Shown here in pieces: positions 1 through 37,597 of a stretch of DNA of 37,597 nucleotides (the stretch's first letter is position 1; every line of letters begins with the position of its first letter). Source of the stretch: Verrucomicrobiota bacterium (GTDB lineage: Bacteria; Verrucomicrobiota; Verrucomicrobiia; Opitutales; Puniceicoccaceae); NCBI GenBank assembly GCA_038744685.1, contig JBCDMB010000027.1, positions 1 to 37,597 on the forward strand, in the 5' to 3' direction. Under the pieces are notes generated by a model. The model had not been told where the DNA came from and ran no database searches. It worked only from the letters and a program-made list of their open reading frames with translations. Both the position numbers and the translations under genes were made by a program.

Positions 1-47
1 ACTCTCGGGGGTGCTCTGGTGGCACTGATCCTTCGCCCTCAGATATA

Positions 48-75
48 GCGGGGGGCGGGTCCCCCCCCCCCCCGC
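48..75. repeat. G-run/C13 homopolymer hairpin
   Basis: A run of six G, then GGG, is followed directly by thirteen consecutive C (61-73), bracketed by GC dinucleotides. The G and C blocks can pair into a very stable hairpin. It lies about 105 bases beyond the stop of the minus-strand RND pump gene, so it could act as a 3' structure, but no T-run follows on either strand. The rest of 1-179 shows no supportable gene. The tract length could also be a sequencing or assembly artefact. Confidence 0.55.
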
Positions 76-179
76 TCCTTACTTCCGAAGTTAACGAAAA
101 CAGCAACCAAGCGTTTTTAACATCGATTGAAATCGCACTATAGTCCATTGAAGGCTCGGATTCTTGATCTGGACAAAGC

Positions 180-3100
180 CTAACTGACCTGTCCCACGCT
201 TCGCCCCTTCACCCGATACACGAGGGACAGAACCAAATTCAATAAGGAAGGCAGGAACACCAAGGTGACTGCAGTCGAGAATAACAAACCAAACAAGACA
301 ATTGCCCCTACACCCCGATACAGCTCAGTCCCTTCCCCGGGGAATAATACCAGCGGCAAAATTCCGACGACTGTTGTCGTGGTGGACATCAAGATCGGGC
401 GAAGTCGCAAGAGCGTCGCCTCCTTGATCGCCGCCGAGACCTCTGCACCTGCCCGCAAGCCATCCATTGTCCGACTAACGATGAGTATCGGATTGTTCAC
501 CACTGTCCCAAGCAGGATCAAAAACCCAAGCATAGTAATCATGTCAAAAGACTGCTGAATCGGTGCGAGGCCAAAAAAGGGAAGAACCGAGCCCGCAACA
601 TTCAGCAACCAGAGACCTCCAATTCCTCCGGCAATCCCAATCGGAACCGTCGTTAGAATCAGAAGAGGAAACCCCCAGTGCGAAAAGACCGCTGTCAGCA
701 GCAGGTAGGAAAGAACGAGCGCGATCGCAAAATTGCCCGTGAGAGACTCCCGAGTCTTTTGCAACTGATCTCCCGCTCCGGTCACATCGATTGAGACGTC
801 GTCCGGTATTTCACCTGCATCACGAAGAGCCTCTACAAGATCCCGCTGAACCATCTCCACTGCAATTTCAAGAGGGACATTTCTGGGGGGAATGACGTTA
901 ATCGTGACGGCACGATCTCCATTTAAGCGACGAATGGCCGAAGTGTCGGCCCGCTCCAAAATATCTGCCACCGCACCTACCGTCGTGACTCCACCGACCG
1001 GAGCAAAGAGCGGCATGCCACGCAATTCGTCGAGGGACTCGGCCTCCCTCCCTTCACCCGAAACGAAGACGTCTACTCGGTCGCCATCGAGGAGGAATTC
1101 GTCCACGTAGGCACCATCTGTCAAAGCAGCCACCGAGAACCCAAACGACTCATTCGTAAAACCCAATTCCGCGAGGTAGTCCCAATTCGGATGAACCTCG
1201 ACCATTGGCTGCTGGAGAGTTAGCGCGCTCGGATCAGAATTCAGCGAAGGATTATCAAAAATCTCTTCTGCTTTCCGAAAGGCTGCGCCTGCCACTTCGT
1301 AGATATCCGTCAACTCCGGTCCCGAAATATCCAGGTTTACACTCCGCGAACCTCCATCGTTACTACTGATGATCGAGCCACGCGAGGTGAAGCTTCTTAG
1401 TCCCGGGTAGTTCGAGATGAAATCCTCTAGTGCCACACCCAGTTGATCCACCCGTCTCGGATTGACGGTCTCCGCGACCATAAAGATCGATTCCGCACTA
1501 GCGTTCACAAGAATCCAATCAATGATCGGGATTTCCTGATCATCAACAGCGTCCGGGCCAACATTGGACGCAAAGTAGGGAGAAAACTCTGCGAGAAGCT
1601 CCTGCACAATTTCATCCATCGTTGAAAGATTGTAGCCCGGAGGCGCGCTCACCCTGGTAAAAATTTTCGCCTCCTCACCCTCCGGCAGGTATTCAGCAGG
1701 AGGGGTGAGAAAGTAAATGATCGCTCCACTGGTCAATACGACCAAGCCAACACCGGACAAAGCCCAGGAGCGAGACCCGCTCAATCTCCCCACCAGTCCA
1801 GAAAACAACCCCGATATACCCGTTGAGCCTCTGCCTCCGGTCCCAATCGACTTCAAATGAACGCTCGCCGTTGGGATGACCGAAATCGCCACCAACATCG
1901 AAGCAATGATCGCAGCCGAGATCGCTATAGCGATGTCTGAGAACAGCTCGCCTGCCTCCTCATCAATCAACCAAACCGGCGCAAACACGATCACGGTGGT
2001 CATCGTTGAGGCAAGCACCGAAGACCAGACTTCCCTCACGCCAAATAACGCAGATTCCATTGCTTTACGACCTGCCCTTCTCTGCTTCTCAATCGATTCC
2101 AATACGACGATCGCGTTGTCCAAAGTCATGCCGATCGCAAAGGCGATACCCGCTAGCGAGATCACGTTGATCGTCCGGCCGAAAACAATAAGTCCTATGA
2201 ATCCTGCAATGGTGCAGGCCGGGATTCCTGCCACACAGATTGCGGTCGCGGGAAATGAGCGCAGAAAGCAAAAGAGGACGAGGGTCGCAGCGATTGCACC
2301 TATGGCCAAATTTCGCCAAACGTTTGCAATCGATGCCTCGACGTAGCGAACATCGTCGGACGTCTTCAAAAGCTCGAGATCTAGAGGCGCAAGGATCTGC
2401 CGATTGATCTCAGAAACCGTCTCGGCCATGGCATTCTTGATATCGATTACATTCGATCCGACCTCTCGGTAGACGAAGAGCTGGATCGCCAATCGCCCAT
2501 CGAGATACGCGCGACGAACCGGCTCGTAAAGTCCCAGCTCCACCGTCGCAACCTCACCAAGCGTTGTAACCGCATCGCCATCTCGGCGTAGCACAACCTC
2601 CGGTAGATCCAGAGGATCATCGAGTCGACCGATGGTTCGAACCAAGTAACGCCGCTTCCCCTCATCGATATCGCCCGCGGAGATATCGGCATTTCGATCT
2701 CTCAAAGCAGAACGAACATCTGACAAGGTAAGACCCGCTGCAGCCAGCCGAGGAAGATCGACTTGGATTTGAATCTGGCGCTGTGGAGCACCCCTGACAT
2801 CTACCTGCGAGACACCGGGCACCCGCTCCATCCTCGGGCGGACGCGGTTCTCCACAAAGTCCCTTAATTGAAGAATGTCCTCAGGACTCCTCGTTCCCGA
2901 AGTATCGTAAACACCGTAGAACATGAACGCATTGTCCGAAAACGAAGAAGCAACGACTCTCGGTTCATCCACGTTCTCCGGATACGACGGAACCTGGCTG
3001 AGTGCGTTAATCACCCGGATAAGCGCATCGTTGACGTCGACGGACGATGGAAACTCGATCTCGATCGACGCCCTTCCGAAAGTTGCCGTGGAGACCATCC

Positions 3101-3329
3101 GGCTCACCCCGGTTACTGATCGAAGGTAGTCTTCCTGCTGAATGAGGATCTCCTTTTCAACATCCTGCGGAGTCGCACCGCGCCACGAGGTGATAATCGT
3201 AATCGTCCTTACCTCCAGATCCGGGATCATCTGGACCGGGATGCGAAAAGCCGCTGCTATTCCAAGGACACAAATAAGGAGGGTGAAAACGGCGACTTGG
3301 ACGCCGTGTTTGATACACCAATCGAACAT
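180..3329 (-). CDS. RND family efflux pump, inner-membrane permease (AcrB/HAE1-like)
   Basis: The 1049-residue product has the normal length and layout of a tripartite RND drug or metabolite pump: a first membrane helix near residues 10-30, a large periplasmic porter domain, a helix bundle, a second porter domain and a second bundle. It would export substrates from periplasm or inner membrane using the proton gradient. The fourth-helix motif near residue 403 reads IGMTLDNAIVVLE, so the first of the two AcrB aspartates is kept and the second is Asn. The tenth-helix motif near 944 reads VNNPILIV and lacks the AcrB lysine; both variants are common in non-AcrB HAE1 subgroups. The stop lies 3 bases from nothing downstream, while the adaptor gene ends only 3 bases upstream of its start, so the two are an operon. 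No TolC-like outer-membrane gene is present. Substrate cannot be told from sequence. Confidence 0.95.
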   Translation of the reverse strand: MFDWCIKHGVQVAVFTLLICVLGIAAAFRIPVQMIPDLEVRTITIITSWRGATPQDVEKEILIQQEDYLRSVTGVSRMVSTATFGRASIEIEFPSSVDVNDALIRVINALSQVPSYPENVDEPRVVASSFSDNAFMFYGVYDTSGTRSPEDILQLRDFVENRVRPRMERVPGVSQVDVRGAPQRQIQIQVDLPRLAAAGLTLSDVRSALRDRNADISAGDIDEGKRRYLVRTIGRLDDPLDLPEVVLRRDGDAVTTLGEVATVELGLYEPVRRAYLDGRLAIQLFVYREVGSNVIDIKNAMAETVSEINRQILAPLDLELLKTSDDVRYVEASIANVWRNLAIGAIAATLVLFCFLRSFPATAICVAGIPACTIAGFIGLIVFGRTINVISLAGIAFAIGMTLDNAIVVLESIEKQRRAGRKAMESALFGVREVWSSVLASTMTTVIVFAPVWLIDEEAGELFSDIAIAISAAIIASMLVAISVIPTASVHLKSIGTGGRGSTGISGLFSGLVGRLSGSRSWALSGVGLVVLTSGAIIYFLTPPAEYLPEGEEAKIFTRVSAPPGYNLSTMDEIVQELLAEFSPYFASNVGPDAVDDQEIPIIDWILVNASAESIFMVAETVNPRRVDQLGVALEDFISNYPGLRSFTSRGSIISSNDGGSRSVNLDISGPELTDIYEVAGAAFRKAEEIFDNPSLNSDPSALTLQQPMVEVHPNWDYLAELGFTNESFGFSVAALTDGAYVDEFLLDGDRVDVFVSGEGREAESLDELRGMPLFAPVGGVTTVGAVADILERADTSAIRRLNGDRAVTINVIPPRNVPLEIAVEMVQRDLVEALRDAGEIPDDVSIDVTGAGDQLQKTRESLTGNFAIALVLSYLLLTAVFSHWGFPLLILTTVPIGIAGGIGGLWLLNVAGSVLPFFGLAPIQQSFDMITMLGFLILLGTVVNNPILIVSRTMDGLRAGAEVSAAIKEATLLRLRPILMSTTTTVVGILPLVLFPGEGTELYRGVGAIVLFGLLFSTAVTLVFLPSLLNLVLSLVYRVKGRSVGQVS

Positions 3330-3332
3330 GAC

Positions 3333-4427
3333 CTATTCTGTGGTCCGTGTAGCTGGATTTCCGGATTCAACAATTCGAACCATCTGACCCTCACGCAGCG
3401 ACTCGTTTCCCCGGACCACCACCCTATCCGCTGCAGAAAGCCCGTCGAGAACAACCGCGTTCTTGCCGAGCGAGGACCCCAGTTGGACCGCACGCGAGCG
3501 CGCCTCCAAACCTCCGTCAACTTCGGTCAAAGTCCAGACGGACGCCTCTCCTCTTTCGTCCCGGATGATCGCATCGCGAGGAATCACGAGAGTCTTCTCA
3601 CTAGTTTGAGGACGGAAAACCGCAACTGCAGACATACCCGGCTTTAGGATCTCAGGAGGATTCTCAATGGCGATTCGAACGAGAAATGTGCGGGTTCCCG
3701 GATCGACCACCGGACCCAGTGCATCAACGCGGCCTTCTATTGCTACATCAGGAAGACCCTGAACAGTCACAAGAACAGATTCGGTCGAAAGAGCCTCATT
3801 GATTTTTTCCTGAGGAACCCGGACTTCGAGACGAAGGTTGTCCCCGACAAAGTACGCCACTGGAGAACCGGTCTCCACCCACTCTCCCAATTCAGTCCGC
3901 TTATCAGCGATTTTACCCGGAAACGGGGCGACCACAGCATGGCGCCGAATCCGCTCTTCTCCCACCGCAAGCTCAGCCGCCGCCCGCTCCACCCGGATCT
4001 TCGCCGTCTCATACTCGTTCTGGCGGGTGAGCCTTACCGAACGCGGAAGTCCTGTGTCTCCTAAATCGACAGCTTCATCAAAAAGTCTCTTCGCTTCCTC
4101 CATTTCGGACTTTGCCTCCGCCAACGATGCTTTACGAAGACCTAGGTCCATTTCCGCGAGAGTCGTATCGAGCTGAACGATGGTCTGCCCTTCCTCAAAG
4201 TGATCGCCCACTTCGAAATCGGCCTCTTGGACGAGACCCGGCAAACGGGGAGACAACAAAGTCTGTCGCCGCGCCGCAACCGTCCCCGTGTAAGCACTAC
4301 TCGCTGACTCTGCGCTAAATGTAGGAACGGCGACTGACACGGGCGTCTCCTCCGACTCCGCGGGATTAACGAACAAGCCAAGACTTATCAGAGACAAAAA
4401 AAGCGAACGGGCGTTTAAGACTGTCAT
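3333..4427 (-). CDS. RND efflux periplasmic adaptor (membrane fusion protein)
   Basis: This adaptor would join the RND pump encoded immediately downstream to an outer-membrane channel. I chose the ATG at 4427 (364 residues) because it begins directly with a signal-peptide-like segment (MTVLNARSLFLSLISLGLF); a longer reading frame to 4577 adds 50 polar residues that look non-coding. After the signal there is a split lipoyl/biotinyl half-motif (SPRLPGLVQEADFEVGDHFEEG), a helical hairpin rich in Ala/Glu/Arg, the return lipoyl half (VVAPFPGKIADKRTELGEWV), and the beta-barrel and membrane-proximal domains. Gene order adaptor then pump, 3 bases apart, is the usual one. A purine-rich GAGGAG sequence lies about 15 bases before the chosen start. 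Confidence 0.92.
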   Translation of the reverse strand: MTVLNARSLFLSLISLGLFVNPAESEETPVSVAVPTFSAESASSAYTGTVAARRQTLLSPRLPGLVQEADFEVGDHFEEGQTIVQLDTTLAEMDLGLRKASLAEAKSEMEEAKRLFDEAVDLGDTGLPRSVRLTRQNEYETAKIRVERAAAELAVGEERIRRHAVVAPFPGKIADKRTELGEWVETGSPVAYFVGDNLRLEVRVPQEKINEALSTESVLVTVQGLPDVAIEGRVDALGPVVDPGTRTFLVRIAIENPPEILKPGMSAVAVFRPQTSEKTLVIPRDAIIRDERGEASVWTLTEVDGGLEARSRAVQLGSSLGKNAVVLDGLSAADRVVVRGNESLREGQMVRIVESGNPATRTTE

Positions 4428-4763
4428 CGACGGCGACGATACTCTCCTCTCAGGAGTTTGTTTGCAAGAATCTAGGACCCCTAGAAAATCCAACCGATAA
4501 CAATTTTCAGATGAGCGGAGGATTTCTTGGATTAGAGACTCCCGCTTCGCTTGAAACGAAGTTACTCGCTCACTCAAAAATCGCTTTTACAATTCCGGTA
4601 AGGCGAATCACAGTATTCTGACATTACTCCTCGATGTTTTGTAGTTTTTACTTTGGGCCCGGGCGTCTTCCAGCTGACCAATGGGTGGCGTTCGCAATCC
4701 TACAAAGAACCAACCCCTTGAAACCTCTCGATTCAACGACTGTCCCCTCTAATCACACCCCTA
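4428..4763. other. Divergent intergenic region between RND adaptor and sugar dehydrogenase
   Basis: About 336 bases separate the two divergent starts, so promoters for both should be here. The left half is an open extension of the adaptor frame that I judge non-coding. I see no convincing palindrome or clear sigma70 pair that I would place with confidence. Confidence 0.4.
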
Positions 4764-6200
4764 ATGGTCCTCCCGAGAAAACCACACCGAATGGTAACCC
4801 GAAGGCTGTGGTACCTAGCTCTTTCACCTCTAGCTTTAGCCAGCCTCTTCGGTTCGGAATCTTTCAATGATATCCCTCAGGGTCGCGAGCTCTACACGCA
4901 GTGGTGTGTCGGCTGTCATGGGGCGAAACATGAAGGAGGTCTCGGAGGGTCGCTGGTCAACGATCCGTTCAAGCAAGTCGGGAGGACAATCGGATTCTTG
5001 GAATATGTAAAAGAGGGAAATCTGGAAGTAGGAATGCCATCTTTCGAAGCAATGCTCACTGACAACCAAATATTGAGCATCGCTCACTACATTGCTCATA
5101 TTCGAAAGAACGGTATCGATGCACCACTCGAGCCGAAAATCTTGGCTCAACAACATATTGAGGAAGGGAAAGGAAGCCATGACTTTGCTGTTGAGGAAGT
5201 GTTCAAACTAAGTGGAACTCCGTGGGGAATTGATTTTTTCCCAGGAAAAAGCGGTGGTTTGATTACTCATCGCGAAGGCGATCTGAGTCGGTTTGAAAAT
5301 GATCGCGTAGTCGGAACGATTCGGAATGTTCCCCCGGTGCGCACTGGTGGCCAGGCAGGCATGATGGAGGTCGCTTTTCACCCGGAATACGATACGAACG
5401 GTTGGATCTATTTGGCCTATTCGCACGAATCCGAAGCTGCCGGGATGACTCGCGTCGTCCGCGGAAGAATTGAAGATGACCGCTGGGTCGACCAAGAGGT
5501 GATCTTTCAAGCGCAACAAGAGCACTACCTAACTTCGAAGCAACACTGGGGAACGAGAATCGTCTTCACCGATGGCTATCTGTTCTTTGGAATCGGCGAC
5601 CGCGGGAGGATGAACGATGCCCAGGACCTTTCCAAGCCAAACGGCAAAATTCACCGCGTTTATGACGACGGTCGCATCCCGAAAGACAACCCCTTTTCCG
5701 GGGATCGCAAAGCTCTACCATCTATCTGGGCCTATGGAGTCCGCAATCCGCAGGGCCTCGATCTGCACCCTCTGACCGGAGAACTCTGGGAGTCCGAGCA
5801 TGGCCCTCGGGGCGGAGATGAGATCAATGTGATTGAGCGAGGCAAAAATTATGGCTGGCCGGAGATTACTTACGGTATCAATTACAATGGTACGCCAATA
5901 AGCGACCGCCAGAGAGCACCGGGTATGGAGCAACCTAGACACTACTGGACGCCCTCGATAGCAGTTTGCGGAATGGACTTCTACGAAGGCTCTTCGTTTC
6001 CGAATTGGAAATACAACCTTTTCGCGGGAGGACTTAGATCAAATGAATTGCATCGACTGGTTATCGAGGATGGGGAGGTCGTCGAGTCCGAGATCATTCT
6101 CAAGGATGAGGGGCGTATTCGCGATGTCGCCTCAGGTCCAGATGGAGCCCTCTACTTAGTCATGAACGGTCCGAGTCGCCTCGTTCGGCTTGTTCCGTAG
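4764..6200 (+). CDS. Cytochrome c-fused PQQ-dependent aldose sugar dehydrogenase
   Basis: The 478-residue product combines two redox modules. Residues about 35-130 form a class I cytochrome c with one haem site (CVGCH, starting at residue 48). Residues about 145-478 match the soluble glucose/sorbosone dehydrogenase (Asd/YliI) beta-propeller, with motifs FHPEYDTNGWIYLAYS, GYLFFGIGDRG, AYGVRNPQGLDL, ESEHGPRGGDEIN and GKNYGWPEI. It should oxidise aldoses in the periplasm with PQQ and pass electrons through its own haem to a c-type cytochrome. The N-terminus is a signal peptide (MVTRRLWYLALSPLALAS); the true start may be the second ATG at 4791, since neither ATG has a strong ribosome binding site. 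It appears monocistronic. No PQQ synthesis genes are in the window. Substrate is not predictable. Confidence 0.9.
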   Translation: MVLPRKPHRMVTRRLWYLALSPLALASLFGSESFNDIPQGRELYTQWCVGCHGAKHEGGLGGSLVNDPFKQVGRTIGFLEYVKEGNLEVGMPSFEAMLTDNQILSIAHYIAHIRKNGIDAPLEPKILAQQHIEEGKGSHDFAVEEVFKLSGTPWGIDFFPGKSGGLITHREGDLSRFENDRVVGTIRNVPPVRTGGQAGMMEVAFHPEYDTNGWIYLAYSHESEAAGMTRVVRGRIEDDRWVDQEVIFQAQQEHYLTSKQHWGTRIVFTDGYLFFGIGDRGRMNDAQDLSKPNGKIHRVYDDGRIPKDNPFSGDRKALPSIWAYGVRNPQGLDLHPLTGELWESEHGPRGGDEINVIERGKNYGWPEITYGINYNGTPISDRQRAPGMEQPRHYWTPSIAVCGMDFYEGSSFPNWKYNLFAGGLRSNELHRLVIEDGEVVESEIILKDEGRIRDVASGPDGALYLVMNGPSRLVRLVP

Positions 6201-6226
6201 ACGAGAATCAGAATTTCCCAAGGCCT

Positions 6227-6302
6227 TGGAGCCGGAAATCGGATTCGAACCGACGACCTACTCATTACGAATGAGTTGCTCTACCAACTGAGCTATTCCG
6301 GC
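6227..6302 (-). tRNA. tRNA-Thr (anticodon CGT)
   Basis: The minus strand folds into a full cloverleaf: acceptor GCCGGAA with TTCCGGC, D arm GCTC/GAGC, anticodon stem ACTCA/TGAGT with loop TTCGTAA, and T arm with TTCGAAT. The anticodon CGT reads ACG (Thr). The 3' CCA is encoded (6227-6229). It lies between the sugar dehydrogenase and gpsA. Confidence 0.96.
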
Positions 6303-6354
6303 GAACCAAGGCGAGAGGTTCAGCGATCCGAGTTTCGATGACAAGGCCGGAATC

Positions 6355-6370
6355 ATACCAAATTTGGTAT
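6355..6370. repeat. 16-bp perfect palindrome abutting the gpsA stop
   Basis: The sequence ATACCAAATTTGGTAT is its own reverse complement and touches the first base of the gpsA stop codon. It is not followed by a T-run, so a terminator is not well supported; it might be a protein-binding site or chance. Confidence 0.4.
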
Positions 6371-7368
6371 TACTCAGATTTGAGTCTTCGAGCCATCAAA
6401 TCCTGAAGAGCCGTTCCGGGATTTTTCGCCTCGTAGACCAACGAATACACCTCATCCAAAATCGGAGTAGACAATCCGATCTTGCGACAGCGTTCTTGGT
6501 ACAGCTTCACTGCGAGAGCACCTTCTACCACGGTCGATCGATCTTTCAATAAGTCACTCACCAACCCTCCACTTGAAATCATCTCTCCAAAGGTTCGATT
6601 TCGACTCCACTCTCCGTAACTGGTCGCAACCAAATCGCCCAAGCCACTAAGACCACTGAAGGTATCGCGGTTTCCCCCTAGAGCCACACCGATTTCCACC
6701 ATTTCCGCATGACTTCGGGTTAGCAGGGCAGCTTTAGCGTTGTCGCCCAGCCCAAGACCGTCAGCACAGCCACTTGCAATCGCGAAGATGTTTTTAAGGC
6801 TCCCACCGAGCGACACTCCTGTCGGATCCTCCGAAAGATAGAGTCGAAAACAGTCGTCGCTAAAGGCTACCTGCAGGTCCCTCACCCAGTCACTGATTTC
6901 TGAAAACGCAAGAACCGCTGCAAGTGGTAATCTCTGCGCCAATCCACCCGCGTGGGTGGGGCCACTCAAAATTCCCGCAGGATACCATGGCAAGACTTCC
7001 CTCATCACCTCAAAGGGCAGCTCGAGAGTTTCTGGATCGAGGCCCTTACAAACGGCTACGACTGCGGAAATCCCCCAAGAACTACTGCGCGACTGGGCAA
7101 TCTTCTCACACAAGGATCTAAGGCCCTTCGCCGGACAGGCTAGGACCACTAGATCCGCCTCCATCAGGGCGGGCATCACTTCGTGGCCGAGCTGCAGAGA
7201 AGGCGGTATAGGAAATCCCGGAAGATAAACCTTGTTTTCGCGGGATGTCGCCATGTCGGCTGCGTGATCAAGCCTACGCGAAACAAGGGTGACTGTGTGA
7301 CCACGGCGGTCAAAGTGAAGAGCTAGCGCCGTTCCCCATGAACCCGCACCCAAGACTGCGATATTCAT
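6370..7368 (-). CDS. gpsA: NAD(P)-dependent glycerol-3-phosphate dehydrogenase
   Basis: This cytosolic enzyme reduces dihydroxyacetone phosphate to sn-glycerol 3-phosphate for phospholipid synthesis. The 332-residue length is normal for the family. The N-terminal Rossmann motif GAGSWGTALA (residues 7-16) binds NAD(P)H; the family motifs LSGPTHAGGLA, SLGGSLKNIFAIASGCADGL, LGDNAKAALLTRSHAEM and FSGLSGLGDLVAT are present in order, including the catalytic Lys in the LKN segment. The start overlaps the panB stop by four bases, so panB-gpsA is translationally coupled. Confidence 0.97.
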   Translation of the reverse strand: MNIAVLGAGSWGTALALHFDRRGHTVTLVSRRLDHAADMATSRENKVYLPGFPIPPSLQLGHEVMPALMEADLVVLACPAKGLRSLCEKIAQSRSSSWGISAVVAVCKGLDPETLELPFEVMREVLPWYPAGILSGPTHAGGLAQRLPLAAVLAFSEISDWVRDLQVAFSDDCFRLYLSEDPTGVSLGGSLKNIFAIASGCADGLGLGDNAKAALLTRSHAEMVEIGVALGGNRDTFSGLSGLGDLVATSYGEWSRNRTFGEMISSGGLVSDLLKDRSTVVEGALAVKLYQERCRKIGLSTPILDEVYSLVYEAKNPGTALQDLMARRLKSE

Positions 7369-8138
7369 TCCGGGAATCGATTTTCAACCACGTCTTCGCG
7401 GTAGGCCTTCATCGCTCTTGTCATTTGATGGCCAATATCCGCGTACAGCTTGACGAAACCCGGTGCTTTGTCGGTTCCTATTCCCAACAAGTCGTGGCTA
7501 ACAAGAATCTGGCCGTCACAATCTGGACCGCTGCCAATTCCTATAAGAGGTATTCCCATGTTGCCTCGAATTTCGCCGGCCAAAGAACTCTCAATCATCT
7601 CGCCGATGCAGGCAAAGCATCCCGAGGCCTCCACCGATTCAGCGTCTGCTATCAAAGCCTCCGCTTCCTCTTCCGTGCCTCCGTAGCGGCGGTATTTCCC
7701 CTCGACCTGAATCCTCTGCGGCAAAAGGCCGATATGACCCATCACGGGAATCCCCGAGTCTACGAGAAAAGTGCGAAGATCGTAGCGTTCCCGGCCGCCT
7801 TCGAGCTTTACACCTCCAGCACCCATTTGGACCAACTTACGGCAAGCTCGCAGCACATGGTCTCGATTGAGAGAAGCCTCGCCAAAAGGGAGGTCGACCA
7901 CGACAAGGGCATCCGGAACTGCACGTAAAACCGCAGCTGAATGATGTTCCATCATTCTAAAAGTGACAGGCACAGTTGTCGGAAAACCGAGCACCGTGGT
8001 TCCCACCGAATCCCCCACGAGGATCAAATCCATCCCCGCTTCATCCGCAAATACTGCTGATGGGAAGTCGTAGGCGGTAATCGCCACAATTGGTCGATCC
8101 CCTTTCATGGCAGTTATTGTGTTGGTCGTGATTTTCAC
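7365..8138 (-). CDS. panB: 3-methyl-2-oxobutanoate hydroxymethyltransferase
   Basis: PanB transfers a hydroxymethyl group from methylene-tetrahydrofolate to alpha-ketoisovalerate, giving ketopantoate in the pantothenate/CoA pathway. The 257-residue protein is family length and has the Mg-binding and substrate motifs ITAYDFPSAVFADEAGMD, LVGDSVGTTVLGF and GGVKLEGG, followed by GHIGLLPQ and the catalytic Glu in GCFACIGEMI. It is the first gene of a two-gene unit with gpsA (four-base overlap). No panC or panD is nearby. Confidence 0.96.
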   Translation of the reverse strand: MKITTNTITAMKGDRPIVAITAYDFPSAVFADEAGMDLILVGDSVGTTVLGFPTTVPVTFRMMEHHSAAVLRAVPDALVVVDLPFGEASLNRDHVLRACRKLVQMGAGGVKLEGGRERYDLRTFLVDSGIPVMGHIGLLPQRIQVEGKYRRYGGTEEEAEALIADAESVEASGCFACIGEMIESSLAGEIRGNMGIPLIGIGSGPDCDGQILVSHDLLGIGTDKAPGFVKLYADIGHQMTRAMKAYREDVVENRFPE

Positions 8139-8193
8139 TCGATCCGATTAAAATAAAACCTGTAGAGTCGCCCCTGCAACGGTTCGCTTCAAC

Positions 8194-8466
8194 ATGATTT
8201 TTCTCCGTAGATTCTATCGATGGCGCTACTTTCGTCGCCAGAGAGGCAAAAGGTATCGTCCTTTTGGAGGAGCCTCAGGCTATCGAAGGATCTCTTTCGG
8301 TAAGCACCTTGCCCGTTCGACTCGGGAGGGTAAGGAATTCCCGGGATTCCGCGATCGTGTCCAGAGACGAAGAAGACGAGTGATACGAATTGTCTTGTCA
8401 GCGATCGCCCTTCTTTTCCTCGGCTGGATCGTCTACGAGAGTATCTACGGGCTCTCACTCTTCTAA
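8194..8466 (+). CDS. Small very basic protein with C-terminal membrane segment
   Basis: The 90-residue frame is not recognised. About the first 66 residues are strongly Arg/Lys-rich (clusters such as RRQRGKRYR and RRRRRVIR), and residues about 66-84 form one hydrophobic helix (IVLSAIALLFLGWIVYESI). It would be a single-pass inner-membrane protein with a cationic cytoplasmic N-terminus by the positive-inside rule. It lies between divergent panB and the ABC transporter genes, 72 bases upstream of the latter. A real gene is plausible from the clear membrane helix, but the arginine content could also reflect a spurious frame. Confidence 0.5.
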   Translation: MIFLRRFYRWRYFRRQRGKRYRPFGGASGYRRISFGKHLARSTREGKEFPGFRDRVQRRRRRVIRIVLSAIALLFLGWIVYESIYGLSLF

Positions 8467-8538
8467 CGGATCTTCCACTGCGCAACGTCGATAGTTTTTT
8501 GATCGCTCTTTGGCCATCTCGCTACAAGCGTCCGAATT

Positions 8539-9450
8539 ATGAAGAGCGAGTTGAGTAAATCGATACCGCCAGTTCGGATCGACAACGTTTCGAAGCACTT
8601 CCGAAAAGTTACGGCTGTTGACAAACTAACTCTCGATGTAAATCCGGGGGACGTCTTGGCTCTTATCGGTGCGAACGGTTCCGGCAAATCGACGACTTTT
8701 CGTTTACTCCTCAGTATCTATCAAGCGAGTTCAGGAGAGGCTTATTTGCTGGGGACTCCGTCTGCCAAACTTAATGGAAAAGACTTTGAGCAGATTTGCT
8801 ACGTCTCCGAGGGTCAAAAGCTCCCCCTTTGGATGACCGTCGAGTATTTTCTCGGCTTTTGCAGTCAGCTCTACCCGAGTTGGGACCACGACCTTTGCAA
8901 CCGACTGGTCGAAGCTTTTGGACTACCGCTTCAGCAAAAAATCAAGCACCTTTCCCGTGGCCAGCGGATGAAAGCCTTGGTCGCTAGCACACTGCCTTGC
9001 AGACCGAAAGTCCTCTTGCTTGACGAACCGTTCAGCGGTCTGGATGTGGAGACCAGGGCTCAACTAGCTTCTCTTCTAAATCGATTGGCAAAGGACGATG
9101 GACTGGCGACCGTAATCACCACTCACGATGTCGAAGAAGTTGAACCAGTGGCAAACAGGATCGCGATTCTTGCTAACGGCCGGCTACAAATCAACGAAGC
9201 CCTCGACCCGTTTTTGGGGCGTCATCGCAGGCTTACCATTGAAGGAGACAGCGAAGTCTCTCTTCCAAAGGAATTCCTTGAAAGAGTGAAAACAACGCAG
9301 ACTCTCGAAGGTCTTCAAGAGTTTCATACTGATCAGTTTGACGCATCGATGGAATCGGAGCTGAACTCAGCCTTCCCTGAGGCCCTGTCGGTCAAGGCTC
9401 ACCCAATGTCTCTAAGGGAGATTCTCACGAAAAAGGCAGTCCAGTTGTAA
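8539..9450 (+). CDS. ABC transporter ATP-binding protein (ABC-2 exporter type)
   Basis: The 303-residue ATPase has Walker A GANGSGKST (residues 44-52), an ABC signature variant LSRGQ near 139, Walker B VLLLDEP near 158 with the D-loop GLD, and a switch His in TTHDVEE. The domain of about 225 residues is followed by a C-terminal extension of about 75 residues typical of YxlF/CcmA-like exporters. Its stop overlaps the start of the membrane protein gene by one base (TAATG), so both are made together and presumably form one transporter. Confidence 0.93.
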   Translation: MKSELSKSIPPVRIDNVSKHFRKVTAVDKLTLDVNPGDVLALIGANGSGKSTTFRLLLSIYQASSGEAYLLGTPSAKLNGKDFEQICYVSEGQKLPLWMTVEYFLGFCSQLYPSWDHDLCNRLVEAFGLPLQQKIKHLSRGQRMKALVASTLPCRPKVLLLDEPFSGLDVETRAQLASLLNRLAKDDGLATVITTHDVEEVEPVANRIAILANGRLQINEALDPFLGRHRRLTIEGDSEVSLPKEFLERVKTTQTLEGLQEFHTDQFDASMESELNSAFPEALSVKAHPMSLREILTKKAVQL

Positions 9451-10943
9451 TGAAAACGATTACTCTCTTACTTCGGAAGGACTTTAAGCGATACAGTTGG
9501 GCCCTGATCGCGCTCACCGTCGCAGCACTCATTGAAATCTACATAAACGGCACTGCTTTTGGTATTCAGGATCTTGCGATCAACAGAATCCTCCAATTGC
9601 TCGGGTCTTTCGTGGGCGGTATCTTGTTCTTTGTTGTCATCGTGATGGTTGTTCAAGAGGAATCATTGAGGGATCCAGATGCCTATTGGTTGGCCAGACC
9701 CTTCAATAGGTTGCACGTTCTTGCTGCTAAACTCTTATTCCTGCTGGTCTTGTTAGGGATTGGGGCCATTGGGGAAGTAGTGACTCTTGTCCTGAACGGA
9801 GGTAGCTCAAGGATCGGTTATGCTTTAGCCGGCGCGCTCTTAATCGGTCTCGCTACTTGGCAGTGGCAGGTCTTCCTTGCCGCGCAAACTCGCTCTCTTC
9901 CTCGCTACCTTCTTCTTGCAGTAATTCTCATCGTAGGATTCTACGTTCTCCTCGCAGTGCTTCTCTTTTCGATGGCAAATCTGGACTTTGAAGACTTCGC
10001 AGTTCTTCCAGCAGATATTCCCGGAAATCAAGTCGCTCTAATCCAAGCAATCCTATGGACGCTCGGAGGTCTCGGCGTCTTACTGTTTTACTACATGAAA
10101 CGGCGCCTCATTTCGGCGTGGGCTCTCCTTATCCCTTTGGTCCTTCTTTCATTGTTACTTCAACCAAAGGACTCATTTTGGGGACAACGCATCTTGAGTG
10201 ATGGAAACACCTCGTTCGACCTCAAGCTACTCGCCTTGGAAAAATCTGGAACTGTCTACACCGGCGGGACAGAGAACGTGAGCTACAAGGCCTTTTTCGA
10301 ACCCATTGTTTCCGATCAGGACGTTTGGATGACTCCAACAGCGGTTTCTTTAAGTTCGGATTCCAGCGATGTGGAGGTGAAGACCAACACCTCAAGCCAG
10401 AGGCTAGAGCTCACGTCTTTCGAGAGACGGCCCGCAGTTTCGGCCCGAATTTTCTCGATCGAACGAAAAGAGCTGGATCAAATCACTGGCCCGGTCGACA
10501 TACGAATCAGCTATCGAATCAGCTTATCCACCCAAACAGAGATCGGGAGAACACCAGTCGAGCAGAATGCGTCTCTCACCTACCAAGGTAATCGTATTCT
10601 GCTCAGTAGTTTTTCTGAGACAGACGACCAGCTAAACCTAAACTTTAGAGCTTATATCCCTGCATTTGCATTCGAGCCCAGCATTGATCTTGCCGCTTTT
10701 GAACCACTCAGTGGTCGATTCTCATTCGGCGTTTCCGAGAGAGTATCCAATCGGACAATACCCTCGGAGATTTTCTCCGATTGGGGTGGATGGGGTTTTT
10801 TCGAAGGAGCTCGTCTTGAAGTGCCTAACGCAACGCTTTCTCCTGCGGAATACGAGATCATATTCTTCACTCGCACTATAACCGAATCCGAGAGCGAATT
10901 CCTAACTGCGGACGACCTTACGCTTAACGGCGGATCGAACTGA
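9450..10943 (+). CDS. ABC transporter membrane protein with C-terminal extracytoplasmic domain
   Basis: This 497-residue protein has six or seven predicted membrane helices in the first 240 residues, then about 255 polar residues with beta-rich character and no further helix. The N-terminal part resembles ABC-2 permeases by layout and by the pattern YWLARPFNRLHVLAAKLL after the second helix. It should pair with the ATPase encoded one base upstream. The soluble C-terminal domain is not recognised. Exported substrate is unknown. Confidence 0.8.
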   Translation: MKTITLLLRKDFKRYSWALIALTVAALIEIYINGTAFGIQDLAINRILQLLGSFVGGILFFVVIVMVVQEESLRDPDAYWLARPFNRLHVLAAKLLFLLVLLGIGAIGEVVTLVLNGGSSRIGYALAGALLIGLATWQWQVFLAAQTRSLPRYLLLAVILIVGFYVLLAVLLFSMANLDFEDFAVLPADIPGNQVALIQAILWTLGGLGVLLFYYMKRRLISAWALLIPLVLLSLLLQPKDSFWGQRILSDGNTSFDLKLLALEKSGTVYTGGTENVSYKAFFEPIVSDQDVWMTPTAVSLSSDSSDVEVKTNTSSQRLELTSFERRPAVSARIFSIERKELDQITGPVDIRISYRISLSTQTEIGRTPVEQNASLTYQGNRILLSSFSETDDQLNLNFRAYIPAFAFEPSIDLAAFEPLSGRFSFGVSERVSNRTIPSEIFSDWGGWGFFEGARLEVPNATLSPAEYEIIFFTRTITESESEFLTADDLTLNGGSN

Positions 10944-10965
10944 AGCTTATACCGAATTCAGAGAC

Positions 10966-11763
10966 CTAGTGTGTGGATCCAGAAGGTCGTGTCATCACCC
11001 ACAGGCGACGAATCATTGCGCAGAAGACGATTGCGACGAGCAAGACGAGCCACTTCCCAGATACCAAAGAGACCAGAACAAAGGTTCCGATCGTAGACAG
11101 CAAAACCCATAGCGGAACCCGGAGCTCCTCTCTCTTGAAAGGCCCACGGCTCAAGAAAACCTGTGAGAAAAAAGAAAGGACGAAAGCAACCCCAAACCAG
11201 CCCAAAAAGTTTTGCCACGGCACCCCGTAGTAGACTCCGGATCCATCCCAATTCCAATAATTCCGCACCAGAGTTGCTGCCGGTTCAATCATTAGATCCG
11301 CAACGACCGCTATTACTCCTGTGACAATAGGAACCCAAAGAATAGAACCCCGCCCGGCTAACGCTGAATGGACGAGACAGTGGATTGGCCATACCACGAC
11401 CCACCAGGCCAACGGAATTGCCAGGGGCAAAACACCAAAAAGGATGGGGCCAAAGTTTCCTGTGTAAAAGTAGTCTCCAAAGGGAAATCCAGTCACTGCA
11501 CCGACTCCTTCCACTACGCCCGAAAGGACCGTAAACCACAAAAAGACAAGCAGCACCGGGACCGTAGGGAATTGACCGGCAAGGTGAAGTAGAAGGACCA
11601 GAGCCGCCAAAGCGATGAAGATAAAATCAGCCCAAGGGCCAAAGGGAGTCTGCAAACCAAGTCCCAACACAAAAAGACCCACGGTAAACCACACGGCGTA
11701 AAGGAACAGGACTAGAGCGTAAAGCCGGTTGAATTTTCGGGAACGGTAAACGAACAGCACCAT
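10966..11763 (-). CDS. Carotenoid biosynthesis protein, CruF/DUF422-like
   Basis: The 265-residue polytopic membrane protein, with about seven hydrophobic segments, matches the carotenoid hydratase family that includes CruF and haloarchaeal bisanhydrobacterioruberin hydratase. Supporting stretches are SGVVEGVGAVTGFPFGDYFYT, GVLPLAIPLAWWVVVWP, DLMIEPAATL and YWNWDGSGVYYGVPWQNFLGWF. The family hydrates the psi end of acyclic carotenoids. It is convergent with the ABC permease gene (22 bases apart) and no other carotenoid genes are in the window, so the exact product is inferred from family only. Confidence 0.85.
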   Translation of the reverse strand: MVLFVYRSRKFNRLYALVLFLYAVWFTVGLFVLGLGLQTPFGPWADFIFIALAALVLLLHLAGQFPTVPVLLVFLWFTVLSGVVEGVGAVTGFPFGDYFYTGNFGPILFGVLPLAIPLAWWVVVWPIHCLVHSALAGRGSILWVPIVTGVIAVVADLMIEPAATLVRNYWNWDGSGVYYGVPWQNFLGWFGVAFVLSFFSQVFLSRGPFKREELRVPLWVLLSTIGTFVLVSLVSGKWLVLLVAIVFCAMIRRLWVMTRPSGSTH

Positions 11764-11922
11764 TGACTAGGAGCTTGGTAGAATCGTTCTACAGCGCAAT
11801 TCAACAACGCACCAATCAAGTTGTGAAAGCTGCCCTCGGGCCTCCCCCAGAAATCCGATGCAAAATCAGACTACCGGGCGCTTCGATTCAAGTGGAGGAG
11901 CCGGAGGTCCGGACAGCGCTCT

Positions 11923-12249
11923 CTACCCTTTTGACTCAGTCAAATTCTCAGCCGTAATCACCTGTCCAAAATGAAATAAAACCAGACGCTCCGTATCCTC
12001 CACGTCCCGATACCTCTCTATCTCTGTCCAGTATCCCTCGTTACTCTGATCGGTTTCCGTTTCGAGAAGGATGGAAAAAGACCGCCCGGGAACTCCTTGT
12101 TTCTCCGCTTCTTTCAATGCGATCCTCTCCGCCCTTTGAAAATCGCGCGCAGAAACCGCGACTGTTCCAATGACACCTTCCCACTCCGGATGAGGGGCGA
12201 AAATATAAAGGTTTACGCGGGGATTGATCTCGACCGACTTCACTGCCAA
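11923..12249 (-). CDS. Hypothetical protein, about 108 residues
   Basis: I do not recognise this small soluble frame. It reads as a mixed alpha/beta protein without signal peptide, Cys motif or membrane segment. The first codon is TTG at 12249 and a GTG two codons in (12243) is equally possible; neither has a clear ribosome binding site. It stands alone between the carotenoid gene and tRNA-Ala. Ordinary residue composition and length support it weakly as real. The interval 11764-11922 on its downstream side shows no gene. Confidence 0.5.
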   Translation of the reverse strand: MAVKSVEINPRVNLYIFAPHPEWEGVIGTVAVSARDFQRAERIALKEAEKQGVPGRSFSILLETETDQSNEGYWTEIERYRDVEDTERLVLFHFGQVITAENLTESKG

Positions 12250-12408
12250 TACGAAAACAAAACAGGAACGAGGCGCAAGCGATTCGCCGGCAAAACAAGG
12301 AGTCTTGCTTTAGTTTTCACCCTGTAGCGTTCTTCTTTGCCTTCCCGAAAGAGTAGGAAACCGCAGAGTGGCTTGCCGAGCCGTAGCTCTAGCGACTTGA
12401 GAAATCGA

Positions 12409-12476
12409 AAGCCCGCCTACGCCCTCCGGGCTTCGGCGTGGCAGCCTTCGCCCATCGCTACGCTCAAGCGAAGGCT
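12409..12476. repeat. Two adjacent hairpins directly downstream of tRNA-Ala
   Basis: Two inverted repeats stand side by side: AAGCCCG/CGGGCTT (12409-12415 with 12427-12433) and AGCCTTCGC/GCGAAGGCT (12443-12451 with 12468-12476). The second arm touches the encoded CCA of tRNA-Ala. On the minus strand they lie just 3' of the tRNA and may serve as processing or termination structures; there is no T-run. The remainder of 12250-12408 holds nothing I can name. Confidence 0.6.
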
Positions 12477-12551
12477 GGTGGAGCCGAACGGGATCGAACC
12501 GTCGACCTCTTGCATGCCATGCAAGCGCTCTTCCAACTGAGCTACGGCCCC
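12476..12551 (-). tRNA. tRNA-Ala (anticodon GGC)
   Basis: The minus strand gives a full cloverleaf: acceptor GGGGCCG with CGGCTCC, D arm GCTC/GAGC, anticodon stem CTTGC/GCAAG with loop ATGGCAT, and T arm with TTCGATC. Anticodon GGC reads GCC (Ala). The G3:U70 wobble pair, the classic alanine identity element, is present, and CCA is encoded. Confidence 0.97.
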
Positions 12552-12689
12552 CGCACTTCGCGCGAGCGAAGCCATGAGACAAGCGACCGAAGTGGACTCA
12601 GGTCAATTCTTTTTCGAGCGATGCCTTAAGTCCTCCAGACGCTCATGCGACGTGGTAACGAGAATTATCTTCCCAACCCGTAAGCCGGC

Positions 12690-13307
12690 CTACCGGTCCT
12701 TGCGCATACGGCGCAAACCTGCTGCGCCGAGGGCAAGTGTACCCAGACCCAAGGCTGCCGCCGCAGGTTCAGGAACCGCCCCCACCTGGATCGCATTACC
12801 CGTATTATCATATGCCCATTCGTGAACAGTCACACCAGCCGCGGGAGACGCACCCTCGAAAAAGGTAACTCGTGCCCAGCCGAAAAATGGCGTGCCCTCC
12901 GAGTCAAACTGAAAACCCATGAAACCACTCACACCGCTGGTAAACTCTGCTCCGCCAATCAAAATACCCCCGCTCAGAATGCCCCCTACCGCAGGTGAAA
13001 AGTTTGCGTTGTCACTGACGAATTCGTTGGTTGTAAGCCTAGCCAAGTTATTGTTCGTCCCACCGTTGTAGACAGAAAAACCGTCGGTGGCGGGATTTAA
13101 CCCCAAAATTCCAAACGGATTACTAAAACTCCATCCTGCTTCTGCACCCCCGCCCTGATCAATATCCCAAGAGACGCCACTGGTTGCGGAAAAACCGACG
13201 TCATAACTGTTGGTTATGTGAATGATTTCAGCCTCCGCACCGGAAACTCCGAGTAAAGAGGCGATTGTAGCAGGAGCAGCAGCGGCGATTTTCTTCTTTT
13301 TCATCAT
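12690..13307 (-). CDS. PEP-CTERM sorting domain exported protein
   Basis: The 205-residue protein begins with MMKKKKIAAAAPATIASLLG, a secretion signal ending near AEA, and ends with a canonical PEP-CTERM tail: VPEP, a small hydrophobic helix (AAAALGLGTLALGAAGL) and the basic cluster RRMRKDR. Such tails are recognised by exosortase (EpsH) and are linked with extracellular polysaccharide in the families where studied. The middle part is Gly/Asn/Ser rich, beta-prone, and not recognised. No exosortase is in the window. About 180 bases separate it from rdgB upstream on the same strand. Confidence 0.92.
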   Translation of the reverse strand: MMKKKKIAAAAPATIASLLGVSGAEAEIIHITNSYDVGFSATSGVSWDIDQGGGAEAGWSFSNPFGILGLNPATDGFSVYNGGTNNNLARLTTNEFVSDNANFSPAVGGILSGGILIGGAEFTSGVSGFMGFQFDSEGTPFFGWARVTFFEGASPAAGVTVHEWAYDNTGNAIQVGAVPEPAAAALGLGTLALGAAGLRRMRKDR

Positions 13308-13488
13308 TTACAAATCTGATTGCGAGCAAACTGGTGTCATTCTGGTTCTAGAGCTATCAATAACTCCTCCTTTTCTACGGGGAATCCTATCTCTGAGCAT
13401 CCGTTTTTGAAAGATAATTTTTCAACCGACAATAGTTTATCGCCTCCCTTACCATTGGGATCGATACTGATAAAGCTCACTCCCGCTC

Positions 13489-14094
13489 TCATGGTTTCAG
13501 TGCCTTTTCGAGTTCTTCAAGAGCACGCCCACGGTGACTGATTCCATTTTTTTTGGTTTGGGCTAGCTCCGCGAAAGACTGGGTGTAACCTCTCGGGACA
13601 AAGATTGGATCGTATCCAAAGCCACTGCGACCAGCTGCTTCCCGCAAGACTGAGCCTTCGCATTCGCCGCGAAAGTAGCGAGTCCGTTTCCGCCATTGCC
13701 CCAAGGCTATCACGCAGACAAACCTAGCTGAGCGCTTGCGAACCGCCCTCACCTTCCTCATTCGCTCCAGCAATAAATCCCGGTTTTGAGAGTCCGTCGC
13801 TCCCTCCCCTGCAAAACGGGCGGAATACACGCCGGGTTGACCTGCAAGGACGTCGACCTCCAGGCCACTATCATCAGCTAGAATCCATGAACCGTGTGGC
13901 ACTCGTTTTTTCAAAAAGTCGATTTTGATTCGTGCATTTCCAGCAAAGTCTTTTGCCGTCTCTCTACAGCCGTCCATTCCACCAAAGTCATTCGCACTAA
14001 GAACCCGAAGCGAATGACCCCGCCCTTGAAACCAAGATTCGATTTCGCTGGCTTTGTGAGGATTTCCAGAGGCTAAAACAAGCTCTTCGATCAC
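13489..14094 (-). CDS. rdgB: XTP/dITP diphosphatase (RdgB/HAM1)
   Basis: The enzyme hydrolyses non-canonical purine nucleoside triphosphates (ITP, XTP, dITP) to monophosphates, keeping them out of nucleic acids. Family motifs are present: LVLASGNPHKASEI at the N-terminus, DDSGLEVDVLAGQPGVYSARFAG, GFGYDPIFVP and FAELAQTKKNGISHRGRAL. I chose the GTG at 14094, which overlaps the ribD stop in a GTGA quartet and gives 201 residues, a normal length; an ATG at 14121 would add nine residues inside ribD. It is the last gene of the MBL-ribD-rdgB unit. Confidence 0.95.
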   Translation of the reverse strand: MIEELVLASGNPHKASEIESWFQGRGHSLRVLSANDFGGMDGCRETAKDFAGNARIKIDFLKKRVPHGSWILADDSGLEVDVLAGQPGVYSARFAGEGATDSQNRDLLLERMRKVRAVRKRSARFVCVIALGQWRKRTRYFRGECEGSVLREAAGRSGFGYDPIFVPRGYTQSFAELAQTKKNGISHRGRALEELEKALKP

Positions 14095-15215
14095 AGCGAT
14101 TCTCTTTCCCCCGGATAGCATACCCGCCCCCGAATCAGCTGATCTGAGTCGAACGTTTCATGGCGACAATCTTCAAGCTGAATGGCGTCGCCTGGACTCA
14201 CCAACTTCCAGCCACTGGCAATTGGTCTGGCATTATTGTCTAAGAACAATTTAGGCGCTCGATAGGCGAACAAGTAGTCGATCGTGCGCGTGGCAAACAG
14301 CTCGCGAAAAAGGGCACTACCTCCCTCCACAAACAGGCCGTCAAGCTCATGCCGAACCAGCCACTGTCTCAACGAATCCCGCAATTCAGGATCGTTGGGT
14401 AGGACTTCAACCTTCACATCCTCGGGGATAACGGTTCGCAGCCCATCAAACACTTCCTCCCCACAAAAGATAGCGGTTCGCTCTCGGTATTCATCAGTCA
14501 GCACGCGGCAATCGGGTTTCTCTGCCAGTCGCCCAGACCGATCAAACACCAAACGAGCGGGACAAAATACCGAAGTTCCCCTTCGCGAGGTCAATGCGGG
14601 ATCGTCCGCGAGGACGGTCCCTGCACCCACGGCAATCGCTGGAAAATAACGCCGCCACCGATGAACGTCTTCACGGGCCTTTTCCCCAGTGATCCACCGG
14701 GAGGCTCCCGAAGAAGCTGCAGTTCGTCCGTCGATGGTTGTCGCAACTTTTGCTGCAATCATGGGATGACCCGTTTGATTGCGAAAATGGAAAAGAAGAT
14801 TCAAATCGCGACATTCCTCCTCCAAGACGCCTGCCGAAGCAGCGATGCCAGCCTCTCGCAGCCGGTCTAAACCTCTTCCCTGATGTCTCGGATCGTTATC
14901 CAAGGCTCCTACCACCACCCTTTTCACTCCCGCTTCTCTAATCGCGTCCGTGCAAGCGCCTGTTCGCCCGACCGACGAACAAGGTTCCAAGGTTACGTAA
15001 AGCGTAGCGCTCTCAGGAATCCCACCCTCAAACCCGCGAAGAGCATACACTTCTGCATGCGGCTCGCCTGCCTTCGCGTGATACCCTGTCGAAAGACATT
15101 TGTCCCCATCGGCTAAGATCGCCCCAACTACTGGGTTGGGATGAGTCGTGCCCCATCCACCACGAGCGACTTTGATCGCCTCGCGCATCCAGTATTCATC
15201 ACGAGGCAAATTCAT
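14091..15215 (-). CDS. ribD: Bifunctional riboflavin biosynthesis deaminase/reductase
   Basis: RibD deaminates diaminohydroxyribosylaminopyrimidine phosphate and then reduces the ribosyl side chain, two early steps of riboflavin synthesis. The 374-residue protein has the zinc deaminase motif HAEVYAL near the front and PCSSVGRTGAC (family consensus usually ends in PPC), then the NADPH-dependent reductase domain from about residue 150 (KVATTIDGRTAASSGASRWITG). Start and stop both overlap neighbours by four bases (MBL gene upstream, rdgB downstream), so the three genes are translationally coupled. No other rib genes are near. Confidence 0.95.
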   Translation of the reverse strand: MNLPRDEYWMREAIKVARGGWGTTHPNPVVGAILADGDKCLSTGYHAKAGEPHAEVYALRGFEGGIPESATLYVTLEPCSSVGRTGACTDAIREAGVKRVVVGALDNDPRHQGRGLDRLREAGIAASAGVLEEECRDLNLLFHFRNQTGHPMIAAKVATTIDGRTAASSGASRWITGEKAREDVHRWRRYFPAIAVGAGTVLADDPALTSRRGTSVFCPARLVFDRSGRLAEKPDCRVLTDEYRERTAIFCGEEVFDGLRTVIPEDVKVEVLPNDPELRDSLRQWLVRHELDGLFVEGGSALFRELFATRTIDYLFAYRAPKLFLDNNARPIASGWKLVSPGDAIQLEDCRHETFDSDQLIRGRVCYPGERESL

Positions 15216-15838
15216 CCACGAACGTAAGGATTTCTCCGCTTCTCCTCCCGCACCGATGTCACCGGTCCGTGACCCGGATAGATTTCCGTTTCATCGGGGA
15301 GGGTGTAAATCTTTTCCCGAATCGATTTTTCCAAAACGGCAAAATCACCACCTGGCAAATCATAGCGTCCAATACCTTGGGCAAAAATCGCGTCACCGCT
15401 GAAACAAGCCCCTTGATTCGGAAAAAAGAAGAGAATGTTCCCTGGACAGTGACCGGGAACATGACGCACCTCGACCGGTTCGTCCCAATCCATAGGTGAA
15501 GATCCTTCGTCGATCCACGAATCAATCTTCACCGGCTCAAGCGGTATCCCGGGCATTATGAACGAAGACATGATCGAAGGGTTCTCGAACAACTCCCTGT
15601 CTTCGACGTGGCCAGCAAGAGGGACTCCGTCTTTCTGGAACCGGAACGCATCGCTAGTATGGTCCCAGTGTCCATGGGTGAGCCATAGAGCCACCAGTGC
15701 AATCTCCTTGGTTTTCAACAGATTTGTCACCGCCTCATAGGAACCCATAGGCGAATCTATCAATATCGCCTCTCCGTTCTTCACCAAAAGAAACGCGTTG
15801 GTTTGCACCGGACCTAGGGGAAGGATTTTGACTTCCAT
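15212..15838 (-). CDS. MBL-fold metallo-hydrolase (glyoxalase II-like, YcbL type)
   Basis: The product has the metal-binding motif THGHWDH, a later His in VRHVPGHCPG, an Asp in CFSGDAIF and a final His in IYPGHGP, which is the full binuclear zinc/iron set of the glyoxalase II-like branch. It is probably a cytosolic thioester or related hydrolase. I place the start at the ATG at 15838 (MEVKILPLGPVQTNAF, 208 residues) because the family begins there; the frame continues upstream to 15898 with non-homologous residues. It leads the operon with ribD and rdgB and is divergent from chrA. Confidence 0.9.
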   Translation of the reverse strand: MEVKILPLGPVQTNAFLLVKNGEAILIDSPMGSYEAVTNLLKTKEIALVALWLTHGHWDHTSDAFRFQKDGVPLAGHVEDRELFENPSIMSSFIMPGIPLEPVKIDSWIDEGSSPMDWDEPVEVRHVPGHCPGNILFFFPNQGACFSGDAIFAQGIGRYDLPGGDFAVLEKSIREKIYTLPDETEIYPGHGPVTSVREEKRRNPYVRG

Positions 15839-15953
15839 CGTGATAAGTAAGGAACAGACGACATTTCTAGACGAGGAGAAATTTCCGACACAATTCAATT
15901 ACATGCTAGACATGGAGATCCTCCTCATCCGACTTTCAGGAAGAGCCGTGACG

Positions 15954-17144
15954 ATGAGCCGAAACTCGATCTCTCTTTTTGATTTGTTCTTAATCTACCT
16001 GCGCTTGGGTTTGACGTCTTTTGGTGGTCCAGTCGCTCACCTCGGGTATTTTCGAGAGGAGTTTGTGCGCCGCAGAAAATGGTTGGAAGACAACGCCTAC
16101 GCAGACCTCGTCGCCCTATGCCAGTTTCTCCCGGGCCCGGCCAGTAGTCAGGTGAGCTACGCGATCGGCTATCAGCAACGTGGCTGGTGGGGGGGGTTCC
16201 TTGCTTGGTGCGGATTCACTCTTCCTTCTGCCTTTGCCCTGATCCTTTTTGCTTATGGGCTCAACTCTTGGGGTCGCGCAGGAGATCAAGGTTGGATTAT
16301 GGGTCTTAAGATCGCCGCAGTAGCCGTGGTGGCAAAGGCCGTCTGGGGAATGGGAACGACTCTCTGTCGAACGAAAGTCACGGTTACTTTTGCCTTAGTG
16401 AGCGCAAGCGTGGCTCTCCTGTTCCCAACGGTTTTGACGCAAATCGGGACCATAGGTCTAGGGGCGCTAGGAGGTTGGATTCTCATTCCGTCCACACAGG
16501 AAAAATCCGGCTCGGGCGAGACCAGGTTCTCTCTTTCCAAACGAAAAGGCGTCCTCTGTCTTCTTACATTTTTCATTTTGCTCGTGGGACTCTCCATCGG
16601 AGCCGCAGTCAGTCAGTTCCGAGCGCTTGAGTATTTTGATGGATTCTACAGGTCAGGGGCATTCGTTTTTGGCGGAGGCCACGTAGTCCTCCCACTTCTC
16701 GAGGAGGCCGTCGTCCAGCCAGGTTGGGTGAGCCAGACGGACTTTCTTGCAGGCTACGGTGCTGCCCAAGCAGTGCCCGGTCCACTCTTCACATTCGCCG
16801 CGTTTCTTGGGGCCTCTGCAGCGGAGGCACCAAACGGCTGGTTCGGAGGCCTTTTCTGTCTGGTTGCGATCTATATTCCTTCAATTCTTCTCGTCACGGG
16901 GATTTTACCATTTTGGGAGAGCCTTCGGCAAAATCGCGGTGCGAAGAGAGCTCTTGCGGGAACCAATGCAGCCGTAGTCGGTCTACTTCTCGCGGCTTTC
17001 TACGATCCAATCTGGACAGCCTCCATCATTTCTCCAAGCGCAGCAGCCTTTGCGCTCGTTGCCTTCCTCCTACTCCAATTCTGGAAAATGCCCCCTTGGG
17101 CGTTAGTAATACTCAGCGGATTCGCCGGATGGGGATTGCTTTGA
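15954..17144 (+). CDS. chrA: Chromate transporter family protein (ChrA)
   Basis: The 396-residue protein is a two-domain (long) CHR-family transporter with about ten to twelve membrane helices. Typical N-half motifs are LRLGLTSFGGPVAHLGYF, ADLVALCQFLPGPASSQ and a C-half counterpart FGGGHVVLPLLEEAVV with YGAAQAVPGPLFTFA. Characterised members export chromate in antiport, though many homologues have unknown anion substrates. The ATG at 15954 is preferred because it begins just before the first helix and has AGGAAG upstream; a GTG two codons earlier is possible. It is divergent from the MBL operon, with the shared promoter space at 15839-15953. Confidence 0.92.
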   Translation: MSRNSISLFDLFLIYLRLGLTSFGGPVAHLGYFREEFVRRRKWLEDNAYADLVALCQFLPGPASSQVSYAIGYQQRGWWGGFLAWCGFTLPSAFALILFAYGLNSWGRAGDQGWIMGLKIAAVAVVAKAVWGMGTTLCRTKVTVTFALVSASVALLFPTVLTQIGTIGLGALGGWILIPSTQEKSGSGETRFSLSKRKGVLCLLTFFILLVGLSIGAAVSQFRALEYFDGFYRSGAFVFGGGHVVLPLLEEAVVQPGWVSQTDFLAGYGAAQAVPGPLFTFAAFLGASAAEAPNGWFGGLFCLVAIYIPSILLVTGILPFWESLRQNRGAKRALAGTNAAVVGLLLAAFYDPIWTASIISPSAAAFALVAFLLLQFWKMPPWALVILSGFAGWGLL

Positions 17145-17206
17145 AAACTCCAAGTTCCCGTGAACCCAAAACCCAGGTCCAATTTTTATGCGGGGTACTA
17201 GGGGGT

Positions 17207-17280
17207 GGGACGGGCTCCGTCCCGTCCAATCGTTTCGGCTGGACGATCACTCCAACGCGCGGACCACGCGGAGGTGGTCC
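17207..17280. repeat. Intergenic double-hairpin repeat
   Basis: Two GC-rich hairpins occur here: GGGACGG/CCGTCCC with a three-base loop (17207-17223) and GGACCAC/GTGGTCC (17261-17267 with 17274-17280). They lie after chrA (stop 17144) and could terminate or protect its mRNA, but they resemble the short dispersed palindromes found between genes in many bacteria. The remaining intergenic sequence up to 17408 shows no gene. Confidence 0.6.
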
Positions 17281-17408
17281 CTCCCGAAAAAACTAATGAG
17301 CTTACCCAGTGGATTTAATTGCACCCCTAAAATCCGGAAGAACGTTAGTTTTCTTGTAATTGGCTATCCTTTATTCTATCCAAGTCTGGGAGTGATGTTA
17401 ATCCAGTC

Positions 17409-17909
17409 ATGAAAACGTTACTGATTTTTCTAGTTCTTGTAGTAGTGGTTATCGGGGGACTTTGGGTCGCTAAGCGGGAGGGATTGTTCTCACGTGAAAT
17501 GACTTTGACGGCAACAGATGGACGCACAATCAGTGTCTCCGTAATCTCCCACAATTCTGAAGAAGTTCGCTTTGCCCGCATCTCGGACGGCAAAGTCTTT
17601 ACATTTCCTACGGACGAATTGAGCACGATTACGAGACTCCGGCTTCTGCTGAGGGACGACAGGGAGAATCTTGAGGATTGGCCAGTAGCTGAAACCGCAG
17701 GTAAGGCCCGCTACTCTGAGCTTTCCGAGAGACTCGCAGAACTTCACAGGCAGATCGCTTTGCTCGAACAGAAAAAAGAAGCAGCCGAGACGTCGTCGCT
17801 TCGCAGTATTGCAGAACGAGAGATCGAAAACGTTGAACTCAAAATCGAAAAGGTCGAGTACGAGATGGAACGGCGGTCCACCAATCTCAATATTCTCCCT
17901 ACTCAGTAA
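17409..17909 (+). CDS. Membrane-anchored coiled-coil protein with SHD1-like segment
   Basis: The 166-residue product starts with a single hydrophobic helix (residues 4-21, [18 protein letters not shown]). Residues about 30-75 ([13 protein letters not shown] then [13 protein letters not shown]) resemble the short beta SHD1-type repeat seen in many Verrucomicrobia and Planctomycetes exported proteins. Residues about 98-158 form a charged coiled coil ([19 protein letters not shown] onward). Function is unknown; it may be a scaffold at the inner membrane. Its last 11 bases overlap, antiparallel, the end of ccoO. Confidence 0.7.
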
Positions 17910-18558
17910 ATTTTGCCTCAGGAAGCTCGTAATCGATCTTCAAGCTTCTTAGGTAAGCCACCAACGCATGGGCCTCCAGAGTCGGTATGACTTCGTAGCC
18001 TTCTCCCGGGTAAAATGAAGAAGTCTCTGGTACATCCACTGCGTTCGGGGAGGGTGCCCCGTCTATTTTCTTCACCTCGAACAAGTAATTGTAAGGAGGC
18101 ATAATGGACCCCTCAGAAGTAATTTGAGGGTCGTAAAGGTGCTCGTAGTGCCAAGTCGAACCAGGAGCGGAAATCGATCTGCCACCGACGTTGGTCAGAT
18201 CAGGTCCCGTTCGCATTGTCCCCAAGAGAACCCGTTCCTGCAAAATGTAGTCGCGGGGAACCGATTGACGGGGACCCCAGCCTCTCTCAAAATCGGCGCC
18301 AAAACCCTGTGGGCGAACTTGTTGCGAGTGACAATACATACATCCCTCGCTGATGTATACCCGCTTTCCCTGCTCTGCCAGGCCCGAAGGCGCTCTCGGG
18401 AAAAGAGGTTCCCCCGTCATGAAGTTTCCCTCTGCGTCTAAAGTGGAAGTAGTGGGCGTGAGTCTTCCGTATTGATACTGGGAGGTGAGAATCAATCCCG
18501 CCCAAGAAAATGCGAGCGTGAAGAAAATCCCGAGAAAAAGCAGAGGAAGGTTCTTCAT
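17899..18558 (-). CDS. ccoO: cbb3-type cytochrome c oxidase subunit II (monohaem)
   Basis: CcoO carries one c-type haem that feeds electrons to the CcoN active site at the outer face of the inner membrane. The 219-residue protein has an N-terminal anchor (residues 4-25) and the characteristic haem site [13 protein letters not shown] (Cys73, Cys76, His77), followed by the family stretch [12 protein letters not shown] and the conserved tail region [20 protein letters not shown] chose the ATG at 18558; the frame extends upstream only to a TTG. It is the last gene of the respiratory operon, but a 431-bp cassette separates it from ccoN. No ccoP or ccoQ follows; the next gene is convergent. Confidence 0.96.
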
Positions 18559-18621
18559 CGGATCCGTGGAACGAAAGTGTTTGGGTGCCAACGATCATCA
18601 AGCTGAGAGCCGAATCTAGAC

Positions 18622-18649
18622 CACTGATGGACACTGATGGACACTGATT
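18622..18649. repeat. Left inverted arm of GxxExxY cassette
   Basis: The arm starts CCACT and then carries the decamer GATGGACACT twice and the start of a third copy. It lies 3 bases beyond the GxxExxY stop codon and 63 bases before the ccoO start. Confidence 0.85.
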
Positions 18650-18652
18650 TCT

Positions 18653-19036
18653 TCACCGAACTATTCTCTTCCACTCCAGCTTTGGTTGCTTGAAATTTAG
18701 AACATACCCCAGCCGAAAACCGGTCACTTTTAAGTAGTTCATCATCTGCCCAATTTCTCTGTCAGTAATCTTCTCTATTACTTTTGTATCCACGATTATC
18801 TTGTCCCAAACCACTAGATCAGGTATGTACTCCCCAACTTGCTTCCCCTTGTAATAGATTCCAAACTGCTTCTGCTGCAGGAGAGGTATTCCTCGTAATT
18901 CAAACTCAATAACGAGAGCATTTTCATAAGGTTTTTCATGGAATCCATGCCCGACTTGATTGAGGACCTCCATTGCCGCACCAACGACTTGCTGTGACTC
19001 TGCCTTGAAGATCGGCTCCTCCCCATCGGTGTCCAT
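18653..19036 (-). CDS. GxxExxY family protein (PD-(D/E)XK nuclease-like)
   Basis: This 127-residue protein shows the family signature GFHEKPY (residues 31-37) in the setting LNQVGHGFHEKPYENAL, then YIPDLVV (PD at 72-73) and IVDTKV (D83-x-K85), which fit the PD-(D/E)XK nuclease core with Asp where Glu is usual. The C-terminal part (IGQMMNYLKVTGFRLGYVLNF) is also typical. The family occurs widely as single genes with unproven function. The start ATG at 19036 lies within the right inverted arm, and an in-frame stop lies three codons upstream, so the start is well fixed. It interrupts the ccoN-ccoO pair in the same orientation, so it may be co-transcribed with the oxidase. Confidence 0.92.
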   Translation of the reverse strand: MDTDGEEPIFKAESQQVVGAAMEVLNQVGHGFHEKPYENALVIEFELRGIPLLQQKQFGIYYKGKQVGEYIPDLVVWDKIIVDTKVIEKITDREIGQMMNYLKVTGFRLGYVLNFKQPKLEWKRIVR

Positions 19037-19052
19037 CAGTGTTCATCAGTGG
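19025..19052. repeat. Right inverted arm of GxxExxY cassette
   Basis: The reverse complement reads CCACT, then GATGAACACT and GATGGACACC, differing from the left arm at two positions. It contains the start codon and first four codons of the GxxExxY gene and begins 16 bases after the ccoN stop. Confidence 0.85.
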
Positions 19053-19068
19053 TTGTTCATCGCTCCCA

Positions 19069-20547
19069 TCATACAGCAGGCCTACGCGCAAGAGAGACTT
19101 TCGGCTCCGCCGCCCGCCGGCCAACGATGATCCAGACCACGTTGATCGCAAAAGCGCAGTGACCAATGGTGAGGAGAATCCCGGCTACTGATCGCGACAT
19201 GAGCCATGGCACCATGTAACGCACGATATCCATGAACACAATGTCAGGATTGTTCATCATCATTCCCTGTATCCATCCGCCGACAGAAAGTCCGACCACA
19301 TAGATTCCAATCCCGAGGCTACAGGCCCAGAAATGAATCTTGATCAAAGCAGCCGATGGCCATTCCTTCTGGATCAATCGGGGAACCATAAAATAGATGG
19401 ACCCAAACATGATCATGGTGAAGAACGCATAAACCCCGTGGTGAGCGTGTGCCACCGTGAAGTGGGAAAAATGGGTCACTTCGTTGACCTCAGGCACGGC
19501 CATGGTCGATCCAAGGAGACTCACAAATGTGTAGGACATCGCCCCAAACACGATAAATCTCAGAGTGGGACTGTCCCATATCTGTCGAAAACAACCCCTC
19601 ACAGTCAGGTGGTGGTTCACCGCAACGACTACAACAGGTATGACCATCCCCAAGCTCCCTACCGTTCCCGCTGCCTGAAGCCAGAGCGGAATCGGTCCGC
19701 CAATTAAGTGGTGAACCCCAGCCCAGTTGTAGAAAAGTGCCAAAGACCAGAACCCGAGAATCGAGAGGTAATAGCTATGGATGGGTTTCCCAAGAATCTT
19801 GGGAATCAGGTAGTATGCAGCAGCAAGGCCAACCGGAGTATACCAAAGCCCCAGAACATTGTGCGCAAACCACCAGTTGGTGATCGATTGGACAGTGCCT
19901 CTCGCCGGGGCAAAGAAGATCAGCATCTGCGCAACTGTGTAAAGCCACGGAAACCAGAAAAGACCGGCCAGGATATACCACTGGGAAACATACACATGCT
20001 CGCCCTTTCGATAGTGAAAAGCCAAAATTCCCCACACTCCAATCAAAGCATAGGAAAGAGCGAGAACCGGAGTAATGTAGGTTGGAATCTCCAACCACTC
20101 TACGGATGTCATGTTCCCTGTGAGGATTCCGTAGATCCCCACGGTTACTCCGAAATTCCAAAGGATTCCGGCGACAAGCAACAACCCTCCATGGCGAACG
20201 GGAGATCGACATAGTCTCGCCATAATCCAAAGGGCCACTGCAAATACTGCGTTGTTGCCCCAACCGTAAGAGACGGCGTTCAAGTGGGCCGACCTCAACC
20301 GGCCAAACGTCAGATCGGGGAAAGCAGAGAGGAATTCGGGGTTATGTAGTTTGAAGGAAGCTACAAATCCAAAGACGGATCCGAGCAAAAGCCAAACCAC
20401 TCCGGACACCACGAAAAAAATGCCCCCAACCATCATCGAGGAGTCAATTACACTGAGAGCAGTTCGCTCGGAATACGACCGTGAACCGTAGACGCCGGTT
20501 GGTGGCGCAATGGTTTCAGGTTCTGCTGTAACAGTGGCGGTTGACAT
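19069..20547 (-). CDS. ccoN: cbb3-type cytochrome c oxidase subunit I
   Basis: CcoN is the catalytic subunit that reduces oxygen to water at a haem b/haem b3-CuB centre and pumps protons. The 492-residue protein has about twelve helices and the metal-ligand motifs: a His in LRSAHLNAVSYGWGNNAVF, WWFAHNVLGLWYTP (CuB His), FYNWAGVHHLIG (the His pair and the helix-VII Tyr position typical of cbb3 enzymes) and HFTVAHAHHGVYAFF (the b/b3 haem ligands). Thus catalytic residues look intact. It lies 20 bases after ccoS. Its partner ccoO is downstream, beyond the GxxExxY cassette. Confidence 0.97.
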   Translation of the reverse strand: MSTATVTAEPETIAPPTGVYGSRSYSERTALSVIDSSMMVGGIFFVVSGVVWLLLGSVFGFVASFKLHNPEFLSAFPDLTFGRLRSAHLNAVSYGWGNNAVFAVALWIMARLCRSPVRHGGLLLVAGILWNFGVTVGIYGILTGNMTSVEWLEIPTYITPVLALSYALIGVWGILAFHYRKGEHVYVSQWYILAGLFWFPWLYTVAQMLIFFAPARGTVQSITNWWFAHNVLGLWYTPVGLAAAYYLIPKILGKPIHSYYLSILGFWSLALFYNWAGVHHLIGGPIPLWLQAAGTVGSLGMVIPVVVVAVNHHLTVRGCFRQIWDSPTLRFIVFGAMSYTFVSLLGSTMAVPEVNEVTHFSHFTVAHAHHGVYAFFTMIMFGSIYFMVPRLIQKEWPSAALIKIHFWACSLGIGIYVVGLSVGGWIQGMMMNNPDIVFMDIVRYMVPWLMSRSVAGILLTIGHCAFAINVVWIIVGRRAAEPKVSLARRPAV

Positions 20548-20567
20548 TAACGGTTATGGCTCAGTTT

Positions 20568-20774
20568 CTAGGGCTCGCTATTCTTATCCTTCCCCGGAAA
20601 CGAATCGAGATTTTCTCCCTCGGGCTCTTCTTCGGTAAAAATGGATTTTGCGCTTTCCTCGAAATCCTTCAGCTGACCGTTCTTCGCCGCCCAAAACAAT
20701 GCGTAGACTGCCGAGGCAAAAAGAAGGCTCGCGAGAACGAGGATAACAATAAGAAGGTTACTCCAGCCCTCCAT
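20568..20774 (-). CDS. ccoS: cbb3 oxidase maturation protein CcoS
   Basis: CcoS is a small single-helix membrane protein needed for cofactor insertion into cbb3 oxidase. The 68-residue frame from the ATG at 20774 has one helix (residues 7-25) followed by the family pattern YALFWAAKNGQLKDFEESAKSIF. That start overlaps the end of the preceding gene by 17 bases; a longer frame to 20819 adds 15 residues that lie in the upstream gene and is less likely. The acidic tail is slightly longer than usual. It is immediately before ccoN, which fits its role. Confidence 0.87.
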   Translation of the reverse strand: MEGWSNLLIVILVLASLLFASAVYALFWAAKNGQLKDFEESAKSIFTEEEPEGENLDSFPGKDKNSEP

Positions 20775-21090
20775 TTCCTTCGGTTTTTTGGGAATGACCG
20801 GAGTTCCGATACTCTTCAACCGTGATCTTCATCGCTTCTTCTACCGGAATCCGATAGACTCCCTCAGCGGGATTAACGACTCCGTAAGTAGTGGTAGTCT
20901 CTGCACTCGCATTCTGGATTTCCCGAAGGTTCTCCTTTCGGGTCTCGGCAAGGACTTCACTAATCGGCTCAGGCCGGTAAGGAATGTAAGCGAGCCAGAG
21001 GATGAGAAGAAACAGCAGGATAAACCCGATTCCTCCGATCACTGAAGCTGTTCGATTACTCCATGAACTCTCTATCTCGGTGTCACTCAT
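20758..21090 (-). CDS. Small single-pass membrane protein of the ACIII-cbb3 operon
   Basis: The 110-residue product has a hydrophobic helix at about residues 18-40 (VIGGIGFILLFLLILWLAY), then a soluble domain. Its C-terminal part (YGVVNPAEGVYRIPVEEAMKITVEEY) resembles a motif I associate with small proteins beside cytochrome oxidase genes in other phyla, where a Gly-Val-x-x-IP-x-x-x-AM pattern recurs. It overlaps actF by 8 bases and ccoS by 17, so it is firmly part of the operon. It could be an accessory subunit of the ACIII-oxidase assembly; this is inference. Confidence 0.75.
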   Translation of the reverse strand: MSDTEIESSWSNRTASVIGGIGFILLFLLILWLAYIPYRPEPISEVLAETRKENLREIQNASAETTTTYGVVNPAEGVYRIPVEEAMKITVEEYRNSGHSQKTEGNGGLE

Positions 21091-22381
21091 GATGGTGGAT
21101 CGACTCGCCTACACGGGGATCCCGCAAGGGAACAGCGCTGTTTTCCCGTAAACTGCGCAGGTAGGCCCAAAGCACAATACCTCCGACGCCCACAATCATT
21201 GCGACGTCCCAGAAACTGATTTCAAATTGCCTGATTTTGTAATTGAGCACGTTCTCAGCCGGAGCCTTCTTGCCCGGAAGGATGTTAAAGTAGAGATCAA
21301 CCAAGTGAAAGGTGAGGATCCATCCTGCGATGAACAGGATCAGCTTAATTTTCACCTTGGTCTGGTAGAAAAGAAGAAAGAGGAACGGAACAAGGAAGTG
21401 GAAAAAAATCAAGGAGAGCCCTACCCACCACCACGAATTTGTTGTGCCATCTGGGTTCAAATGGCGGATCACATACCAGAACGTTTCTTCCGGGATGTTC
21501 GCTTGGTAAATCAAGAAATACTGGGAAAAGCTTATGTAGGCCCAGAAGACCGTGAACGCCAAAGCCATACAGCCCAAGTCGTAATTATGAGCCTGTTTGT
21601 GGATCCCCTTCAACGCTCCTTTTTCTGACTGGAAAAACAAGAGAATCAGAAGAAACGCGATTGCCGCCCTCATGGATCCAGCGAAAAACCACACGCCGTA
21701 CATCGTCGAGAACCAGTGGTATTCCAAACTCATATACCAGTCGATCGAGGCAAAGGTTGCACTAAGTCCACAGGCGAAAATACCTGCTGCCGAGAGAACC
21801 CGCATCTTTCCCACATGAGAGGGATCCCCATCTTTATCCAATGCGAACGAGTGCTTCCGCAATGACTTCGCAAAAAACAGGAATACTCCAAAAAACAAAA
21901 ACGCCCGCGCGGTGAAGCCAAACCGATTCAGAAACGGCTCTTTCGCCGTGTAGAGGACATCAGTCGCAACCGTGTAGCCGGAGGGTAAAAGGTAATTCGG
22001 GTTCAGCCATTTCCAGATAATCCCCGGGTCGTAGTAAAACCACGAGATTAGCAGCAGTGGCAGAAAGATGATCGCCAGCCAGGGAAAGCCAGCCAGCAAA
22101 TGCTCCAACTGACGACGGGCCAGAACGGCCCAACCAGCGTCAAAAATATTAAAGAGAAGGACCAAGAAGAGCGACCCAATCAGTACTGTCGACCAGTAGG
22201 AAATCCCGATCAGCCAACTCAGAACGGGACGGGAGTCGTGATTGAAGAGACCAATGATCACTCCTATCGCAGCTATCGTAAGACCTGCAATTCCGAGGAT
22301 AAGGCACAATTTTGGTAAGGGCATTTTGCCACCTACCTTGGCAATTGATCCGGAAAAGGCTTTTGCGGACGTCTCACTCAC
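21083..22381 (-). CDS. actF: Alternative Complex III subunit ActF (quinone-binding membrane subunit)
   Basis: ActF is an integral membrane subunit related to ActC (NrfD-like) and takes part in quinol oxidation and possible proton translocation. The 432-residue protein has about ten helices with the ActF stretches DAGWAVLARRQLEHL, FASIDWYMSLEYHWFSTMYG, TVFWAYISFSQYFLIYQANIPEE and WWWVGLSLIFFHFLVPF. It begins inside the actE-side quartet overlap (start at 22381, four bases into the actE stop) and ends in GESIHHHE, a small His cluster. Order actA to actF is complete in this window. Confidence 0.95.
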   Translation of the reverse strand: MSETSAKAFSGSIAKVGGKMPLPKLCLILGIAGLTIAAIGVIIGLFNHDSRPVLSWLIGISYWSTVLIGSLFLVLLFNIFDAGWAVLARRQLEHLLAGFPWLAIIFLPLLLISWFYYDPGIIWKWLNPNYLLPSGYTVATDVLYTAKEPFLNRFGFTARAFLFFGVFLFFAKSLRKHSFALDKDGDPSHVGKMRVLSAAGIFACGLSATFASIDWYMSLEYHWFSTMYGVWFFAGSMRAAIAFLLILLFFQSEKGALKGIHKQAHNYDLGCMALAFTVFWAYISFSQYFLIYQANIPEETFWYVIRHLNPDGTTNSWWWVGLSLIFFHFLVPFLFLLFYQTKVKIKLILFIAGWILTFHLVDLYFNILPGKKAPAENVLNYKIRQFEISFWDVAMIVGVGGIVLWAYLRSLRENSAVPLRDPRVGESIHHHE

Positions 22382-23034
22382 AGCCCAAGTTCTCCTCTCT
22401 TATCCACAGGGACATCCTCGATGGTTGCGTTTTGCGAACGCTGAAGTGCCCGGATGTAAAGAACGATCGCCCAACGCTCTTCGGGTGTGATCTTCTCCCC
22501 GTAGGCATACATCGAGTTCTTACCATGGGTAATGGTGTTGAAAATCTCGCCACCTGCCATGTCGCGGTAGAGTTGTAGCTGAAGATTGGAGGCAAGAACG
22601 CCGTACTTAGAAGTGATGCCCTTCCCGTCTGCGGCTGCTCCATGACAGACCGTGCAGAAGATATCGTATTTCTGCTTACCCAACTCCATGGTTGCGTTGC
22701 TGATCTCTATCGGGATGTCCGTCGCCCAAGATCCGTCGATATTTTTTCCTTCGTAAAGGGCTGTCGCAGTGGTGAACTGGTCCGTCTGGAAATCACTGCT
22801 GAAGACTTCCTTTCGCTCCCAGCCTTGGCCACGAATCACGGTTCCCGCAACCACTGGACGATCGTCCATTCGATTCGCAAAATAATTGTTCGTCGCCTGC
22901 GGCTTATATTTCGGCTGGTTGTCCATGTCCGGGAAAACCATCCAGGGAGTCTTTTCACTCTTGTCTCCCCGAAAGCCTAGAATCGTAACGACCGCGATGA
23001 TCGTCAGGAAGTATATGGAGAAAAAGTAGCGCAT
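22378..23034 (-). CDS. actE: Alternative Complex III monohaem cytochrome c subunit ActE
   Basis: ActE is a periplasm-facing monohaem cytochrome c that can pass electrons from the complex to a terminal oxidase. The 218-residue product has an N-terminal hydrophobic anchor (residues 2-20), a linker, and a class I domain with haem site CTVCH (Cys127, Cys130, His131) and a likely axial Met at 175 (GKNSMYAYG). No lipobox Cys follows the anchor, so it is probably held by the helix rather than by lipid. It starts 5 bases after actD and overlaps actF by four. Confidence 0.95.
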   Translation of the reverse strand: MRYFFSIYFLTIIAVVTILGFRGDKSEKTPWMVFPDMDNQPKYKPQATNNYFANRMDDRPVVAGTVIRGQGWERKEVFSSDFQTDQFTTATALYEGKNIDGSWATDIPIEISNATMELGKQKYDIFCTVCHGAAADGKGITSKYGVLASNLQLQLYRDMAGGEIFNTITHGKNSMYAYGEKITPEERWAIVLYIRALQRSQNATIEDVPVDKRGELGL

Positions 23035-23039
23035 CGATC

Positions 23040-23585
23040 CTAGGATTTCGCCTCCACAACGGTTATGTCTTCGCCGCCTGCCTTTTCGAAAACCGAACGA
23101 ACCTCAGTTTCATTGAAAGTTGGATCCGTCGACTCAATCACGATCATAAACGTATCGTCAGAGGTCTTGAGGAAAGGCTCATAGTCGAAGAGCGGGTGAT
23201 GATGCCGAGGTAGGCGATTCAGCAGGAACATACCTCCCAGCGTGCCGAAAGCCGCCAGAAGAATCGTCAACTCGTAGAAAATCGGAAACGGAAAAATCGG
23301 GGAGAAATACGGCTTCCCACCAACGATCAGTGGATAATCAATATTCATGTAGGCGACGATTGCCAAACCAGTCATAAACCCGGTTACTCCTCCGCACAGA
23401 GTAAAAAACGGCACACGGGAGCGCTTCATACCCATCGCGTGATGGATCCCATGTATCGGAAAAGGACTGTAGCAGTCCCAACGGGTGTAGTTCGCGTCAC
23501 GAACTTTCTCGCAGGCGTGGTAAACATCCGGAGCAGTCCGGAAGGTGGCCGCAATCCCAAAGACCCCTGTATCAGACTTCGCCAT
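23040..23585 (-). CDS. actD: Alternative Complex III subunit ActD (DUF3341)
   Basis: ActD is the small two-helix membrane subunit that packs against ActC/ActF. The 181-residue protein has an N-terminal soluble part with the family stretch YTRWDCYSPFPIHGIHHAMG, two membrane helices (about 60-80 and 103-124) separated by a short loop (GGKPYFSPIFPFPIFYELT), and a C-terminal soluble alpha/beta part ending IVIESTDP onward. Its start overlaps the actC stop by one base (TGATG). Confidence 0.95.
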   Translation of the reverse strand: MAKSDTGVFGIAATFRTAPDVYHACEKVRDANYTRWDCYSPFPIHGIHHAMGMKRSRVPFFTLCGGVTGFMTGLAIVAYMNIDYPLIVGGKPYFSPIFPFPIFYELTILLAAFGTLGGMFLLNRLPRHHHPLFDYEPFLKTSDDTFMIVIESTDPTFNETEVRSVFEKAGGEDITVVEAKS

Positions 23586-25036
23586 CAGTGCCTTCCTTTC
23601 GACTGGTTCTCCGGGTGATCATGGTTGTGAGGATCCGCCTGTGGCAAACTGAGAGCCTTGACCTCAGAAAAGGCAATCAGTGGTAAGAATCTCAGGAACA
23701 GGAGGAAAAGCACTGTGAAAACCCCAAACGTTCCGAAGAAGGTAAAGATATCGACCATCGACGGCGAGTAATAGCCCCATGAGCTTGGCAGGAAGTCGTT
23801 GGCGAGCGAAGAGACTGTGATCACAAATCGCTCAAACCACATGCCCACGTTCACAAAAATCGAAATGATCCAAACAAGGGCAATGTTCTTGCGAATTCGC
23901 TTGAACCAAAAGAGCTGCGGGCAAATCACGTTGCAGGAGATCATGATCCAGTAGGCCCAAGCATACTGCCCAAAGGCCCGATTGATGAAGGCAAATCCCT
24001 CGTAGGGGTTCGCGCCATACCACGCGATGAAGAACTCCATTGCGTACGCATAGCCAACCATGCTTCCGGTCGCTAAAGTGATCTTACACATCGCATCGAT
24101 GTGATACTGGTTCACCAAATCGTGAAGGCCGAAGATCGCCCGCAGTGGAAGGATGAGAGTGAGCACCATCCCAAACCCCGAGAAAATTGCCCCTGCAACA
24201 AAGTATGGTGGGAAGATCGTAGTGTGCCAACCGGGAAGAATTGAAGCAGCAAAGTCGAACGAAACGATCGTGTGCACCGAAAGCACCAACGGTGTGGAAA
24301 GACCCGCCAGCAACAGATAGGCCATTTCGTAGTTGTGCCAGTGACGGCTGGAATTCCGCCAGCCCATCGCGAGGGCTCCATAGAAAAATTTCCGCCACGC
24401 TGATTTAGCCCGATCCCGGAGCGTGCCCAGATCGGGAATCATCCCCATATACCAGAAGAGCACGGAAACCGTCCCGTAGGTCGACACCGCGAAGACATCC
24501 CACTCCAGCGGCGATCTGAAATTCGGCCAAATCCAGTTGGAGTTCGGCAACGGGAAAAGCCACCAGGCAAACCAGACCCGGCCTACGTGAAAGAGCGGAA
24601 AAATTCCCGCACAAACCACCGCAAAGATGGTCATCGCCTCCGCCGTTCGATTGATGGACGTCCGCCATCGTTGCTTGAGAAGGCAAAGAACCGCCGAAAT
24701 CAGCGTTCCGGCGTGACCGATGCCAATCCAGAAGACAAAATTAACAATCGCCCATCCCCAATTGACCGGATTGGCAAGACCCCAGACCCCTACCCCTGCA
24801 GCCACGAGATAGACAAGACCCATCAACGTGAAACTCGCCATGCCTCCAGCGATCGCAAAAGAAACCCACCACCAGGTCGGTGTCGGTCCCTCTACAATCC
24901 CGCAAACCTTCTCAGTGACCCAGTTGTAGCTGCGGTCATTGAGGACCAGTGGACGGCGAGGCAGGTCAATCGGTTTGACCTCCTCCAAAATGGCAGGGCT
25001 CGCTGCGTCGTGGGTGGCTTCGGCTACGGTAGACAT
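23585..25036 (-). CDS. actC: Alternative Complex III subunit ActC (NrfD/PsrC-like)
   Basis: ActC is the NrfD-type integral membrane subunit that binds menaquinol and links to the iron-sulfur subunit ActB. The 483-residue protein has about ten helices; recognisable parts are [59 protein letters not shown] and [21 protein letters not shown]. These last two carry the helices that in the family line the quinol site. The C-terminus is His/Asn rich ([15 protein letters not shown]). It lies 26 bases after actB. Confidence 0.96.
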
Positions 25037-25062
25037 CTCGTTAAATTCACTCTCCCCCTTTC

Positions 25063-28000
25063 CTAGTGAGCGGCTGCACTTTCCTTTTCGCCCGGAAGCC
25101 CGTGTGATTCTCCCTGCTCGTTCGTGTGATCGTGCTCCCCGTGATGGACGTGATCGTCGTGCCCATCTTTGCCGTGGGAATCATGGCCATGCTCGTCGTG
25201 ATGATCGCCACCGTGACCGTAACGTTCTTCGTAATCAGCCCGCCCAAATGGATGGTCGTAACGGTATTTCTCCGGCATATCGGGATTCGGATTCCGCAAC
25301 TTCGCCAGATAAGTCGTGCGGGGACGAACATTCAAGTAACCGAAAACTGCATAATCCCGATCCGATTGCTTCTGTCGATACACTTCGGTGGTCGGATCGG
25401 ATATGTCGCCAAAGTAAACGGCCTGTGCAGGACATACCTGTTGGCAGGCGGTCTTGATCGTTCCATCGGGGACAAGGATATCGTCCGAGTTCTTCGCTTT
25501 CACCTTCTGGTTGATCTTCGCGGCTTCGATTCGTTGCACGCAATAAGTGCACTTTTCCATGACCCCGCGCATCCGAACCGTTACGTCAGGATTCTTCTGC
25601 AATTGGATCGTCTCAGGCGGGCCTGATGGACCCAGAGGTCCTTCATAGAAATGATCGATCGAACGTTTGTTCCAATCGAAAAAGTTGAAGCGGCGCACCT
25701 TATATGGGCAGTTGTTCGCGCAGTAGCGAGTGCCCACGCAACGATTGTAGGCCATCACGTTGAGGCCTTGCTCGTCGTGAACTGTCGCATTGACTGGGCA
25801 AACCGTTTCGCAAGGCGCCAGCTCGCAGTGGACACAGGACATTCCCTGGAAAGTCACTTGAACGTCCTCGGGTATCCCCGTGTCGTCCTCCTCCTGCGAA
25901 GCGAAATAGCGATCCAACCGCATCCAGTGCATCTCACGACCGCGAAGGACCTGGTCCTTACCAACGATTGGGATGTTGTTTTCGCTCTGGCAGGCAATGA
26001 TGCACGCGTTGCAGCCCGTGCAGAGGTTGAGGTCGATCGCCATCCCCCATTGCTGTGGTGCAGTAAACTCTGGAGTCTTGTAGGCAGATCCACCTTTCGG
26101 AATCTGTGTCGCCTTTTCCGCAAGAGGCATGTTCTTGTCGGCCCCGTAAATGGGAGGCGAGTGTGACTCCATCCCCATCTTACTAACGAAGTCCGGTTTT
26201 TTAGCGTATTCGGTGTTCGTTCCCTCACGAATAATCGCCCTGCCTTCCATTGACCAGTGTTCCTGGGTGTTGGCGAGTTCGTAAACCTCGTCGGTCAGTT
26301 GAATGGTGGCTCCAGTCGCCGACCACCGGGACTCGGTCATCATCGCAGGGTAGGTGCTAAACCCAGCACCTTGGCCAACCGGTCCGGTAATCTCCCTCCC
26401 AAAGCCGCAGGGAAGCACTACCGTGTAGTTGGAGAGGCCGGGAAGGACGTGAATAGGACCAGTGAGAGTCACTCCGTTCACCGTAAGATTTGCCACCTGC
26501 GCCTGTTCTTTCCCTCGTTTAAACGTGGAGGTATTTCGCTGGAGCTGACCAATGTCATTCATGACGGTCGAATCTGCAAAAATCTGTTCTCCTGAAGTTT
26601 CCTGGAGTTCCTTGGCAAGACGAGGACTGATCAAAATCGCGTTGTCCCATGTCAACTTGGTCATGGTGTCCGGACATTCCATCAACCAACCATTGTTGGC
26701 GTAGCGGCCGTCAAGCGTATGGCAGCTTGGCCGGAACAAAACGTTGAGATTCTTCGCCGAAGGGACCCCGACCGCAGGTGTTGGATTTGCCTGAAAGGCA
26801 CTGACGACCTCAGCTCCCCGAACGGTGGGGTCGACCTCATCAAACCCACTCTCCGGCAAAACACCGGTCGCGAGGAAGGTCCGGTAGCCCGCGAGATTTC
26901 CACCAGAGACTTTCGTGTAGGTCGCCTGAGCAATCTCGTAAGAGTCGACCATCTCATTGCCGCAGAGCCTTGCGAGCGCCTCCAACTCTCCTACCGACTC
27001 CATGAGTGGCTGGATCATGGGTTGGACCGGGACCAATGTCCCGTCTGCAGTCTCCCCATCTCCCCAGGACTCCAAGTAGTGGGGCAACAACAAGTGAGTT
27101 CCGGCCGACGCTGAAGTTTCGTCATTCCAATACCCGAATCGGACGACTTCGCCCGCCATTTGCTGAAGAAGCGGCCAATCGAGATTTGCTGGAGCATCGT
27201 AAACCGGGTTTCCACCGAAAATGAACAACTTCTTGATCTTACCTTCGCGCAGTTCCTCCGCCAGGTCACCAATCGAGGCCGCAGTGGGTTCCGGAATCTT
27301 GAGGAAGCGCTGTGTTTTACCCGGAGAATCTAGTAAGTCATTCACGAAGAAGCCGAGCCACTGGGTTGGAGCATCTGCATAAGGTGCCACAGCAACCAGC
27401 GCAGAGCCCTTATGGTCTGCCAGATCTTTCGCACAAGCAGCAACCCAGTCCAGAGGAAGATCCTCGTCGACCGTGAGGCCATTTACATATTCGGAAATTG
27501 TTGGGTCCGCGGTAAGTCCATGGCTCAGCAACTCCTTCGCCAGTGCGATTAGGAATGATTCATTCCGAGCCTCTTCGAGCCGGAGCCGGTGATCTGCCAT
27601 AGCTCCAGTGCACGAGAAATCTCCTTCTACGACATAGAGCCGGTTCATCCCGTAGGCTTCCTTAGGATCTTCAACACGACGTGCCTTGCTGAAGGAGAAG
27701 GTGGAGGCGGAAGAGTCAGGGTTCTTTCCGAGGAAATCACTGCCCACCGAAAGCACCCGCTTGGCCTGAGAGAAGTCATTTCTCACCCGTAAATGCTCGC
27801 CCCAATAGACATTGGCTGCAGATTCTGCCGCCGAGTAATCGAGTGGCTCATACTCAGCCCAAACAATCTGAGGGAACTTCTCCTTGATATCAGCAACAAG
27901 CGCTCGTCGGCTCGGAGAAGTACTTTTGTTGGCAAGCACTGCGAAGCCTTCTCCTCCAGTTTCTGAAAGTTCCGCGGAATACTGTGCAAGCAAATCCTGC

Positions 28001-28506
28001 ACCGCCGCGCGGTCCATGGTCCGCCCTCCTTTGCTGTTTCTCTTCGCCCGCGCCGGATCATAAAGATCAAGCACACTCGCCTGAGTGAAGCCGTCGGTCG
28101 CACCCGCACTTGGAATGTAGCTCGGGTTGCCTTCGATCTTCGTTGGACGCACTTGGTGCGTCTCAACAATCAGCGGAGTATTTTCCCAAGGCCCTGGAGA
28201 GGATGAGGTGTAATACTGCGGGACTCCGGGAATGATGTTTTCGGGCTGCCGAACATAGGGTAAAATTTCATGAACCGGCCGACGACAACCTGTGAGACCC
28301 ACTCCAGCCAAACCAAAAGAGGCCGCCATAATTTTTAGGAAGTGACGACGGTTCACCCCATTCAGTTCCGAAGCGCCCTGCGGGAACTCCCTCTGTGCCC
28401 ACTCGCGGAATGCTGGTGTATCCGCCAAGTCGTCCAGGCTCTTCCAGTAACGTGAACCGCTCTTGCCGTTGAAGCCGGCGAAATCCTTCTTCATTTCTTC
28501 GCTCAT
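25063..28506 (-). CDS. actB: Alternative Complex III subunit ActB (molybdopterin-like and Fe-S fused)
   Basis: ActB is the large peripheral subunit: an N-terminal domain resembling molybdopterin oxidoreductases, without cofactor in characterised ACIII, joined to a C-terminal ferredoxin domain with three [4Fe-4S] and one [3Fe-4S] cluster. From the ATG at 28506, which overlaps the actA stop as ATGA, it has 1147 residues. A twin-arginine signal NRRHFLKIM (Arg53-54) is followed by a lipobox-like LTGC with Cys74. Cluster motifs start at about residue 828 ([12 protein letters not shown]), then [30 protein letters not shown] and CQQVCP. The last 50 residues are exceptionally His/Asp rich (14 His), which is not general in the family. 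A frame extending to 28548 is not needed. Confidence 0.97.
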
Positions 28507-29156
28507 CGGTGGCATCCGGAACAAGACTCCGGCGGGTTGACTTTCCAATGCTGCACCAGCTCTTCACCCATCGCTAGCTGCGCTTCCTCCGACTCCGGCT
28601 TCCATGCCAGATCGTAAACCTTATCAACCGGGCGGATATACTTCTCCGGCTCGCGGTGACACTCGAGACAGAACGCCATCGAAAGAGACTTCGCATGGTA
28701 AACTACTTCCATCTCGTTCACCTCACCATGACACTCCACACAGCTGATTCCACGATTCACGTGAACCGCATGGTTGAAATACACGTAATCGGGCGCCTTG
28801 TGAACTCTTACCCATGGAATGGATTCGTCATTCGCCCAACTGTTCCGAACGGGTTCCAACGCAGGGGCGTCAGTAGCGACCATACTGTGGCACGACATAC
28901 AGGTGTTCGTCCCGGGAACGTTCGAGTGCTCTGAGCGATCAACGAACGTGTGGCAATAACGACAGTCCATCCCCAGCTGGGTCACATGAAGGTCGTGGCT
29001 AAAAGCTACCGGCTGAACCGGAGCATAACCTACCCGGGTCCACTTGGGCGTCGCGTAGTAGGTAATCGCAGCGACAACCGCACCGACGACCAGTAAGACG
29101 CAGCCAGCGACCCGGAGCGGTGCCCGGTTGATCCATGAAGGGAAGATATTCGCCAT
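28503..29156 (-). CDS. actA: Alternative Complex III pentahaem cytochrome c subunit ActA
   Basis: ActA is the multihaem cytochrome subunit that gathers electrons from ActB. The 217-residue protein has an N-terminal membrane anchor (residues 15-35) and five haem c attachment sites: CRYCH (65-69), CMSCH (86-90), CVECH (139-143), CLECH (163-167) and CSGCH (212-216). Additional His residues in FSHDLHVTQ and FNHAVHVNRG fit as distal ligands. Five haems match the characterised complexes. It starts 6 bases after a small exported ORF and overlaps actB by four bases. Confidence 0.96.
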   Translation of the reverse strand: MANIFPSWINRAPLRVAGCVLLVVGAVVAAITYYATPKWTRVGYAPVQPVAFSHDLHVTQLGMDCRYCHTFVDRSEHSNVPGTNTCMSCHSMVATDAPALEPVRNSWANDESIPWVRVHKAPDYVYFNHAVHVNRGISCVECHGEVNEMEVVYHAKSLSMAFCLECHREPEKYIRPVDKVYDLAWKPESEEAQLAMGEELVQHWKVNPPESCSGCHR

Positions 29157-29162
29157 CTAACG

Positions 29163-29345
29163 CTACCGTAACTCTCCAGGAGAATCTATCCGGAAACCCT
29201 TCTCCGATCGGGTAACAGTTCGCGACGGTCTGCGAAAGAAGTTGCTGGCGTTATTTTCCGAAACTGGTTTGTCCGCTGTCCTCGGGGAAGCGGACGCTCG
29301 GGTGCCCATGCAGAAAGCTGCTATTGCCGCTACCGTGCGACCCAT
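29163..29345 (-). CDS. Possible small exported protein leading the act operon
   Basis: A 60-codon frame from the ATG at 29345 starts with a signal-like segment (MGRTVAAIAAFCMGTRASA) with an AxA-type cleavage point, then about 40 polar residues without a recognised motif. A TTG six codons earlier (29363) is an alternative start. It ends 6 bases before actA on the same strand, so it would be co-transcribed. It could be a leader gene whose translation affects actA; there is no homology I can name, and it may be non-coding. Confidence 0.35.
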   Translation of the reverse strand: MGRTVAAIAAFCMGTRASASPRTADKPVSENNASNFFRRPSRTVTRSEKGFRIDSPGELR

Positions 29346-29395
29346 AAATGTAGACCGTTTCAATTCCTGGAAATTCTTTTGTGGTGTGACTCAAT

Positions 29396-29421
29396 AAAAA
29401 GCTTCTCCCGGAAGAGAAGCT
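29396..29421 (-). terminator. Rho-independent terminator-like hairpin (minus strand)
   Basis: The minus strand reads AGCTTCTC, six-base loop, GAGAAGCT, then TTTT. The perfect 8-bp stem plus T-run fits an intrinsic terminator. It lies 214 bases after the histidine kinase stop and just before the act operon, so it can end the regulator transcript or act as an attenuator. The AT-rich span 29422-29634 also contains the palindrome AAAAATTC/GAATTTTT (29483-29500) and is a likely promoter area, but I place no boxes. Confidence 0.65.
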
Positions 29422-29634
29422 GTTCTCATTTCGTTCTCAAAGACTACGAAGTAGCTATCCCCCGAATCAATATTTTTTGTTCAAAAATTCTTGAATTTTT
29501 AGCGATTGAGATTCATTCTTAATAAGGTTTTGTATTTAATAATTTAATACAGCTAAGTAGTGAAGCTACTAGGGCATTCTGTAAGGCGAAAACGCTTCTC
29601 TGCGGAGTTAATAGATTAGTTCCGAACTCCAAAT

Positions 29635-31086
29635 TTACAGCGGTAACCACAACTCAAAAGTCGTTCCTGAGGCGTCGGAAGATACTAGCTTCAAATCGCC
29701 TCCTTGAATTCGGGCGAACTCACGTGAGAGGCTCAGGCCCAGTCCCAGTCCCTCTTTGGATCCCCGTGTAGGATCCGCCCTCGTAAACCGATCAAAGATT
29801 CCATCTATGGCTCTCTCGGGAATTGGGGATCCCGTGTTTTCGACAGTCAGGTGAACTCCCTTTCGATCCCTTTTGATCGTCACCGTAACCTTGCCTCCGC
29901 TCCGGTTATAACGCCCAGCGTTGTTAGTGAGGTTTAGCAATACCTGTCGGGTGAGAGAACGGTCGGCTTCCAGGTGAAGTGGACCTTCCGCAATCAACGA
30001 AAAACGGATCTCCGGAAAGACCTCTCTCATTTCGGACACCACTTCTTTTGTAAGCTCAACAAAATCAAAACCCTCGTTGTCAGGATGCAGCGCCCCCCCA
30101 TCAATCCGCGCAAGAAGATGAAGCTTGCGCACAATGTCCCGAAGCCTGGCAATCTCGTCTGCAAGTTCACCCATTGCATTCTGTTCTGAAGAGCCATCCT
30201 CCGCGGAGGCCAAAGCCTCCTCCACCTTTCCGGTAAGGACTGTCAGCGGAGTATTGAGCTCATGTGCTGCGTCCTGCCCAAAACGTTTTGCCTGGGAAAA
30301 ACTCTGCTCCAAGCGCCCAAGCATGCTGTTGAAAACATCGATTAGCTCGCGGAACTCTCTCTCCACACCTTCAGTCGCAATGCGCTTACCGAGATCTTCT
30401 GCGGTGACTTCTCCTGCGACTTCGGTCAGTCGATGAATCGGCCTCATCGCCCGTGAGGATAAAAACCAGGCTCCTGCCGCCACCAAACCGAGCGCAATCG
30501 GCGCCGCTAGCAACAGAACCGATACCAATTCTCCCATCGGCCCGCGAACCTTCTCTTCCGAGAAACCGAATAGAGCCACTCCATCGACACTCTTTACCCC
30601 CGCAACGGTCCAACCATCTACAGGATCGTTTTTAGGAAGAATTCGAACGTTAGGCCGTCCTGACCTTGGATCCGGAGGACCGCCTTCCCGAATCGGCCGG
30701 TTACGCGAATCGAAAACCGAAAAGGGAAGTTCCTCTACGGCGCGATTCAGGGTTCCAGTTTTTTTCGTGGGCCATTCCGGTCCAAACACCCATCGATCTG
30801 ATTCCGTGCGCACCGCATACACGGCTCCAAACTGTTCGAGGCGGGCAAGTAGCCTCGCACTCAGCCGGTCTGCTATCGGTCCCCCTCGCTGGGAAATCAG
30901 TCGCAGGATGGCGGGACCCGCTTGTCCAGTGATCGTTTCCAGTTCCCGCTCCAAGTTGCGTTGCAACTCCCTCTGGTAAAACCCCATCGAAAGAGCCGCA
31001 AAGCCAATCAATCCAACTGCGGCAAGAACCATTGAAAAAAAGACCATTCGGATCCGAAACGATCCTCCTGCCCAAAGACTCTTCAC
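29635..31086 (-). CDS. Sensor histidine kinase (HAMP, HisKA, HATPase)
   Basis: This membrane kinase would phosphorylate the OmpR-type regulator encoded just upstream. The chosen GTG at 31086 overlaps the regulator stop (GTGA) and gives 483 residues. It has a first membrane helix (about 13-35), a periplasmic sensor of about 120 residues, a second helix (LLLAAPIALGLVAAGAWFL) leading into a HAMP domain, the H-box AAHELNTPLT near residue 270, the N-box NLTNNAGRYN near 390 and the G-box GLGLGLSLSREF near 450. The layout is close to CusS/QseC type sensors, but the periplasmic ligand is unknown. A longer frame to 31137 lies within the regulator gene. Confidence 0.95.
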   Translation of the reverse strand: MKSLWAGGSFRIRMVFFSMVLAAVGLIGFAALSMGFYQRELQRNLERELETITGQAGPAILRLISQRGGPIADRLSARLLARLEQFGAVYAVRTESDRWVFGPEWPTKKTGTLNRAVEELPFSVFDSRNRPIREGGPPDPRSGRPNVRILPKNDPVDGWTVAGVKSVDGVALFGFSEEKVRGPMGELVSVLLLAAPIALGLVAAGAWFLSSRAMRPIHRLTEVAGEVTAEDLGKRIATEGVEREFRELIDVFNSMLGRLEQSFSQAKRFGQDAAHELNTPLTVLTGKVEEALASAEDGSSEQNAMGELADEIARLRDIVRKLHLLARIDGGALHPDNEGFDFVELTKEVVSEMREVFPEIRFSLIAEGPLHLEADRSLTRQVLLNLTNNAGRYNRSGGKVTVTIKRDRKGVHLTVENTGSPIPERAIDGIFDRFTRADPTRGSKEGLGLGLSLSREFARIQGGDLKLVSSDASGTTFELWLPL

Positions 31087-31802
31087 CGCACAAATCGGTA
31101 TCCGACTCCCCGAACCGTTTCGATCGAGTCGCGGCATCCATCGCCAAGGTGCTGCCGGAGCTTTTTCACATAGACATCAACCAAATTCGTCTGCGGATCA
31201 AAATCGTAATCCCAAACGCGATCCAAAATTTGGGTCCGGGTAAAAACCCTCCCCGGTGAGCGAACCAAAAGTTCCAGCAAAGAAAACTCCCTCCCCGTAA
31301 GATCCACTGCCTCTCCGTTTACCGAAACCTCCCGTGTCGCAACATTCATGCGAACTGGACCGGACTCGATCACGTTCAAGTGATCCCCCTGGGCTCGTCG
31401 GCAAACAGCCCTCAACCGAGCAATCAGCTCATCTACATGGAATGGCTTAGGGAGGTAGTCATCGGCTCCCAGATTGAGTCCTTCAACCCTCTCATCCCAC
31501 TCTCCCCTTGCCGAGGCGATCAATACCGGCAGGTTTACTCCTTCCCGGCGAATCGCCCTAAGAAGGCTCAAACCATCTTTCCCCGGAACCATGATGTCGA
31601 AAACCGCTCCATCATAGGATCTCGACCGCAAAAGTTGATAGGCTTCATCGCCATCACCCACTGCATCGACAACAAACCCGTTCTCCCTCAGAGCCTTGAC
31701 CACCCAATCGCGGATCTTCTGTTCGTCTTCTACGAGGAGGATTTTCACAAACGGATGGTTACCATTTTCAGCACGAAGCCGCAATGAAACGGTCCTTTCC
31801 AT
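31083..31802 (-). CDS. OmpR/PhoB-family response regulator
   Basis: The 239-residue regulator has a receiver domain with acidic pair ED (25-26), phosphoacceptor Asp69 (VFDIMVPGKDG), a Ser at 97 where Thr is usual (ASARG), and Lys119 (LPKPF). Its C-terminal winged helix includes LTGREFSLLELLVRSPGRVFT, LVDVYVKKLRQHLG and TVRGVGYRF. It binds promoter DNA as a dimer after phosphorylation. Start choice is open: ATG at 31802, or a GTG at 31748 that begins directly at KILLVEDE. It is translationally coupled to the kinase and divergent from the EF-hand gene, a possible target. Confidence 0.95.
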   Translation of the reverse strand: MERTVSLRLRAENGNHPFVKILLVEDEQKIRDWVVKALRENGFVVDAVGDGDEAYQLLRSRSYDGAVFDIMVPGKDGLSLLRAIRREGVNLPVLIASARGEWDERVEGLNLGADDYLPKPFHVDELIARLRAVCRRAQGDHLNVIESGPVRMNVATREVSVNGEAVDLTGREFSLLELLVRSPGRVFTRTQILDRVWDYDFDPQTNLVDVYVKKLRQHLGDGCRDSIETVRGVGYRFVR

Positions 31803-31924
31803 TCATGAATTTTTTTTCATCTACCCTACCGCTTAGCTTCATCAAAGCATGGTTTTCTTAGGGTCTACAGACGGGAACAACCCAAACCACCCACGATCAG
31901 ATCACACACCATACATTCGATACA

Positions 31925-32317
31925 ATGAAAACAAAATACATCCTACTATCCTCACTATTCCTCGCTTTCACAGCAGCTTTGTCCGCACAATCCGCGGAAA
32001 AGGAAGAAAGAGAGAAGCCAACCCCCGAGGGAATGCTCGAAAAGTTCGACGCCAACAATAGCGGTGCTCTCGAGCTCAACGAAATCGAAACCGCCTTTGA
32101 AGAGCGTAAGGCGAAAATAGAAGAGCGCATCCAAAAGATGAAAGAACGTCGCCAAGAACGGGGCGGTCCAGAAGAGCGAGCCTCGATGGTAATCGAAAGA
32201 TTCGATATCGACGGAGATGGAAACCTGAGCGAAGAGGAAATCGTCGAGATGTTCTCCACAATGAAGGAAAAAGGCCCTCGCGGAAAAGGCGGTAGAGGCG
32301 GTCCTCCCCAAGAGTAG
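31925..32317 (+). CDS. Small secreted EF-hand protein
   Basis: The 130-residue protein has a signal peptide (MKTKYILLSSLFLAFTAALSA) and two calcium-binding loops: residues 42-53 (DANNSGALELNE) and 94-105 (DIDGDGNLSEEE), both with the Asp at position 1 and Glu at 12. Between them is a charged helix (KAKIEERIQKMKERRQER) and the tail is Gly/Arg/Pro rich. It probably binds calcium in the periplasm or outside. The gene is monocistronic with a strong terminator, and divergent from the two-component genes, 122 bases between starts. Confidence 0.9.
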   Translation: MKTKYILLSSLFLAFTAALSAQSAEKEEREKPTPEGMLEKFDANNSGALELNEIETAFEERKAKIEERIQKMKERRQERGGPEERASMVIERFDIDGDGNLSEEEIVEMFSTMKEKGPRGKGGRGGPPQE

Positions 32318-32365
32318 TCTTCCAAAAATAAGATATCCTCGGATTAACCAAGAAGGATACTATTC

Positions 32366-32395
32366 AAGCCCGGGCCTAGTGGTCCGGGCTTTTTT
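32366..32395 (+). terminator. Rho-independent terminator after the EF-hand gene
   Basis: An 11-bp stem (AAGCCCGGGCC with GGTCCGGGCTT, one G:U pair, four-base loop TAGT) is followed by a T-run on the plus strand. This is a textbook intrinsic terminator, about 50 bases after the EF-hand stop. Confidence 0.92.
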
Positions 32396-32549
32396 GTGAT
32401 CAGACGGTGCTTTAGAAAAAGGGTTGGGTGTAGGCTCGGGCAAGCCAAGCCTTCAGTGAGAAGACCTCTGCCTGCGAACACCCCACTCGTCTCTCTTCCC
32501 CATTTTCCCTCGCCATCTTTCGCAGCTCCGACTATCCGTCCACTCTTTC

Positions 32550-33341
32550 ATGAACGATAAGCTCACCGAGATTATGGTCCACAAGCGTCGTGAGGTCGCG
32601 GATCGGGAACGACCCGTTCGCGAGGATGAATTGCGTAGGCTGGCCGGACCCAAAACCGACCGCTTACGTGACGCTCTCCGCGACAGTGAAGAACTGGCCG
32701 TGATTGCAGAAATCAAACGGAAGTCTCCTTCAGCGGGAAATATTTCAGCATCCCTCGACTCCTCCGAACAGGCCCGCAAATACGTCAACGGCGAGGCGGA
32801 TGGTCTCTCCATTCTGACCGATGAAAAATACTTCGGAGGTTCTCTCCGCGATCTATGGGAGGTGGTTGAGTTCCTGCGGGATCACAGCCGAATGACCCCT
32901 TGTCTGCGCAAGGACTTCATGGTGAGTCCGATTCAAGTGCTCGAGGCCGCAGAGGCGGGGGCGTCCGCCATTCTACTCATCGTTCGTGCACTTTCCGCGG
33001 AAGAGTTGAAAACCCTGCGCGCTGCTGCTGATCTGGCAGGACTGGACAGCTTGTATGAAGTTCATTCTCAAGAGGAGCTCGACAAGGCACTGTCACTCGA
33101 CCCCAAAATTCTCGGAGTCAACAACCGCGATCTTTCCCGATTTGTAACTGACCTGGCGATCTCGGAGACCCTTATCCCTCAAGTCCCCGATAGCATTGTC
33201 ACCGTAAGCGAATCGGGGATATTCACTCCTGAGGATGCAGCCCGTGCCCGCGAGTCGGGAGCCGATGCAATTCTCGTTGGCGAAGGACTTATGCGAGCAA
33301 AGGATCCGGCTGCCTTGATCCAGGAATTCAAACAGGCCTGA
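32550..33341 (+). CDS. trpC: Indole-3-glycerol phosphate synthase
   Basis: TrpC closes the ring of carboxyphenylaminodeoxyribulose phosphate to indole-3-glycerol phosphate in tryptophan synthesis. The 263-residue TIM barrel carries VIAEIKRKSPSAGNIS (catalytic Glu/Lys), LSILTDEKYFGG, LRKDFMVSPIQVLEA, LGVNNRDLSRFVTDL, VSESGIFTPEDA and ILVGEGLMRA, all family motifs. It is followed 16 bases later by rsmA on the same strand. No other trp gene is in the window. Confidence 0.97.
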   Translation: MNDKLTEIMVHKRREVADRERPVREDELRRLAGPKTDRLRDALRDSEELAVIAEIKRKSPSAGNISASLDSSEQARKYVNGEADGLSILTDEKYFGGSLRDLWEVVEFLRDHSRMTPCLRKDFMVSPIQVLEAAEAGASAILLIVRALSAEELKTLRAAADLAGLDSLYEVHSQEELDKALSLDPKILGVNNRDLSRFVTDLAISETLIPQVPDSIVTVSESGIFTPEDAARARESGADAILVGEGLMRAKDPAALIQEFKQA

Positions 33342-33357
33342 CGATTGGCCGTCCCTG

Positions 33358-34176
33358 ATGGCCTTTGACTCCCCTACCCGTATTCGTGAAACGCTTCACG
33401 AGTTGGGCATCCAACCACGAAAGAAACTGGGACAAAACTTTCTCTGCGACCGAAACTGGATCGAGAAGATTGTTTCCAATCTTACCACTGAAAGTCCATT
33501 GGTAGAAATCGGACCGGGCTTGGGAAGCCTTACTCTCGCCGCGCACGACCTAGGCTCAACCATCCATGCAATTGAAGTGGACCCGATTCTTTGTAACCAC
33601 CTAAGGGCAATCCTGCCCGGTCAACGCTTCCACCTGGTCGAAGGCGATGCTGTCGAGCACCCAACTGCACAAGTCGATAATGCTGAAAAGCCGTTCCAAC
33701 TTCTTTCAAACCTACCCTTCGCGATCACTTCACCTTGGTTTGGAGAGTTGCTCGTCTCAGGCCAACCACTACCCAAAACCCTCTTCCTGATTCTACAGAA
33801 AGAGGGTTTTGAGCGAGTGAACGCCGATGTGGGCGACAAGGGTTATGGACCCGTGGCGATTCGTATGAGCCTCGCCTACAAATGCTGTGAGCAACATCGA
33901 ATCCCAAAGACCTCATTCTATCCTCAGCCGGGAGTTGATTCCGTCTTCGCGATTTGGCACCTCCGTGAAAACCCCCGCCTACTCACTCGCCATCAAGCCA
34001 ACCTGTTACGAGACCTGTTCCAGAACCGCCGCAAGATTCTTCGTCATGCCTTTCGGAAATTCGTCGCCCCCGACAAACGCCACGACTGGGAAGAACACCT
34101 GAGCACTCACAGCTTCTCGGAGACCAATCGAGCCGAAGAAATACCACCCGAAGTTTGGTGGAACTTACTCCAATGA
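33358..34176 (+). CDS. rsmA: 16S rRNA (adenine(1518)/(1519)-N6) dimethyltransferase
   Basis: RsmA (KsgA) dimethylates two adjacent adenines in the helix-45 loop of 16S rRNA using SAM. The 272-residue protein has the start signature RKKLGQNFLCD, the SAM motif LVEIGPGLGSLTLA, the acidic ribose contact AIEVDP, the catalytic motif NLPF (NLPY in most members) and a C-terminal helical domain (LLRDLFQNRRKILRHAFRKF). It is the second gene after trpC, then a minus-strand tRNA-Gln follows. Confidence 0.96.
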   Translation: MAFDSPTRIRETLHELGIQPRKKLGQNFLCDRNWIEKIVSNLTTESPLVEIGPGLGSLTLAAHDLGSTIHAIEVDPILCNHLRAILPGQRFHLVEGDAVEHPTAQVDNAEKPFQLLSNLPFAITSPWFGELLVSGQPLPKTLFLILQKEGFERVNADVGDKGYGPVAIRMSLAYKCCEQHRIPKTSFYPQPGVDSVFAIWHLRENPRLLTRHQANLLRDLFQNRRKILRHAFRKFVAPDKRHDWEEHLSTHSFSETNRAEEIPPEVWWNLLQ

Positions 34177-34188
34177 AGCGCTGACCAC

Positions 34189-34262
34189 TGGCAGCCCGGC
34201 AGGGATTTGAACCCCGACAAACTGAACCAGAATCAGTTGTGCTACCATTACACCACCGGGCT
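34189..34262 (-). tRNA. tRNA-Gln (anticodon CTG)
   Basis: The minus strand folds as acceptor AGCCCGG with CCGGGCT, D arm GTGT/GCAC, anticodon stem ACTGA/TCAGT with loop TTCTGGT, T arm CGGGG/CCCTG with TTCAAAT, discriminator G and encoded CCA. Anticodon CTG reads CAG (Gln). The weak first acceptor pair is usual for tRNA-Gln. Confidence 0.95.
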
Positions 34263-34409
34263 AGAAACCGGGAACAAAGCCAAGACTCTTTCGAAAAGTC
34301 AAGGATGCGGGTTTTACGCTGGAGCAAAGAAAACTTCCGATTTCGGGAGGCTCAATCGCGCTCAGACTAAACTGAACACAGCACTCTAGAAAATCCCTTA
34401 ATTTTCTTG

Positions 34410-34440
34410 AAAAGCAAAAAATATGCGTATTATTGCTTTT
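34410..34440. promoter_or_regulatory. Candidate operator palindrome at the XRE-cupin start
   Basis: Outer arms AAAAGCAA (34410-34417) and TTGCTTTT (34433-34440) flank an inner symmetric AATA-TGCG-TATT. The palindrome covers the first possible start codon (34423), so it could be a site for negative autoregulation by the XRE regulator. This is a positional inference. Confidence 0.5.
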
Positions 34441-34980
34441 GAAATGATTTTTAACCCCCATGAGTTGGATTTTTCGGTGATCCGTGATCTGCGAAAACGT
34501 TCGGGCCTTACTCTCAACGAAGTCTCTGAGAACTCGGGCATTTCGGCTGCAGGTCTCTCCCGCATTGAGAGGAATCAAACCAGTCTCGAGTTGAACACTC
34601 TCTATCGCATCGCGCGTGCCCTCGGTCTTTCCGCAACAGATCTTCTAGGCCTTGCAGAGTCGTGCAGCGCTCACGCAAAAAAAGCGACCAGTTACGAATC
34701 CGGGCCTTTTCACTTTGAAAAAGTCGGTTACAAGAACGTCGACCTCTTCCATGCTACTGCAAAGAAAGGGGATAGCCTAAAACGCCCTGAGGCACATGGG
34801 GATGAGTTTGAAGTGTGTTGGGTTCGCTCAGGCAAGATCACGATCACTCTACCCCGGGAAAGGCACACGCTTGAATCCGGTGAATCCCTGCAATTCGATG
34901 CCGCCCTCGAACATGGCTACGAAATCATCGAGGACAGCGAAATCATCATAGTCCACCTAGCCAAAGAGCACCGATTTTAG
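34423..34980 (+). CDS. XRE-family transcriptional regulator with cupin domain
   Basis: The 185-residue protein has an N-terminal lambda-repressor type helix-turn-helix (residues about 18-72: LRKRSGLTLNEVSENSGISAAGLSRIERNQ) and a C-terminal cupin (about 105-180: GDEFEVCWVRSGKITITL then LESGESLQFDAALEHGYEII) that may bind a small ligand, perhaps a sugar. The start may be the ATG at 34444 (MIFNPHEL) because the first ATG lies inside a palindrome and lacks a ribosome binding site. It precedes the GH88 hydrolase gene by 64 bases and is a plausible regulator of it. The 34263-34409 gap shows no gene. Confidence 0.92.
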   Translation: MRIIAFEMIFNPHELDFSVIRDLRKRSGLTLNEVSENSGISAAGLSRIERNQTSLELNTLYRIARALGLSATDLLGLAESCSAHAKKATSYESGPFHFEKVGYKNVDLFHATAKKGDSLKRPEAHGDEFEVCWVRSGKITITLPRERHTLESGESLQFDAALEHGYEIIEDSEIIIVHLAKEHRF

Positions 34981-35044
34981 GGGAAACGATCTTTCTGAGA
35001 AAAGAGCAAGCGCCCAAGTTACTACTACTAAAAACCTCCAAACC

Positions 35045-36418
35045 ATGATCGACATCTCCTCTGCACCGGAATTGTCCGCACTAAAACCCTCCCTCGACCG
35101 ATTTTTTGAACTGGCCGGTAAAAAGGTTGCTTTGATTGATCGTCAATACGACGACTCGAAGGGTTCTCCCGTCTTCACGGTCGATGGTGAATACACGACA
35201 CGGGGATGGACGGAGTGGACCGAGGGATTTCGCTACGGGATCAGTATTCTCCACTTTGATGCAACAGGTGACCGGTCGAGCCTCGAGTCCGGCAGATCCA
35301 AAACCGTTTCCCGGATGGCAACCCACGTAAGCCATATCGGCGTTCACGATCACGGATTCAACAACCTCTCTACCTACGGAAACCTCCGCCGACTTCTCCT
35401 CGAAGGGAGAATACAAGGGGATGACTGGCAGAAACACTTTTACGAACTCGCAATCAAGGTCTCCGGGGCAGTTCAAGCGAGCCGTTGGACGGTTCGTCAA
35501 GGGGGAGGGTTTATTCACTCATTCAATGGTCCCCACTCCCTTTTTGTGGATACGATCCGCTCTTGTAGGATTCTGATGCTGGGCCATCAACTGGGCCACG
35601 TCCTCATGGGTGAGGGTGACAAACCGATCAGTCTTCTGAATCGAGCGCTACAACACATCCAGTCCACTGCCGAGTTTTCGGTCTTCTACGGAGAAGGAAG
35701 AGATTCTTATGATGAGTGGGGCCGCACGGCACACGAAGCCGTTTTCAACGTGACCGATGGCGCCTACCGCTGTCCGAACTCTCAGCAAGGATATACCGGG
35801 TTCAGTACTTGGACGAGAGGACAATCCTGGGCACTCTGTGGATTCGCCGAGGAGCTTGAGTTTCTCTCGACCCTGAAAGACGAGGAGTTGGAGCCATTTG
35901 GGGGGCGGTCTGATATCGAAGCCATGATGCTTAAAGGAGCAACGGCAACCGCGGACCACTTTATTGCCAACTCTCCTACCGACGGTATTCCTTACTGGGA
36001 CACGGGTGCTCCCCTCTTACGGGATCTTGGTGACTATCAGAACAGACCCGCTGACCCTTTCAATGCTTTCGAACCTGTCGACAGCTCTGCAGCCGCCATT
36101 GATGCCCAGGGACTTCTCCGCCTTGGCAGCTACTTGGATTCCAAGGGAGAATCCGAATCAGCACGGAAGTATACGCAGGCAGGTCTTAAGGTCGCTCAGA
36201 CACTTTTCTCGGAGCCATACTTGTCCACCGAAGAAACTCATCAGGGGCTCATCCTCCATTCCATCTACCACGAACCAAACGGATGGGACCACAAACCAGA
36301 GCCGGGCAAAGTCGCCTATGGAGAGTCTTCCATGTGGGGCGACTACCACGCAATGGAGCTTGCCGTGTATCTGCAGCGCCTAATCGAAAACAAACCCTAT
36401 CTAACCTTCTACGGCTAA
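35045..36418 (+). CDS. Glycoside hydrolase family 88 (unsaturated glucuronyl hydrolase-like)
   Basis: GH88 enzymes remove unsaturated uronic acid from oligosaccharides made by polysaccharide lyases. The 457-residue protein has no signal peptide, so it acts in the cytoplasm. Family-like motifs in order are WTEWTEGFRYGISIL, HDHGFNNLSTYG, FVDTIRSCRILML, QGYTGFSTWTRGQSWALCGFAEE, IPYWDTGAP and PVDSSAAAIDAQGLLRLG, giving the (alpha/alpha)6 barrel and conserved Asp positions. It is somewhat longer than the usual 370-400 residues. It follows a regulator and precedes a sugar isomerase-like gene, suggesting a uronate or glycosaminoglycan/ulvan-like degradation step; the precise substrate is inference. 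Confidence 0.87.
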   Translation: MIDISSAPELSALKPSLDRFFELAGKKVALIDRQYDDSKGSPVFTVDGEYTTRGWTEWTEGFRYGISILHFDATGDRSSLESGRSKTVSRMATHVSHIGVHDHGFNNLSTYGNLRRLLLEGRIQGDDWQKHFYELAIKVSGAVQASRWTVRQGGGFIHSFNGPHSLFVDTIRSCRILMLGHQLGHVLMGEGDKPISLLNRALQHIQSTAEFSVFYGEGRDSYDEWGRTAHEAVFNVTDGAYRCPNSQQGYTGFSTWTRGQSWALCGFAEELEFLSTLKDEELEPFGGRSDIEAMMLKGATATADHFIANSPTDGIPYWDTGAPLLRDLGDYQNRPADPFNAFEPVDSSAAAIDAQGLLRLGSYLDSKGESESARKYTQAGLKVAQTLFSEPYLSTEETHQGLILHSIYHEPNGWDHKPEPGKVAYGESSMWGDYHAMELAVYLQRLIENKPYLTFYG

Positions 36419-36526
36419 TGATCGTCAGAGTGAGACTCTCCTTTATCGAGACACCAATCACGAAAAGGCGAAACCCCATTTGTTGATCGATTCGAACAAT
36501 TCCCAGAACTGAAACGCTTTTGTTGA

Positions 36527-37339
36527 ATGAACAACCTTGATCGCCTTGCCATCCACACAATGACGACGAAACCGTGGGACCTACCGACCACCTGCTCGAA
36601 ATATTCTAAAGCTGGTGTTCGTGGAGTCGGCGTTTGGCGGCAGTGGCTTGAGGGGCGTTCTCTCACTGAATCACGGGCTTTACTTGATGATCATGGACTG
36701 GAGGCGGTCTCGCTCGTGCGGGGTGGCTTTTTTCCCGGAATTGAGGCTAGCGAAAGGCAGGTATCGCTCGATGACAACCGAAGAGCACTCGACGAGGCCG
36801 CTGCAATTGGGTCCCCCCAAGTGGTTCTTGTTTGCGGAGCCAAGCCGGAATTGTCTCTCGAGGAGAACCGAAAGCAGATCACCGAAGGCATTGCTGCTTG
36901 TATCGACCATGCACGGAAGACAGGAGTCAAACTCTCCATAGAGCCGCTTCATCCGATGTATGCTGATTGTCGTAGTGCGATAAACACCATCGGACAGTGC
37001 AATGATATCATCGATCAAGTGGGTGCAGAGTGCGTTGGCATCGCGGTAGACGTCTATCACGTCTGGTGGGATCCACAACTTGAGCAAGAGCTTAATCGTG
37101 CTGGAGATCGGATCATCGGGTTCCACGTTTGCGACTGGATGACTCCGACCGCAGACATGCTCAACGACCGTGGCCTTATGGGAGAGGGCTGCATCGATAA
37201 TCGCGGAATACGGGAATCCGTTGAGGCGGCAGGGTTTTCCAAGTGGATCGAAGTCGAGGTGTTCTCCACCCGTCACTGGGAAAGACCACAGGATGAATAT
37301 TTAACCGATATTATCCAAGCCTTTCGGGAGCATGTGTAA
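36527..37339 (+). CDS. Sugar phosphate isomerase/epimerase-like TIM barrel
   Basis: The 270-residue protein belongs to the xylose isomerase-like/AP endonuclease 2 TIM-barrel superfamily. The four metal-ligand positions are seen: Glu in LSIEPLHP, Asp in VAVDVYHVWWDP-like segment (IAVDVYHVWW), His in IGFHVCDW and Glu in WIEVEVFS. It likely isomerises or epimerises a keto-sugar or acts on an inositol-like compound. It lies 108 bases after the GH88 gene on the same strand, so may work in the same catabolic route. Specific substrate cannot be told. Confidence 0.87.
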   Translation: MNNLDRLAIHTMTTKPWDLPTTCSKYSKAGVRGVGVWRQWLEGRSLTESRALLDDHGLEAVSLVRGGFFPGIEASERQVSLDDNRRALDEAAAIGSPQVVLVCGAKPELSLEENRKQITEGIAACIDHARKTGVKLSIEPLHPMYADCRSAINTIGQCNDIIDQVGAECVGIAVDVYHVWWDPQLEQELNRAGDRIIGFHVCDWMTPTADMLNDRGLMGEGCIDNRGIRESVEAAGFSKWIEVEVFSTRHWERPQDEYLTDIIQAFREHV

Positions 37340-37449
37340 TGAAGGAACAGGGAAAAACTTAAATACCCCGCGCACCAAACAATCACTCAGACGGTAAAAA
37401 CCAAAAACCTATTAATCCGCTATGCAAATAGACAGTAATCGAAACTCCA

Positions 37450-37514
37450 AATCGCTATCGAAATCGGGTCTCGAACACCCTCGATAGCGATTCCGATTTC
37501 GATTTCGACCCCGG
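37450..37514. repeat. Terminal hairpin and GATTTC repeat
   Basis: A perfect 12-bp inverted repeat (AATCGCTATCGA at 37450-37461, TCGATAGCGATT at 37481-37492) is overlapped by a competing pair CGAAATCGG (37459-37467)/CCGATTTCG (37493-37501), followed by tandem GATTTC units to about 37510. The remainder of 37340-37597 holds no gene I can support. Confidence 0.7.
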
Positions 37515-37597
37515 AAAACTATAACCTATTTGATTGGCGGAGTAGTAAGACTCAGCAGAACCAGAAACCAAGGGCAACGCCCGGAAAACTCTAAAAA

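Follow-up and report, generated by a model that had tools for sequence, protein, structure and literature searches.

Inverted arms of short tandem repeats bound a GxxExxY gene between ccoN and ccoO in a Verrucomicrobiota genome and recur around related genes across the phylum

In REPtrons and TIRtrons, Y1 transposase genes sit between inverted repeats of their own that also occur as dispersed gene-less copies (PMC3733652). Together with RAYT/TIRYT, REPs and REPINs they are the closest described systems (PMC3733652, PMC2817692, PMC3116915) to the unit analysed here, a GxxExxY gene enclosed by inverted arms in a Verrucomicrobiota genome. Like TIRtrons and REPtrons, this cassette type carries a single small nuclease gene between inverted ends of gene-specific sequence, is accompanied by dispersed gene-less hairpins with similar ends and lacks classical transposon ends. 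Unlike them, it encodes an enzyme of the predicted PD-(D/E)XK rather than the Y1/HUH kind, its ends consist of 8-10 bp units repeated in tandem and have an AACC tip, rather than being GTAG-tagged palindromes or GGGGWSAS TIRs, and its gene rides operons in sense, which RAYTs do not.

A second point of comparison is the intervening sequence (IVS) in the 23S rRNA of Coxiella, which is 428 nt long, has a 28-bp terminal stem, carries an S23p gene and is cut by RNase III (PMC4990558). The GxxExxY cassette matches it in length (~430 nt), terminal stem (~28 bp), possession of one small ORF, sense orientation and lack of a transposase, but differs in its location in a protein-coding operon, its protein family and its 8-10 bp arm period. 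MITEs, too, derive from a coding element and keep its inverted repeats without the gene; unlike for MITEs, we found no target-site duplication and no parent transposase. One paper in the open-access literature mentions GxxExxY in passing, with neither arms nor function; we found no description in that literature of GxxExxY or S23p cassettes outside rRNA, and searching the literature for the arm sequence strings gave nothing relevant.

The window, that is, the whole analysed stretch of 37,597 nucleotides, contains a series of minus-strand genes matching subunits of alternative complex III and a cbb3-type oxidase (ActD, NrfD, cytochrome c). This respiratory string ends with ccoO, and the cassette lies before it (Table 1). 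The initial annotation had described inverted ends of 28 bp (26/28 matching) at 18622-19052. Inverted ends are present, but they reach further: the arms are 29 nt each, span 18620-19053 on the outside, are complementary at 27/29 positions (93%) and leave 376 nt between them. Each arm consists of CCACT plus decamers and contains three heptamer cores in 10-bp steps, which in the 5' arm read CACTGAT/CACTGAT/CACCGAT. As annotated, a 127-residue GxxExxY gene (TIGR04256, PF13366) stands alone between the ends, being the only ORF of at least 90 aa there, with ccoN and ccoO on its flanks; its start codon (ATG, 19036) and first four codons (MDTD) are indeed written inside one arm, and its stop codon is 4 bp from the other. 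The arm pair scores 24, when only 2.5% of 588 mismatched locus pairs attain 15. We detected no terminator at the arms, and Rfam covariance models (group I/II intron and others) matched the cassette at chance level only.

Table 1. Features of the GxxExxY cassette and its neighbours in the window
Feature	Coordinates	Strand	Remarks
GxxExxY cassette, whole unit	18620..19053	-	434 bp; canonical tip AACC begins at 19054 on the - strand
5' arm (relative to gene)	19025..19053	-	ACCACTGATGAACACTGATGGACACCGAT; carries start codon and codons 1-4
3' arm, inverted copy	18620..18648	+	ACCACTGATGGACACTGATGGACACTGAT
GxxExxY gene	18653..19036	-	127 aa, predicted PD-(D/E)XK fold; conserved E34, D73, K85 present
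Linker, 3' arm to ccoO ATG	18559..18619	-	61 bp; absent from relatives
ccoN, cbb3-type oxidase subunit I, upstream neighbour	19069..20547	-	stop codon 15 bp ahead of arm
ccoO, subunit II, downstream neighbour	17899..18558	-	ATG at 18558, end 17899; reading frame intact

The cassette is not a 23S rRNA intervening sequence by location and ORF, as it lies between ccoN and ccoO and encodes GxxExxY. By gene content it is neither an insertion sequence nor a DNA transposon, as a transposase gene is absent, and by enzyme it is not a TIRtron or REPtron, as no Y1 (HUH) tyrosine transposase is found between the inverted repeats. GxxExxY units do share with TIRtrons and REPtrons inverted repeats that are specific to the gene and also dispersed in the genome.

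The encoded protein matches TIGR04256 GxxExxY (E 2.4e-38; 131 bits, cut-off 35; positions 2-116 of the 116 in the model covered) and PF13366 PDDEXK_3 (E 6.6e-36), and is by sequence a full member of the GxxExxY family. Its AlphaFold2 model (pLDDT 94.8) is a compact PD-(D/E)XK fold whose nearest structural match is Cas4 SSO0001 (Z 10.0, rmsd 3.1, 98 residues aligned), followed by restriction-like nucleases, including archaeal Holliday junction resolvases and the alkaline exonuclease LHK-Exo. E34, Y37, D73 and K85 are conserved, D73 and K85 nearly invariantly (D-T-K in the window copy), and the modelled fold together with the D...(D/E)xK motif places the protein in the putative PD-(D/E)XK nucleases. 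Searching the PDB by sequence returned nothing. In the window's subfamily, dN values of 0.10-0.19 were obtained and dS is saturated, for which reason no omega ratio is given; these values point to a working protein under purifying selection.

Is the position between ccoN and ccoO ancestral? We surveyed 52 genomes of the order and obtained 29 ccoN loci in 28 genomes. At 28/28 loci in the 27 other genomes, ccoO comes next without a GxxExxY match in between, which bears out the annotated insertion into the ccoN-ccoO junction and speaks against a gene shared by the relatives at this place. The gap between the two genes is 510 bp here versus 17 bp in a congener (CcoN 79% identical), and it is 6 bp in a close relative from another genus of the family. 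Since the relatives' junctions lack both, the cassette and the 61-bp linker were gained in this lineage. The comparison of junctions thus supplied the empty site (the sample holds one genome per species and hence no strain-level empty sites), but not the duplication that had been envisaged: 40 loci with clean tips showed no excess of abutting direct repeats. Nor did the arm-tip loci compared show flank complementarity past the arms, of the kind left by insertion into hairpins or terminators. Near the cassette, CGATGAACAACC resembles the ccoO start CGATGAAGAACC at 11/12 positions, but 59 bp lie between the two. The linker holds a 16-nt near-match (88%) to the 3' end of ccoN (19120-19135), which could be debris from the insertion event; BLAST found no second copy of the linker in the genome.

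Another intergenic site was compared in three congeneric species (G000:C29 at ~14.4-15.2 kb; G003:C35:9150-10300, L345; G002:C91:16075-16748, L344). It holds different repeats in each, namely two GxxExxY cassettes with differing arms in two species and a tandem array in the third, and is possibly an insertion hot spot. Contig C29 was rejected as a second empty site, the sites of both congeners being full of other repeats rather than clean.

All rates quoted for GxxExxY genes come from 94 Verrucomicrobiota loci that were found by HMM, blind to arms; a separate contig scan with the arm-encoded peptide as query is biased towards armed loci. At a threshold score of at least 15, inverted arms are present in 71% of the 94 loci, compared with 2.5% when ends were paired across different genomes, 1.3% when they were paired across GxxExxY loci within one genome and 0% for ccoN loci at score 15. 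The search for arms around GxxExxY genes elsewhere, proposed with the initial annotation, was thus positive, while its decamer fell as a mark of the element: arm sequence varies from cassette to cassette and the architecture alone is constant. This genome has six GxxExxY matches by HMM, and the five examined each have arms of a different motif, which at two of these loci are weak (score 11.5). Across genomes, the more alike two proteins are, the more alike are their arms (Mantel 0.275, permutation maximum 0.072), with arms shared in 76% of pairs above 70% protein identity and in 0% below 35%. That is, arm sequence goes with the protein, not with the genome.

DNA homology between same-subfamily units that lie in unrelated places begins and ends at the arm tips, within -2 to +3 bp (window versus L019, -2/0 bp; window versus L020, -1/0). 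The arms thus delimit a discrete unit, in line with the minimal unit without transposase that had been proposed; the median GxxExxY unit is ~460 bp. Counting against mobility, close copies within a genome are rare (at least 70% protein identity in 1/50 same-genome pairs), so any transposition would have to be infrequent or mostly between genomes. Two simpler accounts were rejected: a chance inverted repeat by the mismatched-pair controls (2.5%, 1.3%), and a genome-wide repeat with genes fallen in by chance because arms from separate GxxExxY loci of the same genome do not match (1.3%). It is likewise highly improbable that the cassette is an ordinary accessory gene whose flanking inverted repeats are due to chance or are terminator-like. 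Such a gene would suit the commonness of GxxExxY and the roughly one quarter of loci that have no detectable arms, but the mismatched-locus and same-genome controls contradict it, as do homology that ends at the arms, insertion in a single lineage and the lack of a terminator at the arms.

GxxExxY genes occur in 69/145 Verrucomicrobiota genomes, and genes of the four-helix-bundle family S23p/IVP (TIGR02436) in 103/145. The few GxxExxY examples from outside Verrucomicrobia mostly lack detectable arms. Among plasmid copies, one from Bacteroides has the same kind of arms and four others have none, and a Treponema copy is weakly armed. The armed copy (L333, Bacteroides finegoldii plasmid) lies between radA and a gene for a FAD-dependent protein, all on the same strand, with CACAGAGGA-type arms, that is, the same cassette architecture in another phylum. 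No relatives were found in phages and viral contigs.

GxxExxY arms consist of about three repeats with short cores and 1-3 nt spacers; the tandem cores are kept and the spacers vary. Of 73 arms, 65 have their best internal period at 8-10 bp, and clear tips read AACC...GGTT. The S23p/IVP genes of the same phylum also have arms (78%, versus 3.9% in mismatched pairs; score at least 12, n=50), and here the period is 7 bp in 25/30 (Fisher p=6e-18 versus GxxExxY). In the 17 genomes with both families, GxxExxY arms favour at least 8 bp by 32:0 and IVP arms favour 7 bp by 14:3. The repeat period follows the encoded protein family, not the genome. A correlation between arm and protein would also be expected from the joint inheritance of 450 bp, which tells against a self-mobilising reading; joint inheritance alone would not, however, predict a family-specific period, and for this reason we think that each protein recognises its own arms. 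Such S23p/IVP genes outside rRNA, with inverted arms of 7-bp tandem repeats, were seen at L198-L227 and L357-L376 and share their form with the 23S rRNA IVS (PMC4990558); they look like a class parallel to the GxxExxY cassettes. At G000:C17:39747-40330 (L008), decayed arms of several kinds (CACTGATGGA, CACGAAGGA, GCAGAGACGC) adjoin one another between genes.

Arms also occur without a gene. The ten-mer arm pattern was found in 122/289 Verrucomicrobiota genomes, with a maximum of 109 copies in one, and the reversed control pattern had zero matches in the same 289. Twenty sampled ten-mer regions from those genomes and this one were mostly hairpins of 65-110 bp, and two were GxxExxY cassettes. 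In this genome, contigs C11 and C10 carry gene-less units; a deletion derivative, L047, has lost the first two thirds of the cassette. A congener has gene-less copies of 206 bp (87% alike, loop included) on both sides of a GxxExxY cassette, all with common CGCTTAT arms.

Ten-mer arms occur in 44/69 GxxExxY-positive versus 4/76 GxxExxY-negative genomes (p=1e-14, a value that overstates the evidence because the sampled genomes are related), and S23p/IVP genes have no added effect on their presence when GxxExxY is absent. The arms were, however, found in 0/43 genomes without a Y1 transposase gene, and among GxxExxY-positive genomes in 44/62 that are Y1-positive versus 0/7 that are Y1-negative (p=4e-4, overstated by the same relatedness). 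These counts, and the 15 Y1_Tnp genes of this genome, leave room for a Y1 (HUH) transposase of the RAYT/TIRYT kind that acts in trans on suitable hairpins, with the cassettes as passengers and GxxExxY as cargo. We regard this as unlikely: Y1 genes have unrelated arms of their own (REP hairpins or GGGGTCAG-type TIRs), Y1-positive genomes without GxxExxY are mostly armless (arms in 4/40), and arm sequence and period track the enclosed gene. Long Y1_Tnp genes (~300-350 aa) with inverted GGGGTCAG-type ends are present at G000:C25:2700-8800 (L308, L309) and at L310-L325 and match published TIRtrons; these TIRtron-like genes in this genome and the phylum are a good internal positive control.

The window cassette was annotated as using one arm as its translation start and as co-oriented with its operon, and both traits proved general. 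The first in-frame ATG lies in an arm or at most 15 nt after it in 61/92 armed GxxExxY loci, and the stop codon precedes the second arm by a median of 5 nt. With the start at or near one arm and the stop near the other, there is therefore no space for an internal promoter. Between co-directional neighbours the sense:antisense ratio is 62:5 for GxxExxY and 40:0 for S23p/IVP, versus 5:6 for RAYT genes as a mobile control (the strand of each neighbour was read from its longest open frame, which is crude but treats all classes alike). The sense placement within an operon seen at ccoN and ccoO is thus the rule for GxxExxY cassettes, not an oddity; sense orientation may be favoured either by insertion or by selection.

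The strong sense bias and the missing promoter space would also fit an element that acts at the RNA level, in the manner of the 23S rRNA IVS: the arms would pair in the transcript, RNase III would cut the stem and release the ORF, and the arms would serve RNA processing or autoregulation and spread by rare recombination. When the cassette RNA is folded by prediction, the window arms do pair with each other (z -2.1, prediction only), the RNase III-cut Coxiella IVS with its S23p gene has nearly the same dimensions (428 nt, 28-bp stem; PMC4990558), and its S23p relatives outside rRNA share the architecture. Still, kept tandem cores with varying spacers exceed the needs of a stem, the same arms exist as many-copy gene-less hairpins, and the period is specific to the protein family; we therefore consider an RNA-level element improbable, even more so than transport by Y1.

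Taken together, the cassette is probably a minimal, promoterless inverted-repeat element that rides operons and encodes a Cas4/RecB-fold nuclease directed at the element's own arms. That the arms bound a unit is directly observed, and the role of the nuclease and the way of movement are what we infer. GxxExxY would be transcribed by read-through of the host operon. Its protein would bind the repeated cores of its own arms, which at a period of 8-10 bp could lie along a single face of the DNA helix, and might nick or resolve them. Nicking or resolution could then allow the unit and its gene-less hairpin derivatives to be copied to new sites, much as RAYT/TIRYT are thought to maintain REPs and TIRs. 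S23p/IVP proteins may be a second protein class with the same lifestyle and 7-bp repeats.

More tentatively, and with somewhat less than even confidence, GxxExxY and S23p/IVP could be two further classes besides Y1, each maintaining and spreading its own short inverted repeats with a family-specific period (8-10 and 7 bp, respectively), promoterless by sense insertion into operons and leaving swarms of gene-less hairpins behind. A large class of GxxExxY-type units, in which the arms take their repeat pattern from the type of protein enclosed, is apparently undescribed. Two common families of unexplained role would thereby become parts of small elements, with a likely substrate named. If true, this would account for a large class of dispersed hairpins, and a REP-like system could be defined without a transposase.
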